Positions 1 to 56,118 of a stretch of DNA of 56,118 nucleotides are shown in pieces (position 1 is the first letter of the stretch; the number at the start of each line of letters is the position of its first letter). The stretch is from Deltaproteobacteria bacterium. Its GTDB lineage: Bacteria > Myxococcota_A > UBA796 > UBA9615. The stretch is from the NCBI GenBank assembly GCA_023954745.1, contig JAGSHC010000009.1, forward strand, positions 1-56,118, in the 5' to 3' direction. Below the pieces are notes generated by a model that was not told where the DNA came from, did no database searches, and saw nothing but the letters and a program-made list of their open reading frames with translations. Both the position numbers and the translations under genes were made by a program.

Positions 1-146
1 GCTTTGGGTGCGTTGGCGGGTGCTGGGCGTGCGCAGTGGGGGTACTTGAGCCTGAAGCCCCCCGCTAACGCACGCTTTGGGTGCGTTGGCGGGTGCTGGG
101 CGTGCGCAGTGGGGGTACTTGAGCCTGAAGCCCCCCGCCAACGCAC
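1..146. repeat. 73-bp tandem repeat, two copies, with inverted ends
   Basis: Copy 1 is 1-73 and copy 2 is 74-146. They differ at a single base (CGCTAAC against CGCCAAC), and 147 onward begins a few bases of a third copy (GCTT). Within each unit GTGCGTTGGCGGG near the left end is complementary to CCCGCCAACGCAC at the right end, perfectly in copy 2 and with one mismatch in copy 1, so each unit could fold as a long-stem, long-loop hairpin. The array may extend left beyond the window. No coding role is apparent; it looks like an extragenic palindromic repeat. Confidence 0.9.
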
Positions 147-175
147 GCTTGCGGAGCCTCGGGGTGAGGTCCCGG

Positions 176-210
176 CGTGGTCACAGCCTCGTGTCCCCCC
201 TGTGACCACG
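176..210. promoter_or_regulatory. 11-bp perfect inverted repeat upstream of first gene
   Basis: CGTGGTCACAG (176-186) and CTGTGACCACG (200-210) form a perfect 11-bp inverted repeat with a 13-base spacer. The repeat ends 20 bp before the ATG at 231. Its position fits an operator or an RNA hairpin in the 5' leader. No T tract follows, so it is unlikely to be an intrinsic terminator. Confidence 0.6.
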
Positions 211-230
211 GCCGTGAAAGCCTGTGCAGC

Positions 231-1220
231 ATGTGGAGGCACGTACTTCTCCTTGCCGCTCTGGCGCTCAGTCTTCCTCTCGTTCCGGCGTCGGCCGAGG
301 CCGGGGAGCGGGAGTGGTCTGCCGAGGCCGACGGTCGCGAAGCCAAGGGGAAGGCGCTGTATCGCCGAGCCATTCGCCTCGACCGCGACGGCGACTACCG
401 CGGCGCCCTCGACACCCTCCTGGCCTACCGCGAGTACGCCAACCCCGAGCAGTTCAAGGCTCTCGACCGCTGGGAGTCGGACCTGCGCCGCTCCCTGGGA
501 CTTCAGAATCCCGAGCCACGCTACGAGCGCGAGGAGCCCCGGCATGAGCGCGAGCCGGAGCCTGCTCCCCGGTACGAGCGCGAGCCGGAGCCCACCCCCC
601 AGTACGAGCCCGAGCCCGAGCCCGCCGCCGTGATGTTTGCCGCCCCAGCGTCCATCGACATCACCTTCGACGACGAGGACCCCGACGACGAGTACGACCC
701 GTACGAGGACGAGTCCGTCCCCTACGTGGAGCCGTCCTACGACGGCGCCGCCTCCTACGAGCAGGACAGCTACGAGGACGGGGACAACGCTCATGCCGAG
801 GACGACGCCTACCCCGATGAGTACGAGGATGACGCCTACGACGACGAGTACGAATCGTCGTCGGACGCGGACCCACAGCCCCTCGACTTGAAGCTCGCCG
901 CATCCTCCCGCTCCGCGCGGCGCGTGCGCGCGGCCAGCTCCCTCGCCCCCAACCCGGCAGGGCCGGTCCTCATCGTGTCGGGCTCGTCTCTCGCCGCCGG
1001 CTTCGGCGTCGCCGCAGGCGTCACCTGGAACCAAGGCGCCCAGGCGCGATCGGCCGGAGACAAGGCGGGGTACGAGGCCACGCGCCCCGCCAACAACGCC
1101 GCCTTCGCTGCCAGCGCCGTCGGCGGCGCCCTCCTCCTCAGCGGAATCACCGCTGCCATCGTGGATGGCATCACCAAGAAGAAGCGTCGCGCTGACGCAT
1201 ACGCGGAGTACCGCCCATGA
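231..1220 (+). CDS. exported acidic/proline-rich protein with C-terminal membrane segments
   Basis: A 329-residue protein of unknown function. Residues 1-24 look like a signal peptide (hydrophobic core then ASAEA). Residues about 40-90 form a charged helical stretch containing RRAIRLDRDGDYRGAL, which resembles one TPR-like hairpin. Then comes a low-complexity region of repeated RYEREPEPAP-type units, followed by a very acidic D/E/Y-rich stretch. The C-terminal third has two hydrophobic Ala/Gly-rich segments separated by a polar loop and ends in a basic KKKRR tail. I chose the ATG at 231 because the signal peptide starts there; upstream in-frame sequence is not protein-like. The gene overlaps the next by ATGA, so the two are probably co-translated. 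The layout suggests an envelope protein with a periplasmic linker. Confidence 0.8.
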   Translation: MWRHVLLLAALALSLPLVPASAEAGEREWSAEADGREAKGKALYRRAIRLDRDGDYRGALDTLLAYREYANPEQFKALDRWESDLRRSLGLQNPEPRYEREEPRHEREPEPAPRYEREPEPTPQYEPEPEPAAVMFAAPASIDITFDDEDPDDEYDPYEDESVPYVEPSYDGAASYEQDSYEDGDNAHAEDDAYPDEYEDDAYDDEYESSSDADPQPLDLKLAASSRSARRVRAASSLAPNPAGPVLIVSGSSLAAGFGVAAGVTWNQGAQARSAGDKAGYEATRPANNAAFAASAVGGALLLSGITAAIVDGITKKKRRADAYAEYRP

Positions 1221-2128
1221 CGTGGCTCGCCCTTCGGGACGGCGCCTGGAGCGTCTTTGTGCGTAGCCCTCTCCTGCTCGCCCTCCTCCTCGCCTCTGGG
1301 TGCATGGGCCCCTGGCAGGACGAGTGGTCTGTGGGCGCCAGCAGCCTGGTCACCGACGACGACGACTCCGCCGGATCAGAGGACCCCGCCAACGACGACG
1401 ACGCCTCCGATGACGACGACGACGGGGTGCCCTCCACCGAGACCGCGTGCACGGACGGCGCCGACAATGACCAGGACGGGTACTTCGACTGCAACGACCC
1501 AGATTGCTTCGACGACCCCGCGTGCCCCGGCAACGGCGACGACGACGACGCGACAGGCGACGACGACGACGACGATGACGACGACGACGGCGCGGGAGAC
1601 GACGACGACGCGACCACCGACGTCGATGGCGACCTCGACGGGTGGCCATCCTCCCAGGACTGCGACGACGCGGATCCGGCCATCAGCCCCGGAGCCTTCG
1701 AGGTCTGTGACGACTACACCGACCAGGACTGTGACTCTCTGGTGGACTGCGACGACGCCGACTGTGACCAGTCCATGTTCTGCGCCGAGGACTCCTGGGA
1801 GCCCAACGAGGTCGCCGGGGACGCGTGGGACGTGACCACGTTCCCGTCCACGTGGACCGGCGTGCTCTGCCCGGACAGCCCCGACTGGTTCAAGGTCTGC
1901 TCCGGCGTGGGTGGCAGCGCCGACATCACCATCGAGGTGTATGCCACTGCCACGAACCCCGGCATCGGAACCCCGCTGCAGGTGTTCAGCTACCAGGACG
2001 CGACGCCGGCGGGGTACTCCTCGTCGGAGTTCGCCTTTGGCCTGGAGTTCTCGCCCCCCGCCACCGGCACGACCTGCGACGGCTACATCGTCACGATGAC
2101 CCTCGTGAACCCGGTGCCCTGTCCCTAG
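1217..2128 (+). CDS. aspartate-rich surface lipoprotein (MopE-like calcium-binding repeats)
   Basis: A 303-residue predicted lipoprotein. The N-terminus is a long signal peptide ending in LLASGC (lipobox Cys about 29). A mature domain follows with polyaspartate tracts (DDDDD runs at about 55-75 and 105-135). Two Cys/Asp motifs of the [18 protein letters not shown] and [14 protein letters not shown] type resemble the putative metal-binding motif of MopE-like proteins. Residues about 190-300 look like a compact Cys-containing domain related to bacterial pre-peptidase C-terminal modules ([10 protein letters not shown] start). Known members of these families are extracellular and bind divalent metals; binding here is inferred. 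It overlaps the upstream gene by 4 bp and shares a palindromic CTAG with the stop of the convergent next gene. Confidence 0.85.
1541..1615 (+). repeat. GAC/GAT trinucleotide repeat encoding polyaspartate
   Basis: A nearly uninterrupted run of GAC and GAT codons inside the lipoprotein gene encodes consecutive aspartates with a few Ala/Gly/Thr interruptions. Such tracts are prone to length change by slippage, and always in multiples of three if coding is kept. Confidence 0.75.
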
Positions 2129-3288
2129 TCCAGGCTCGGGTCCCTGATGATCTGCGGCTGAAAGTCCGCGCCGGCCACGTTCGTGATGGCCTTCGCGTAG
2201 TCCTCCCAGCGGCCCGTCATCTGGAAGCCCCACTTGTCCTTCACCTGACGGCACTGGTTGAGGTCGACCTCCGCCACGAGGACCCCGTCCTTGATGCGAG
2301 AGAGCCCCGGAGTCCGAGACCCGTTGGGCGCCGCCACGTAGCTGCTTCCGTAGAAGTGGCCGAAGTCCTTGTGGGCTTCCTTGCCGTCGCCAGAGGTGAA
2401 CGCGTTCGGGAACGTCTCGGTCCCGATGCGGTTGATGCCGGCCACGAAGTAGTTGTTGGCGATGGACGCGCACCGGGCTTCGATGGGCCACAGCGGCTCC
2501 GAGAGCGCCCCGACGGTGGCTGACGGGTTGAACACGATCTCCGCGCCGTTCGCCCCGAACATGAACCAGTTGAGGGGGTGGTGCCGCCCGTAACAGATGT
2601 TGATCGCCACGCGACCGAAGGCCGTCTCGAACACCGGCCAGCCCGTGTTCCCCTCCATGTAGTAGGTGGACTCGTTGAAGTCGCCCACGCGGGGGATGTG
2701 GTTCTTCCGGTGCACGCCGATGACGTTGCCGTTGTTGCCGATGACCACCGCGGTGTTGTGGATGGTCCCGCCGTGGGCGTCATCCCGCTCGAGGATGGGG
2801 GACACGATGACCATGTTGTAGCGGCGAGCGAGCCCGGCGAGGAACTTGGTCGACGGGCCGTTCACGGGCTCCGCGAACTCCAGCCAGGGGTGCTTCTCGC
2901 GGGTGCAGAAAGCGAACGGCATCGTCCACGCTTCCTGGAGACCGAGCACGTTGCAGCCCATCTCTCCGGCGGCATGGACCATCTCGCCGACCCGCTCCTC
3001 GAGAGCCTTGTACTGCTCCTGGATGGGAGCCGATGTGGAGGTGGTCACCTGATTCTGGATGACGCCCACCCGCACGATGCGCGCGGGGCGCAGCTGCTCG
3101 GGGGTCGACGGAAACTGGTAGGCAGCCACGTCGTAGTTGCCCCTGGCCGCCCTCTTCTTGGTGGCGTCGGACAGGTCGAACTTGCCAGGCACCGAGCCGT
3201 ACAGAATGCGGTAGGCCTCGGCCTGGTCCTTCTTGGACAGCTTGTTCAGCAAGCCTTCCAGGCTCTCGATTTCCTCGGTCTTGGACAT
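2125..3288 (-). CDS. beta-ureidopropionase-like amidohydrolase (nitrilase superfamily)
   Basis: 387 residues, close to the length of animal beta-ureidopropionase (UPB1, 384). That enzyme hydrolyses N-carbamoyl-beta-alanine or -beta-aminoisobutyrate to the beta-amino acid, CO2 and ammonia in the last step of reductive pyrimidine catabolism. The family signature is intact: [15 protein letters not shown] with catalytic Glu119, [13 protein letters not shown] with Lys195, and [12 protein letters not shown] with nucleophile Cys232. The N-terminal helical extension typical of the eukaryote-type enzyme is also present. I chose the ATG at 3288 because AGAGGAGG lies just upstream and the family N-terminus starts here. 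No dihydropyrimidinase or dihydropyrimidine dehydrogenase is adjacent, so the substrate could be another N-carbamoyl amino acid. It lies tail-to-tail with the preceding gene, their stops overlapping by 4 bp. Confidence 0.93.
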
Positions 3289-3355
3289 GCGCGCCTCCTC
3301 TGAGCGAGAAAGTCTACGGGATCCCCGGCAAGCTGCGGTGCGAGGAGGGCCGAAC

Positions 3356-4117
3356 ATGGCTGACCGACTGGTGAACATTGCCGATGGCTTCTGGAATATC
3401 CGGGGCTCGTTCAAGATTGGCGGGGTCGTCGACATCGGCACCCACGCATCCCTCGCCCGCCTGGCGGACGGTGGCTTCGCGCTGCTCGACTCGTACACCC
3501 TGACCGGCGATGTGCTCGACGAGGTGATGAAGCTGACGGATCAGGGCGCAGCGGTGCGCTGCATCCTGAACCTGCATCCCTTTCACACCATCCACGTCCG
3601 CGCCATGACCGCGCAGTTTCCCGGGGCGGCGCTGTACGGAACCGCGCGTCACGTGGAGAAGGCGCCTGAGCTGGACTGGGACCCCCTGCGCGTCGAGGAC
3701 CCGGCCCTGCACGGGCAGTTCGCTGACGACTTCGCCTTCTCGGTTCCCCGCGGCGTCGACTTCATCTCCAAGAACGAGAAGCTGCACTTCTCCTCAGTCC
3801 TGGTTCTTCACCGCGCCTCGCGGACCCTGCACGTGGACGACACGCTGACCTGGACGCCGCTGCCCATCGTGGGGGGGCTGGCCTGGCATCCGACGTTGAA
3901 GCAGGTCCTCGAGCGTCGTCCGGGCGCGGCCGCGGACTTTCGCGCCTGGGCCGATGAGTTCATTGCGCTCTGCGGAGACGCGGACCACCTCTGCACCGCC
4001 CACACCAGGCAGCTCCCGCCCAACGGCCTCTCGGGGACCTCCATCGCCGACCGGGTGCGGGCCGCGCTCAGCAAGGTCGACAAGGTGTTGGCCAGGCACG
4101 AGCGAAAGCACGGCTAG
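3356..4117 (+). CDS. metallo-beta-lactamase-fold-like protein
   Basis: 253 residues, no signal peptide. The sequence follows the order expected of an MBL-like alpha-beta/beta-alpha sandwich: an N-terminal strand region, [15 protein letters not shown], then HPFHTIH (His74, His77, His80) after a hydrophobic strand, and later LHVDDTLTW. The usual HxHxDH metal motif is altered, so hydrolase activity is uncertain; similar degenerate proteins occur in many proteobacteria without assigned function. I chose the ATG at 3356, preceded by GAGGAGGG. It is divergent from the beta-ureidopropionase-like gene (67-bp gap) and convergent with the oxoamine synthase gene. Existence of the gene is clear; the fold assignment is moderate. 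Confidence 0.7.
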
Positions 4118-4140
4118 CCGCTCACCCGCAGGCCTCCGCC

Positions 4141-5367
4141 CTACCCCATGGCCTCGAGCACGCGGAGCACCTCGTCGATGTCCGCTTCGGTGTGTGCCGC
4201 GTTGATCTGGAAGCGAATGGTCTGGTCGCCCTGAGGCACCACGGGGAAGTTGAGCCCCACCACCAGCACGCCGCCGTCGGTGAAGGCCTGCACCATGCGC
4301 TTGGTCTTCTCGGTGTCGCGCACCATCAGCGGCACCACCGGGTGGTCGCCAGGGATGGACTCGTGCCCCAGCCGCGTCAGGCCCGCCCGGAACTGGGCGA
4401 TGCGCTCCCGCACGTTGGTGAGCCGCGCGAGCCCCTCCTCGGAGTCCGCCACGTCCACCGCCGCCTTGGCCGCGGCGCAGTCCGCCACGCTCAGGGGGTT
4501 GGTGTAGATGTACGTGTCTGCCTTCTGGCGCACGGCTTCGATGACGCTCTCGCTGGCGGCCACGAAGCCGCCGTTGACGCCAAATGCCTTGCCGAAGGTG
4601 CCCACCACGATGTCGGTCTGGGCGCCGCACATCTCTTCGGTCCCTCGGCCGGTGAGGCCGTAGGCGCCGATGCCGTGGCTGTCGTCGACGATGGTCACCA
4701 GCCCCTCGGCGAACCGCTCCCGATGGGGAGCGAGGATCGCGTTGATCTCCGCGATGGGGGCGCGGTCGCCGCGCATGGAGAACACGCCGTCGAAGATGAC
4801 GATGACCCGCTCGATGCCCTCGGGCACGCCTTCGATGGCGGCCTTCAGGGCCACCATGTCGTTGTGCGGGAAGATGGACTTGTGGCTGCGCGGCACGTTG
4901 GCGATGCGCATCGCTCGGATGATGCAGTTGTGGTTGAGGGCGTCCCCGATCCAGAACGTCTTCTTGTTCTGCAGAGCGAGGGCCAGCCCCAGGTTCGTCG
5001 TGTAGGCCGAGTTGAAGATCTTCGCGGCGGGGCGCCCCATGAAGGCCGCGATGCGCGTCTCGAGCTCGACGTGGGCCGAGAACGTGCCATCGATGAACCG
5101 CACCGCGCCGGGACCGGCCCCAAACCTGTGGGTGGCGTCATCGGCCGCGGTCATCACCTCGGGGTGGTGGCTCAGGGACAGGTAGCTGTTGGAGTTCATG
5201 CGAATGAACTCCTGGTCGCCGTGGCCCTCCAGCTTGTAGCGCGGGCCGTCGTCTCCGGCGGGCGGGACGTAGTCCACGATGATGCGCTCGGGGGCCTTGG
5301 CGCGCCCTTCGGCGTGCAGCGCGGCGATGTCCTTGTCGAGGCCGGCGTCCAGCAGGGAGAGGGTCAT
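4141..5367 (-). CDS. alpha-oxoamine synthase, KBL/glycine C-acetyltransferase-like
   Basis: 408 residues, PLP fold type I. Members condense an amino acid with an acyl-CoA: glycine and acetyl-CoA for KBL, alanine and pimeloyl-CoA for BioF, glycine and succinyl-CoA for ALAS, serine and palmitoyl-CoA for SPT. Visible landmarks are MNSNSYLSLSHHPEV near the N-terminus, AVRFIDGTFSAHVELE, DALNHNCII, VDDSHGIGAYG (Asp228/His231 region) and GTFGKAFGVNGG with PLP-binding Lys260. The VRFIDGT and DALNHNCII forms look most like KBL, but substrate choice cannot be read from sequence alone; no threonine dehydrogenase or biotin gene is adjacent. The ATG at 5367 is preceded by AGGAGA. It is transcribed away from the metalloprotease gene. 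Confidence 0.9.
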   Translation of the reverse strand: MTLSLLDAGLDKDIAALHAEGRAKAPERIIVDYVPPAGDDGPRYKLEGHGDQEFIRMNSNSYLSLSHHPEVMTAADDATHRFGAGPGAVRFIDGTFSAHVELETRIAAFMGRPAAKIFNSAYTTNLGLALALQNKKTFWIGDALNHNCIIRAMRIANVPRSHKSIFPHNDMVALKAAIEGVPEGIERVIVIFDGVFSMRGDRAPIAEINAILAPHRERFAEGLVTIVDDSHGIGAYGLTGRGTEEMCGAQTDIVVGTFGKAFGVNGGFVAASESVIEAVRQKADTYIYTNPLSVADCAAAKAAVDVADSEEGLARLTNVRERIAQFRAGLTRLGHESIPGDHPVVPLMVRDTEKTKRMVQAFTDGGVLVVGLNFPVVPQGDQTIRFQINAAHTEADIDEVLRVLEAMG

Positions 5368-5534
5368 TCGCGTCGTTCTCCTGGGGTGGGGGCGGCAAGG
5401 GTAACGGACCGCCCCACCCTTGGAACCCTCAGCCCGCCATGGACTGGACGACCTCGGTGAGGGCGGCCTGGAGAGGGCTGATAGGCTCGGCTCCACATGG
5501 GGAGCTGCGCTCGCGCGCGCCCCTCGGAGACTCC

Positions 5535-8348
5535 ATGCACCGACTGCTCCGCGTGTCCCCTGGTCTCACGCCGCTCCTCCTCGCTGCGTGCTCGCTCCTC
5601 CTCACGGCCTGCACGCTGCCGTCCCAGGAGTGCCCCATCAACGCGACCTGGACCGACCAGACCTGCGCCTGCGACGCAGGCCTCTTCGGAGAGATCAGCT
5701 GGGACGCGGACGCGGAGATCTACACCGGCGAGTGCATCACGGCGGTGGAGATGGCGGTGCGCACGGGAGACGCCTCCTACGTCGACGCCGCGGGGCCCAT
5801 CCTCGACGAAGCGCGGCTCGCCCTCGACGACGCCGCGGGGACCTGGACCACCCTGCTGCGGTCCATCTACGACGACGGCCCCGTGGAGTACACCCCAGGC
5901 AACAGCAGCCAGTTCGTGCGCGCCAACTCGCTCGAGGACAACACGGCTCTGGTGCTCGGTTCCCTCGATGGGGAGCCCCTGGCCGCCATCGGCCAGTTGG
6001 ACGGCGCGCGCTACGCGGCGTTCGGGTTCGAGCTGCTTTCGTCGTTCGCGGATGGGGGCAACGCGGACTTCGAGCGCCCCTTCGAGCGCACCCTGGCCTG
6101 GATGTTGCGCGACGACGCCGGGGCCGGACTGCCCGTCGCCGCTGCCGTGGCCGTGGTGGGAATGGGCGGCGCCGAGGGCAACGCGGTGGCCTGGGCCGAG
6201 GGGCTCGGCTGGACCGCCGAGATCTGCTCCCCCGATTCCTACGATGACTGCTTCGCCGCGGCGGACCTGCTGGTGGTCGGCTCCGCCGGTGGAGACGCGG
6301 ACGTCGACGCCTTCCAGCGCGCCTACTTCGATGCGCTGGACGCCGGGGTGGAGGTGCTGTTCGTGCACACCGGCACCTGGGGGACGAGCAACTTCGGGGC
6401 GGCGGCCCTGTCGCCCCTCGACCTGTCCTTCGGGGGCTACGGCGGCAACTACTGGGCCAACGACTACGCCGACTGGTCGTCCATCTCCGACATGCTCGCG
6501 GGCGGCGGCTCCATCGCGGCCCTGCGCGCCCTCGTGGAGCACTTCGTCGCCGGGGACTACGACTTCGACTGGAGCCAGTGCACCGAGTTCGTGGGCCAGC
6601 GCAGCTGTGGGGACGTGCCGGGCTTCGCGGACCAGTTCCTCGATGGCGCCCGCGCGGTGAAGGACGCCCTGGCGGGGCTCGATGGGCAGGGCGTGGCCAT
6701 GTTCACCGAGGACGGCCGCCGGATCTGGAAGCTCATGACGTTGCTCGGCGACGTGTTCCGGCGCGACATCGCCTACCCCATGGACCGGCTCACCACCGAC
6801 ACCATGGAGTTCCTTGCGGCCTACTACGCAGACCACAGCGTGCACTACGGCCGAGCCATCCAGGCGCCGCAGGAGGACATGGGCAGCTTCTCCAGCGGAG
6901 AGGAGCGGGACGTGCAGCCGTCCCCGAGCGAAGAGCTCGCCGTCTCCGTCAGCCGGCGCGGCGGGTTCACCGCCGTCGGCGCCTACGTGTTGCCCGGCGA
7001 GGTGGTGACCATCGAGCGCACCGACGGCGAGGACGTTGCCGCCTGGGTGTCGATCAACACCCAGCGCACGGGCAGCACCCGCGAGTTCGACAACGACGGC
7101 TACACCCGCCCCAAGTACCTGCAGAGCCCGCGGGTCCCCGTGGTGGCCGGCGTGCCCGTGTCCTTCTCCTCACCCTACGGGGGCACCTTGCAGCTCCACG
7201 CCTCCGGCAGTGACCTGGACCGCGAGCTCTTCCTGCAGGTGGACGGCGCAGGGCGCCACGAGGTCTTCGAGCTCGGGGAGGACACCGCGGCCTACGCAGA
7301 CGCCCTGGCGAGCTCGCCCTATCCCTTCACGGAGATCCGAAACCCCTACGTCCAGATCCACTCGCTGCGCAGCCGCATGCTGGAGTCCATCGACAACTAC
7401 GGCGGCGACCTCGACCTCTTCACCGAGGAGCTCGAGCGCTACATGATTCAGGACACCTACAACCTCGCGGGCTTCGTGGGAGACGGCCTCGAGCAGAGCG
7501 CCACCGTGCTCGCCCACTGCGACACCCTCGGTTGGAGCTGCACCGACGCCGACGCGCACGCCAAGCCACCCATCCAGCACATCAACGTCGACCTCTACGC
7601 CCACTGCGGCGGAGGCTGCTCCGGCAACCCCTACGACCAGGCCTGGGCGCTGGGTCCTCTGGGGTGGGGCGAGACTCATGAGATCGGCCACAACCTGCAG
7701 CGTGGACGCATCAAGATCTACGGGGGGCGCAGCAACGAGGTGTCGAACCAGATCTTCCCGCTGCACAAGCACGTCACCTGGGCCGAGGACACTGGCGAGT
7801 CGCTGTCCGCGGACCGCTCCGACTACCGGTTCATCTTCGACCTCCTGCAGGAGGCCTCGGACGACGCCGACCCCACCGCCACCGTGTACGACGCCATCTG
7901 GGCCGCCGACGGCACCTACTCCAACAACGGCGACCGCATGAACTTCTACCTCCAGCTGGCGCACCGGAGCGACGACGTTGCCTGGCTCGACTCCGGGTGG
8001 GACGTCTACACGCTGATGTACTTGCAGGACCGGCTGGTGGCCGACGCCCTCGCGGACGAAGACACCTGGGATGCGCAGAAGGAGGCGTTGGGCTTCGGGA
8101 CCTACGCCGACCGGCCCGAGTTGGACGGCAACGACTTCATGCTGCTGTCCATGTCCTTCCTCACCGAGCGCGACCAGCGGCCGTTCTTTGCCATGTTCGG
8201 CGTCACCTGGTCCAGCAGCGCGGACCTGCAGATGGACGCCTACGGCTTCACCGAGGAGCCCCGCACCTTCTGGGCGAGCACCGACACCAACCAGGCGCCC
8301 CATCCCGAGCCCGTGCTCATCGATGGGACCAGCGCCTGGCCGCTCTGA
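5535..8348 (+). CDS. ImpA/M60-like secreted zinc metalloprotease lipoprotein
   Basis: A 937-residue protein with an N-terminal signal sequence ending in two possible lipoboxes (LLAAC Cys19, LLTAC Cys26). The catalytic site GWGETHEIGHNLQ has the gluzincin HExxH motif (His715, Glu716, His719), with NEVSNQIFPLH downstream as in M60/enhancin-like peptidases. The length and the N-terminal half (several Trp- and Gly-rich segments before the catalytic module) resemble Pseudomonas ImpA, a secreted peptidase that cuts glycoproteins next to O-glycans. YTLMYLQDRLV and the C-terminal beta-rich tail fit that family. Glycoprotein specificity is inferred from family only. The ATG at 5535 is chosen because the signal peptide begins there. 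It stands alone, divergent from the oxoamine synthase gene with a 167-bp gap. Confidence 0.88.
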   Translation: MHRLLRVSPGLTPLLLAACSLLLTACTLPSQECPINATWTDQTCACDAGLFGEISWDADAEIYTGECITAVEMAVRTGDASYVDAAGPILDEARLALDDAAGTWTTLLRSIYDDGPVEYTPGNSSQFVRANSLEDNTALVLGSLDGEPLAAIGQLDGARYAAFGFELLSSFADGGNADFERPFERTLAWMLRDDAGAGLPVAAAVAVVGMGGAEGNAVAWAEGLGWTAEICSPDSYDDCFAAADLLVVGSAGGDADVDAFQRAYFDALDAGVEVLFVHTGTWGTSNFGAAALSPLDLSFGGYGGNYWANDYADWSSISDMLAGGGSIAALRALVEHFVAGDYDFDWSQCTEFVGQRSCGDVPGFADQFLDGARAVKDALAGLDGQGVAMFTEDGRRIWKLMTLLGDVFRRDIAYPMDRLTTDTMEFLAAYYADHSVHYGRAIQAPQEDMGSFSSGEERDVQPSPSEELAVSVSRRGGFTAVGAYVLPGEVVTIERTDGEDVAAWVSINTQRTGSTREFDNDGYTRPKYLQSPRVPVVAGVPVSFSSPYGGTLQLHASGSDLDRELFLQVDGAGRHEVFELGEDTAAYADALASSPYPFTEIRNPYVQIHSLRSRMLESIDNYGGDLDLFTEELERYMIQDTYNLAGFVGDGLEQSATVLAHCDTLGWSCTDADAHAKPPIQHINVDLYAHCGGGCSGNPYDQAWALGPLGWGETHEIGHNLQRGRIKIYGGRSNEVSNQIFPLHKHVTWAEDTGESLSADRSDYRFIFDLLQEASDDADPTATVYDAIWAADGTYSNNGDRMNFYLQLAHRSDDVAWLDSGWDVYTLMYLQDRLVADALADEDTWDAQKEALGFGTYADRPELDGNDFMLLSMSFLTERDQRPFFAMFGVTWSSSADLQMDAYGFTEEPRTFWASTDTNQAPHPEPVLIDGTSAWPL

Positions 8349-8444
8349 AGGCCCCGGCCCCGCCTTGACGGCCTTCGCAGCCCCTGGGTAGCGTCACCGT
8401 CTGGCTTGGGGGGGCGGCACGTCCCTTCCTGCTGAGAAGCTGGA

Positions 8445-8714
8445 GTGAGCGTGGACGAGCCGATCGTTGTCGAGACCCCCGTAGTCCTCAAGGGCCCGAA
8501 ATTCCGAAAGGGCAAGCGGCTTCGCAAGGCTCTCCGGAGGCTCCGCCAGGGGGAGGGGCGTCTGGCCCGCGAGATGGCAGAGGCCATCGCCCATGTCGAT
8601 CAGCACATGGAGCCGGATCCCAATCGGGTCTTCGTGCCCGTGGTCCTCGTCGTGAAGAAGAGGGCTCGCCCAACGCGCCACTTTGGCTGGCCGTTCCGAG
8701 GAGACTGGCGATGA
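8445..8714 (+). CDS. small basic hypothetical protein (upstream of flavoprotein)
   Basis: 89 residues from GTG at 8445, or 87 from GTG at 8451. The second has a GGAG five bases upstream, so it may be the true start. I do not recognise the family. Residues about 17-45 are Lys/Arg-rich and predicted helical (KGKRLRKALRRLRQGEGR). A hydrophobic strand (RVFVPVVLVVKK) follows, and the end is aromatic and basic (RHFGWPFRGDWR). No signal peptide or Cys motif. It overlaps the next gene by ATGA and leads a probable operon running to the SDR gene ending at 11401, so a role tied to the flavoprotein is possible. Confidence 0.65.
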   Translation: MSVDEPIVVETPVVLKGPKFRKGKRLRKALRRLRQGEGRLAREMAEAIAHVDQHMEPDPNRVFVPVVLVVKKRARPTRHFGWPFRGDWR

Positions 8715-9073
8715 GCGACGAGACGAACGAGCACCCGCCCAACGTGTCCACGGCGCCGCCCAAGGAGCTGCGGCCGGCCCGGAAGGTGCGGTACTCGAAG
8801 AAGAATCGCGACATGAGCGCCATCGAGCACGCCTGGACCGAGGGGAACCACGCCCTCGGGGACGCGCTGATGGAAGGGTTTGGGGAGTGGCGCGACCGCT
8901 CCCGACGCTCGGCGCGCAAGAAGAAGGACGGCGCCCTTCGCGACGCCCTCCTCAACGCCAGCTACGCCTCGGAGGTCTTCACCCGGGAGGCCGCAGAGGT
9001 TCCTGGAGTCACCTACCGCGCCCTGCGGTCGGTGATCGGTCGCCGTCGTCTCTGGGGCCCCTTCCGCCTGTGA
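8711..9073 (+). CDS. small charged helical hypothetical protein
   Basis: 120 residues, family not recognised. The N-terminal 30 residues are Pro-rich and probably disordered. The middle is helical and highly charged (RKVRYSKKNRDMSAIEHAWTEG, then WRDRSRRSARKKKDGALRD), and a second helix (YASEVFTREAAEVPGVTYRAL) precedes a basic end. It has no membrane segment and no metal motif. The start ATG at 8711 overlaps the stop of the upstream small gene by 4 bp. The flavoprotein gene begins 20 bp downstream after AGGGGAGA. The composition would suit a nucleic-acid- or membrane-surface-associated adaptor, but that is speculation. Confidence 0.7.
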   Translation: MSDETNEHPPNVSTAPPKELRPARKVRYSKKNRDMSAIEHAWTEGNHALGDALMEGFGEWRDRSRRSARKKKDGALRDALLNASYASEVFTREAAEVPGVTYRALRSVIGRRRLWGPFRL

Positions 9074-9093
9074 CCCGCACCTAGGGGAGACCG

Positions 9094-10434
9094 GTGAACG
9101 TCCGCGCAACGAGCTCGCAGGCCGTCGCCTCCCGAGCGTCCACTCAGGCTGAGACCGTCGAGTTTCTCGTCGTCGGCGCGGGGGTGGCGGGCAGCTGCAT
9201 CGCCGACGGCCTGAGGCGACTGGGGCACGAGGTGGTGCTCGTCGACCGCGCCTCGGGCCGCCCCAATCGATTTCGGGGAGAGTATCTGCAGCCGTCCGCA
9301 GTCCAGCGCCTGGTGCGCATGGGCTTTGGTGAGGCGCTGCTCGATGCGTCCTTCCCCCTGCGTCGCCTGCACTTCCGGGATCTGCGGTCTCCCCGGCGTG
9401 GGGTCGGTGGCGAGACGTGGATTGAGTACCCCGACTCCACCGAGGCGCGCGCGATCCAGCACGTGGACTTGATCGAGGGGCTGCGCGCCATCGCCGAAGA
9501 CACCCTCGGCAGCGACATGATGATGGGGACGCGGGTCGAAGCGGCCTCCCAGGGCTTCGACCCCGATGTCCCCGAGGTCGTGCTCCGCTCCGCAGACGGC
9601 TCGACCCGCCGCCTACGTCCGCGCTGGATCCTGGGCTGTGATGGTCGAGGGTCCCTGGTGCGGCGCTGGATGGGGGGCGCAGAGTGTCCGCCCACCGGGC
9701 GGGTTGCCTGGCTCGGGAAGCGTGAGCTCCTCGCCGGAGCCCTCCTCGAGGGGGCGTCGGGCCTTCCCGAGCATGTCGAGGTGGTCCGAACCCGCCGGAA
9801 CGGCACTCTGTGGACCTTCCCGCTGGGATCGGGTCTGCAGCGGGTCTATTGGAACCTGCCCGCCGCGGGCGGACCCCGCCGTGCCGAGATCACGGCTGGG
9901 CTCCACGCGGTCCTGGACGAGGCCCGGCCCCATCTGGGCTGCGAGGGCGGACGGATGCGCGACGTGACCGCTGCTCCCTCCAACCCCGCGTGGCTGGGGC
10001 CCGCGGCCCGAGGGCGCCTGGTGCTTGCTGGCGACGCCCTCGCCGTCACCTCGCCCCTGGGCGGGCAAGGAATCAGCTGTGCCTCTGCCCATGTCGAGCG
10101 CTTGCTGCAGAGCGTCTCCGACCGGCGGGGCGCCCCGGAGCCCTTCGATACCCAGTCGCTGCGGGGCTACGAGGCCGAGGCCCGGGCGCGGTATCGCGAA
10201 GTCCGGACTCTCAACTTCCACATCTACCACCTGTTCTACTCCCGAGGGCCCGTCAAGGGGTTGACTCGGCTCGTCGTGGACTCCTGGCGCCGCAACCCGG
10301 AGCGCCTCGTGCGCCTCGGTGACCTCTTTGGGGGGACCCGCGCCCAGCCCCTCCGCCTGAGGGAGGTCCCCGCTCTGATGGGGCTCCCCACCCCGCACTC
10401 CCGACGCGCTCTGACGGAGAGACTGCAGGCTTGA
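9094..10434 (+). CDS. FAD-dependent monooxygenase, squalene-epoxidase/UbiH-like
   Basis: 446 residues. The N-terminal Rossmann motif VVGAGVAGSCIADGLRR (GxGxxG at 28-33) binds FAD. RFRGEYLQPSAVQRL (60-73) resembles the R-x-x-GE-x-LQPGG segment of squalene monooxygenases. GCDGRGSLVRR (181-191) is the DG motif. LAGDALAVTSPLGGQG (311-326) is the GD motif, with the P-L-GG-G form also seen in squalene epoxidases and UbiH-type hydroxylases. Expected chemistry is NAD(P)H/O2-dependent epoxidation or hydroxylation of a lipid or aromatic substrate. The GTG at 9094 is supported by AGGGGAGA. The SDR gene follows after 22 bp. Nearby membrane-cyclase-like and P450 genes favour an isoprenoid substrate; a quinone-ring hydroxylase or a prenyl reductase is the main alternative. 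Confidence 0.87.
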   Translation: MNVRATSSQAVASRASTQAETVEFLVVGAGVAGSCIADGLRRLGHEVVLVDRASGRPNRFRGEYLQPSAVQRLVRMGFGEALLDASFPLRRLHFRDLRSPRRGVGGETWIEYPDSTEARAIQHVDLIEGLRAIAEDTLGSDMMMGTRVEAASQGFDPDVPEVVLRSADGSTRRLRPRWILGCDGRGSLVRRWMGGAECPPTGRVAWLGKRELLAGALLEGASGLPEHVEVVRTRRNGTLWTFPLGSGLQRVYWNLPAAGGPRRAEITAGLHAVLDEARPHLGCEGGRMRDVTAAPSNPAWLGPAARGRLVLAGDALAVTSPLGGQGISCASAHVERLLQSVSDRRGAPEPFDTQSLRGYEAEARARYREVRTLNFHIYHLFYSRGPVKGLTRLVVDSWRRNPERLVRLGDLFGGTRAQPLRLREVPALMGLPTPHSRRALTERLQA

Positions 10435-10456
10435 GCCAACGCATCGCGGACGTGCC

Positions 10457-11401
10457 GTGAAGGTGCTCGTGACCGGCGCTGCCGGAAATGTGGGCGCTCA
10501 CACCTGCCGGGCTCTCCTGGACGCCGGTCACGAAGTGCGTGGGATGGACCTCCCCTCGCGGGCGGCGCGCCGGGTGGCCGCGCGGCTCGACGGCGCCGAG
10601 TTTGCGTGGGGGGACATCACGAACCCCGGCGCCATCGCCGAGGCGGTGAAGGGAGTGCAGGCCATCGTGCACCTCGCCGCGGTGCTGCCCCCGGCGAGCG
10701 AACAGCGGCCCGAGCTCGCGGAGGCGGTCATCCTCGACGGCACGCGGCTCTTGCTCGAGGCGTCGTCGGCAGGTCCCCGCCCGCCGCGGTTCGTGCTCGC
10801 GAGCTCCGTTGCTGTGTACGGGGCGCGCCCGATCACGAGCCCTCCTGTCGGCCCGGGGGACCCGTGTGATCCCGTGGACACCTACGGCCGCCTCAAGGTC
10901 CAGGCGGAAGCCCTGGTCCAGGCCCGCGCGGACAGCGCGGTCTTACGGTTGGGCGCGGTGCCACCGCTGTCGGCGAGTCAGGATCTGGACCCCTACTTCT
11001 TCACCATCCCCTTCGAGAACCCCATCCACGCCGTGCATCCCATGGACGCTGGGCGCGCCTTCGCGCGGGCGGTGGAGGCGGACCTGGGCGATCGCCCGCT
11101 CCTGGTGGCCGGGGGAGAGGGTTGGCGAATGACCTACGGCGCCCTCGTGGGCGCGCTGTTCGAGGCAGCCGGGGTCGGTGCGCTGCCAGCGGAGGCCTTC
11201 CGGCCGCTCAGCGAGGGCGGGCCCGCGCCCGTCGGTTGGATGGACACCACCGAGGCGCAGGAGCGCCTCGGCTTCCAGACCCGCTCGCTGGAGCGCTACC
11301 TGAGCGATCTCGCTCCGATCCTCGGGGTGCGCCGGACGGCTGCGCGCTGGCTGCGCCCCCTGGCGCGTCGCTTTGTGTTGAGGCTCTCGCCCTACCTGTG
11401 A
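10457..11401 (+). CDS. extended SDR, NAD-dependent epimerase/dehydratase family
   Basis: 314 residues from GTG at 10457. The N-terminal NAD(P)-binding motif is VTGAAGNVGAHT (TGxxGxxG at 6-13). A catalytic Ser region (VLASSVAVYGA) and the YxxxK pair in DTYGRLKVQAE complete the extended-SDR triad. The C-terminal lobe recognises substrate and is not diagnostic. Family members include nucleotide-sugar epimerases and 3-beta-hydroxysteroid dehydrogenase-like enzymes. Given the flavoprotein directly upstream (22-bp gap), oxidoreduction of an alcohol or ketone on the same small molecule is plausible. It ends 5 bp before the convergent UbiB-like gene, with no visible terminator between them. Confidence 0.88.
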   Translation: MKVLVTGAAGNVGAHTCRALLDAGHEVRGMDLPSRAARRVAARLDGAEFAWGDITNPGAIAEAVKGVQAIVHLAAVLPPASEQRPELAEAVILDGTRLLLEASSAGPRPPRFVLASSVAVYGARPITSPPVGPGDPCDPVDTYGRLKVQAEALVQARADSAVLRLGAVPPLSASQDLDPYFFTIPFENPIHAVHPMDAGRAFARAVEADLGDRPLLVAGGEGWRMTYGALVGALFEAAGVGALPAEAFRPLSEGGPAPVGWMDTTEAQERLGFQTRSLERYLSDLAPILGVRRTAARWLRPLARRFVLRLSPYL

Positions 11402-11406
11402 CGCGC

Positions 11407-13122
11407 TCAGGTCTTCACGTCCTTGAGTCGGGCGCGGATACGCAAGATGGCGAGCAGGCCGACGAGGAAGAGCACTCCCTGCAGGGGCTCGTTGCGCACG
11501 GTGTGCTTCAGGGCGCCACCAAAGCTGCCGTCGAGCTTCGCCCACATCACCAGGGTCACCACCGTCGTGATCATGAGGGCGGCAGCGACCGCGTCGATCA
11601 ACACCCGCCCCACATCGGACTGCTTGCCGGCCGACAACGCGAAGGTGTGCATGTCCGCGTTCATCTCCACGGCGCGGTCGAGGGCCTCGACCTTGGCGAG
11701 AGCCTGGTCGTTCTCGTTCTTGACCAGCTCGCGCTCGAGGCGCTTCATGGGGTTCCGGCGAGCCTCCTTGCTCCACCGCCGCACCCGGCGGGAGTGCACG
11801 TCGCGGAGATACCGCTTGTAGACCTGGCTCGGGTCGAGGTCGGGGTCGAGCCGAAAGGCCACGGTGTCGTAGACGAAGGTCGCCCGGAACATGCGCAGGG
11901 TGTCGAGGTTGGCGGGGATGTCCCACTTGCGGGCCAACGCCGCGAACTTCAGCCAGGTGAACCCCGAGGCCTTCTCCCACCAGGCTGCGTGCTTGCTCCG
12001 TAGGGCATAGACGTAGTCCCAGAAGATCTGCTCCAGCTCCTTGGAGAACGAGGCCACGTCGATGGGCGGCAGCGGCTCCATCATCGCCACGGTGCTCCGC
12101 ACGAGCGAAGAGACATCGTTGGCGAGCAGCGCCTCTTGGGTGTGGCGCATCAGGCGTCGCGTCTTCTCCGTGATGCGGCCGCACGAACCAAAGTCGACGA
12201 AGACCAGGCGCCCCCCAGGCTCCACGAAGACGTTGGCTGGGTGGGGGTCGGCGTGGAACACCAGGCCTTCGAGGGACTCGAAGTACCAGGCTCGCAGCAT
12301 GCGTTGCGCCGCCTTCTTGGGCTTGATGCCGAGGAGACGGAGCCGGCTGAGCGCGATGTCGTCCTGGGTGTCGACGGCCCTCAGGATCTCGGTCATGGGC
12401 ACCGCCTCGACGAACCGCGTGACGAGGACCTCGTCGGTCGACAGGTCGTAGTGCACCTTCGGGGCGGTGACGTAGTGCTGGCGTCCCTTCCGCATGTCGC
12501 GCCGGAAGACCTCGATGAAGCGGGCTTCGCGCCGGAAGTCGAGCTCCTCGAGCAACATGGACCGCAGCTCGACGCGCAGGTGCTGCGTCCCCCGAGGGCG
12601 GGTGAACCCGAGGAGCTCCGCCACGGTGAGGAACCAGCCCAGGATGCGCAGGTCCGCGACCATCGCCGGCCCGATGCCGGGGCGGCGCACCTTGACCGCC
12701 ACCTTCTCGCCCGTGTGCAGCACTGCGGGGTAGACGCATGCGAGAGACGCGGACCCCACGGGCTCCTGGTCGATGAGGGCGAAGGTGTCGTCGAGGGGGG
12801 CGCCGGTGGCGCGCTCGATGGCTGCGGACGCGTCCTCCCAGGCCATCGGCGGTGACCGGTCGAGGAGCGCAGCGAGCTCCTCGCAGGTCTCGTAGGAGAG
12901 CAGGTCCGCCCGGACGGACATCTGCTGGCCGACCTTGCGGAAGGTCGGTCCGAGGGTCTCGAAGGTGAGTCGCAGCCGGCGACCCCGTTGCCGCGCCGTC
13001 AGGCGGCCCCGCAGGCGGTCCCCCAGCAGGCCGGCAGCGAAGAGGACTGCAGCCCAGCCCCACACGAACAGCCGGCCCACCGCCCGCAGGAACCCTCCTT
13101 TGAAGTGGAGGGTCTCGGCCAT
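11407..13122 (-). CDS. UbiB/ADCK (ABC1) family atypical kinase
   Basis: 571 residues. UbiB-family hallmarks are present: a KxGQ motif (RKVGQQMSVRADLL), an Ala-rich loop in place of the glycine-rich loop (PVGSASLACVYPA), the VAIK-like VAVKVRRPG lysine, a catalytic loop FHADPHPANVFV and the metal motif VFVDFGSCG. There is one hydrophobic segment near the N-terminus, and the C-terminus ends in two more, typical of membrane-anchored UbiB proteins. Known members support coenzyme Q and other isoprenoid-lipid biosynthesis or transport through ATPase activity. The gene is divergent from the first membrane-cyclase-like gene (176-bp gap) and sits inside a cluster of isoprenoid-like enzymes, which makes a polyprenyl-lipid role attractive but unproven. 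No strong ribosome binding site precedes the ATG at 13122. Confidence 0.92.
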   Translation of the reverse strand: MAETLHFKGGFLRAVGRLFVWGWAAVLFAAGLLGDRLRGRLTARQRGRRLRLTFETLGPTFRKVGQQMSVRADLLSYETCEELAALLDRSPPMAWEDASAAIERATGAPLDDTFALIDQEPVGSASLACVYPAVLHTGEKVAVKVRRPGIGPAMVADLRILGWFLTVAELLGFTRPRGTQHLRVELRSMLLEELDFRREARFIEVFRRDMRKGRQHYVTAPKVHYDLSTDEVLVTRFVEAVPMTEILRAVDTQDDIALSRLRLLGIKPKKAAQRMLRAWYFESLEGLVFHADPHPANVFVEPGGRLVFVDFGSCGRITEKTRRLMRHTQEALLANDVSSLVRSTVAMMEPLPPIDVASFSKELEQIFWDYVYALRSKHAAWWEKASGFTWLKFAALARKWDIPANLDTLRMFRATFVYDTVAFRLDPDLDPSQVYKRYLRDVHSRRVRRWSKEARRNPMKRLERELVKNENDQALAKVEALDRAVEMNADMHTFALSAGKQSDVGRVLIDAVAAALMITTVVTLVMWAKLDGSFGGALKHTVRNEPLQGVLFLVGLLAILRIRARLKDVKT

Positions 13123-13298
13123 GGAGGGGGTGGAGGCTCCGCCGGTCCCACCGCCATCGATGTGGAGGTGGGCGGGAACCGTCGCGCTCGCTGGTGGGTT
13201 GATTCTGTCCTCCGATGAGCTGCCCGTGGCCGCTCACAGGGCCCGAAAATGGACCCACGGGACTCTACCAGGGGGACTGTCTGTGCTTTCATCCCGGC

Positions 13299-13973
13299 AT
13301 GGTGGACGACATCCAGCCCCTCCTCATCGGGTCGGCGACCCTGGGCTGTGTCTTGTGGGTGATCACCTACCTGCTGGTGTTTCGGCGGGCGCGCCAGGAC
13401 GGCCGGCACGGATTCCCGGCGCTGGCCCTGGGGCTGAATCTGTCCTGGGAGATCACCTGGACGTTGGTGGTCGTGCCGGTGGGGCCTCTGGTGGACGACT
13501 ACGTCTGGCTCTTGAAGCTGCTCGGCTGGGCGTGGTTGGTCCCCAACTGCGCGCTCGCCTGGCAGTGGTTCAGTCTCGGCGGCCGGGAGCGGGCCGCAGA
13601 CGGTCAGCAGGCCTTCGTCCTCCGGTCGCTGGTGCTCTTCTCCATGCTGTTTGCCGCGCAGTACGGCTTCGCCGCCATCACCGCGGACCGCTCGGGCCAG
13701 CTCACCGCGTTCGTCGTGAACCTCGTGAACAGCGCCGCGTTCCTCGTGCTCCTGGGGAGCCGCCCCGACGGAGCGGGCCTGTCCTACGGGGCAGCTTGGA
13801 CCCGCATGCTGGGGACGGTGCTCGTGGCGCTGCCCTTCGTCAGCCTCTACCCAATCATCGACCCCGGCCGCGGCTCCTACATGCACATGCACGCCCTCTA
13901 CCTGTCCATCTTCTCGCTGGACCTCGTCTATGTGCTGTGGCTGGGCCGAGCCCGGCGCCGGATGGCGGCATGA
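13299..13973 (+). CDS. Pyr4/PaxB-like membrane terpene cyclase homologue 1
   Basis: 224 residues with about seven hydrophobic helices, the size and topology of fungal membrane-bound terpene cyclases (Pyr4, PaxB, AndB) and their few known bacterial relatives. LGLNLSWEITWTLVVVP places Glu51 in the second helix, matching the N-x-x-W-E signature that carries the catalytic Glu in Pyr4. FSLDLVYVLW puts Asp208 in the last helix, where Pyr4 has its second essential Asp. In fungi these enzymes protonate a terminal epoxide of a prenyl chain and cyclise it. The start ATG at 13299 gives the first helix directly. The stop overlaps the P450 ATG (ATGA). A paralogue lies at 19471-20223. The assignment is from motif and topology memory; a generic small membrane protein is the alternative. 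Confidence 0.72.
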   Translation: MVDDIQPLLIGSATLGCVLWVITYLLVFRRARQDGRHGFPALALGLNLSWEITWTLVVVPVGPLVDDYVWLLKLLGWAWLVPNCALAWQWFSLGGRERAADGQQAFVLRSLVLFSMLFAAQYGFAAITADRSGQLTAFVVNLVNSAAFLVLLGSRPDGAGLSYGAAWTRMLGTVLVALPFVSLYPIIDPGRGSYMHMHALYLSIFSLDLVYVLWLGRARRRMAA

Positions 13974-15319
13974 CGTCCGCGCTGGCTCGTACCCCGCCGG
14001 CGACGCCCGGGTTGCCGTTCATCGGCAGCCTCTACCGGATGATGTTCGACCCGCTGCACTACCTGCAGGAGGTGCCGCCGACCCATGGGGGGCTCGTGAA
14101 GCTGGGACGGGCAGCGGGCAGGGCGGTCTACCTGGTCACCGACGCGGAGATGCTCAAGGAGGTCCTCACCCAGCCGGACCGGTTCCTCAGCGGTCCCGTG
14201 AAGGCGTTCTTCAAGCCGCTGTTTCGCGATGGCCTCGTCACCAGCGACGGGGCGGCCTGGCGCCAGCAGCGCAAGCTCATCCAACCGAGCTTTCACCCTC
14301 GTCGGCTGGCGGCTGCGCAGCCACGGATGGCCCGCACCATCGCTGCGGGGATGGAGTCCTGGTCCTCGGACATCGACGCTGGCTCGGTGGTCGACATGTA
14401 CGAGCTGCTCAACCAGATCAGCATGCGCGTCGTCCTCGACGCCATCTTCGACCTGCCCGGCGCGCCGCCAGAGGCCTTGGAGCTCGGCACATCGGTCGGC
14501 TCGGCGATGGACTATCTCTACGACGCATTCTGGCGCCCCTACCTCCCACCCCGGTGGGTGCCCACCCCGAGGAACCGTCGCTTTGCCCGCAACCTGGCGG
14601 CCATCGACGCCTGCGTCGGCGCCCTCATCGAGCAGCGCAGCGGGGACTCCAGCGGCGACGACCTGCTCTCCATCCTGTGCCGGGCCCTGGGCTCCGCGGA
14701 CGGCCTGCCCCGCGAGGAGGTCGTGGGCCATCTCGTCTCCATCATCATCGGAGGGTTCGAGACCACCGCCCTCGTGATGACGTACGCGCTGCACCTGGTG
14801 CACGCCCACCCCGACGTGAAGGCCCAGCTCGTGTCCGAGGTGGACCGGGTCCTCGGCGGCGACCTGCCCACCGTGGAGCACATCGAGCAGCTGGTCTACA
14901 CACGCCAGGTGCTGGACGAGTCCATGCGGATCTACCCGCCGGCGTGGCTGTTCGGTCGCACCCCCGCGAAGGACGAGGCCCTCGGCGGATTCGCGGTCCC
15001 CGCCGACGCAAACCTGCTGATCAGTCCCTGGGCCGTGCACCATCGCCCCGACTATTGGCCCGATCCCGAGCGCTTCGACCCGTCGCGCTTCGCCGCGGAC
15101 AGCGGCGTCGACCGGCATCCCTTCTCCTACATCCCGTTCGGGGGAGGCCCTCGCTTCTGTGTGGGGCGCAACCTCGCGCTGATGGAGGGGGTCCTGCTCC
15201 TGGCGATGTTCATCCAGCGTTTCGAGTACCGCACGGTCCGACCCGAGCGCTTCTCGCTGGTTCCTGGGGTGACCCTGAGGCCTGCGGAGGGGCTCCCTAT
15301 GGTTCTGACCCGCCGTTGA
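13970..15319 (+). CDS. cytochrome P450
   Basis: 449 residues, full length. The proline-rich N-terminus PPATPGLPFIGS leads directly into the fold with no membrane anchor. Landmarks: WRQQRKLIQPSFHP (helix C W/R), I-helix GGFETT (261-266; the usual acidic-Thr pair is E264-T265), K-helix ExxR (Glu317-Arg320), the PDPERFDPSRF meander, and heme loop FGGGPRFCVG with ligand Cys397. Overall it looks like CYP4/CYP102-type class E enzymes that hydroxylate hydrophobic substrates. The ATG overlaps the stop of the membrane-cyclase-like gene, implying translational coupling, so oxidation of the cyclase product is a fair inference. No ferredoxin or reductase is next to it. Its last 23 bp overlap the end of the convergent regulator gene. 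Confidence 0.96.
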   Translation: MTSALARTPPATPGLPFIGSLYRMMFDPLHYLQEVPPTHGGLVKLGRAAGRAVYLVTDAEMLKEVLTQPDRFLSGPVKAFFKPLFRDGLVTSDGAAWRQQRKLIQPSFHPRRLAAAQPRMARTIAAGMESWSSDIDAGSVVDMYELLNQISMRVVLDAIFDLPGAPPEALELGTSVGSAMDYLYDAFWRPYLPPRWVPTPRNRRFARNLAAIDACVGALIEQRSGDSSGDDLLSILCRALGSADGLPREEVVGHLVSIIIGGFETTALVMTYALHLVHAHPDVKAQLVSEVDRVLGGDLPTVEHIEQLVYTRQVLDESMRIYPPAWLFGRTPAKDEALGGFAVPADANLLISPWAVHHRPDYWPDPERFDPSRFAADSGVDRHPFSYIPFGGGPRFCVGRNLALMEGVLLLAMFIQRFEYRTVRPERFSLVPGVTLRPAEGLPMVLTRR

Positions 15320-18300
15320 CGTCCAGGGACCGGAGCGCCGCCTCGGCCTTCGCGAGGTACCAGGGGCTCTCGAGGGAGGCGAACACTGCGTGGGCGGCGC
15401 GAAGGCGCGCTTCGGACTCGGCGGGTGCATGGCCCGGCAGGCTCGCCATCAGGAGGTCGACCAGCCCGGCATCCAGGGTCATCTCCAGGGACTTCGCGAG
15501 GGCAGAGGCCCGCTCCCATGTGCGGACCGCCGCCTTGGTGGACCCCCTCCAGGCCTCCCGCCGCCCAGTGAGCACGAGGTGTCGGGGACCACACACCGGG
15601 AAGGCGCGGGCGAGCCCACCGAGCAGGTCGAGGCTCCGGCTCAGTCCCGCCTCGACCTCGGAGCCAGTCTCCCCGCTCTCCAGGAGGAACAGCAGGGCTT
15701 CAGCGAGGAAGGCGTAGGGGAGGAACGCGGTGGGCTCCGTCTTTGCCTTGCCTTCGAGCAGCGCGAGGCCCGCGAGGGCCGCGGCGCGGGTCGCCTGCAT
15801 GTCCCCGGCTCGCATGGCCACGATGGCCCGGACGCTCTGGTGGAACACCCGCTGGACGGGAAGGTCGTGGTCGCCAAGGGCCCGCTCCATGCGGTCGAGG
15901 GTGCCTGGGACCTCGCCGGCCTGGTCCGAGTCGAGCTGAGCTGCAGCGAGCTTTCCGTAGGCGTAGCTGACGTTGAAGGCGAGCTCGCCGGAGCCTGGAG
16001 TCCGGGTGCGATTGGTCTGGATCTCCTCGAGGATGGCGGGGATGTGGGGCGTGCCTTGGCCCTGGTACAGCCGCCAGAAGGTCCGCGCCCCCTTCGCGTA
16101 TTGGATGAGGCGCAGGTGGCCGACCTCGGTGGCCCGCTCGAGGGCGAGGTCGAACATCGCGTCCCCGCGCTCCCACCGCCCGAAGAGGCTCAGGTAGCTG
16201 CCCTCGGAGATGCAGATGTCGCAGAAGATGCGCACGTCGTGGGCGTACTCAGCGGTCTGCCGGGCCCGAAGGAAGGCGCGGTCCGCGGGCCCGGACAGCC
16301 GCATCACCCCCAGAGTGAAACCCAGGTAGGCGAGGCTGAAGGCCGGGAGACGCGCCACCTCTGCGAGGTTCACCGCCCAGAGCGCGATCGCGGGCATGCT
16401 GAGCTCGAAGTCGCCCGTCCAGTAGTAGGTCTCGTACATCGAGTGGGTGAGGGCGGCTCGCTCCGCCGGAACGGAGACCGAGGAGTTCGCCGGGCCCTGG
16501 CTGTCCTCCGGCTCCGGGAGGGCGCGATACCGCCCCTTGAAGAGGTTGTGCCAGACCCGCCGGGCCGACTCCCGCAACAGAAGGAAGGTCCAGCCAGCGG
16601 CCGAGCGCGGAATCCACAGTCCGAGCTCGTCGGCGGCGCGCCGGAAGGACGTCTCGGCGGCCTGGTATCGGCAGCGGGTGTCTTCGGCCATCCCGAGGTT
16701 TCGGTGCCAGCGGGCGCGGCGGAGCGGTGGCGCCAGGGCGAGGCTGCGCTCGGGCTCCCGCTCGCACCACTCGAAGGCACGCCCGTAGAAGTCGACGGCC
16801 TCGCGCGTGTTGCCCAGGTCCAAGGCCTGCTGGCCGGCCGCTTCGAGGTAGTGCAGAGCCTTGGGCACGTCGCCCGCCTCGGACCAGTGGCGCGCCAGCA
16901 CGGGATAGAAGGCGGACAGGCGCTCACCTCGGTGGGACTCGTACCACTGCGCCACGGCCTCGTGGATAGCCGACCGGTTGCGCCCGGTGACGGAGTGGTA
17001 GGCGACGTCCTGCACCACCCCGTGGCGAAAGCGCACCGTGCCCGACGCGGAGCGCTCGATGAGGCCGGACCTGCGCAGCGCGGCGACCGTCTCGAGCACG
17101 GTCGCCTGATCTCGCTCCACCGGGAGGGCGTCGAGCAGTTGGAGTGGGTCGAAGCTCATCCCGATGATGGCCGCGGTCTTGAGGACGAGCTGCTCCATGG
17201 GAGAGAGCACGTCCATCCGGCTTCGGACTGCCGCTTCGAGGCTGTCCGGGACCCGAATCCCGGGGACATCCACCTCCGCGCCGAACTGCAGTTGCTGCGA
17301 CGCGGGGTCCAGGCCCAGGTCTTGGCGTTCGGCGAGCTCGCGCACGAGCTCGAGGCAGTAGAGCGGGTTCCCGCTGGTGTGCTGGAAGAGCCAGTCGCGC
17401 ACTGCGTCTGCAGTGTCGGCTGCCCCCAAGGACTCGGCCGCCAGCCGGCGAAGGTCGTCGGCGTCGAGCCCCTCCAGCTCGACGGTGGCGAGGTCCAGAT
17501 CCGCCTCGCCGTTGGGGGTCTCGCTCTCCTGAGCGAACAAGCTGGGCGCAGTGGCCAGCACCAGCGTGCGCTCCAGGCGGGTGAGGGCGAGCCGCAGGGC
17601 GCCGATGGACGCGCTGTCGAAGTAGTGGATGTCGTCGAGGAGCAGCACCTGTGCCGCTTCGTCGCCCCGGCCCAGGGAGAGCACCTGCACCAGCAGCTCG
17701 TCGGTCATCTCGGCCCGCAGCTCGCCCTTCAGAGTGGCCGTGAACTCGTTGTCGGGGAAGCCCAGGTGCAGCACGGACTCGAGGAGCGGCATGCGCCGTT
17801 GCAGGGACGGGTCACCGGACAGCGCCTCCTCCACCCGCTGCCGGCTCGTCTCGGGGCGCTCCTCCGCATCGAGGTCGAGGATGCGGCGGACCACGTCCCT
17901 CCAGGGCTCGTAGGGCGTCTCCTGCGCAGCCTTGCTGCCCGAAGTGAGCAACACGCGCGCTCCGCGCTCCGACGCCATCTCGTGCACGTGAAGCATGAGT
18001 CGTGTCTTGCCGATGCCCGTGGGTCCGCGCAGCGCGACGGCCACCGTCGTCCCGGAGAGCGCGGTGTCGAGGTGCGCCCCCAGGAGGGCCCGCTCCTTGT
18101 CGCGGCCCACGAGAGGAAGGGTTCGGTAGGAGTCGGTGGTGAGGCCGGGCTCGCGAATCTCGATGAGGGGCCGGAACACGGGGACCCCGCCCTCGAGACC
18201 CTTGACCCCAATCTCTCCGAGGGGGGCGAAGACCACGCCGTCCCCACCCGCTTCGGCCGTCGCCGCGTCGCACACGATGCCCTCGTGGGTGGAGGACATC

Positions 18301-19460
18301 AGACGCGCTGCCAGGTTCACCACCGCACCGATCATCGTGTACTCGCGGCGCCGCCTGCTCCCGATCAGTCCCGCAAAGACCCGCCCCGTGGCGATGCCGA
18401 TGCTGCTGCGCAGGCCGAGGGTCTCGAGGTCCTGTTCGATGGCGCTGGCCGCGTGGCACGCATCGGCGGGGCGCACGCCGGCCGCGGCGGGAGGGAGCCC
18501 CAGGGCGGCGACGACGGTGGTGCCCTTGTCGTCGACGGAGACCTTGTCGAGGGCGCCCCCGGCCCGCTCGAGCCGCTTCTGCACGCTCACGAGGGCCTGG
18601 TGGAGGAGGTCGCGTCCGGCCGGAGTACCGTCGTCGGCCCCGGAGATGTTGATGAACAGCACCGTGAGTCGGCGGTACTCGGCGAGGTAGCCCCCGAGCC
18701 CCTCGCGCACGTGGGCGTGGACCGCAGTGGGCACGTAGGACCACAGGCTGTCGTCGAGCTGCGGGTCCGGCTCCCCTGGGTCGATTGCCGCTGCTGCCGT
18801 GCGTCGTGGAATCGACCGGAGGACGCTCCCGCCCGAGGGAAGTGGCCGGGTCTCGAGCCCGGCGCCGGCGACCTCGCGGGCGAAGGGGGTGAGGGCGACC
18901 ATGCCGCGATGGGTCTCCGTCAGCACCTGCCCGATGTTGCGCAGCGGGCGCCCCACCACCACCAACTCCCACCGATCCTGGTGACCACCGATGCGTCCCG
19001 AGGACACCTTCCCGGCACCCACGACCACACGTTGGGAGAGCTGGTGTGCGCGGTCCCCCTCGGTCCGACTCACCGCCAATGCACAGCGGCCGGCCGCAAG
19101 AACCGCGTCGCGAAGTGCGCCGGGAGAGTCGTCCTGGACCGGCCAGATGGCGACGATGGCGTCGCCGGCAAACTTGACGACCTCCCCCGCGTGCTCCGCG
19201 ACCAGATCGATCCATCGTCCGAACTGGGCGTTGAGGATGGAGACGAGCCGGTCGGAGGCGTGGTCGCCGTAGGTCTCAGCCAAGGACTCCGCGAGCAGCG
19301 AGAAGCCGCTGATGTCCGCGAACATCAACGCCGCCTTCTGCTCGACGAACGTCGCGCCCCCGTCGTCGGCGGAGAGGGCAAGCCGTTCGGCGAGGCGGAT
19401 TGGCAGGAAGCTCGCGACCTCGGAGCGCTCTGCCCCCTGTTGGCCCGACGTGTCGGTCAT
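15297..19460 (-). CDS. sAC-like dual-cyclase/ATPase/TPR regulatory protein
   Basis: 1387 residues with the architecture of mammalian soluble adenylyl cyclase (ADCY10). Cyclase domain 1 (about 40-215) has FADISGF with metal Asp49, and KFAGDAIVAIW with Lys96 and Asp100. Cyclase domain 2 (about 265-440) has VLFINISG, where the first metal Asp is replaced, then DKGTTVVAALGLP and EYTMIGAVVNLAARL. That asymmetry is the same as in sAC, where C1 carries the metals. A STAND-type NTPase follows with Walker A GPTGIGKT and Walker B VLLLDDIHYFD, then about 700 residues of helical TPR-like repeats. It could make cAMP or act as a nucleotide-gated scaffold. It begins 10 bp after the stop of the second membrane-cyclase-like gene, with GAGAGGTGA overlapping that stop, so the two form an operon. 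Confidence 0.9.
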   Translation of the reverse strand: MTDTSGQQGAERSEVASFLPIRLAERLALSADDGGATFVEQKAALMFADISGFSLLAESLAETYGDHASDRLVSILNAQFGRWIDLVAEHAGEVVKFAGDAIVAIWPVQDDSPGALRDAVLAAGRCALAVSRTEGDRAHQLSQRVVVGAGKVSSGRIGGHQDRWELVVVGRPLRNIGQVLTETHRGMVALTPFAREVAGAGLETRPLPSGGSVLRSIPRRTAAAAIDPGEPDPQLDDSLWSYVPTAVHAHVREGLGGYLAEYRRLTVLFINISGADDGTPAGRDLLHQALVSVQKRLERAGGALDKVSVDDKGTTVVAALGLPPAAAGVRPADACHAASAIEQDLETLGLRSSIGIATGRVFAGLIGSRRRREYTMIGAVVNLAARLMSSTHEGIVCDAATAEAGGDGVVFAPLGEIGVKGLEGGVPVFRPLIEIREPGLTTDSYRTLPLVGRDKERALLGAHLDTALSGTTVAVALRGPTGIGKTRLMLHVHEMASERGARVLLTSGSKAAQETPYEPWRDVVRRILDLDAEERPETSRQRVEEALSGDPSLQRRMPLLESVLHLGFPDNEFTATLKGELRAEMTDELLVQVLSLGRGDEAAQVLLLDDIHYFDSASIGALRLALTRLERTLVLATAPSLFAQESETPNGEADLDLATVELEGLDADDLRRLAAESLGAADTADAVRDWLFQHTSGNPLYCLELVRELAERQDLGLDPASQQLQFGAEVDVPGIRVPDSLEAAVRSRMDVLSPMEQLVLKTAAIIGMSFDPLQLLDALPVERDQATVLETVAALRRSGLIERSASGTVRFRHGVVQDVAYHSVTGRNRSAIHEAVAQWYESHRGERLSAFYPVLARHWSEAGDVPKALHYLEAAGQQALDLGNTREAVDFYGRAFEWCEREPERSLALAPPLRRARWHRNLGMAEDTRCRYQAAETSFRRAADELGLWIPRSAAGWTFLLLRESARRVWHNLFKGRYRALPEPEDSQGPANSSVSVPAERAALTHSMYETYYWTGDFELSMPAIALWAVNLAEVARLPAFSLAYLGFTLGVMRLSGPADRAFLRARQTAEYAHDVRIFCDICISEGSYLSLFGRWERGDAMFDLALERATEVGHLRLIQYAKGARTFWRLYQGQGTPHIPAILEEIQTNRTRTPGSGELAFNVSYAYGKLAAAQLDSDQAGEVPGTLDRMERALGDHDLPVQRVFHQSVRAIVAMRAGDMQATRAAALAGLALLEGKAKTEPTAFLPYAFLAEALLFLLESGETGSEVEAGLSRSLDLLGGLARAFPVCGPRHLVLTGRREAWRGSTKAAVRTWERASALAKSLEMTLDAGLVDLLMASLPGHAPAESEARLRAAHAVFASLESPWYLAKAEAALRSLDVNGGSEP

Positions 19461-19470
19461 CGCAGCTGAG

Positions 19471-20223
19471 TCACCTCTCCGGGGGGCCCTTGATCATCCT
19501 CGCCCGGCGGTGCCTTACAAGGGCGATGAGGAAGAGGAAGTTGAACACCGTGATGATGGCCGACATCGTCATCGAGAAGCTGTTGAACGAGGTCTTTGGG
19601 CCCCACTGCCAGTCCGCGACGACCGGGATCGCGATGAAGCCCACCACGTCGGTGCAGACCCGGACGATGCCGGCGAGGTAGTTGATTCCTCCGAGGCGGG
19701 GGCGCTCCAGGATTAGGAAGAAGAAGAGGATCGCCATCCCCATGTCGTAGGCGATGCCGATCATGCTGCCCTGGTTGCCCTTTTGAAAGGGATAGACGTC
19801 CGTGAACGTCCAGACGAACGCATAGGCCATCACCAACGACATCGCGATCAGGGGGACCCAGATCTTCTTGATCACGAGGTTGGGTTGCCAGCGGGCCCCC
19901 CACCGGAACAGCTGGTACACGATGACGACGTCGATGATCGCCCAGATCCGGCAGCCCCAAACGATCAGGTTGCTCCCTTCGGGGAACCCGGGTGGGGCCT
20001 GATAGAACCAGCCGAAGTAGACCTCGTAGGTGAAGTTGAGGCAGATGGCGAGGGCGGGGATGCCGTACGACTTGTCCTTGAAGCCCTGATAGATGGTGAG
20101 CCCATAGACGATGAGCCAGCCAATCATGATCAGGCAGGTCAGGACGGTACCGAACGTCCCTCCGCCAAACAGCCCGTTGCCTCCCCCGAACTGGGTACTG
20201 AAGAGATGAATCAAGTGGTGCAC
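19471..20223 (-). CDS. Pyr4/PaxB-like membrane protein, homologue 2
   Basis: 250 residues from GTG at 20223. An in-frame GTG at 20238 would add five residues, but AGGAGG sits six bases before 20223, so I prefer the shorter form. It has about seven hydrophobic segments. IPALAICLNFTYEVYFGW matches FPALALGLNLSWEITWT of the protein at 13299, keeping the second-helix Glu (Glu67 in this numbering), and an R-x-x-x-x-x-V helix aligns later. The last helix (MTMSAIITVFNFLFL) lacks the Asp that homologue 1 and Pyr4 have, so catalysis may be altered or lost. It is the first gene of an operon with the sAC-like regulator. It could be a second cyclase, a partner subunit or a membrane sensor. Confidence 0.72.
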   Translation of the reverse strand: MHHLIHLFSTQFGGGNGLFGGGTFGTVLTCLIMIGWLIVYGLTIYQGFKDKSYGIPALAICLNFTYEVYFGWFYQAPPGFPEGSNLIVWGCRIWAIIDVVIVYQLFRWGARWQPNLVIKKIWVPLIAMSLVMAYAFVWTFTDVYPFQKGNQGSMIGIAYDMGMAILFFFLILERPRLGGINYLAGIVRVCTDVVGFIAIPVVADWQWGPKTSFNSFSMTMSAIITVFNFLFLIALVRHRRARMIKGPPER

Positions 20224-20372
20224 TGGTCCTCCTCCCACACGCGCCTAGCGGCGACTCCACCCCCGTTTCGACGGTATCAGGGCACGTGCTGGTGCGGAGG
20301 TCGCCACGGGCACCAGTGGCGGCTCTCGCGGTGCCTCGTCATATTGCGGCGGAACCCCGGAGGGCCGCCGCC

Positions 20373-21281
20373 ATGATGACCGAGAACATGAAGTCCAACC
20401 CCCTGCGCCTCATCCAGTGGCAGCAGAAGAATGTGTACTTCTACATCGTCACCGGGACCATCGCCTGGGCCCTCATCGAGCCCCTGGGCATGGACTTTCT
20501 GAAGCTCCCCGTCATGCCCATCAGCATCGTCGGTGCCGCCATCGGCATCTTCACGTCGTTCCGCGCCAACCAGGCGTACGACCGGTGGTGGGAGGGCCGC
20601 AAGCTGTGGGGCAAGCTGATCAACACCTCGCGCCACTTCGCCGACCAGGCCCTCCGCTACACGAAGCCCGACGACCGCGAGACGGCCGAGCGCCTCGTCC
20701 TGCGCCACGTGACCTACGTGCATGCCCTGCGCTGCCTGCTGCGCAAGCAGGACCCGTTCGCCGACGCGGACTTCAAGCGTCACCTGACCGACGAGAACGC
20801 CGACCTCAAGGACAGCACCAACCTCACCCACGCGCTGCTCGACCGGCAGCTCACGGACCTGGTGGCTCTCGCCGATGCCGATCGACTCGATGCCTTCCGC
20901 CTGGCGTCCTTCGACGTCTCGCTGATGGACCTCCTGAACATTCAGGGTGGGTGCGAGCGCATCAAGGGCACCCCACTCCCCAGGGGCTACGGGTTCATCG
21001 CCGAGACGATGATCAAGCTCTTCGCGGTGTTGTTGCCCTTCGCGCTGGTGCACGAGATGGGGTTCATGGCGATCCCCATGAACATGCTCGTTTGCCTCGC
21101 CTTTGCCCTCATCAGCGAGGCGGGTCGCGTGCTCGAGGACCCCTTCAGCCTCTTCTACAACGGCCTGCCCCTCCAGGCCCTCAGCATCAAGATCGAGCGC
21201 AACGTCCGCCAGGTCATGGGCGTGCCGCTCGCCGAGCTGCCCCCGTCGGAGAAGGAGTCGGCCATCGGCGTCTTGATGTAG
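20373..21281 (+). CDS. bestrophin-family anion channel
   Basis: 302 residues matching prokaryotic bestrophins (PF01062), pentameric anion or cation channels of the inner membrane. Typical features are the early WQQKNVYFYIVTGTIAWALIE helix, the FRANQAYDRWWEGRKLWG segment following the second helix, the central LVDYLN-like region here as LLNIQGGCERIKGTPLP, and a late GRVLEDPF motif matching the family's acidic segment. The ATG at 20373 is followed by another at 20376; GGAGGG lies about 10 bases upstream, so either may be used. It is divergent from the second membrane-cyclase-like gene (149-bp gap). No direct link to neighbours is visible. Confidence 0.9.
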   Translation: MMTENMKSNPLRLIQWQQKNVYFYIVTGTIAWALIEPLGMDFLKLPVMPISIVGAAIGIFTSFRANQAYDRWWEGRKLWGKLINTSRHFADQALRYTKPDDRETAERLVLRHVTYVHALRCLLRKQDPFADADFKRHLTDENADLKDSTNLTHALLDRQLTDLVALADADRLDAFRLASFDVSLMDLLNIQGGCERIKGTPLPRGYGFIAETMIKLFAVLLPFALVHEMGFMAIPMNMLVCLAFALISEAGRVLEDPFSLFYNGLPLQALSIKIERNVRQVMGVPLAELPPSEKESAIGVLM

Positions 21282-21448
21282 AGCGCGGGTGACACTCGCG
21301 CGGCTCTGGGGGGGCGGGACCATGACCAACTCGAGCAACCTCCGGGTCGAGTGCGGCGGCGACGCCAGCGGGGTCGAGGCGAGGAACTCCAGCAGCGTGA
21401 ACTGATCCCGCCTCGACGGAGCCCGTTCGGTCGCTACATTGCGCGCCC

Positions 21449-22510
21449 TTGCGCGCCTACTTCCTCGCAGCAGCCCTCGTCCTCTCGGCCTGTCCCAGCG
21501 CCGAGCCCGAGGCTCCTGCGCCCAAGGAGCGCCCGCCGGCCCCGGTGACGGTGGCCGAAGCGTCACCGCCGCGCCTCGATCGGAGCTTTCCGGTGCTCGG
21601 TGAAGTACGCACGCGCCATCGGGCGGAGCTCGCGGTGGGCGTGGACGGTCCCATCGTGCGTCTCGACGCCCTCGAAGGCGCCGTGGTGAGCAAGGGAGAC
21701 CTGCTCGTTCAGGTGGACGACTCCGTCGCTCGCGCTGAGCTCGCGGCGGCCGCAGCGGCGGTGGACGAGGCGGCGGCGGGACTGAAGCGGGCCGAGATGG
21801 ACCTCGCCCGATACAGCAAGGTGTCGGCCGACGTGCTCGCCCAGTCCGAGGTGGACCGGGTCGGCGCCGATGTGGCCGGCCTGACGGCGCGGCTCAGGAG
21901 CGCGGAGGCTCGGGTCGCCGAGATGAGGGCGCGCATCGCCCGTCACGCGGTGCGGGCTCCCTTCAGCGGCGCGGTGACGCGACGTCACGCAGACCCCGGC
22001 GACTGGGTCACCCCCGGCCGCATCCTCGTGGAGCTGGCGTCCACCACGGACCTCGACGTGCTCGTGGACGTGGACGCCGCCCTGGCCGGTCTCGTGAAGG
22101 CCGGAGACGCGGCGACCCTGCGGGTGCGAGGCTCCGAGGTGCCCTCCACCATCGCCGCGGTGGTCCCCGTGCTCGACCCCGCGACGCGCACGGCGCGGGT
22201 GCGGCTCAGCCCTGGCGAGTCCGACCTGCTCATCCCGGGAGCCCCCCTCACGGTGGTCTTCGAGACCACAGCTCAGCTCGACATCGGAGCCCGCGTTCCT
22301 CGGGACGCCCTGATGGCGGGCCCGGCTGGCTCCGCGGTGGTGCGGGTGCGTGGGGATGCGGCGGAGCGCGTCGAGGTGAGGGTGCTCGCCGAGTCCCCGG
22401 AGTTCGCCCTCGTGGACGGCATCGAGCCAGGGGACCTCGTCGTCACCCGAGGCAACGAGATGCTGCGCCCTGGCCAGACCGTCGTGGCCACGAAGGAGGA
22501 CGCGGGGTGA
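21449..22510 (+). CDS. RND efflux periplasmic adaptor (MFP) lipoprotein
   Basis: 353 residues from a TTG start at 21449. Lipobox LVLSAC (Cys15) anchors it to a membrane. The order is a beta-barrel start, a first lipoyl half (GPIVRLDALEGAVVSKGDLLVQVDD), an alpha-helical hairpin rich in Ala/Glu/Arg, a second lipoyl half (VRAPFSGAVTRRHADPGDWV), beta-barrel and membrane-proximal domains. This is the standard membrane-fusion-protein layout linking an RND pump to an outer-membrane channel. It overlaps the pump gene by GTGA and is the first gene of a three-gene efflux operon. No regulator is adjacent and the substrate is unknown. Confidence 0.93.
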   Translation: MRAYFLAAALVLSACPSAEPEAPAPKERPPAPVTVAEASPPRLDRSFPVLGEVRTRHRAELAVGVDGPIVRLDALEGAVVSKGDLLVQVDDSVARAELAAAAAAVDEAAAGLKRAEMDLARYSKVSADVLAQSEVDRVGADVAGLTARLRSAEARVAEMRARIARHAVRAPFSGAVTRRHADPGDWVTPGRILVELASTTDLDVLVDVDAALAGLVKAGDAATLRVRGSEVPSTIAAVVPVLDPATRTARVRLSPGESDLLIPGAPLTVVFETTAQLDIGARVPRDALMAGPAGSAVVRVRGDAAERVEVRVLAESPEFALVDGIEPGDLVVTRGNEMLRPGQTVVATKEDAG

Positions 22511-25500
22511 GGCCCGGGTTGCTGGGGGCGGCGATCTCCCGACCGGTGGCGGTGCTCGCGGGCCTCGCGATGCTCATGCTCTTCGGTGCGCTGTCGGTGG
22601 TGGGGCTACCCATCCAGCTGACCCCCGATGTCGAGGTCCCGCGCCTCTCGGTGCAGACCCGTTGGCCGGGGGCGTCGCCGCCGGAGATCGAGCGGGAGAT
22701 TCTCCAAGAGCAGGAAGACGTGCTCAAGGGGTTGCGTGGTCTCGTGCTCATGAGCAGTGAGGCCGGGTCCGACCGCGGCACCGTGACTCTGGAGTTCGAG
22801 GTGGGCACCGACCTCGACGACGCACTGGTGCGCGTCACCAACCGCCTGGTGCAGGTGCCGTCGTATCCGGAGTCTGCGCGAGAGCCCGTGGTGTCCACCT
22901 CGGATGCCTCCGGGCCTCCGCTGGCCGTGGTGCTCATCCAGGACCCCGAGGGCGGCCCCGTCGGCGGGAACCGAACCTGGGTGCAAGAGCAGGTGTTGCC
23001 TCGCCTCGAGCGCATCCCTGGGGTCTCGCGCATCGACCACTTCGGCGGCCGCGACACGGAGGTCGTCATCTCCTATCGACCTCACGACCTGGCGTCGCGG
23101 GGGGTGCCGCTGGACCAGATGGTGCGGGCGGTGCGCGCTGAGCTTCAAGACAGCTCCGGCGGGGACGTGGACCTCGGCAAGCGCCGCTACGCGGTGCGCA
23201 CCCTGGCGACGCCGGACTCCCTCGCGGGCTTCCGCGACCTGGTCCTCAAGCCAGGCACAGGCACGAATCCCGCCGTGCGCCTCGGGGATGTGGCGAGCGT
23301 CGATCTCGGCCTGCGCAAGCAGGGCGCGAAGGTGTTTGGGGACGACCACGAGTCCCTGGCGCTCCTCCTCCGCCGCGAAGCCGGCAGCAACGTGCTCGAG
23401 GTGACCGAGCTCATCAAGGAGGAGATCGCGCGCATTCAGGATGAGCAGATGGCGCCCCGCGGACTCAGCATCCGCATCGCGAGCGACCAGACGGACTACA
23501 TCTACGGCGCCCTGGGGCTGGTGCGGCAGAACCTCCTGCTCGGCGGGTTGCTCGCGGCGCTGGTGCTGTTCGGCTTCCTGCGCTCGTTCCGCGCCGCGGC
23601 CCTCGTGTCCCTCGCGATTCCGGTGTGCGTCGTGGGCACCGCCCTGGGCATGTCGCTGCTGGGGCGGACCCTCAACGTGGTCTCGCTGGCGGGAATGGCG
23701 TTCGCCGTGGGCATGGTGGTGGACAACGCCATCGTGGTGCTCGAGTCCATCGACGCCTGGCGCAGCAAGGCCGCGGATGCCGCCGAGGCCGCCTACGAGG
23801 GCACGCGCGAGGTGTGGGGCGCCATCCTCGCCTCGACGCTCACCACCGTCGCGGTGTTCGTCCCGATCATCGCGTGGCAGGACGAGGTGGGCTACCTGCT
23901 CCGGGACGTCGCCATCGCCATCTCCCTGGCCGTCTCCCTCTCCCTGGTCGCCAGCGAGCTCGTGGTGCCGTCCTTCGCTGGTCGCTTGTTGAGCGTGGGG
24001 GGCCCGAGCGAAGGGGGCGCAGTGCAGCGCATCGCAGACGCCGTCGGCAGCTTCGTGCGTCGGATGACCAGCAGCATGGGGCTGTCGGGGCTCGTGGCTG
24101 TCTCCGCTCCGGTGGCCATGGCCCTGCTCGCCCTCAGCTTGCTGCCCCCAATGGAGTATCTGCCCACCGGCAACCGCAACTTCCTGTTCGGCGCGCTCAT
24201 CCCGCCCCCGTCCTACTCGGTGCCGGAGATGACCGCCATCGGCGAGCGCTTCCAGAAGGGAATGCTCGCCCACACCGGAGAAGACGGCCAGGAGCCGCGC
24301 ATCACCCGCTCCTTCTTCGTGGCGCGTCCCGGCCTCGCCTTCATGGGGGCCGAGGCGGTGGACCCGGACGGCATCTCCGACCTCGTGGGTCTCTACCGCA
24401 GCAAGCAGCGAGAGATTCCGGGCGTCATCGGGGTGGCGTCCCAGGCCTCGTTGTTCGGTCGCGGCCTCGCCAGCTCCCGCTCCATCGAGGTGGACATCAC
24501 CGGGTCGGACCTCGGGGTCCTGGCTGGCATCGGCGGCCGCATGATGGGCATGGTCCGCGAGGTGCTGCCCGGAGCCCAGGTGCGTCCCATCCCGTCTCTC
24601 AACGCAGGGGCGCCGGAGTTTCAGCTGGAGCCGCGGCGCGACGAGCTCGCCCGCAACGGCCTCACCGGAGCAGAGCTCGGAGCGGCGGTGGACGCGCTGG
24701 TGGACGGTCGCATCGTGGGCGAACTCGCCCGGGGCGGGCAGCCGAAGCTCGACGTCGTCGTGCGTCCCGCCGGGGGAGGGGTCGCCACGGCGGACGAGCT
24801 GCGGGGCGCGCCCATCGCGACGGGGCAGGGGAGCGTCGTCCCCCTCGGAACCCTGGCGGTGGTGCACGAGCGCGCAGGTCCGACCCAGATTCGGCGCATC
24901 GAGCGGCGCCGTGGCATCACGATTCGCGTCTCGCCGCCGGACGACGTGGCCCTGGAGGACGGCATCGCGCTGTTGCGGGAGAAGGTCATCTCGCCCTTGC
25001 GCGCGGACCTCCCCCAGGATGTGCAGCTCACCCTGGCCGGCACCGCGGACAAGCTGAGCCAGGCCCAGGGCCGCATGGGCAACGTGCTCTTGCTGGCGCT
25101 CGTCATCAGCTTCTTGCTCCTGGCGGCGCTCTTCGAAGACCTGCTGGCGCCCATGGTGGTGCTCGTGACCGTGCCCCTGGCCGCGGCGGGCGGGGTGGCT
25201 GGGCTTCGGCTCGTGGACGCGGTGCTGGCGCCCCAGCCCCTGGACATGCTGAGCGCGCTGGGGTTCGTCATCCTCATCGGGATCGTGGTGAACAACGCCA
25301 TTCTCGTGGTGGACGGCGCGCTCGTACGCTTGAGAGAGGGCGCAAGTCTCGCGGGCGCCCTCGAGGGCGCCGTGGCTCGGCGCACCCGCCCCATCCTGAT
25401 GTCGGCGCTGACGTCTCTGGCGGGGCTGCTGCCCCTGGTGTTGCTGCCGGGCAGCGGCTCGGAGCTCTACCGGGGAGTCGGCGCCATCGTGCTCGGCGGA

Positions 25501-25581
25501 TTGGCGTTGAGTACCGCGCTGACGCTGTTCGTGGTGCCCGCAGTGTTTGCCGTGGTCTGGCGGATCGCGAGGCGCGCCTGA
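22507..25581 (+). CDS. RND efflux permease (AcrB/HAE1-like)
   Basis: 1024 residues, the usual size for HAE1-type proton-driven inner-membrane pumps. It has two repeats of six transmembrane helices with large periplasmic loops. The first repeat starts AISRPVAVLAGLAMLMLFG; helix 4 carries the proton-relay acid in VGMVVDNAIVVLESI; the second repeat has VILIGIVVNNAILVVDG. LNVVSLAGMAFAVGM and PILMSALTSLAGLLPLV are family signatures. The GTG start overlaps the adaptor stop, and its TGA overlaps the ATG of the outer-membrane gene by one base. All three components are therefore made together. Substrates are likely amphiphilic compounds or solvents; heavy-metal (CzcA) motifs are not evident. Confidence 0.95.
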   Translation: MRPGLLGAAISRPVAVLAGLAMLMLFGALSVVGLPIQLTPDVEVPRLSVQTRWPGASPPEIEREILQEQEDVLKGLRGLVLMSSEAGSDRGTVTLEFEVGTDLDDALVRVTNRLVQVPSYPESAREPVVSTSDASGPPLAVVLIQDPEGGPVGGNRTWVQEQVLPRLERIPGVSRIDHFGGRDTEVVISYRPHDLASRGVPLDQMVRAVRAELQDSSGGDVDLGKRRYAVRTLATPDSLAGFRDLVLKPGTGTNPAVRLGDVASVDLGLRKQGAKVFGDDHESLALLLRREAGSNVLEVTELIKEEIARIQDEQMAPRGLSIRIASDQTDYIYGALGLVRQNLLLGGLLAALVLFGFLRSFRAAALVSLAIPVCVVGTALGMSLLGRTLNVVSLAGMAFAVGMVVDNAIVVLESIDAWRSKAADAAEAAYEGTREVWGAILASTLTTVAVFVPIIAWQDEVGYLLRDVAIAISLAVSLSLVASELVVPSFAGRLLSVGGPSEGGAVQRIADAVGSFVRRMTSSMGLSGLVAVSAPVAMALLALSLLPPMEYLPTGNRNFLFGALIPPPSYSVPEMTAIGERFQKGMLAHTGEDGQEPRITRSFFVARPGLAFMGAEAVDPDGISDLVGLYRSKQREIPGVIGVASQASLFGRGLASSRSIEVDITGSDLGVLAGIGGRMMGMVREVLPGAQVRPIPSLNAGAPEFQLEPRRDELARNGLTGAELGAAVDALVDGRIVGELARGGQPKLDVVVRPAGGGVATADELRGAPIATGQGSVVPLGTLAVVHERAGPTQIRRIERRRGITIRVSPPDDVALEDGIALLREKVISPLRADLPQDVQLTLAGTADKLSQAQGRMGNVLLLALVISFLLLAALFEDLLAPMVVLVTVPLAAAGGVAGLRLVDAVLAPQPLDMLSALGFVILIGIVVNNAILVVDGALVRLREGASLAGALEGAVARRTRPILMSALTSLAGLLPLVLLPGSGSELYRGVGAIVLGGLALSTALTLFVVPAVFAVVWRIARRA

Positions 25582-26873
25582 TGGGCTGGACCCGCGCTCT
25601 CGGCCTCGCTCTGGCGGCCACCCTCACCCTTCCTGCGGGGGCGCAGGAAGTGGGGCCATCGGCGCCCGAGCCGCCCATCGAGACCCCCGGTCCCGACGTC
25701 ATGGGCATCGACGAGGCCCGCGCCCGGGTCGAGCGGCACGCCCTCACGGTGGCTCTTGCCCGCTGGGACCGCGAGGCGGCCCAGGCGGACGTCGCTCGCT
25801 GGACGGGGGCAGCGTTGCCCTCGATCGCGGGGTTCGTCAGCCTGAGTGTGGGCGCTGGGCTGACTCCCTTCGGCTTTCCCCGCCCCGTCGCGAGTCAGGC
25901 GGGGGTTGGGGTGAGTGGCTCGGTCCGTCTCCTCGACGTCTCTACCTGGGCCGCTGCGGCGTCGGCCCGGCGCTCCCTTCGTGGGCAGGAGGCGACGGTC
26001 GGCTGGGCCCGCGTCCAGGCCCGCGAGCAGGCCACGCAGCTGTACGCGGTGGTCGTTGGCGAGCAAGCGGTCGCCAGGGCCTTGGAGGAGGCCCGCAGCT
26101 CCGCCGAGGAGGACGCCCGGGCCGTCGATGAGCTCGTGGCGGCGGGTCTGCGCCCTTCGGCCGATGCAGCCCGGACCCGTTCGGAGGTCCTCGACCTGCG
26201 CGCCCGATCCATCGAGGCGCGCGGGCGGGCGACGGCGGCGTGCGCGGCGCTCCAGGACCTCATGGCCGTCGAGGTGAACGGGCGATGCGTGCTTCAGCCG
26301 CTGCTCGAGATCGAGCCCGGTGAGGGTCCGCTGACCCATCCGGCGCTCGTGGCGGCGGCCGAGGCGGTGGCGGCGGCCCAGGCAGCCCAGGTGAGCGCCA
26401 TCGGTGCCCAGTTGCCGGTGGTCGAGGCCTCGGGGCAAGTGGCGGCGTACGCCATCGAGAGCGGCGGTGGGCCCGGGTGGAGCGCCGGTCTCGACGTGAA
26501 TGTGCCCCTGCGGATCCTCAATGAGGGGCGGGGAGAAGTGATGGCCGCGACCGCAGCGAGGGGACGCGCCGACACCGCTCTGGCGGGGCAGCGGCGTGCT
26601 CTCGACGCCGCCCGGGTCGGGGCCGAAGCTCGCTTCGAGGCCGCCAGGGTCTCGGTGGTGGCGCGGGAAGGGTCCGTGGAGGCCGCCGCCGCGGCCCTCA
26701 AGCTCGTCCAGGAGCGCTATCGCGCGGGCCTGTCCAACGTCTCCGCCCTCCTCGACGCGCGCCGCGCGGAGGTGGACGCTCGCGTGGGACTCGCTCGCTC
26801 GAGGGCAGCCCGCTGGGCAGCTCTGGCTTCGGTGGAGTCGGCCCGGGGAGTCCAGGGGCGCCTGGCGGAGTGA
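25581..26873 (+). CDS. TolC-like outer membrane efflux protein
   Basis: 430 residues with signal peptide LALAATLTLPAGAQE. Two long helical segments rich in Ala/Arg/Glu are separated by short beta stretches, the internal duplication of TolC/OEP proteins. Features include LPSIAGFVSLSVGAGL early, GWSAGLDVNVPLRILNEGRGEV in the second half, and YRAGLSNVSALLDARRAEVDARVGL near the end, a common OEP C-terminal signature (Y-x-x-G-x-x-x-x-x-x-L-L-D-A). It begins on the last base of the pump stop (TGATG). It would form the trimeric outer-membrane exit duct of the pump. Confidence 0.93.
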   Translation: MGWTRALGLALAATLTLPAGAQEVGPSAPEPPIETPGPDVMGIDEARARVERHALTVALARWDREAAQADVARWTGAALPSIAGFVSLSVGAGLTPFGFPRPVASQAGVGVSGSVRLLDVSTWAAAASARRSLRGQEATVGWARVQAREQATQLYAVVVGEQAVARALEEARSSAEEDARAVDELVAAGLRPSADAARTRSEVLDLRARSIEARGRATAACAALQDLMAVEVNGRCVLQPLLEIEPGEGPLTHPALVAAAEAVAAAQAAQVSAIGAQLPVVEASGQVAAYAIESGGGPGWSAGLDVNVPLRILNEGRGEVMAATAARGRADTALAGQRRALDAARVGAEARFEAARVSVVAREGSVEAAAAALKLVQERYRAGLSNVSALLDARRAEVDARVGLARSRAARWAALASVESARGVQGRLAE

Positions 26874-26888
26874 GTCTCCCTCGGGGGG

Positions 26889-27590
26889 TCAGGGACCGGT
26901 GCCCGTGGACCCATCGCTGCCGTCGGAGCTGTCGCTGCCGTCGCCGTCCTCGTCCGGCGGGTCGTCGGGCTCGGTTCCGTCGGGCTGGTCGTAGACCGTG
27001 TCGCACTTGGTCGCGGAGAAGGACCAGTCGCCCTGCCAGGTGCTGAGCGTGCCCGCGAGGGTCTCCTCGGATGAGACGGACACGTCCAGCTCGTCGTCGA
27101 CTCCCTCGTCGCGACCGATCGTCGCGAGGATGTCGCGCCCCGGGTTGGGCGGCTCGGTGGAGGGGTCCTCGGGGTCGCCGGGGAAGTCGTCGTTGACCGG
27201 GCCGATGCCCACCTCACCCCAGAAGTGCTGGGCACTCTCGGAGTTGCTGGTGCCGCTCTGCTCGGCGCGGCTGAGGGACTCGTAGGTCTGGAGCCAGCCG
27301 TCGATCAGGTTCCCGTGCTGGACGTAGGCCTGGACCCAGTCCACCTCTGCGGGCAGGGACCACGCGTCGAGGGTGCCGTAGTACTGCAGGTCGTCGCAGG
27401 TGATGTCCTGGTCGACCAGGACCAGGTTCCCCTGCTGATACGAGCTCCAAGAACCGTAGTCCACGATGGTGAACAGGGCCGTCTCGAAGTCGTTCGTCGG
27501 GGTGTTGCCGCTGGGATCCTCCCCGTCACGGGTCGGCGCGCAGGCAGCCAGGGGCAGGGCGAGGGCGAGGGCGAGGACACGGCGCATCAT
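26889..27590 (-). CDS. lipoprotein of unknown function with Ser/Asp/Gly tail
   Basis: 233 residues. Signal peptide MMRRVLALALALPLAACAP ends in lipobox LAAC (Cys17). The mature part has a compact domain (about 35-135) with two Cys residues and aromatic motifs (DYGSWSSYQQGN, DLQYYGTLDAWSLP). A shorter beta-rich piece follows (SVSSEETLAGTLSTWQGDWSF), and the C-terminal 35 residues are low-complexity Asp/Pro/Ser/Gly. I do not recognise the domain. ATG at 27590 preceded by AAGGAG. Same strand as, and 152 bp downstream of, PEP carboxylase; convergent with the efflux operon (15-bp gap). Confidence 0.8.
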   Translation of the reverse strand: MMRRVLALALALPLAACAPTRDGEDPSGNTPTNDFETALFTIVDYGSWSSYQQGNLVLVDQDITCDDLQYYGTLDAWSLPAEVDWVQAYVQHGNLIDGWLQTYESLSRAEQSGTSNSESAQHFWGEVGIGPVNDDFPGDPEDPSTEPPNPGRDILATIGRDEGVDDELDVSVSSEETLAGTLSTWQGDWSFSATKCDTVYDQPDGTEPDDPPDEDGDGSDSSDGSDGSTGTGP

Positions 27591-27742
27591 GGGCTCCTTG
27601 GGCTGGGCCGTCCGAGCGGGGGACCCGCGCGCAGGATGGCACGACCTCACTCGCCTCAGCGGGTCGTCAGCGTCGCAGGGACTGCGTCAGCTCGTTGCGG
27701 CCGTCGTGTTCGCTCGTGGGCTCGCCGCGGCCGGGGCCGCCT

Positions 27743-30544
27743 CTACCCCGTGTTGCGCATCCCGGCAGCGACCCCGTTGATGCTGCGCAGGATGGCGTCG
27801 AGCACCGCGTCGTCGTCCGTCGCCTCCCCCGCGCGGCGACGGCGGAGCAGCTCCACCTGAAGGAACGAGAGCGCGTCGACGTAGGGGTTGCGCAGGTCGA
27901 TGGAGCGACGCAGGACGGGCAGTCGCTCCAGGAGGCGACCGAAGCCGAGGATCTGGCGAAGGGCGGTCACCGTGCGCTCGAACTCTGCGAGCAGGGCGGC
28001 GCGAATCCGCTCGATCTCCGCGCCGCTCCCCAGGGTTTGCACGTAGTGGGTGGCGATGTCGAGGTCCGCCTTGGCGCAGACCATCTCCACGTTCTCCAGG
28101 AGCGTGACGAAGAAGGGCCAGCGGGAGGCCATGTCCTGCAGGGTGGCGAGGCCCTCGTCGCCGTGGGTGTCGATGTAGGTCGCCAGGGCGCTGCCGACGC
28201 CGAGCCAGCCCGTCAGGGCGTGGCGAGACTGGGTCCAGCCGAAGACCCAAGGGATGGCGCGCAGAGAGCCGATGCCTTTTGCCGAACCGGCGCGGTACGC
28301 GGGGCGGGAGCCGATGGGGAGCTCCGCCAGCTCTTCCAGCGGGGACACTGCCGAGAAGTAGCTGAACAGATGCTCGTCCTCGTAGACCGTCGCTCGGAAG
28401 GTGCGCCAGGCGGTGTGACCGAGTTCGTCCATCACGGCGGCGAAGCGGGTCTGGTCCTCGTCCGAGACGTCGTCCCGCCAGTCGGCGAAGTCGTGGCTGA
28501 GCACCGCCGAGACGCCGAGCTCGAGGGACCGCCGGGCGATGTCCGGGAAGCCGTACTTGAACTGGATGATCTCACCCTGCTCGGTGATCTTGATCCGCCC
28601 GTCGACGCTGCCGGGGGGCTGCGCGAGGATGGCCCGGTGCGAGGGCCCGCCGCCTCGACTGAGCGTGCCGCCCCGCCCGTGGAAGAGCATCAGGCGCACA
28701 CCGGCCGCCTTCGCGGCGGCGGTGAGGTCCTCCTGGGCGCTGTAGAGGCGCCAGCTCGCGGTGAGCAAGCCCGCGTCCTTCGCGGAGTCCGAGTAGCCGA
28801 TCATCACCTCCTGGCGGCCGCCTTGGGCGTCGACCTGCCGTCGATAGCGGGGGTCTCCCCACAGGCCCGTCATGACCGCGGGGGCGGCGAGGAGGTCGTC
28901 ACGGGTCTCGAACAGTGGGGAGACGTCGAGGTCACTGCGCCAGCCGTCCCCGCGGAAGCCGAGCAAGCCGGCCTCCCGCGCGAGCACCATCACGGTGAGC
29001 AGGTCGGCGGCGCAGGTCGTCATGGAGATCACGCAGGTGCGAACGGCCTCGCGCCCGCACTCGCGGTGGATCTGGGCGATCACGTCGAACAACTCCACGA
29101 CCTGGGCTGCGTCGGAGCTGAGCTGCACGTCCCGGGGGAGCAGAGGGCGCCGGGAGTCCAGCTCCGTCAGCAACAGCTCCTCGCGGGCGGCGGGGTCGAG
29201 AGTGTCCCAGGAGCCTTCACCCTCGGCGGGGAGCACCCCTCCCGCGGCGAGCAGCTCGCCCATGATGCGGGCGTGCCGTCGCGCGTCCTCGCGGACATCG
29301 AGGGTGGCCAGGTGAAAGCCGAAGACCCGGATGCGGTCGACGAGGGGCTGCACCACGGCGTCGGCCGTGGAGTGGGCACCGTGACTGCGCAGGGACGCCC
29401 CCAGCAGCTGCACGTCAGCCAGGAACTCGTTCGCGGAGAGGTAGGGCACATCCGCTTCGACGTTCCGGCCCCGCGTCGCATCCAGCGTCGCCCGCAGGCG
29501 CGCCTCCATGAAGCTGAGCTTGAGGCGGTAGGGCTCGAAGCGATTGCGGACCGCGTTGCGCTCCCGGACCCGCGGGACCCGTCGTCCGTCCTTCTCGATG
29601 GAGTCGAGCAGGCGCTCCATCACCGGCGCTCGATTCGTGCTGTGGCTCAGCCACTTCTTCATGGGCTTGATCTGATCGAGGTAGCGCTCCAGCACCCGCT
29701 CCTTCATGAGGCGCGCGGTCTGGAGCGTGACCTGGGGGGTGACGAAGGGGTTCCCGTCCCGGTCGCCGCCCATCCAGGAGCCCAGCCGGAGGGGCACCGC
29801 GCCTCGCACGAGTTGGGCGTTGCCCGGTAGCTCGCCCAACACCCGCCGCGCTTCGCTCATCAGCTCGGGGATGGCGTTCCAGAACACCCGGTCGAAGACG
29901 TCGAGCAGCTCCTTCACCTCCTCGATGACCGTCGGGCGGCGATGGCGCAGCTCGTCGCTCTGCCACAGCGCCTCGATGTGCATGCGCGCTTCGGCATCCA
30001 GAGCCTGACGCTGGGAGGCGGTGTCGGCGTCGTCTCGCTCCAGGAGGAGCTCGTGCAGCCGGGCGAGCTTGTCCTTGGTGGTGCGGCGCTGGCTCTCGGT
30101 GGGGTGCGCCGTGAACGTGGGGCGCAGCTCGAGATCGGAGAGGGCCGCGGCGAGGCGACCCGAGTCGATGCCGCTGGCTTCGAGTCCGGTGAGCGTCGCT
30201 TCCAGGGACCCCAGCTGGGCGGCGGCGCCCTGGCGCTGGTAGTGGCGACGGCGCCGGACCCGGTGGGTCTGCTCGGCCATGTTCACGAGCCGAAAGTAGA
30301 GCGAGAAAGCCCGCACGACCGCCTCGGCCCGGGGCAGCTCCCAGGAGCGGATCAGGGCAACGACGGGCTCCGTGTCGCCCTCCTCTCGACGGCGCGTCTG
30401 GCACAGGCGTCGTAGACGCTCCACATCCTCGAACACGTCGGTCCCGGCCAGGGTGTCGATGGCCGTCCCCAGGGCGGCGCCGAGGCGGCGGACGTCGTCC
30501 TGAAGGGGCTTGTCTTGCGGGCGAACGGGAGGGAGTGCGGGCAT
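27743..30544 (-). CDS. ppc: phosphoenolpyruvate carboxylase
   Basis: 933 residues, normal for bacterial PEPC. It fixes bicarbonate on PEP to give oxaloacetate and phosphate, an anaplerotic reaction in the cytosol. Conserved pieces seen: TFTAHPTESQRRT with the catalytic His, GSWMGGDRDGNPFVT, GYSDSAKDAGLL, LMLFHGRGGTLSRGGGPSH with the catalytic glycine/arginine loop, and the C-terminal ending MRNTG. I use the ATG at 30544 (MPALPPVRPQDKPL). The reading frame runs on upstream to 30655, but that part is not PEPC-like and enters the divergent mscL gene. Divergent from mscL with about 100 bp between starts. Confidence 0.97.
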   Translation of the reverse strand: MPALPPVRPQDKPLQDDVRRLGAALGTAIDTLAGTDVFEDVERLRRLCQTRRREEGDTEPVVALIRSWELPRAEAVVRAFSLYFRLVNMAEQTHRVRRRRHYQRQGAAAQLGSLEATLTGLEASGIDSGRLAAALSDLELRPTFTAHPTESQRRTTKDKLARLHELLLERDDADTASQRQALDAEARMHIEALWQSDELRHRRPTVIEEVKELLDVFDRVFWNAIPELMSEARRVLGELPGNAQLVRGAVPLRLGSWMGGDRDGNPFVTPQVTLQTARLMKERVLERYLDQIKPMKKWLSHSTNRAPVMERLLDSIEKDGRRVPRVRERNAVRNRFEPYRLKLSFMEARLRATLDATRGRNVEADVPYLSANEFLADVQLLGASLRSHGAHSTADAVVQPLVDRIRVFGFHLATLDVREDARRHARIMGELLAAGGVLPAEGEGSWDTLDPAAREELLLTELDSRRPLLPRDVQLSSDAAQVVELFDVIAQIHRECGREAVRTCVISMTTCAADLLTVMVLAREAGLLGFRGDGWRSDLDVSPLFETRDDLLAAPAVMTGLWGDPRYRRQVDAQGGRQEVMIGYSDSAKDAGLLTASWRLYSAQEDLTAAAKAAGVRLMLFHGRGGTLSRGGGPSHRAILAQPPGSVDGRIKITEQGEIIQFKYGFPDIARRSLELGVSAVLSHDFADWRDDVSDEDQTRFAAVMDELGHTAWRTFRATVYEDEHLFSYFSAVSPLEELAELPIGSRPAYRAGSAKGIGSLRAIPWVFGWTQSRHALTGWLGVGSALATYIDTHGDEGLATLQDMASRWPFFVTLLENVEMVCAKADLDIATHYVQTLGSGAEIERIRAALLAEFERTVTALRQILGFGRLLERLPVLRRSIDLRNPYVDALSFLQVELLRRRRAGEATDDDAVLDAILRSINGVAAGMRNTG

Positions 30545-30647
30545 GGCGCGGAGGGTACCGCCGCGTTCCGGCTCCTGACCTGCGCGGGCGGGCTGACGCC
30601 GTTTACCCTGCGAACTCCGCGCCACGAGGGGTCGAGGAGGAGACGCG

Positions 30648-31112
30648 ATGAGCAAGCTGTGGAATGAGTTTCAGGCCTTTGCGGTCAAGGGAAACATGAT
30701 CGACATGGCTGTGGGGATCATGATCGGGGCTGCCTTCGGCACCGTGGTGAAGTCCATCGTCGATGACGTCGTCATGCCACCGCTGGGCATCCTCACCGGG
30801 GGGCTGGACCTGTCCGACCGGTTCATCGTTCTCAAGGACGGGGACCCCACCGCGCCGTACGAGACCCTCGTCGCTGCCACGGAGGCTGGAGCCGTGCTCC
30901 TGCGCTATGGCTCCTTCCTGAACGCGGTGATCAGCTTCTTCCTCATCGCGGTGGTCCTCTTCGTCCTGGTGCGTTGGACCAACAAGCTCCGCGACCCCGA
31001 CACGCCCCCGGCCCCGGAGAGTCGGGCGTGCTCTTACTGCATGAGCGTCGTGCACAAGAACGCCACCAGTTGCCCCCACTGCACCTCGGAGCTTGTCCTC
31101 GAGGCGGCGTGA
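30648..31112 (+). CDS. mscL: large-conductance mechanosensitive channel with zinc ribbon
   Basis: 154 residues. The N-terminal helix and first transmembrane segment (FQAFAVKGNMIDMAVGIMIGAAFGTVV) are classic MscL, as are SIVDDVVMPPLG and the second helix (FLNAVISFFLIAVVLFVLV). MscL opens under membrane tension and releases solutes during hypo-osmotic shock. The usual C-terminal cytoplasmic helix bundle is replaced or extended by a CxxC...CxxC module (Cys128, Cys131, Cys142, Cys145), a small zinc ribbon. ATG at 30648 after GGAGGAG. Monocistronic; a stretch with GTTGCG repeats and a sigma-54-like element follows before the SulP gene. Confidence 0.95.
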   Translation: MSKLWNEFQAFAVKGNMIDMAVGIMIGAAFGTVVKSIVDDVVMPPLGILTGGLDLSDRFIVLKDGDPTAPYETLVAATEAGAVLLRYGSFLNAVISFFLIAVVLFVLVRWTNKLRDPDTPPAPESRACSYCMSVVHKNATSCPHCTSELVLEAA

Positions 31113-31131
31113 GTCCGCGGAGTGTCTGGGG

Positions 31132-31165
31132 GTTGCGTTGTGTTGCGCAGTGTTGCGACGTTGCG
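31132..31165 (+). promoter_or_regulatory. phased GTTGCG repeats upstream of sigma-54-like promoter
   Basis: GTTGCG occurs at 31132, 31142, 31152 and 31160, so the first three are exactly 10 bp apart, one helical turn. They lie 60-90 bp upstream of the sigma-54-like element at 31221. Face-of-helix phasing at this distance fits an enhancer (UAS) for an activator. Which protein binds is unknown; the sigma-54 activator at 34350 is the obvious candidate. Confidence 0.45.
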
Positions 31166-31220
31166 GGCAGTCCCCAGGGCACACCCCCGGAGGAGCCAGC
31201 TCCCACAAGGGTTCTCGCTC

Positions 31221-31235
31221 TGGCACGTCCTGTGC
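31221..31235 (+). promoter_or_regulatory. sigma-54-like promoter of first SulP gene
   Basis: TGGCACG (31221-31227), four bases, then GTGC (31232-31235). GG (31222-31223) and GC (31234-31235) are separated by exactly 10 bases, the spacing sigma-54 requires; the sequence differs from the TGGCACG-N4-TTGC consensus at one base. The -12 GC is 14 bases before the ATG at 31249, so the transcript would have almost no leader. The same element occurs at 35416. Confidence 0.65.
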
Positions 31236-31248
31236 GATGGGATGGGGC

Positions 31249-32946
31249 ATGAACCTTTCTCTTCGTCCCGATTGGCTCGCTGACTACTCCCGGGCGACCT
31301 TCTCGTCCGACCTGTCCGCGGGCATCACCGTCGCCGTCATGCTCATCCCCCAGGCCATGGCCTACGCCATGCTCGCCGGGCTGCCGCCGGTGGTTGGCCT
31401 CTACGCCTCCGTCGTGCCGCTCCTCGTGTACGCCTTCGTGGGGACGTCCCGCCAGCTCGCGGTGGGTCCCGTGGCCATGGTGTCGCTCCTCACTGCCACC
31501 GGCGTCGGCGCCATCGCAGCATCGGGCACCGAGGCCTACCTCGCGGCCGCGATTCTCCTGGCGTTGATGGTGGGCGCCGTGCAGATGGCCATGGGCTTCC
31601 TGCGCCTGGGCTACCTCGTGAACTTCCTGTCCCACCCGGTGTTGAGCGGTTTCACCTCCGCGGCGGCGCTCATCATCGGGTCGAGCCAGCTCAAGCATGT
31701 GATGGGGGTGTCGATTCCCCGCTCCCACCACGTGCACAGCACGCTGATCGAGGCCTGGCATCAGCTGCCCGCCGCCAACGTGGCCACGGTCGTGCTCGGG
31801 GTGGGCTCCATGGTCGCGCTGTTCGCGCTGAAGCGAGTGAAGAAGCTCCCGGGCCCGTTGCTCGTCGTGGCCGGTGCGATGCTGGCCGTCGTGGGCCTCG
31901 GTCTCGCCGAGCGCGGCGTCGCCCTGGTGGGCGCGGTGCCGTCGGGCCTGCCGACCCCCTCCATGCCGACCCTGGACATGGAGGTGCTCAGGGAGCTGAT
32001 CCCCATCGGCCTCACCATCTCGCTCGTGGCGTTCATGGAGTCCATCTCCGTCGCCAAGGTCTTCGCGGACAAGCACGACTACCGCCTCGACCCGGACCGT
32101 GAACTCATCGGCCTCGGGGCCTCCAACCTCGCCTCGGCGCTGTTCGGGGGATACGCCGTCACCGGCGGGTTCTCGCGCTCCGCCGTCAACGATCAGGCGG
32201 GCGCGAAGACGCCGATGGCCGCGGTGATCACCGCGCTGGGCGTCGCGGCGGCGCTCTTGTTCCTGACCCCGCTCTTCGCCTATCTGCCCAAGGCGGTCTT
32301 GGCCGCCATCATCCTCGTGGCGGTGGTGGGCCTGGTGGACCTGCGCGAGGTGAAGCACCTCTGGAGCACCGACCGGGTGGACCTCGCCCTCCTGCTGACC
32401 ACGTTCGTGGCCACCCTGTCCTTCGGAATCGAGCAGGGAATCCTCGTGGGCGTCGGGGCATCGATGGTGGTGTTCGTGGCGCGCCGGACCCGCCCGCACT
32501 TCGCAGTCCTCGGGCGCCTGCCCGGCACCCGTGTGTGGCGAAACGTGGAGAACTACGAGGACGCGGCGACCGTCCCGGGGGTGCTGGCGCTGCGGTTCGA
32601 CGCCGCCTTCTACTTCGGCAACGTCACCTTCCTCGAGGACACCCTGCAGCGGCTCGAGGCCGAGTCGCAGGTGCCTCTGACGGCGGTTGTGCTCGACGCC
32701 GCCGCCATCAACGCCCTCGACAGCACGGCGGCTCATGCTCTGAGTGGGATCGCCGCGAAGTACCGCGCCCGTGGGATTCGGCTGCTCCTGGCGGGGGCGA
32801 AGGGCCCGGTGAGAGAGGTGCTGGCCCGCACGGGGCTCGATGAGGAGCTGGGAGCGGAGAACCTCACCCTGACCGTGTGCACCGCCATGGAGGGGCTCGG
32901 TTTCGTGTGTCCAGAGGTGCCGGTCGAGGGCGAGGTGGCAGCATGA
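31249..32946 (+). CDS. SulP-family anion transporter with STAS domain (1)
   Basis: 565 residues. The start MNLSLRPDWLADY is followed by the family signature AVMLIPQAMAYAMLAGLPPVVGLYAS, then about 12-14 hydrophobic segments. A C-terminal STAS domain (about 440-550) contains VVLDAAAINALDSTAAHAL. SulP proteins move sulfate, bicarbonate or related anions across the inner membrane. AVTGGFSRSAVNDQAGAKT is the conserved loop seen in sulfate-type members. I chose the ATG at 31249, not the in-frame ATG at 31237, because the predicted transcript would start at about 31247 and the protein family begins here. It overlaps the next gene by ATGA. Its promoter element and the sulfur operon nearby point to sulfate or a related sulfur oxyanion. 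Confidence 0.95.
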   Translation: MNLSLRPDWLADYSRATFSSDLSAGITVAVMLIPQAMAYAMLAGLPPVVGLYASVVPLLVYAFVGTSRQLAVGPVAMVSLLTATGVGAIAASGTEAYLAAAILLALMVGAVQMAMGFLRLGYLVNFLSHPVLSGFTSAAALIIGSSQLKHVMGVSIPRSHHVHSTLIEAWHQLPAANVATVVLGVGSMVALFALKRVKKLPGPLLVVAGAMLAVVGLGLAERGVALVGAVPSGLPTPSMPTLDMEVLRELIPIGLTISLVAFMESISVAKVFADKHDYRLDPDRELIGLGASNLASALFGGYAVTGGFSRSAVNDQAGAKTPMAAVITALGVAAALLFLTPLFAYLPKAVLAAIILVAVVGLVDLREVKHLWSTDRVDLALLLTTFVATLSFGIEQGILVGVGASMVVFVARRTRPHFAVLGRLPGTRVWRNVENYEDAATVPGVLALRFDAAFYFGNVTFLEDTLQRLEAESQVPLTAVVLDAAAINALDSTAAHALSGIAAKYRARGIRLLLAGAKGPVREVLARTGLDEELGAENLTLTVCTAMEGLGFVCPEVPVEGEVAA

Positions 32947-33323
32947 GCTGCGCCTCGCCGGAAGCCATGGAGGCTCTCAGCGGATCCGTTCGCCTGCTCT
33001 GTGATGACGAGAAGGCGCGTTGCCTGCTTCCGGGCGGACTGGGCTCTCGGGTGGCTTTGGTGCTGTTCTGCGACCCCATCCAGGACGAGGCCTCTGTGCG
33101 GCGATTCGCGGGTGCGCTCCCGGGAGGCGCGCCCGCCTACGTGGTCAACGCGCTGGATGCTCCCAACGCCGCGCGCTGGTTCGGAGTGCGGGAGACGCCG
33201 GTACTGGCTGCCGTGTCGGATGGCTCGCTGCTGATGCTCGAGACCGAGTGCGGCCCAGAGTCGTGTGCTCGGGTCCTCGCGGGTGCGCTGGACACGCTGC
33301 GCGGAATGAGCGCCTTGGGGTAG
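32943..33323 (+). CDS. thioredoxin-fold-like small protein lacking CxxC
   Basis: 126 residues. The pattern VALVLFCDP (strand), then FGVRETPVLAAVSDGSLL, resembles the second half of a thioredoxin fold with its cis-Pro (T85-P86). There is no CxxC where the active site would be. Other cysteines stand at 3, 20, 27, 43, 103 and 108 (C-x4-C near the end). A redox or persulfide-carrying role is possible but not shown. The ATG overlaps the SulP stop, so it is co-expressed with the transporter. No signal peptide. Confidence 0.7.
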   Translation: MSCASPEAMEALSGSVRLLCDDEKARCLLPGGLGSRVALVLFCDPIQDEASVRRFAGALPGGAPAYVVNALDAPNAARWFGVRETPVLAAVSDGSLLMLETECGPESCARVLAGALDTLRGMSALG

Positions 33324-33454
33324 GTGCGACGGTGTCCGCGGCTACTTCGCTGCCCGGCGCACCGTCTCGGTGATCGTGATGGGCGTCGTGATGCTCCCGC
33401 CCTGGTCGAGGACTACGTGTAGGTTGGGCGTGGACCTTCGGGAGGACCCACGAC

Positions 33455-33994
33455 ATGAAGACTCGACTCTGGCTGCTGGTGGCAGCCTCTCTCTGGGCGA
33501 CACCAGCCCTCGCTGATCATCACGAGGAGCCGCAGGTCGCGGTGGTGGACGCCGAGACCCAACGGATTCTCGACGCCATCACGCTGCCCGTGCAGGCCCA
33601 CGAGCTGCGCGAGGGTGGGATGGCGGACGCCGACATCAACGCCGTACTCGACGCCGCCCAGAAGGCGGGGATGTACGCCAGCGCGACCCTCACCAACCTC
33701 AAGAAGGCAGGCGGGATGGCCGAAGACGCCGGCATGGCCGCCAAGGAAGGGGCCGAAGCTGCTGGAGAGGCCGCGGCCAAGGCCGTGGACCGGACCACGG
33801 GGGACACCGCGTCGTCCCCCGGCCGCGCGCGGATGGAGGCCAACAACAAGACGAACGCCGGCACTCCGGCCACCTCGCCCGGCAAGGCGCGACTCGACGC
33901 GAACAGGAAGGAGTCCGGCGACACGTCCACGTCTCCGGGCAAGGCCCGCCTCGACGCCAACCGCGACGGCTCCAACGACTCGGGAGGCAAGTAG
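33455..33994 (+). CDS. exported small protein with SPGKARLDAN repeats
   Basis: 179 residues. Signal peptide MKTRLWLLVAASLWATPALA, then a folded-looking helical part (about 30-105; ILDAITLPVQAHELREGG, Ala-rich helix). Three repeats follow of the form SPG(K/R)AR(L/M)(D/E)AN at about 18-residue spacing, and the end is Ser/Gly-rich. Family not recognised. The repeats are hydrophilic and probably extended. ATG at 33455 with GGAGGA upstream. The next gene starts 2 bp after the stop, so the two form a small operon lying between the SulP pair and the convergent sigma-54 activator gene. Confidence 0.78.
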   Translation: MKTRLWLLVAASLWATPALADHHEEPQVAVVDAETQRILDAITLPVQAHELREGGMADADINAVLDAAQKAGMYASATLTNLKKAGGMAEDAGMAAKEGAEAAGEAAAKAVDRTTGDTASSPGRARMEANNKTNAGTPATSPGKARLDANRKESGDTSTSPGKARLDANRDGSNDSGGK

Positions 33995-33996
33995 CC

Positions 33997-34329
33997 ATGA
34001 CCCGTCTTTTCACGATCTTCCTCGCTGTTTCGATGCTGGCCCTGGCTGGCTGCGGCTCCGACGCCGAGCCGCCCGCGACCCCCGTCGAGGCACCCCCCGC
34101 CGCCGATGAAGCCCCCGCCGCGGCCGAACCGCCGGCGGCCGAAGAAGCCCCGGCCGCTGAGGCAGTCGACCCCATGGTCACGCTGGCCCTCGCCATTCGC
34201 GCCAATCCTGCGGACGCGGGCAAGCTGCTCGCCGATGCGGGCATGAGCGTGGACCAGTTCGAGGCCGCCATGTACGACCTCGCCCGTGATCCCGCGAAGT
34301 CCGCGGCGTTTGCGAGCGCGCTGAAGTAG
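33997..34329 (+). CDS. small Ala/Pro-rich lipoprotein
   Basis: 110 residues. Lipobox LALAGC (Cys19). About 40 residues of Ala/Pro/Glu linker follow (PPAADEAPAAAEPPAAEE), then a 55-residue helical domain (VTLALAIRANPADAGKLLADAGMSVDQFEAAMYDLARDP). The domain is unknown to me; its length and spacing look like a small helical bundle. It starts 2 bp after the repeat-containing exported protein, so they are probably co-expressed envelope proteins. It ends 20 bp before the convergent activator gene. Confidence 0.75.
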   Translation: MTRLFTIFLAVSMLALAGCGSDAEPPATPVEAPPAADEAPAAAEPPAAEEAPAAEAVDPMVTLALAIRANPADAGKLLADAGMSVDQFEAAMYDLARDPAKSAAFASALK

Positions 34330-34349
34330 CCGGGCCGGAGGCCGCGCGA

Positions 34350-35297
34350 CTACTGAAGCTTGTGCTCCCGTAGCTTGCGCCACAGCGTCGAGCGGCTCAT
34401 GCCCAGCAGCTGCGCGGCCTCCGACTTGCGGCCCCTGGCCTCGCGCAGCGCGTCGATGATGCGCTGTCGCTCCAACTCGACGACCGTCATCTCTCGGTCC
34501 AGCGCGGGCGGCGGCCCTTCGCCGCGGAGCTCCGGGGTGAGGTCGTCCAGGCCGAGCTCGGGACCTTCGCCCACCGCGAAGGCGTACTCGAGCACGTTGC
34601 TCAGCTCCCGCACGTTGCCGGGCCAGCGGTGCCGAAGCAGCGCCCTCGTTGCCTCGTCGCTCACCTGCTCGACGTGGCGGAAGCCCTGGTCGTTGAACTC
34701 GGCGATGAAGTGGCGGGTCAGCGCCTCGATGTCGCCGTCGCGCTCCCGCAACGGGGGCAAGAAGAGCGGCACGACGCGAATGCGGTACATGAGGTCTTCA
34801 CGGAACCGCCCCGCCTCCACCTCGGCCCGCAAGGAGCGGTGGGTCGCCGACACGAGCCGCACGTCCACCTGCACTGGCTCGGTGCCGCCCAGGGGCACGA
34901 ACTTCTGCTCCTGGAGGACCCGGAGCAATCGGGCCTGCAGGTCCAGGGGGATCTCGGCGATCTCATCGAGGAAGAGCGTGCCCCCGTCCGCAAGGCGGAA
35001 GAGACCGCGCCGGTCCTTCACCGCGCCGGTGAAGGCGCCCTTGACGTGGCCAAAGAGCTCCGACGCCAGCAGCTCGGGGGTCAGGGTGGCGCAGTTGATG
35101 GCGCGGAAGGGCTTGTCGGCCCGAGGGCTGAGGTCATGGACTGCCTTCGCCACCATCTCCTTGCCGGTGCCCGTCTCGCCGCGCACGAGCACACTCGCGT
35201 CGGTGCGCGCCACCCGGCGCACGAGCTCGAAGAGCCGCGTCATCTGTGGAGCGACGGAGATCATCCCGCCAAAGTCGTTTGTTTCAGCCTGTCGCAT
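34350..35297 (-). CDS. sigma-54-dependent activator, AAA+ and Fis HTH only (PspF-like)
   Basis: 315 residues from ATG at 35297 (GGGAGAG upstream); an in-frame GTG at 35339 would add 14. The AAA+ domain has Walker A RGETGTGKE (39-47), the sigma-54-contacting GAFTGA loop (87-92) and Walker B GTLFLDEIAE (106-115). A C-terminal Fis-type helix-turn-helix follows (GRKSEAAQLLGMSRSTLWRKLREHKL). Only about 12 residues precede the AAA+ core, so there is no receiver, GAF or PAS domain. Control must come from another protein or from expression level, as in PspF/HrpR. It is divergent from the stress-protein gene that carries a sigma-54-like promoter and convergent with the small lipoprotein gene. It probably activates both sigma-54-like promoters in this region. 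Confidence 0.95.
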   Translation of the reverse strand: MRQAETNDFGGMISVAPQMTRLFELVRRVARTDASVLVRGETGTGKEMVAKAVHDLSPRADKPFRAINCATLTPELLASELFGHVKGAFTGAVKDRRGLFRLADGGTLFLDEIAEIPLDLQARLLRVLQEQKFVPLGGTEPVQVDVRLVSATHRSLRAEVEAGRFREDLMYRIRVVPLFLPPLRERDGDIEALTRHFIAEFNDQGFRHVEQVSDEATRALLRHRWPGNVRELSNVLEYAFAVGEGPELGLDDLTPELRGEGPPPALDREMTVVELERQRIIDALREARGRKSEAAQLLGMSRSTLWRKLREHKLQ

Positions 35298-35415
35298 CGC
35301 GTCTCTCCCTATTGCGTCGGAAAGCCTAACGGTTCTCACGTGCGCGCGCGCCGCTCATCCGGAGTCGGCACTTCAGGCCCACGTTCCCTGCATCAATCGG
35401 CTGCACCGTCGGGTC

Positions 35416-35430
35416 TGGCACGGGTCGTGC
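35416..35430 (+). promoter_or_regulatory. sigma-54-like promoter of the sulfur operon
   Basis: TGGCACG (35416-35422), four bases, then GTGC (35427-35430), with GG-N10-GC spacing. It is nearly the same as the element at 31221; in both cases TC precedes TGGCACG and GGCATGAAC or GCATGAAC follows at the start codon. The -12 GC is 15 bases upstream of the ATG at 35445, again giving an almost leaderless transcript. The activator gene is transcribed divergently 119 bp away. Confidence 0.65.
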
Positions 35431-35444
35431 TCTATGTATCTGGC

Positions 35445-35987
35445 ATGAACGCGATCGACACAGTGCTTGTCCCCATCGACTTCTCGGACTGCGCCGCCAG
35501 CGTGGTGCAACGAGCATCCCAGCTCGCCGCCCAGGTGCACGCCCGGGTGGTGCTGATGCACGCGGTGGATACACCGGTGGGGCTCTCCCCCGACGCCATC
35601 ATCGAGGACGACGAGGGTGCCCCCGTCCGGGCCGGCGACCACATGCGGGGCGCGGCCGAGAGCCGCATGCCCGACTATCTCGCTCTCGCCAGGAGCGAGG
35701 GGGTCGAGGCGACCTCCACCGTCGCCCCCGGCAAACCCGCCGAGGCCATCCTCGCCACCGCCGATGCACTGAGCGCGGACCTCATCGTCATGGGAACCCA
35801 TGGACGGCAAGGGCTCAAGCGCATGCTCATCGGCAGCGTGGCCGAAGCGGTGGTCCGGCGCGCAGATGCCCCCGTCATGACCCTCCGGTCGCAGCGCGTC
35901 GACTCTTGCGAAGCCTCTTCCTGTGGCACCTGCACCTCTCACGTATACCGGGAGCTGGACAAGGCTCGCGGTGAGGTCGACGGCTAG
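35445..35987 (+). CDS. universal stress protein with cysteine tail
   Basis: 180 residues, one USP domain. [15 protein letters not shown] opens the fold. The ATP-binding signature G-x2-G-x9-G-S is present in [18 protein letters not shown] (117-134). The C-terminus carries an unusual 30-residue extension with Cys155, Cys160 and Cys163 ([11 protein letters not shown]). USP proteins bind ATP and act in stress survival; the cysteines suggest redox or persulfide sensing or metal binding here. It is the first gene after the sigma-54-like promoter, with the persulfide dioxygenase gene 55 bp downstream. Confidence 0.92.
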
Positions 35988-36042
35988 CCAGCTGTCGCCT
36001 CCATCTCTGCGGGCCCTCTCCGCCCCTCCGAAAGGAACGAAC

Positions 36043-37149
36043 ATGATCTTCCGACAGCTCTTCGACCGCGACTCCTGCACCTACACCTACCTGCTTGCCG
36101 ACGAGGCGACGAAGGAAGCCGTGCTCATCGACCCCGTGCGCGAGCTCGTCGACCGGGACATGCAGGTGCTCGACCAGCTCGGCCTCAAGCTCGTCTACAC
36201 GCTGGAGACCCACGTGCACGCGGACCACGTCACCGCGTCCGGCACGCTGCGCCAGAAGGTGGGCAGCAAGAGCGTGCTCAGCCACCACGCCGGCGCCGAC
36301 TGCGCCGACATCACCGTGGGCTCGGGCGACGCCCTCCGCGTGGGTGACGTGCACATCGAGGTGCGGGAGACCCCGGGCCACACCAACACGTGCGTGTCCT
36401 ACTACGTGCCCGAGGAGGGAGTGATCTTCACGGGCGACACCCTGATGATTCGCGGCTGCGGACGCACCGACTTCCAGCAGGGCAGCTCCGAGAACCTGTA
36501 CGCCAGCGTGCACGAGCAGATCTTCACCCTGCCCGAGACGACCCGCATCTACCCCGGTCATGACTACAAGGGCCGCACCATGAGCACGGTGGCCGAAGAG
36601 AAGGCCCACAACCCGCGGCTCGGGGGCGGCAACACCGTCGCCCAGTTCGTGGAGATCATGGCCAACCTCAAGCTGAGTCTGCCCAAGAAGCTCTCCGTGG
36701 CCGTGCCGGCAAACCAGAACTGCGGCCTGCCGCCCAAGGGCAAGGTGTCTGGTTGGGCGCCCATCATTCGCAACACCGATGGGGTGCCCGAGGTCAGCGT
36801 CTCCTGGGTGGCCGCCAACCTGTCTGAAGGCTTCAAGGTCCTCGACGTACGCGAGCCCCACGAGTGGACGGGGGAGCTCGGTCACATCGCCACCGCGCAC
36901 CTGGCGCCTCTGTCCACAATCGCCGACGCCGTCGCCGGATGGGACCCCTCCGAGGCGGTGGTCACGGTGTGCAAGTCCGGCGGCCGCTCCGGCTCCGCGG
37001 CCCAGGCCCTCGAGGCCCTCGGGTTCATGCGGGTGGCCTCCATGGCCGGCGGCATGACGAGCTGGAACGACAGCTCGCTCCCCATCGCCACGGAGGTGAA
37101 GCAGGCGGCACCCGCGGCGGACCTGACTCCCGCCGAGTGTTCGGGCTGA
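36043..37149 (+). CDS. persulfide dioxygenase (ETHE1-type) fused to rhodanese
   Basis: 368 residues. The N-terminal MBL domain has HVHADH (His57, His59, Asp61, His62), His113 in [10 protein letters not shown], Asp132 and His173. It also has the ETHE1 hallmarks [11 protein letters not shown] and [28 protein letters not shown]1 enzymes use mononuclear iron and O2 to turn glutathione persulfide into sulfite. A C-terminal rhodanese domain (about 255-350) carries the active-site loop VCKSGGRSG with Cys310, able to move sulfane sulfur between persulfide and thiosulfate. CstB- and Blh-type proteins have comparable fusions. ATG at 36043 after AAAGGA. It is followed after 4 bp by the YeeE-like pair. 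Confidence 0.95.
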
Positions 37150-37153
37150 ATCG

Positions 37154-37585
37154 ATGGAGAACTTCACTCCCATCGCCTCCACCATCGGGGGAGCGCTCAT
37201 CGGCCTCTCCGCAGCGATGATGATGCTCTTCCACGGACGCATCGCCGGGATCAGCGGCATCGTCTCTGGCCTGCTCGGGCCCCGTCCCGGCGAGGTCGCC
37301 TGGCGCCTGGCGTTCTTCGTAGGCCTACTGGCCGGGGGACTCGTCCTGGGCTTCGCCCTCCCGGACTTCTTCAGCGTCGAGGTGACCCGCAGCCCCCTCG
37401 CCATCGTCGCCGCCGGCGTCATCGTGGGCTTTGGCACCCGACTCGGCTCCGGCTGCACGAGCGGTCACGGCGTGTGCGGCATCTCACGCTTTTCGCGGCG
37501 CTCCATTCTCGCCACCCTCACCTTCATGGGCACCGGGGCCATCACGGCCGCAGTGGTGACCCAGCTCTTCGGCGGAGTCATTTGA
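37154..37585 (+). CDS. YeeE/YedE-family half-transporter 1
   Basis: 143 residues, about four hydrophobic helices. [12 protein letters not shown] (residues about 98-109) is the YeeE/YedE cysteine signature, implicated in moving thiosulfate or other reduced sulfur compounds through the membrane. Full-length YeeE has two such halves in one chain; here the halves are separate genes (this one and 37585-38082), as in PmpA/PmpB of BigR-type operons. The start at 37154 is 4 bp after the dioxygenase-rhodanese gene, and the stop shares a base with the next ATG (TGATG). Confidence 0.9.
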
Positions 37586-38082
37586 TGGCGCACTTCGTTT
37601 CGTTCGTTGCCGGCCTGATCTTCGCTCTGGGCCTCGTCCTCGGTGGGATGACCCAGCCTGGCAAGGTCATCGGTTTCCTCGACGTGAGCGGCCCCTGGGA
37701 TCCGAGCCTCGCCTTCGTCATGGGCGCTGCGCTCCTGGTCTATGGGGTGGCCTTCCGTCTCACGACCGGGCGCAGCAAGCCGGTGTTCGCCCAGCGCTTC
37801 CAGATTCCATCCCGCCGCGACCTGCCTCCGCGCCTCTTCGTGGGTGCCGGCTTGTTCGGGGTCGGGTGGGCGCTGGCGGGCTTCTGCCCGGGGCCGGCCA
37901 TCGTCGGTGCGGGTTCCGGGATGACCGAGGCCCTGCTGTTCCTGCCGGGGATGGTGGGGGGAATGACGCTCTTCAGGGCCTGGGACGGCTACATGACAGA
38001 GCAACGAGCAGCCCGGGAGCGGGCCGAGCGCGCCGTGGTGCCGACCGCCGCGAACCAGGAAACGAACGGAGCCGCAGCGTGA
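37585..38082 (+). CDS. YeeE/YedE-family half-transporter 2 (DUF6691-like)
   Basis: 165 residues with four hydrophobic segments, the partner half of the preceding protein. Features: FALGLVLGGMTQPGKVIGFLD near the start, and GWALAGFCPGPAIVGAG in the second half with the family's single conserved Cys in a GxCPGPA motif. The C-terminal 30 residues are charged and cytoplasmic. It overlaps the previous stop by one base and the next gene by GTGA, so the pair is expressed in step with the oxidoreductase subunits. Confidence 0.9.
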   Translation: MAHFVSFVAGLIFALGLVLGGMTQPGKVIGFLDVSGPWDPSLAFVMGAALLVYGVAFRLTTGRSKPVFAQRFQIPSRRDLPPRLFVGAGLFGVGWALAGFCPGPAIVGAGSGMTEALLFLPGMVGGMTLFRAWDGYMTEQRAARERAERAVVPTAANQETNGAAA

Positions 38083-39785
38083 AGCAGAACCACGACCCGG
38101 ACCTCGACCCGGGCCTCGCCTCGCCGGGCGCCGACCCCGACAAGAACTTCGGCTTCGTCATCGACAACCGGATGTGTATCGGATGCCACGCCTGCAGCAC
38201 CGCCTGCAAGTCGGAGAACGAGGTGCCGCTGGGCGTGTACCGCACCTGGGTGAAGACCACCGAGGTGGGCCAGTTCCCGGACGTCACCCGCCACTTCCAG
38301 GTCACGCGCTGCAACCACTGCGCGAACCCGCCGTGCGTGCGCATCTGCCCTACTGAGGCGATGTACCAGCGCGCAGACGGCATCGTCGAGTTCGAGTCCG
38401 ACGCCTGCATCGGCTGCAAGGCGTGCCTGCAGGCCTGCCCCTACGACGCGATCCACATCGATCCCGAGACCAAGACCGCCAGCAAGTGCCACTACTGCGC
38501 GCACCGCACCGACATCGGCTTGGAGCCGGCGTGCGTGGTGGTGTGCCCCGAGCATGCGATCATCGCCGGGGACATGAACGACCCCACCAGCGAGATCAGC
38601 CGGGTCCTCGCCACCACGAAGACCACGGTGCGCAAGCCCGAGCAGGGCACCTCGCCGAAGCTGTTCTACATCGAGGGCACCGAGGTGAACCTGCACCCCA
38701 CCATCACCGAGCGCGCCCCCACGACGTTCACCCACGCCGACGTGCTCGCCATGTATGGCGAGGACACGCGTCCGCCGGTGCCCGTCGAGGCAAAGGCGGA
38801 CCGCACGGGTCGCCAAGGCCAGGCTCTGCGCGCTCCTCAGCCCCAGGGCATGCCCGACGCCGGCCCCCTGCTGCTCGGCGGCAAGCGCGTCGAGGGCATG
38901 GTCCAGGTGAACTACAACGCCCAGCACGAGGTGCCCTGGCACTGGATGGTGCCCGCGTACCTCGTCACCAAGGGCATCGGCGCCGGCGTCATCATCGTGC
39001 TCGCCCTCACCTGGCTCCTCGGGGCGACCATCACCGGTCCCGTCGCCATCGCGGCGGGCCTCGTGTCCCTCGTGATGATGGGCGCCACCACCGCGCTGCT
39101 GGTCCTCGACCTCGAGCACCCCGAGCGCTTCCTCTACATCCTGATGCGGCCCCAGTGGCGCTCGTGGCTTACCCGCGGTGCCGTCTTCCTCATCGGCTTC
39201 ACCAACCTCGTCCTGCTCTGGTGGGCCATCGAGGTGGCTGGGCACATGGGCTGGATCGGCGCAGACCTCGTGGAGACAGCGCGCTTGCCGCTCTTCGCCA
39301 TCAACACGCTGCTCGGCGTGGGCACGGCGGTCTACACGGCGTTCCTCTTCGGCCAGGCCGAGGGGCGCGACCTCTGGCAGAGCCCGCTGCTGCCTCCGCA
39401 TCTGCTCATCCAGGCTCTGATGATCGGCTCCGCGACGCTGCTCCTCATCGGGGCCTTCGTGGACATGCCCGAGCGCATGCTCACGGTGACCGTGTGGACC
39501 TTCGGGGCCTCGCTGCTCGCGGACCTGTTCGTGACGCTGCTCGGCGAGTTCGGCATGGCCCACGCCAGCGAAGTCGCCGCCCGCGCGGCCCACGAGATCA
39601 GTCACGGTCGGTACAAGACGATGTTCTGGATCGGCGCCATCGTCGTCGGTCACGTCCTCCCGCTGTGCCTCATCGCCCTCGGCGGTCCCGCGCCCCTCGC
39701 CATCGCGGCAGTGGCCACGGGCATCGGCCTCTACTGCTTCGAGCACGCCTTCGTCATGGCTCCCCAGGAGATCCCGAACTCATGA
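38079..39785 (+). CDS. fused ferredoxin-type FeS subunit and NrfD/PsrC membrane subunit
   Basis: 568 residues from GTG at 38079. Residues 1-210 hold four complete Cys sets (CIGCHACSTACK, CNHCANPPCVRICP, CIGCKACLQACP, CHYC...CVVVCP), so four [4Fe-4S] clusters as in PsrB/SoeB/DmsB. After a linker, residues about 285-565 have eight or nine membrane helices beginning VPWHWMVPAYLVTKGIGAG, an NrfD/PsrC-type quinone-reactive anchor. These are normally two separate proteins; here they are one chain. It would pass electrons between the molybdenum subunit encoded next (ATGA overlap) and the quinone pool. Confidence 0.93.
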   Translation: MKQNHDPDLDPGLASPGADPDKNFGFVIDNRMCIGCHACSTACKSENEVPLGVYRTWVKTTEVGQFPDVTRHFQVTRCNHCANPPCVRICPTEAMYQRADGIVEFESDACIGCKACLQACPYDAIHIDPETKTASKCHYCAHRTDIGLEPACVVVCPEHAIIAGDMNDPTSEISRVLATTKTTVRKPEQGTSPKLFYIEGTEVNLHPTITERAPTTFTHADVLAMYGEDTRPPVPVEAKADRTGRQGQALRAPQPQGMPDAGPLLLGGKRVEGMVQVNYNAQHEVPWHWMVPAYLVTKGIGAGVIIVLALTWLLGATITGPVAIAAGLVSLVMMGATTALLVLDLEHPERFLYILMRPQWRSWLTRGAVFLIGFTNLVLLWWAIEVAGHMGWIGADLVETARLPLFAINTLLGVGTAVYTAFLFGQAEGRDLWQSPLLPPHLLIQALMIGSATLLLIGAFVDMPERMLTVTVWTFGASLLADLFVTLLGEFGMAHASEVAARAAHEISHGRYKTMFWIGAIVVGHVLPLCLIALGGPAPLAIAAVATGIGLYCFEHAFVMAPQEIPNS

Positions 39786-42562
39786 GCAAGCAACGCGAAG
39801 AGATCGCCCAGCCCGAGTACTCCGAAGCGAGCTCCGATCCCATTCCTCTCACCGTCAAGCACCCTGACGGGCGCATGTCCCAGTACCCGCCCACCGACAG
39901 GTGGGACGACTGGACCGAGTGGGACAGCAAGGCGTGGCCCAAGAAGGTGGCGCGCAACTACTCGCTCGTGCCCACGGTGTGCTTCAACTGCGAGAGCGGC
40001 TGCGGCCTGCTCGCCTACGTCGACAAGAAGACGTACGAGATCCGCAAGTTCGAGGGCAACCCGGCGCATCCGGGCTCCCGCGGACGCAACTGCGCCAAGG
40101 GTCCGGCCACCCACAACCAGATCTACGACCCCGAGCGCATCCTCTACCCCCTGAAGCGGGTCGGGAAGCGCGGCGAGGGCAAGTGGAAGCGGGTGTCGTG
40201 GGACGAGGCGATGGAGGACATCGCGGGCAGGATGCGGGAGAGCCGCGCCCGTCGTCGCGACGGAATCATGTACCACGTGGGGCGTCCGGGAGAGGACCAC
40301 TACACCAACCGCGTCATCACGGCGTGGGGCGTGGATGGCCACAACTCCCACACCAACATCTGCTCCGCCGGAGCCCGGGCCGGGTACGCCATGTGGAGCG
40401 CTGGCGACCGTCCGTCGCCGGACTACGCCAACGCCCGCGCCATCGTGCTCATCTCGGCGCACCTGGAGTCGGGGCACTACTTCAACCCGCACGCCCAGCG
40501 CATCATGGAAGCGAAGGCCGCTGGGGCGAAGATCATCACCCTGGACCCGCGCCTCTCCAACACCGCCGCCAAGAGCGACGTGTGGCTGCCCACCTGGCCC
40601 GGCAGCGAGACCTTCGTGCTCCTGGCGGTGGCCAACTACCTCATCCAGAACGACCTGTACGACGCCTCGTTCATGGAGAACTGGGTCAACTGGAAGGACT
40701 CCATGACCGCGGCGCCGGGTTTCGCCAACGACGACCCGGACGTGCAGGCCGCCATCGCGGCGGACGACGGCACCTTCGCCGGCTTCGACCGGCTGCTGAA
40801 GGCGCTCTACAAGGAGTTCACCTTCGAGCGCGCGGCGAAGGAGGCCCAGGTCCCCATCGAGCGCGTCATCGAGATGGCCGAGATCATCGGCAACGCCGGC
40901 AACCGCGTGGCCGCCCACACCTGGCGCGCCGCCACCATGGGCAACAAGGGCGGCTGGCAGGTGGCCCGCTGCCTGTTCTTCATCAACGTGCTGACGGGCT
41001 CCGTGGGCGCGAAGGGCGGCACCAGCATCAACAGCTGGAACAAGTTCGTGCCGAAGCCCTACCAGCAGCCGCCGCCGTTCACCGCGTGGAACGAGCTGCA
41101 CATGCCGGTGGAGTGGCCGTTCGCGATGTACGAGATGTCGTTCTGCCTGCCGCACATGCTGGCGGAGGGTCGGGGCGAGGTGGATGTGTACTTCACCCGC
41201 GTCTACAACCCCATGTGGATCAACCCCGACGGCTTCATGTGGCTCGAGGCCCTGACCGACGAGAAGAAGATGAAGTTCCACGTGGCCCTGACGCCGACGT
41301 GGAACGAGTCCGCATGGTTCGCCGACTACGTGCTGCCCATGGGCCATGCCGGCGAGCGTCACGACCTCATGAGCCAGGAGACCCACGCGGGGCAGTGGCT
41401 CGGGTTCCGGCAGCCCGTGCGCCGGGTGGCGATGGAGCGGGCGGGAAAGACCGTGGAGCGCACCTACGAAGCCAACCCTGGCGAAGTGTGGGAGGAGGCC
41501 GAGTTCTGGATCGACCTCTCCATGAAGTTCGACCCCGACGGGTCCCTGGGCATCAAGCAGTACTTCGACTCGCCCTACCGCGAGGGCGAGACCATCACGG
41601 TGGAAGAGCACTTTCGCTGGATCTTCGAGAACTCCGTGCCCGGCTTGCCTGAGGCGGCCACCAAGGAAGGCCTGAGCCCGCTGGCGTTCATGCGCAAGTA
41701 CGGCGCCTTCGAGGTGAGCAAGGACCGCTACAAGCCCTACGAAGAGCTGGGCTTCAAGACGCCGAGCGGCAAGCTCGAGTTCTTCAGCCCGACCCTGTCG
41801 GACTGGGGGTGGCCCGAGCGTGAGTACGTGGTGCCCTGGACGCTGGAGAGCCACGTCTCCCCGCGGCACATCGACCGCAGCAAGGGCGAGATGCTCCTGC
41901 TGCCCACGTTCCGGCTGCCGATGCTCATCCACACCCGCTCCGCCAACGCGAAGTGGCTGTACGAGCTCGCTCACAAGAACCCCGTGTGGATGCACCCCGA
42001 AGACGCGCGGCGCCTCGGCGTCGTCACCGGGGATCTGCTGAAGATCGAGACGGAGATTGGCTCCATGGTGGACTCCGCCTGGGTCACCGAGGGCATCAAG
42101 CCCGGGATCATCGCCATCTCGCATCACCTGGGACGCTGGCGTCTCAAGGAGAGCGAGGGCATCGGCGCCGGGACCTCGAGCCTCGTGGAGCTCGGAGAGC
42201 AGGGCAGCGAGCGCAGCCTGCACATCGTGCGCGCCGCCGGGGCTTACGAGTCGAACGACCCCGACACGTCGCGCATCTGGTGGAAGGATGTGGGGGTGCA
42301 CCAGAACCTCACCCACGCCGTGCATCCCGATCCCATCTCGGGGGCGCACTGCTGGCACCAGAAGGCGCTGTCGGTGACGAAGGCTGGACCCAATGACAAG
42401 CACGGGGACGTGAAGGTCGACACCAAGAAGTCCATGGCGGTCTACAAGGAGTGGCTGGCGCTCACGCGCCCCGCGACGACGCACAGCCCGGACGGCACCC
42501 GTCGCCCGTACTGGCTCAAGCGGCCCCTCAAGCCGACCAAAGAGGCGTACAAGCTTCCATGA
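39782..42562 (+). CDS. molybdopterin oxidoreductase catalytic subunit, SoeA/PsrA-like
   Basis: 926 residues, DMSO-reductase superfamily. The [4Fe-4S] ligands are Cys67, Cys70, Cys74 and Cys104 (CFNCESGC ... GRNCAKG). THTNICSAG-type sequence at about 190-197 supplies Cys194 as the molybdenum ligand, as in polysulfide/thiosulfate reductases and sulfite dehydrogenase SoeA. A C-terminal MGD-binding domain is present (TRSANAKWLYELAHKNPVW onward). The N-terminus has no twin-arginine signal, so the enzyme should face the cytoplasm, as SoeABC does. With a persulfide dioxygenase producing sulfite in the same operon, cytoplasmic sulfite oxidation to sulfate is the best guess. Polysulfide, thiosulfate or tetrathionate reduction is the alternative. 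Confidence 0.92.
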   Translation: MSKQREEIAQPEYSEASSDPIPLTVKHPDGRMSQYPPTDRWDDWTEWDSKAWPKKVARNYSLVPTVCFNCESGCGLLAYVDKKTYEIRKFEGNPAHPGSRGRNCAKGPATHNQIYDPERILYPLKRVGKRGEGKWKRVSWDEAMEDIAGRMRESRARRRDGIMYHVGRPGEDHYTNRVITAWGVDGHNSHTNICSAGARAGYAMWSAGDRPSPDYANARAIVLISAHLESGHYFNPHAQRIMEAKAAGAKIITLDPRLSNTAAKSDVWLPTWPGSETFVLLAVANYLIQNDLYDASFMENWVNWKDSMTAAPGFANDDPDVQAAIAADDGTFAGFDRLLKALYKEFTFERAAKEAQVPIERVIEMAEIIGNAGNRVAAHTWRAATMGNKGGWQVARCLFFINVLTGSVGAKGGTSINSWNKFVPKPYQQPPPFTAWNELHMPVEWPFAMYEMSFCLPHMLAEGRGEVDVYFTRVYNPMWINPDGFMWLEALTDEKKMKFHVALTPTWNESAWFADYVLPMGHAGERHDLMSQETHAGQWLGFRQPVRRVAMERAGKTVERTYEANPGEVWEEAEFWIDLSMKFDPDGSLGIKQYFDSPYREGETITVEEHFRWIFENSVPGLPEAATKEGLSPLAFMRKYGAFEVSKDRYKPYEELGFKTPSGKLEFFSPTLSDWGWPEREYVVPWTLESHVSPRHIDRSKGEMLLLPTFRLPMLIHTRSANAKWLYELAHKNPVWMHPEDARRLGVVTGDLLKIETEIGSMVDSAWVTEGIKPGIIAISHHLGRWRLKESEGIGAGTSSLVELGEQGSERSLHIVRAAGAYESNDPDTSRIWWKDVGVHQNLTHAVHPDPISGAHCWHQKALSVTKAGPNDKHGDVKVDTKKSMAVYKEWLALTRPATTHSPDGTRRPYWLKRPLKPTKEAYKLP

Positions 42563-43302
42563 CCCCTGTAGCGATCGCCGACCTGCTCGAAGGGCGGGCG
42601 GACGATGACGAAGTGGCAGCCGAGGCCTACGAGCTCTTCGGACGTTCCGTCTTTCCCTACGAAGGCGTCTTCCTCGATCCCGAGGTGACGTCGCGGGGAG
42701 AGTTGGCGGTGGCGTTGCGCGCGGGCGCCTTGCCCCGGAGTCTATGGACCTGGGTGCCATCGTTCTGTTGCGCGGTGCGGGACCTCGGCTCGCCCCTGGG
42801 GGACTCGGTGGCGGACGCGCTCGAGGAGCTGTTGGGGTCGGTCCGACTGGAGAGGGAGGGAGCGGGCGCCTCGAAGTTGAACGTCCTCGTGTCCGACGAC
42901 TTCGCCGCCCTCGAGAGCGAAGGCCTGCCCGATCTGGACGCCGCCCACACGGATCTCCGGGTCCTCATCGACTACCTCGCCACCCCGGTGAGGTGCGGCC
43001 TGTTGCTCTCGGCTGGCGTGCTGGAGCGCATTGGACGCGAGGCCGGCATCCCCCGGGGGTTCGGTCCCCGGGCGCGGGTCCTCCGTCAGCTGCTGCTGAG
43101 CGCATCCCGCTATGACACCCTCCCTCTGGTGCTCACCTCCATCACCCAGGTCGTCGACGGTCATCTCGCGCTGCTCCAGGCCGGCATCTATGCCGACGAG
43201 CCCGGCGCGAGCAGCGTCGCGCCCTGGGTGGAGCGCCTGGAGGACTGCCACGCAGTGCTCGATGGAATGATCGCGCGCCTGGCAGAAGCCCCTGGTGGCT
43301 GA
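42559..43302 (+). CDS. TorD/DmsD-like molybdoenzyme chaperone
   Basis: 247 residues, predicted all-helical. ELFGRSVFPYEGVFLDPEV matches the P-x-E-S/G-V-x-L-D region of TorD-family chaperones, which hold the apo molybdoenzyme until its cofactor is inserted. The remainder is poorly conserved, as is normal for this family. It overlaps the end of the molybdenum subunit gene by ATGA and the start of the second SulP by 8 bp, exactly where a dedicated maturation factor would be expected. Confidence in the family is moderate to good, helped by position. Confidence 0.8.
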   Translation: MTPVAIADLLEGRADDDEVAAEAYELFGRSVFPYEGVFLDPEVTSRGELAVALRAGALPRSLWTWVPSFCCAVRDLGSPLGDSVADALEELLGSVRLEREGAGASKLNVLVSDDFAALESEGLPDLDAAHTDLRVLIDYLATPVRCGLLLSAGVLERIGREAGIPRGFGPRARVLRQLLLSASRYDTLPLVLTSITQVVDGHLALLQAGIYADEPGASSVAPWVERLEDCHAVLDGMIARLAEAPGG

Positions 43303-44824
43303 AGACCCCGAGTCGCCCAAGGGCACCCTCTTCGCGGACGTGGTGGCGGGGATGAGCGTCGCTCTCGTGAGCGTGCCCCAGGCCCTGGCCTACGCCGACC
43401 TCGCCGGCATGCCCCCAGTCCATGGGCTCTACGTGGCGGCCATGGCGCCGATCCTCGCGGCGCCCTTCGTCTCGTCTCGCTACCTCCAGACGGGTCCCAC
43501 CGCGCTGACCTGCCTGCTCACCGTGGGCGCCCTCGCCACCATCGCCACCCCCTACTCCGACGACTACGTGGGCCTCGCCGCGCTGCTCGCCCTCCTCGTG
43601 GGGCTCGCGCGCTTGCTCGTGGGGCTCCTGAGGATGGGGGCGGTGGCGTGGATCATGTCCCAGCCGGTGCTGCGGGGCTTCACCTTGGCGGCGGCGCTGC
43701 TCATCGCGGGGTCGCAGCTGCCAGCCGCCCTGGGCGCTCCAGCGACGGGGCAGGGCGTCCTCGCCCGGGCGGGCTCTGTACTGATGGCGCCGGGGTCCTG
43801 GACCTTGGGCGCGGTGCTTCTGACGGTGCTCACCGTCGCGCTGATGCGAGGCGGCAAGTACATCCACGCCTTGTTCCCGGGGGTCCTGGTGGCCGCCGTG
43901 GTGGGGTTGGGGGCGTCCATGGGTGGCCTGCCGGTGGGCGACGCCATCGGCGAGATTCCTCGCGGCCTGCCTCCTTTGAACTTCTCCCTGCCCTGGGCCT
44001 CGCTGCCCTCCCTCATCGTGCCCGGTCTCGTCATCGCCCTGGTGGGCTTCGCCGAGCCCGCCGCCGTGGCGCGCACCTTCGCCGCCGGTAACCGGGAGCG
44101 CTGGAACCCAGACCGCGAGTTCCTCAGCCAGGGCGTAGCGAACCTGGTGGCGGGCGCGTTCTCGGGCTTCCCGGTGGGTGGCTCGTTCTCCCGCAGCGCC
44201 CTGGCGAAGGTGGCGGGGGCGAAGACCTGGAAGGCCGGCGCCATCACCGGCCTCTTCGTGCTGGCGGTGCTTCCCTTCGCGGGCGGACTCGCGCAGCTGC
44301 CCCGGGCCATCCTCGGGGCCACGGTGCTCGGGGCAGTCATCAAGCTGCTCGACCCGCGCCCCATGTTCGCCATGTGGTCCCAGAGCAAGCTCCAGAGCTC
44401 CCTCGCCTGGGCCACGTTCGCGGCCACCCTGCTTACTGCTCCCCACGTGGAGTACGGCGTGCTCATCGGCATCGCCGTGTCCCTCACGGTGCACCTGTGG
44501 CGGGAGATGAGCATGACGGTGCCCATCGCCAGCGACGGGGAGACCCTCACGATGCGCCCCACCGGCGTCCTGTGGTTCGGGACCGCATCGCACCTCGAGC
44601 AGGTGTCCATCGATGCCCTCGCAGAGCACCCGGAGACCAAGGTGCTCGTGGTGGACCTCGCTGGGCTGGGCCGCATCGACTTCAGCGGCGCGGAGGTCCT
44701 GTCGGCCCTCGTCGTCGAGGCGCGCAGTGGCGGAGTCGAGGTCGCGGTGCGCAACGTCCCCCCTCAGGCGAAGCGAATCATGGGTCGCTTCGGTCTGGGA
44801 GCCTCGGACGAGCCAGAACGATGA
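43295..44824 (+). CDS. SulP-family anion transporter with STAS domain (2)
   Basis: 509 residues from GTG at 43295. The N-terminal signature VALVSVPQALAYADLAGMPPVHGLYVA is followed by 12-14 hydrophobic segments. A C-terminal STAS domain contains VVDLAGLGRIDFSGAEVL. It is shorter than, and clearly diverged from, the SulP at 31249. Within this operon, the product of the Mo enzyme would be sulfate, so export of sulfate or import of a sulfur substrate is the natural inference. It overlaps the chaperone gene by 8 bp and the MFS gene by 4 bp. Confidence 0.94.
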   Translation: MAEDPESPKGTLFADVVAGMSVALVSVPQALAYADLAGMPPVHGLYVAAMAPILAAPFVSSRYLQTGPTALTCLLTVGALATIATPYSDDYVGLAALLALLVGLARLLVGLLRMGAVAWIMSQPVLRGFTLAAALLIAGSQLPAALGAPATGQGVLARAGSVLMAPGSWTLGAVLLTVLTVALMRGGKYIHALFPGVLVAAVVGLGASMGGLPVGDAIGEIPRGLPPLNFSLPWASLPSLIVPGLVIALVGFAEPAAVARTFAAGNRERWNPDREFLSQGVANLVAGAFSGFPVGGSFSRSALAKVAGAKTWKAGAITGLFVLAVLPFAGGLAQLPRAILGATVLGAVIKLLDPRPMFAMWSQSKLQSSLAWATFAATLLTAPHVEYGVLIGIAVSLTVHLWREMSMTVPIASDGETLTMRPTGVLWFGTASHLEQVSIDALAEHPETKVLVVDLAGLGRIDFSGAEVLSALVVEARSGGVEVAVRNVPPQAKRIMGRFGLGASDEPER

Positions 44825-46056
44825 ACGCACCTCCTCGGCTGGGGCTGCGGGCAAACGCGCTCCAGTTCACATTGCTGGTGGTCGTCAATGGGTTCGTGGG
44901 CGCCATGGTGGGGCTCGAGCGCTCCGTGCTGCCCCTCCTCGCCGAGGGCGAGTTCGGCGTCTCCACGCGCACGGCGCTGCTCGCGTTCATCGCGGTGTTC
45001 GGCGGCAGCAAGGCCCTGGCGAACTACGTCGCCGGGAGACTCGGCGACCGATACGGGCGCAAGCCGGTCCTCATCGCTGGCTGGCTGCTCGCGCTCCCAG
45101 TGCCCTTCCTGCTGGTGTGGGCCCCGTCCTGGGAGGTCATCGTGGCCACCAACGCGCTCCTGGGCGTGAGCCAGGGGCTGACCTGGTCGACGACGGTGAT
45201 CATGAAGATCGACCTCGCCGGACCCGACCAACGCGGTCTCGCCATGGGCATCAACGAGTTCGCAGGGTACGTGGCCCTCGCCGTGACGGCCCTGGGGACA
45301 GCCCACCTCGCCGACACTGGAGCGGGCTCGCCCTTCTCCATTGGGATCGGCATCGCGGTGGCGGGGTTGCTGCTCTCACTCGTGGCGGTGCGGGAGACCG
45401 CGGGGCACGTGGCCGTCGAGGTCGCGCAGCAAGGGCTTGGCGATGCAAGGGATGGTGGGGATGACGACGCGGATCTGAGCGCGCGCGAGGTCTTCCGCCG
45501 CACGAGCCTCTCGGACCCGTCCCTGTCGGCGGTGAGCCAGGCGGGCTTGGTGAACAACCTCAACGACGGAGTCGCCTGGGGGCTCTTTCCCCTCGTGTTT
45601 GCCGCTGCGGGGCTCGGGATGGGCGAGATCGGGCTGTTGGCCGCGTTGATTCCCGGAGTCTGGGGGGTGGGCCAGCTCATCACCGGTCCTCTCTCGGACC
45701 GCATCGGCCGGAAGCCCCTCATCGTGTTGGGCATGGTCGTGCAGTCGGTGGGCGTGGCCCTCGTTCCCTTGAGCGCGGGCATGCCGGGGTTCGTGGGGGC
45801 GGCTGTCTTGTTGGGCGCGGGCACCGCGTGCGTCTATCCGACGCTGCTCGCCGCCATCGGGGACGTGGCGCACCCCAGCTGGCGCGCGGGCGCAGTGGGG
45901 ACCTACCGACTCTGGAGAGATGGCGGCTACGTCGTCGGGGCCCTGGGGGCGGGGGTGTTGGCCGACGTGTTCTCGCTGGACGTGGCCCTGTGGACCATCG
46001 CGGGCCTCACCTTCGCATCAGGCATGGTGGTGGCTGGACGCATGCAGTCGAGGTAG
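44821..46056 (+). CDS. MFS transporter
   Basis: 411 residues, 12 predicted helices. The loop 2-3 signature is GRLGDRYGRKPVLIAG and its repeat in the second half is GPLSDRIGRKPLIVLG. A charged central loop (about 200-225, GDARDGGDDDADLSAREVF) divides the halves. Substrate unknown; MFS genes accompany YeeE/Blh-type sulfur operons elsewhere, so a sulfur compound is possible. ATG overlaps the SulP stop (ATGA). The LysR gene starts 6 bp after its stop. Confidence 0.92.
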   Translation: MNAPPRLGLRANALQFTLLVVVNGFVGAMVGLERSVLPLLAEGEFGVSTRTALLAFIAVFGGSKALANYVAGRLGDRYGRKPVLIAGWLLALPVPFLLVWAPSWEVIVATNALLGVSQGLTWSTTVIMKIDLAGPDQRGLAMGINEFAGYVALAVTALGTAHLADTGAGSPFSIGIGIAVAGLLLSLVAVRETAGHVAVEVAQQGLGDARDGGDDDADLSAREVFRRTSLSDPSLSAVSQAGLVNNLNDGVAWGLFPLVFAAAGLGMGEIGLLAALIPGVWGVGQLITGPLSDRIGRKPLIVLGMVVQSVGVALVPLSAGMPGFVGAAVLLGAGTACVYPTLLAAIGDVAHPSWRAGAVGTYRLWRDGGYVVGALGAGVLADVFSLDVALWTIAGLTFASGMVVAGRMQSR

Positions 46057-46062
46057 CCGCCC

Positions 46063-46980
46063 GTGAATCTCACCGATCTGGACACGTTCGAGCGCGTCGC
46101 CACCCACGGCACCCTCGCCGCCGCCGCGCGGGAGCTCGGCGTCCCGAAGTCCACGGTCAGCCGACGACTCACCCGGTTGGAGGAGGCGCTTGGCCTCGAC
46201 CTGCTCCACCGGGGCGGCCGTCGCATCACGCTGACCCAGGCGGGGGCTGAGCTTCATGGCCGGAGCGCGGCGCCGCTGCTGGTGCTTCGGGACCTGGACT
46301 CGGGCCTCGCCGCCGACAGCCCGCGGGGCACGCTGCGGATCACCGCCCCCCACGATCTGGGCACGACCGCGTGGTTCGCCGGCATGCTCACCCGCTTCCG
46401 GGACGCGTATCCCGAGGTGAGCCTGGACGTGGACCTCACCGCCCGGGTCGTCGACGTGGTGGGCGAGGGTTTCGACGTCGCCTTTCGGCCCTCATCGGCC
46501 CAGGCGGACACCGACGAGCTCACGGTGCGCATGCTCGGTCGGTTCCGGGCCGGCCTGTGCGCCTCTCCGGCCTACCTCGAGAGGCATGCCGCACCTACGA
46601 CGGTCGAGGAGCTCGCCGAGCATCCGCTGGTGGGGCTGCGGGGCATGGTGGGCCGCCCGCTCCCCATCGAGAGTGCGGACGGCACCCGGCACGAGTTCGT
46701 CCCCACCTTCGTCGCAGTGGGGTCGGACATGAGCTTCGTGGTCGCGATGGTCACGGCCGGGATGGGGATCGGGCTCCTTCCCCGGAGCTACGCGACCCGG
46801 GAGCTGCGGAGGGAGTCGCTCGTCTCCGTGCTGCCAGAGCTACAGACGCCCCTGGGCCGGCTGGCGATGGTCTGGCCGCGAAGTCGCTTCCTGCTCCCCC
46901 GGGTGCGGGTGTTCGTGGACTTCGTCGTCACGGACTTCGAAGCCTTCGGACCCCAACGCGACCTGTCCGATGGGAGCTGA
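46063..46980 (+). CDS. LysR-family transcriptional regulator
   Basis: 305 residues from GTG at 46063. The N-terminal winged HTH is standard (LDTFERVATHGTLAAAARELGVPKSTVSRRLTRLEEALG), followed by a two-lobe effector domain (GTLRITAPHDLGTTAWFAGML onward). It is the last gene of the long sulfur transcription unit by position. However, it is also convergent with a DoxX-pirin gene pair, an arrangement in which a LysR protein often controls pirin. A T-N11-A inverted repeat upstream of the pirin gene (48364-48379) supports that second target. Confidence 0.94.
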   Translation: MNLTDLDTFERVATHGTLAAAARELGVPKSTVSRRLTRLEEALGLDLLHRGGRRITLTQAGAELHGRSAAPLLVLRDLDSGLAADSPRGTLRITAPHDLGTTAWFAGMLTRFRDAYPEVSLDVDLTARVVDVVGEGFDVAFRPSSAQADTDELTVRMLGRFRAGLCASPAYLERHAAPTTVEELAEHPLVGLRGMVGRPLPIESADGTRHEFVPTFVAVGSDMSFVVAMVTAGMGIGLLPRSYATRELRRESLVSVLPELQTPLGRLAMVWPRSRFLLPRVRVFVDFVVTDFEAFGPQRDLSDGS

Positions 46981-47003
46981 CGACTCAACGCGTCGATCCG
47001 CGT

Positions 47004-47366
47004 CTATCCCGCGAGGTGGCTGTAGGCCACGAAGGCCGAGAGCAGACCGAGGACCGCTCCGGGGGCGGACTCACCGAACTCCCCGCGCTTGAGGTGCACC
47101 GCGGTGGCGCCCACCATGGTGAGGGTGAGGCACGCCGCCGCGACGCCGGTCAGGATCGGCAGGATGCCCAGCGCGACGGGCAGGATGAGCCCCAGGGCTC
47201 CGAGGCCCTCGAGGGCGCCGATGGTCTTGATCTGGCCCTCGCTGAAGTCCTCGACCCAGCCCATCTTCTCGGCGAGCTCGGCGCGGGACTTCATCAGCTT
47301 CATGGTGCCGGCACCGGTGAACGCGAAGGCGAGCAGGCCCTGAAGGACCCAGAGGGTGGTGGTCAT
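47004..47366 (-). CDS. DoxX-family membrane protein
   Basis: 120 residues with four hydrophobic helices (LWVLQGLLAFAFTGAGTMKL, IKTIGALEGLGALGLILPV, LPILTGVAAACLTLTMVGA, and one near the C-terminus), the usual DoxX layout with a conserved K-x-x-G-x-E region (KTIGALEGLG). Family members are linked to thiosulfate oxidation in archaea and, in bacteria, mostly to oxidative-stress membrane complexes. ATG at 47366 with AGGAGA upstream. Same strand as the pirin gene, 72 bp downstream of it. Confidence 0.9.
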   Translation of the reverse strand: MTTTLWVLQGLLAFAFTGAGTMKLMKSRAELAEKMGWVEDFSEGQIKTIGALEGLGALGLILPVALGILPILTGVAAACLTLTMVGATAVHLKRGEFGESAPGAVLGLLSAFVAYSHLAG

Positions 47367-47438
47367 GATGATTCTCCTGGTGGGCCGCGATGGGCCGGGG
47401 TGTCGAGAAGGCGGCGATGGACCGCCAGGGAGTGGCTG

Positions 47439-48272
47439 TCAGCGAGCGATGCGCGGCCAGCGGCCATACGCCGCGTCCTGCATCCAGCGGCGCAGCTTCT
47501 GGGGGGACGACGCGACGAAGCTGCCGCCGATGTAGCGCCGTGTGGGGAATCGGGCGCCTCCGATGAGCAGCAGATGTGCCCCTCGTGTGCTGCGCACCGT
47601 GGTCTCGGTTCGAGTGAGGACGTTGAGCTGATGGCTCGTCAGCGCCTGCGCATCGACCTCGGCGTCGCCCTCGAGCAGCATGAGCGCCTGCTCGTCGTAG
47701 GCCGCGGGGACGGCGAGGGTGGCGCCCGCTTCGAGGCGGATCTCCGCAAAGAGCGCAGGCACGTGGCAGGTCGTGGGCGCGGTGACGCCATCGAAGGAGC
47801 CCATGGCCATGCGCACGGTGGCGCCGGGGCGTGACAGCACCGGAAGGGTCGCCTTTGCGTGGTGTTCGAAGGCGGGATCCATCTCCTCGAGGTGGTCGGG
47901 CAAGGCCAGCCACATCTGGGCAAAGAAGAGGCTGCGTGGGCCGGAGGGAGCCCCGGGGACGGGCAGCTCCTCGTGGGTGATGCCGCTGCCCGAGGTCATG
48001 AGAGCGACGTCACCCGAGCGCACGACTGCCTCGTTGCCCGCGCTGTCGCGGTGTTGGACTGAGCCCTCGATGAGGTAGGTGAACGTGGAGAGACCCGCGT
48101 GCGGGTGCTCTGGGACTCCACCACCGGGCCCGCCGGAGATCGTGATGGGGCCGCCCTGATCCATGAAGATGAACGGGCCCACCATCAACCGGTTGCGGGC
48201 GGGGAGGATGCGCCGGATCGGCAGACCCGCGACGGAGGACTGCTCAGGCTCGATGGTCTGGCTGATCGGCAT
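47439..48272 (-). CDS. pirin-family bicupin protein
   Basis: 277 residues, two cupin domains. The first carries the metal site in GGVPEHPHAGLSTFTYLIEG (H-x-H), then HRDSAGNE, and TSGSGITHEE with a further His and Glu. The second domain is degenerate, as normal for pirins. Known bacterial pirins act as quercetinases or bind other proteins under stress. The gene starts at 48272 after AGGGAGAG and is followed on the same strand by DoxX. LysR-pirin-DoxX sets recur in proteobacteria, so regulation by the LysR protein encoded at 46063 is likely. Confidence 0.94.
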   Translation of the reverse strand: MPISQTIEPEQSSVAGLPIRRILPARNRLMVGPFIFMDQGGPITISGGPGGGVPEHPHAGLSTFTYLIEGSVQHRDSAGNEAVVRSGDVALMTSGSGITHEELPVPGAPSGPRSLFFAQMWLALPDHLEEMDPAFEHHAKATLPVLSRPGATVRMAMGSFDGVTAPTTCHVPALFAEIRLEAGATLAVPAAYDEQALMLLEGDAEVDAQALTSHQLNVLTRTETTVRSTRGAHLLLIGGARFPTRRYIGGSFVASSPQKLRRWMQDAAYGRWPRIAR

Positions 48273-48363
48273 GGGTCTCTCCCTTCAGAGGCGCTGTGTC
48301 GCCCTGTGAAGAAACCTAGTGCGGGTCCTTCGTTGCGGTAAGGCGGCGAATGCGGAACCACGC

Positions 48364-48379
48364 GTTGCGCCTACGCAAC
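48364..48379. promoter_or_regulatory. inverted repeat with LysR-type T-N11-A core
   Basis: GTTGCG (48364-48369), CCTA, CGCAAC (48374-48379) form a perfect 6-bp inverted repeat, and T48366-N11-A48378 fits the LysR box. It lies 92-107 bp upstream of the pirin start. A further GTTGCG half-site at 48332-48337 is nearer the gene, as expected for a LysR activation site. The probable binder is the regulator encoded at 46063. Confidence 0.5.
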
Positions 48380-48388
48380 ACACGTTCC

Positions 48389-48506
48389 GTGACGGGTGAC
48401 ACAGGGGGGGGCGGGGAGTTTCTGGGCCCTCGCAAGGCCGCTGAGGGCGCGCCGTAAGTCGAAGTAAGAACTGCGACACCCCGTGACAGCACGTGACGGG
48501 TGTCAC
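48389..48506. promoter_or_regulatory. GTGAC boxes upstream of FG-GAP lipoprotein gene
   Basis: GTGACGGGTGACAC (48389-48402) and GTGACGGGTGTCAC (48493-48506) are near-identical 14-mers 104 bp apart. The second is a perfect GTGAC-N4-GTCAC palindrome, and another GTGAC precedes it at 48483. The layout looks like paired operators for a dimeric regulator controlling the gene at 48623. Confidence 0.45.
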
Positions 48507-48622
48507 TGAGGCTTCTGGGTCAGAGTCTCCTCGTTCCCACCGGGGCGGCACGACACCCCACTTTGTTTCTTTGGTTGTGCCGTCCCTCCAACCCGCCCCG
48601 ACACGGGGCACCGGAGAGACCG

Positions 48623-50947
48623 ATGTTGCACCAGCGTTCCCTAGCCCTCGCCCTTGCACTTCTTCCCTTGACCGCCTGCACCGCACCTACCGACGCCACC
48701 CCCGGCGTCGCTGATGTCATCGAAGCAGCCTTCACCTCCAACCTGAGCGCCTCCGAGGAGGTTGCGGTCCTCGAGCTCGCCAACACCGCATCCCAGCTGG
48801 TGCTCGACGACGACGTCGACCTCGACTCCCGGGCTGCCGCCGGCATCGTCGCCAACCGCCCGCTCGCGGACCTCGCGTCTCTCGACGCCGTCCCCTACGT
48901 CGGTGACAACGCGCTCAACAAGATGCTCGACTACATCGACGCCCAGGCCAACGCTGCCGTCGTGCACGGCATCGCCGAGGGAAGCGACGAGGCCGCGGCC
49001 ATCATCCTCCTCGTGAACCTCAGCGACCACGAGCTCCTCGACGACACGGTGGGCCTCAACTCCCGCGCCGCCGACAACATCCTCGACGCGCGCTTCGCCG
49101 GTCCCATCGACAGCCTCACCGCCCTGGACGCCGTCTCCTACATGGGGCCTGCCGCCTTCGCCACCCTGCTCGACTACGTCGTCAATCAGGGTCTGGTCAT
49201 CCCGCAGGTGTACGTGCATGGCATCTCCGAGCAGAGCCTCCTGGCCATCGACATGCTGACCCTGGTGAACAGCGCCAGCGAGGAGGCCCTGGACGACGTG
49301 GTCGGCCTCAACTCCATCAGCGCCGGCAACATCGTCGAAGCCCGGGACCTCGCGCCCATCGCTTCGCTCTCGGACCTCGACGCGGTGTCCTACGTCGGCG
49401 CGGGTGCCTTTGACGACATCATCGAGTTCATCCAGGGCGGCTACGGCGGTGACCCCTGCCTCGCGGGCCTCGGGCTCGCGTGCCAGTGGACCGAGGAGGC
49501 CAAGGTCTTCGCCGACAACAACGGCTGGAACGACAACATGGGCGACGCCATCGCCATCGACGGCGACGTCATGGTCGTGGGCGCTGCCTACGAGGATGGC
49601 TGCACCGACGCGGGCGACAACGACTGCTACAGCGCCGGCGCCGCCTACGTCTTCGCCAAGGACGGCTCGGGAGCCTGGCAGCAGGAGGGCGTGCTCAAGC
49701 CGATGGATGCCTCGGGCAACGGCAACTTCGTCGCTCAGAACTACGACTGGTTCGGGCAAACGGTGGCCATCTCTGGAGACACCATCGTGGTGGGGGTGGA
49801 GTGGGAGGACGGCTGCGACCCGCTCATCAACGACGGCTCCGCCGACGGGTGCTACTCCTCCGGCGCCGCCTACGTGTACAGCCGCAGCATCGTCGACGGG
49901 AACGTCTCCTGGAACCAGGAGGCCTACCTCAAGCCTGCCCAGCTGCGGAACTACGACTACTTCGGCTCGGACGTGGCCATCGATGGCGACACCATCGTCA
50001 TCGGCGCCGAAGGGGACGACTCCTGCAACGGCGGAGTGGACGCCGCGCCGGCTCTGGACGCTGACGCGACCTTCTGCAACTCGTCCGGTGCCGCGTACGT
50101 CTTCGAGCGTGACAGCCAGGGAGTCTGGAGCCAGGACGCCTACCTCAAGGGCTCCAACCCTGACTCCTACGACGACTTCGGCACGGTGGCCATCAGCGGC
50201 AGCCTCATCGCGGTGGGCGCCGACGGCGACGACTCCTACGGCACCGGCACCACGGCGGACCCCACGACGAACAACTGCACCAACAGCGGCGCGGTGACCC
50301 TCTTCGTGCGGATCGGTGAGGGCGACATCAGCTGGGCCCAGGAGGCCTACCTCAAGGCCGACAACGCCTGGATCGGCGACGGGTTCGGCGACTCGGTGGA
50401 CATCGACCTGGACACCCTCGCGGTGGGCGCGCCCTTCGAGGATGGCTGCGAGGCCGACTCCAGCGTGCTGTCGGGCGACAACTGCAGCTCGTCCGGCGCC
50501 GTCTACACCTACCTGCGCACCGAAGAGCCCGGGAACGGCATCAGCTGGACCGAAGAGGGCTACCTCAAGGCCAGCAACACCGCGAACTTCTCGGGCTTCG
50601 GAACGGAGGTCGCCATCTACGAGGACAGCGTGCTCGCCAGCCAGTACTCCGAGGACGGATGCGGGCAGGGGATCGACTCGGCCATGGGCAACGCCAACTG
50701 CTGGAACTCCGGCTCGGCGCAGATCTTCCGCCGCGACGGATTCGGCAGCCAGGTCGACTGGTCCACTGAGGCTTACGTCAAGGCGTCCGACAGCACCGAG
50801 GACCTCTACTTCGGCGAGTCCATCGACATCTCCGGCGGCACGGCGGTCATCGGCGCCATCGGCGCCATCGACGAGTCGGCCTGCGGTGTCGGGGAAGGCA
50901 ACCCCTGCGACACCGGCGGGGCCTACGTCCTGAGCCTGCAGCAGTAG
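48623..50947 (+). CDS. lipoprotein with three helical repeats and FG-GAP beta-propeller
   Basis: 774 residues. Signal peptide ends in lipobox LPLTAC (Cys19). Residues about 32-270 contain three copies of a 75-80-residue unit ending in a helix-hairpin-helix-like motif (IVANRPLADLASLDAVPYVG, then ILDARFAG...LDAVSYMG and IVEARDLAP...LDAVSYVG). Residues about 290-774 contain seven FG-GAP-type blades of the form FG-x-x-VAI-x-GDT-x-x-VGA, each closing with SGAAYV(F/Y) and E-A-YLK, many with a Cys pair. Seven blades make a complete integrin-like propeller. Such lipoproteins are common on delta-type outer membranes; ligand unknown. ATG at 48623 after GGAGAGA. Confidence 0.88.
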   Translation: MLHQRSLALALALLPLTACTAPTDATPGVADVIEAAFTSNLSASEEVAVLELANTASQLVLDDDVDLDSRAAAGIVANRPLADLASLDAVPYVGDNALNKMLDYIDAQANAAVVHGIAEGSDEAAAIILLVNLSDHELLDDTVGLNSRAADNILDARFAGPIDSLTALDAVSYMGPAAFATLLDYVVNQGLVIPQVYVHGISEQSLLAIDMLTLVNSASEEALDDVVGLNSISAGNIVEARDLAPIASLSDLDAVSYVGAGAFDDIIEFIQGGYGGDPCLAGLGLACQWTEEAKVFADNNGWNDNMGDAIAIDGDVMVVGAAYEDGCTDAGDNDCYSAGAAYVFAKDGSGAWQQEGVLKPMDASGNGNFVAQNYDWFGQTVAISGDTIVVGVEWEDGCDPLINDGSADGCYSSGAAYVYSRSIVDGNVSWNQEAYLKPAQLRNYDYFGSDVAIDGDTIVIGAEGDDSCNGGVDAAPALDADATFCNSSGAAYVFERDSQGVWSQDAYLKGSNPDSYDDFGTVAISGSLIAVGADGDDSYGTGTTADPTTNNCTNSGAVTLFVRIGEGDISWAQEAYLKADNAWIGDGFGDSVDIDLDTLAVGAPFEDGCEADSSVLSGDNCSSSGAVYTYLRTEEPGNGISWTEEGYLKASNTANFSGFGTEVAIYEDSVLASQYSEDGCGQGIDSAMGNANCWNSGSAQIFRRDGFGSQVDWSTEAYVKASDSTEDLYFGESIDISGGTAVIGAIGAIDESACGVGEGNPCDTGGAYVLSLQQ

Positions 50948-50961
50948 CCCCAGACCCCCGC

Positions 50962-50989
50962 GAGGCGCCTCCCCCTCTCTCGGCGCCTC
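50962..50989. terminator. GC hairpin after FG-GAP gene
   Basis: GAGGCGCC (50962-50969) pairs perfectly with GGCGCCTC (50982-50989) across a 12-base pyrimidine loop. It sits 15 bp after the stop codon and directly before a second, longer hairpin. No T tract follows, so it may be an RNA-stabilising or auxiliary termination hairpin. Confidence 0.5.
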
Positions 50990-50993
50990 CAAC

Positions 50994-51027
50994 AAAGACC
51001 TCGCGGCGCTTGCGTCGCGGGGTCTTT
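50994..51027. terminator. bidirectional intrinsic terminator
   Basis: AAAGACCTCGCGGCG, loop CTTG, then CGTCGCGGGGTCTTT: a 15-bp stem with two G-T wobbles, flanked by A and T runs so that it can work on both strands. It lies between the convergent FG-GAP gene (ends 50947) and SDR gene (ends 51044). Confidence 0.8.
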
Positions 51028-51043
51028 GCCTTGGGACGGTGCC

Positions 51044-51949
51044 CTACCCGAGGTAGCGCACCCCGGTCATCTCCTCGGACGCCTCCCAGAGGGTGCGAGC
51101 GCGCTCGGGGTCCTGGCTCTTGGCGTTGCCCTGGACGACCTTCGCCGGCCCGGCCAGCTCCCCGATGCCCCGAGGACCGAAGTACTGATTGGCTTTCGCC
51201 TCGGGCCAGGAGGCTCCCATGAGGGTGGGCCAGGCGCCCTGGGCAGCGGTGTTGAAGAACGGGCGCATGACCGGCATCAGGAACTTCGCGGCCCCCAGGT
51301 AGCGGGCCAGCTCCGTGTCCGCGGCCCCGGGGTGCACGGTGACGGCGATGGGGTTTCCGCCCTTGCCCGAAAGCCGCGCGTTGAGTTCGAAGGAGAAGAG
51401 GAGGTTGGCGAGCTTGCTCGCGGCGTAGGCGCCGAGCTTGGAGTACTTCTTCTCCGAGTTCAGATCCTCGAAGTCGAGGTCCCCCATCTTGTGCCCGTTG
51501 CTGCTCGTGTTGACGATGCGCGAGCCGTCCGTCTTCTCGAGCAGGGGGAGTAGATGGCCCACCAGAGCGAAGTGCCCGAGGTGGTTGACGCCGAACTGGC
51601 TCTCGAAGCCGTCCTTCGTCTCGTGTCGCGGCGGCATCATCAGGCCCGCGTTGTTGATGAGCACGTCCAGGCGGGCCTCTTCGAGGACCTTCTCGGCGCC
51701 GGTCTTCACGGACGCGAGGTCTCCGAGGTCGATGTCCACGATCTCCAGCTGCGCGTCGGGGTGCTCCGCCTTGATGAGGGCGAGGGCGGCTTCTGCCTTC
51801 TCCCGGTTGCGGCAGCCGAGCAGGACCCGAGCGCCCTTGCCCGCGAGGACCTTGCTGGCCTCGAAGCCCAGTCCGGTGTTGGCGCCCGTCACGAAGACGG
51901 TCTTGCCAGTCTGGTCGGGCACGTCGGCGGCGGTGAATCCCTTGCTCAT
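51044..51949 (-). CDS. short-chain dehydrogenase/reductase, retinol-dehydrogenase-like
   Basis: 301 residues. FVTGANTGLGFEASKVLA binds NADP(H) (TGxxxGxG; GCRNREKAE favours NADP). DVLINNAGLMM, the catalytic Ser in VNTSSNGHKM and YAASKLAN (Tyr-x-x-x-Lys) complete the active site. The long C-terminal part and overall style match RDH/WW-oxidoreductase-type SDRs acting on lipophilic alcohols or aldehydes. The start ATG at 51949 overlaps the stop of the upstream cytochrome c gene by 4 bp, so the two are co-translated although their jobs are not obviously linked. Confidence 0.92.
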   Translation of the reverse strand: MSKGFTAADVPDQTGKTVFVTGANTGLGFEASKVLAGKGARVLLGCRNREKAEAALALIKAEHPDAQLEIVDIDLGDLASVKTGAEKVLEEARLDVLINNAGLMMPPRHETKDGFESQFGVNHLGHFALVGHLLPLLEKTDGSRIVNTSSNGHKMGDLDFEDLNSEKKYSKLGAYAASKLANLLFSFELNARLSGKGGNPIAVTVHPGAADTELARYLGAAKFLMPVMRPFFNTAAQGAWPTLMGASWPEAKANQYFGPRGIGELAGPAKVVQGNAKSQDPERARTLWEASEEMTGVRYLG

Positions 51950-53082
51950 TGCTCTGTCTCCTCGGGACAGGGGCCGCCAGCGTCGGCCCAGGTAGCGAAG
52001 CGCTGGACGAGCTCTTCGTGGGTGATGGGCGGGGCCGCGCGGCCCGAGTGCCATGACGTCTGGAGGAGGTGGTCCTCCTCGGCGTGGCGGGTCAAGTCGT
52101 TCAGACCGCGTCCGCCATTGACCGTGGGGTCCTTCAGCTGCGCACACAGCTGCGCGGGCGTGCGGTTCTCGAAGGCCATGGCCCGCGGGGGCATCGACCA
52201 GTTGGGGTCGGCCGGGGGCATCGGGGCGAGACCGTCTCCGGCGGGGAAGGCGGAGTGGCACTGGCGGCAGTGCGTGCCCCCCATCGGCGAGAACCGGGTG
52301 ATGCCCAGGACGTGCGGGATGCTGTCGTCCGTCTGGAGCGGCGCGTCGCCGTCGGGGTGGCAGTTCATGCAGCGCGGGTGGGTGGAGACCGCGTAGATGT
52401 CCGCGAACGCCTTCAGTCCCGAGTCCCTGCTCCCCTTGGGGGGCGGGCTGTCGAGGGGGGGCAGGGGAGGGCGCAGCGATGCGATGTGTCCTGCGATGCG
52501 GGCGACAGTGGCGTCGTCGACCTGGGCCATGGCGGCCATCAAGCGCGCGGCGGGGAGATCGTTGGCGCCGCCGCGCAGCCCCTCCTGGTACTTCCCGAGT
52601 TGGGTGACGAGGGTGTCCGTGGGCAGATGGAGGAGCGCTGGGCCCACTCCGGGGACGCCGGCGGCGTCGGCCCCGTGGCAGGCGCCGCATGGCTGGTACT
52701 CGAGCTCCGCTCCCTCAATGGGCTCGCCGGGGGGGAGTGGCTGGGGCGAGAGGGCAGCGACGTAGGGGGCCAGGGTGGCGATCACTCCGTCGGGCAGGCC
52801 CTTCGCGATGGCCACCATGGAGCGGGCGTCGACATCGTCGGGGTGGGATCCGCGGGTCCCGTCCCGGTACGCCTCGAGCTGGGACTGGATGTAGCCGGAG
52901 TCGAGGTCTCCGATGCGCGGTCCGTCCAGGGCCGGACGGCCTTCACCGTGGGCGCCGTGACACGACACACAGACGCCGTACTGCACCGCGGGGTCCAAGG
53001 GGTCTGGCGCGTCGGCGTGGGCAGCGGGCGCCGCCAGGAACAGACCGGCCGCGACGACGAGGAGGGAGAGGGCGGAGCGCAT
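51946..53082 (-). CDS. exported tetraheme cytochrome c
   Basis: 378 residues with signal peptide LLVVAAGLFLAAPAAHA. Four CxxCH heme sites: Cys38-His42, Cys132-His136, Cys238-His242 and Cys272-His276. The first two belong to small c4/c553-like modules (each followed by a G-P-x-I/L region and helices such as YIQSQLEAYRDGTRG and LVTQLGKYQEGLRGG). The second pair forms a separate diheme domain (HPRCMNCH, HCRQCH). c4-type proteins carry electrons in the periplasm to terminal oxidases. I chose the ATG at 53082 for its signal peptide; the frame is open further upstream but not protein-like. It overlaps the SDR gene downstream. Confidence 0.9.
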   Translation of the reverse strand: MRSALSLLVVAAGLFLAAPAAHADAPDPLDPAVQYGVCVSCHGAHGEGRPALDGPRIGDLDSGYIQSQLEAYRDGTRGSHPDDVDARSMVAIAKGLPDGVIATLAPYVAALSPQPLPPGEPIEGAELEYQPCGACHGADAAGVPGVGPALLHLPTDTLVTQLGKYQEGLRGGANDLPAARLMAAMAQVDDATVARIAGHIASLRPPLPPLDSPPPKGSRDSGLKAFADIYAVSTHPRCMNCHPDGDAPLQTDDSIPHVLGITRFSPMGGTHCRQCHSAFPAGDGLAPMPPADPNWSMPPRAMAFENRTPAQLCAQLKDPTVNGGRGLNDLTRHAEEDHLLQTSWHSGRAAPPITHEELVQRFATWADAGGPCPEETEQ

Positions 53083-53101
53083 GGGAGCGAGTTTAACGGT
53101 C

Positions 53102-53734
53102 CTACGTGCGCCCGAGGGCCCAGGAGGGCGTGGTCTTCTGGGGCCCGCCGAACCGGGGCAGGGGGATCCGCAACCACGCCGCCACTCCAAATGCATTGCT
53201 GAGGCCGGCGTCCGTCGAGAAGACGACCCCGCCACTGGCGGTGACCCCGAGCCACAGGGGACCGGCGTCGACCCCGCCATGCACCTCGAGCAGGAACGGC
53301 AGCTTTCCCTGCACGGGATGAGGCCCGCGGCCCATCCGCAGCACCGCCGGCATGGCGATACCCACCGAGAAGAGCAGGCCGCGCTTCGACAGGACGCCTC
53401 CCTGCACTGCTGCGGTGGCGGCCATCGCGATGGAGTGGTCGGCCAAGGTGGTGGAGACGCCTCCGGCGCCGAAGACCTCCAGCCCCCAGCCCTTGCGTCC
53501 GCGCGCCACCGTCTGGCGCCCGCCCAGGGACCCGCCCACCGTCCCCAGGGGGAGACGCAGCTCCATGGCCATCCCGAAGTTGGGGGTGAACCACACCCCC
53601 GCGGACTGCTGGGGCCACCCCGCGGCGACCACCACCTCGGCGGCGCTCCCCCCCGGCAAGCGGAGGGCGACGGGGTCTGCCCCAGCAAGCGAGGGAGGGA
53701 GGAGGAGGGCGAGGAGGAGGAGTCGGACCCTCAT
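53102..53734 (-). CDS. exported beta-barrel-like protein
   Basis: 210 residues. Signal peptide [19 protein letters not shown], then alternating hydrophobic/glycine-rich strands (GVWFTPNFGMAMELRLPLGTVGG, GLEVFGAGGVSTTLADHS, PLWLGVTASGGVVFSTDAG) like a small outer-membrane barrel of about eight strands. Family not recognised. The ATG overlaps the stop of the hydrolase lipoprotein gene (ATGA). It ends 19 bp upstream of the cytochrome c start on the same strand, so all four minus-strand genes from 54642 to 51044 could be one operon. Confidence 0.72.
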   Translation of the reverse strand: MRVRLLLLALLLPPSLAGADPVALRLPGGSAAEVVVAAGWPQQSAGVWFTPNFGMAMELRLPLGTVGGSLGGRQTVARGRKGWGLEVFGAGGVSTTLADHSIAMAATAAVQGGVLSKRGLLFSVGIAMPAVLRMGRGPHPVQGKLPFLLEVHGGVDAGPLWLGVTASGGVVFSTDAGLSNAFGVAAWLRIPLPRFGGPQKTTPSWALGRT

Positions 53735-54642
53735 TGGACCTCCACTCCCGCGAGGTCGAGGGTGTCGAGGGCGTCGGGGCGGTCCCCGACCGTGGCGTCC
53801 AGCCAGGCGCGAACGACGTCGAGGGCATCTCCCCGGGTCTCCGACTGGGCGCGGGTCGGCGTTCCCTCGAGACTGCGCTGGCTCTCGGTCGTCTGATCGA
53901 GCCAGTCGTAGTAGGTCATTCCGTCGACGACGGCGAGGGTGCTCGGCTCGGGCATGCCGGCCCAGGCCGAGCTCACCGCGCTGGCGGTGACGATGCCGTC
54001 TTCGGCGCCCACGAGGAAGACGGACCGCCGGTCGGTGCCGGCCTCGTAGACGACGCGCCGCTCCGGCAGGGCGGCGATGGCCGCGGTCGTGCAATAGAGG
54101 CCTGGGCGGGAGAGCCAACGGTTCAGGGCCACCGTGCCGCCGGTGCCATGGCCGACGATGGCGCCGGGGGCGTCGGGGGCGAGGGCATCCGCCAGGAGGT
54201 CGTCGGGGTCGACGGCGCGCCCCCGCACCGCGTCGAGAGCGAGGTCGGCGTTGGCGTACTGCCCGCTCACGAGGTCGAAGTCGGCTCGCGGAACGACCAC
54301 CACGTGGCCTACGGACGCCATCCAGACGGCGAGCCAGTGGAGTTGGGACGGGGTCGCGAAGGAGGGGGGCAGCAGGACCACGTGGGGGAACGGGCCCTCA
54401 TCGACGCTCAGGTCGTCTTCCGCGGGCCAGAAGACCTCGTACCGCAAGGCGTCGTCGGCGTGCACCGTGGTGAGGGCTGCTTCCCGGGCGACTCCGAAGG
54501 GGCCGTGTTCGCCGCCGACTCCAGAGCGATCGGGGTCGTGCTCGAGGACGAGGCGGGCGGGCGATGGGTAGGCGCAGCCGCCGAGGAAGGCGAGCAGGGC
54601 GAGCAGGGCGGCGGCGCAGTACCCTCGGCGAACCATGGACAT
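53731..54642 (-). CDS. alpha/beta-hydrolase-like lipoprotein
   Basis: 303 residues from ATG 54642, or 301 from ATG 54636; both have purine-rich upstream sequence (GAGGTG and AAAGGGG). Lipobox LAFLGGC (Cys23). Then an alpha/beta-hydrolase layout: [37 protein letters not shown], and a nucleophile-elbow-like [14 protein letters not shown]. In the last the usual G-x-S-x-G Ser is replaced (G-H-G-T-G), so classical esterase activity is doubtful. Its 5' end overlaps the start of the divergent VOC gene, so its promoter must lie inside that gene. Confidence 0.8.
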
Positions 54643-55051
54643 CCCCTTTCACCTCGCCTTTCCCGTGCTCGATCTCCCTGCCACGCGCGCCTTCTACGAG
54701 GGTCTGCTCGGCTGCCGCGTGGGGCGCACAGACACACGGTGGATCGACTTCGACTTCTTTGGCCACCAGGTCTCGGCACACCTCGTGGAGGCGATGCCCG
54801 TCATCTCTACTCACGGCGTCGACGGCGATTCGGTTCCGGCTCATCACTGGGGAGCGGTGCTGCCTTGGGAGCAGTGGCACGAACTGGCCGCCACACTGCG
54901 CGAGGCAGGCGTCGCCTTCGTGATCGAGCCCCGCATCCGCTTCGAGGGACAGCCCGGGGAGCAGGCGACGATGTTCATCCGCGACCCCAGTGGCAACGCG
55001 CTGGAGTTCAAGTCCGTGAAGGACCCGAGCCGGTTGTTCGCGACGGAGTAG
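54635..55051 (+). CDS. VOC-family (glyoxalase/bleomycin resistance/dioxygenase) protein
   Basis: 138 residues. The N-terminus [26 protein letters not shown] and the following [21 protein letters not shown] show the VOC beta-alpha-beta-beta-beta module with a metal His. The second module carries FIEP-like [32 protein letters not shown] with the C-terminal Glu ligand. Enzymatic role unknown (dioxygenase or isomerase type). The family begins exactly here, so the ATG at 54635 is needed even though no ribosome binding site precedes it. Its start codon overlaps the divergent hydrolase start. Confidence 0.9.
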
Positions 55052-55068
55052 GGGAGCGGACGCGCCGT

Positions 55069-56118
55069 CTAGTCGCGCATCACGAGCTTGATCATGACCT
55101 TGACTGTGGCTGGTACCGGGTTTCCCTCCGCGTCAGCCGCCGGATGGAAGCGCCACTTCATCAAGGCTGGGAGGGCATCCGCCTCGTAGCCCTCGGGACA
55201 CTGAGGCCCATCCACCGTGACCCCCGTGGGTACCCCGAGGTCGTCGAGCGTGAAGGTCGCGCTGCACCTGCCGTCGACGCCCGCGGCGGGAGGGCTCACA
55301 CGGCGCGTGACCTTGGGCGGTGTGAACCCGGGCCCCGTCCCTGTGGGCTCGACCCGCTCTCCCCCGATCACGCCGCCGACCACACCTCCCTCGACGCGCT
55401 CCATGAGTTCGTCGATCTCCTCCCGCGGCTCTACTGTGAGCGTGCTCACCTTGATGGTCGCGCTGTCGAGCAGGGCGAACTCGTCGATGGAGTTCAGCAC
55501 CATCTCGGCTCGGTTCAAGCTGCCGTCGGGGACCACGCTCACCACCGCCTGGGGCGCCTTCATCCACAAGCCAGTCGTGGGCGTCTCGTCGTCCCACCAC
55601 GCCGCACCGGTGGGCTTGCCCAGCGCTGCCCGCCTCAGCTCCTCGAACACCGTCGCGTCGCTGGTGAAGACGAGGCCTCCGTCGACGAGCACGACGCGCG
55701 GCAGCATCGTGAACACGCCCTTGAGATGCACCGAGACGTCATCGGCCTCGCCCGCGTCCTCGTCCTTCTTCACCTTGGCGGCGATGCCGGTGAGCGCCTT
55801 CTTCGGAGCGTCCATGGGGCAAAACAAGGCCATTCCGCCCTGGGCCACGGCGAGGGTGACGCCGGGCGCCCACTGGGGGCAGTGGCTGAGCACCATGCGC
55901 ATCATCCCGTTGGGGGCGAGGGCTCCCTCGCTCTTCTTCGGCTTCGGGATGGGGTTCGTCGCCATCATGAAGCGCTGGACGGCGTCGGGGGTCCAGGTGG
56001 TCCGGGGAGCCACGTGTTTCGCCTCGACCGGAGGGCGCAGCGAGGCCGCGCTGATGCTCAGGCCTTCGGCGAGGGCCTCGGCTCCGAGCCAGGCCCGCAC
56101 GGTGTGGTCCGTCGAGCC
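55069..56118 (-). CDS. TonB C-terminal-domain protein with long N-terminal region (5' end outside window)
   Basis: Open from the right window edge to a TAG at 55069, about 349 residues visible; the 5' end is missing, since the frame continues through 56118. The last 90 residues look like a TonB C-terminal domain: PPKVTRRVSPP, CSATFTLDDLGVPTGVTVDGPQCPEGYEADAL, LMKWRFHPAADAEGNPV. They are preceded by the Gly/Val linker GGVVGGVIGG common in delta-type TonB-like proteins. The upstream 220 residues contain a hydrophilic, Met- and Val-rich domain (VAQGGMALFCPMDAPKKAL, VFTMLPRVVLVDGGLVF) I do not recognise. No membrane helix is visible in the part present. It may be a periplasmic or surface protein, not a true energy transducer. 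Confidence 0.78.
   Translation of the reverse strand, partial: GSTDHTVRAWLGAEALAEGLSISAASLRPPVEAKHVAPRTTWTPDAVQRFMMATNPIPKPKKSEGALAPNGMMRMVLSHCPQWAPGVTLAVAQGGMALFCPMDAPKKALTGIAAKVKKDEDAGEADDVSVHLKGVFTMLPRVVLVDGGLVFTSDATVFEELRRAALGKPTGAAWWDDETPTTGLWMKAPQAVVSVVPDGSLNRAEMVLNSIDEFALLDSATIKVSTLTVEPREEIDELMERVEGGVVGGVIGGERVEPTGTGPGFTPPKVTRRVSPPAAGVDGRCSATFTLDDLGVPTGVTVDGPQCPEGYEADALPALMKWRFHPAADAEGNPVPATVKVMIKLVMRD

Follow-up and report, generated by a model that had tools for sequence, protein, structure and literature searches.

Why should a member of a terpene cyclase family be encoded directly in front of an adenylyl cyclase gene? The question is raised by P0001, a gene in a 56,118-nucleotide stretch of DNA from a Deltaproteobacteria bacterium (hereafter the window), where it is followed by P0002, a gene for an sAC-like adenylyl cyclase (Table 1).

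A Pyr4-like protein and its partner gene

A profile search placed P0001 among the Pyr4 transmembrane terpene cyclases (family PF25129, Pyr4-TMTC; E 9.5e-15, 55.3 bits, above the curated cut-off of 27). Its AlphaFold2 model has seven long helices (pLDDT 85, pTM 0.83), and, like Pyr4, DmtA1, XiaE/XiaH and ZigF of the same family, it is a seven-TM protein of about 250 amino acids with an NxxxE motif and a catalytic Glu. The motif reads PALAICLNFTYE, keeping the PALAxxLNxxYE form, and the last predicted helix (217-249) is free of Asp, with Asn233 in its stead. Both features had been pointed out in a sequence-only reading of this DNA, which also took P0001 for the second Pyr4-like paralogue; it is a paralogue, but the genome has three Pyr4-like genes, not two, the third being on contig C351. 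GTG 20223 is the best start of P0001, given the GGAGGAGG just upstream of it. Residue numbers in this work are counted from the longer ORF start, GTG 20238, and are to be lowered by 5 for the GTG 20223 start.

Between the P0001 stop (TGA, 19471-19473) and the P0002 ATG (19458-19460) there are exactly 10 nt, and the Shine-Dalgarno-like sequence in front of P0002, at a rather long spacing of 13 nt, is part of the 3' end of P0001 and abuts its TGA. The two genes are therefore placed as the sequence-only reading had described them, with a 10-bp gap and a ribosome binding site of the partner overlapping P0001, and would be cotranscribed; Pyr4-type cyclases are cotranscribed with a prenyltransferase instead. 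The partner is also sAC-like, as claimed: its best PDB match is human ADCY10 (4oya, E 9.7e-32), over both catalytic domains, and it has profile matches to Guanylate_cyc, AAA_16 and, more weakly, TPR.

Table 1. Position of the features discussed in the window.
Feature	Position	Strand	Remarks
IMPa-like M60 family metalloprotease	5439-8348		
FAD monooxygenase, SDR-type (epimerase/3beta-HSD-like), ABC1/UbiB-like, P0003 and P450 genes	9094-15319		
P0003, other Pyr4-like paralogue of the window	13215-13973	+	keeps Glu and last-helix Asp; Asn for D103
Cytochrome P450	13970-15319	+	overlaps P0003 stop by 4 bases
P0002, sAC-like adenylyl cyclase, 1387 aa	15297-19460	-	C1 and C2 cyclase domains, AAA_16, TPR-like C-terminal part
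Shine-Dalgarno-like GGAGAGG before P0002	19474-19480	-	
P0001, divergent Pyr4-like 7-TM protein, 250 aa	19471-20223	-	profile match, alignment, AlphaFold2 model
Shine-Dalgarno-like GGAGGAGG before P0001	20228-20235	-	
Bestrophin (Bestrophin_2), divergent from P0001	20286-21281	+	ORF limits given; actual start probably ATG 20373 or 20376
PEP carboxylase	27743-30655		

The residues of class IIIb sAC-type cyclases were all found in P0002: two metal Asp (Asp49 and Asp100), substrate-site Lys96 and Thr375, and transition-state Asn382 and Arg386. These are the roles of the corresponding residues in sAC, and bicarbonate is a known activator of class IIIb cyclases; Lys96 is the bicarbonate-site Lys and Thr375 the class IIIb Thr. 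With this residue set, P0002 is expected to be an active class IIIb adenylyl cyclase. The C1-C2 heterodimeric catalytic unit is common to P0002, ADCY10 and bacterial class IIIb cyclases, and ADCY10 has a large NTPase-type C-terminal region as well. P0002 differs from them in that its C-terminal part is AAA_16-TPR and in that its pair mate is a seven-TM protein. Its cyclase-AAA-TPR part also matches the TOMM system kinase/cyclase fusion proteins (TIGR03903, E 2.5e-44); however, at 151.5 bits against an equivalog cut-off of 705.75 it is not a member of that family. Both are signalling proteins tied to a biosynthetic gene, but P0002 has no kinase domain and its context is of the isoprenoid type, not TOMM.

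Recurrence of the pair and adjacency to AAA_16 regulators

Genomes with a PF25129 protein numbered 5 of the 71 in the class, 20 of the 379 sampled from the phylum and 23 of the 318 in a second class. The surroundings of 44 Pyr4-like loci were scanned for domains like those of P0002, for kinases, and for related AAA and cyclase domains. P0001 forms a clade of three with L018 (JACRCU010000571.1) and L047 (JAJDAI010000447.1), and both relatives adjoin an sAC-type regulator. In L018, from the same family as the genome of the window, the sAC gene is divergent and immediately adjacent; in L047, from another class, a gene on the same strand, 28 bp upstream, encodes an sAC-type AAA-TPR protein whose cyclase part lies beyond the end of the contig. 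The search for the pair in other genomes that the sequence-only reading had proposed thus gave a positive result, and the link between the Pyr4-like protein and sAC has persisted through three gene orders in three genomes.

In the Pyr4 tree the clade has a support of 97/93 (100/97 for L018 with L047), which falls to 89/87 without long rows. The partners of P0001 and L018 group on the cyclase part, and those of all three on the AAA-TPR part; both groupings also include one unpaired sequence, L069. This sequence was considered as a membrane-domain fusion to sAC and rejected, as it is no more than a long ORF in which hydrophobic stretches are scattered. Scans of the GTDB contigs found no relatives of the clade beyond L018 and L047 with a narrow alignment, and no relatives with P0001 alone. 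A Pyr4-like neighbour is absent from most sAC homologues of the class, and also from a second sAC-type gene of the same genome (contig C353; L076, L122), so sAC in general needs no membrane protein.

The pair belongs to a wider pattern, found in a phylum of bacteria whose relatives are on record as Deltaproteobacteria. An AAA_16 regulator, kinase and/or cyclase, touches the Pyr4-like gene in 10 of the 44 loci: it is of the sAC type in the window, L018 and L047, a cyclase-AAA protein in L051, a kinase-AAA-GAF-cyclase with a TPR-like stretch in L046, and a kinase-AAA protein in L039, L041, L042, L043 and L115. Elsewhere in 654 kb of flanks there was one more AAA regulator, 1.5 kb off (L117). At a generous chance of 2.5% per locus the binomial p is about 1e-7, and a Fisher test, with the number of other gene slots estimated at 500, gave about 3e-8, both for loci that are not independent of one another. 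Regulator adjacency requires 8 changes on the Pyr4 tree and hence is more than one inherited event.

These observations bear on the explanation that P0001 and P0002 share an operon and nothing else. AAA_16 proteins are common, with 47-149 matches per genome, and most sAC genes are unpaired, as this explanation would have it; yet the same pair in three genomes and three gene orders, together with the enrichment of AAA_16 adjacency, makes it very improbable. A functional link between the Pyr4-like membrane protein and the signalling protein is likely from the sequences compared, and it could run either way, with the membrane protein as sensor or as regulated enzyme.

Several other loci deserve mention. 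N-terminal fusions of Pyr4-like domains in L017, L038 and L050 were rejected, since none of them has a further Pfam domain; they can probably be put down to read-through ORFs. A very distant Pyr4-like membrane protein (L150 7961-8677, G249:C237), missed by the PF25129 search of the phylum, lacks a Glu in the usual NxxWE setting and has neither a regulator nor an MPAB neighbour.

Active-site residues and fold of P0001

DmtA1 is a characterised bacterial cyclase in which loss of E60 abolished function (PMC6173783). Its E60A/Q mutants do not complement and D94A fails; W29A and W59A give no product, Y33A/F are inactive, N56A and Y217A are poor, and Y217F is reduced (PMC6173783). Mutant D214A has very low activity, but D214N is clearly better and partially active (PMC6173783). 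DmtA1 itself being outside our alignment, its residues were mapped onto P0001 by motif and position: E60 to E72, D94 to D103, W29 to W41, Y33 to Y45, N56 to N68, W59 to Y71, Y217 to F236, and D214, the equivalent of the last-helix Asp218 of Pyr4, to N233. Five of them are kept in P0001 (E72, D103, W41, Y45 and N68) and three are changed (Tyr71 for the motif Trp, Asn233 for the last-helix Asp, Phe236 for Tyr). The catalytic Glu72 is invariant in 43 of 43 aligned proteins, and Asp103, as the second acid, and the Trp41/Tyr45 pair are likewise those of Pyr4-type cyclases. In contrast, position 233 is Asp in 40 of 40 other homologues compared, and the conserved Thr of helix 6 is replaced by Asp in P0001.

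Loss of the last-helix Asp had been read as a sign of a dead cyclase fold put to new use. This was not established: L018 keeps the Asp, Glu72 is retained in P0001, and the partial activity of DmtA1 D214N means that Asn233 does not expel P0001 from PF25129. The argument from the Asp is thus a weak one. In the terms set by the sequence-only reading, where an unconserved pair, or Asp-bearing close homologues acting as cyclases, were to count against it, the pair recurs, but L018 retains the Asp. Its broader idea of a membrane sensor or regulatory partner is partly supported, by the recurrent pair and the AAA_16 enrichment more than by the absence of the Asp.

The changes shared by the clade make a stronger argument. 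P0001, L018 and L047 are altered at the family-conserved W71, D151, N165, S169, T197 and Y236; T197D is common to all three, and neither D151 nor N165 of the consensus is retained in any of them. L018 has N68M, W71F and Y236T, and L047 is more altered, with N68M, W71Y, D233N and Y236S. The shared changes at Trp71, Asp151, Asn165, Thr197 and Tyr236 suggest an altered site, and this coherent alteration of the cavity would fit a pseudoenzyme and an enzyme of changed specificity alike. Since Glu72, Asp103, Trp41, Tyr45 and Asn68 are retained and an Asp-to-Asn change is tolerated in DmtA1, P0001 may still be enzymatically active.

The P0001 model was compared with known structures by Foldseek. Its seven-TM arrangement is like that of cystinosin, SWEET and the KDEL receptor, the nearest matches, with a best E of 4.9e-3 at a probability of 1.00, a weak match. 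TM-scores against PQ-loop-type folds were 0.45-0.68 depending on normalisation (best match 0.54 by query length, maximum 0.68 by target length), no sequence relation to PQ-loop proteins was detected, and no Foldseek E-value was below 1e-3. The model of P0003 matched the same families. The PQ-loop likeness is thus weak and family-wide; receptor or transporter behaviour is plausible on the model, which favours P0001 over no other Pyr4-like protein. A literature search found no report of this resemblance, which might hint at the fold from which transmembrane terpene cyclases evolved.

With such a fold, P0001 could be a PQ-loop-like transporter or anchor that brings the soluble cyclase to the membrane, or that moves a small molecule sensed by the cyclase, for instance together with bestrophin and bicarbonate. 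The divergent bestrophin gene and the class IIIb Thr375 and bicarbonate-site Lys96 of P0002 agree with this proposal. Nevertheless, the fold matches (best E 5e-3) extend to P0003, and a bestrophin gene, sought in the scanned flanks of L018, L047 and other sAC loci, was found in none, so that we consider it improbable. The window also encodes a PEP carboxylase, and this enzyme and the bestrophin anion channel might conceivably connect bicarbonate with a class IIIb cyclase.

Isoprenoid context and the possible role of P0001

In 13 loci, from two lineages (L039, L041, L042, L043, L104, L108, L110 and L115; also L020, L040, L048, L050 and L051), the Pyr4-like gene has an MPAB/Lcp-type oxygenase gene (PF09995; isoprenoid-chain) in its vicinity, in most of them as a direct neighbour, pointing to isoprenoid chemistry at these loci; PF09995 was confirmed by Pfam in six and assigned by phmmer similarity in the others. 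The module is often overlapped or touched by a kinase-AAA-TPR regulator, whose place is taken in L110 by a hybrid histidine kinase. In the window, genes for an FAD monooxygenase, an SDR-type and an ABC1/UbiB-type protein precede P0003, and the P450 gene that follows it is convergent with P0002, their stops overlapping by 23 bases. It is plausible that these genes form a small terpenoid/isoprenoid-modifying cluster, the product of which would then be a candidate ligand of P0001. P0003 is the sole case among 43 with Asn at the D103 position, the reverse of P0001, which is without the last-helix Asp.

This context favours the main rival to a regulatory role: P0001 would be a functional enzyme of unusual specificity, either a terpene cyclase or an isoprenoid-modifying one, and the sAC-like protein would be a regulator of the isoprenoid pathway that accompanies it in the way AAA-TPR kinases accompany intact Pyr4-like genes. 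Most regulator-linked Pyr4-like proteins retain the full residue set, and the oxygenase modules, the genes around P0003, the retained E72 and the partly active D214N of DmtA1 (PMC6173783) all fit an enzyme. However, no MPAB or UbiA gene adjoins the Pyr4-like gene among the scanned neighbours of the three-member clade, and P0001 differs from other family members at many conserved positions, among them W71, the equivalent of which is essential in DmtA1 (W59A inactive; PMC6173783). We regard this reading as a serious possibility, although doubtful.

We tentatively prefer, at close to an even chance, that P0001 and P0002 form a membrane-protein/adenylyl-cyclase module in which P0001, a diverged Pyr4 fold, serves as membrane partner or lipid sensor. 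Co-expressed with the catalytically complete class IIIb cyclase and its regulatory AAA_16-TPR part, P0001 would have kept the lipid-binding cavity of the fold with a partly rebuilt set of catalytic residues. It may bind an isoprenoid-type lipid, perhaps one made by the neighbouring FAD-monooxygenase, Pyr4-like and P450 genes, and its occupancy would be relayed, possibly by physical contact, to P0002 at the AAA-TPR part and so change the cAMP output; terpene cyclase activity would presumably have been lost. This module is suggested by the 10-nt spacing, the sAC neighbours of L018 and L047, the clade support, the AAA_16 enrichment, the shared site changes and the fold similar to KDEL receptor, SWEET and cystinosin. 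Against it stand the retained residues, the Asp of L018, the mere three members of the clade, the many unpaired sACs and the fact that the highest identity of P0001 (29-30%) is to L039, which has an intact residue set and an oxygenase module. A more specific version, in which the Pyr4 fold has become a lipid receptor of the membrane with direct control over an sAC-type cyclase, as the end point of the wider association of Pyr4-like genes with AAA-TPR kinases and cyclases, seems to us rather unlikely. If true, it would be an example of an enzyme turned into a component of signalling, with the fold of a terpene cyclase now serving as a receptor.

Literature searches for a link between Pyr4 and adenylate cyclase returned nothing on point; the parts are known; neither their pairing nor the broader association with regulators appeared in the literature searched, and the latter is apparently undescribed. 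A 2026 survey of bacterial Pyr4-like cyclases reports 1107 candidates, with work confined to the 264 that have terpenoid neighbours (PMC13307353). For part of the remaining candidates of that survey the recurrent link to kinase- or cyclase-AAA proteins would offer a concrete function, and the Pyr4-like association offers a route to what multidomain AAA regulators sense. The third paralogue of the genome (L016 4158-4874, G000:C351), next to which a UbiA prenyltransferase gene is found in divergent orientation, has the appearance of an ordinary biosynthetic enzyme.
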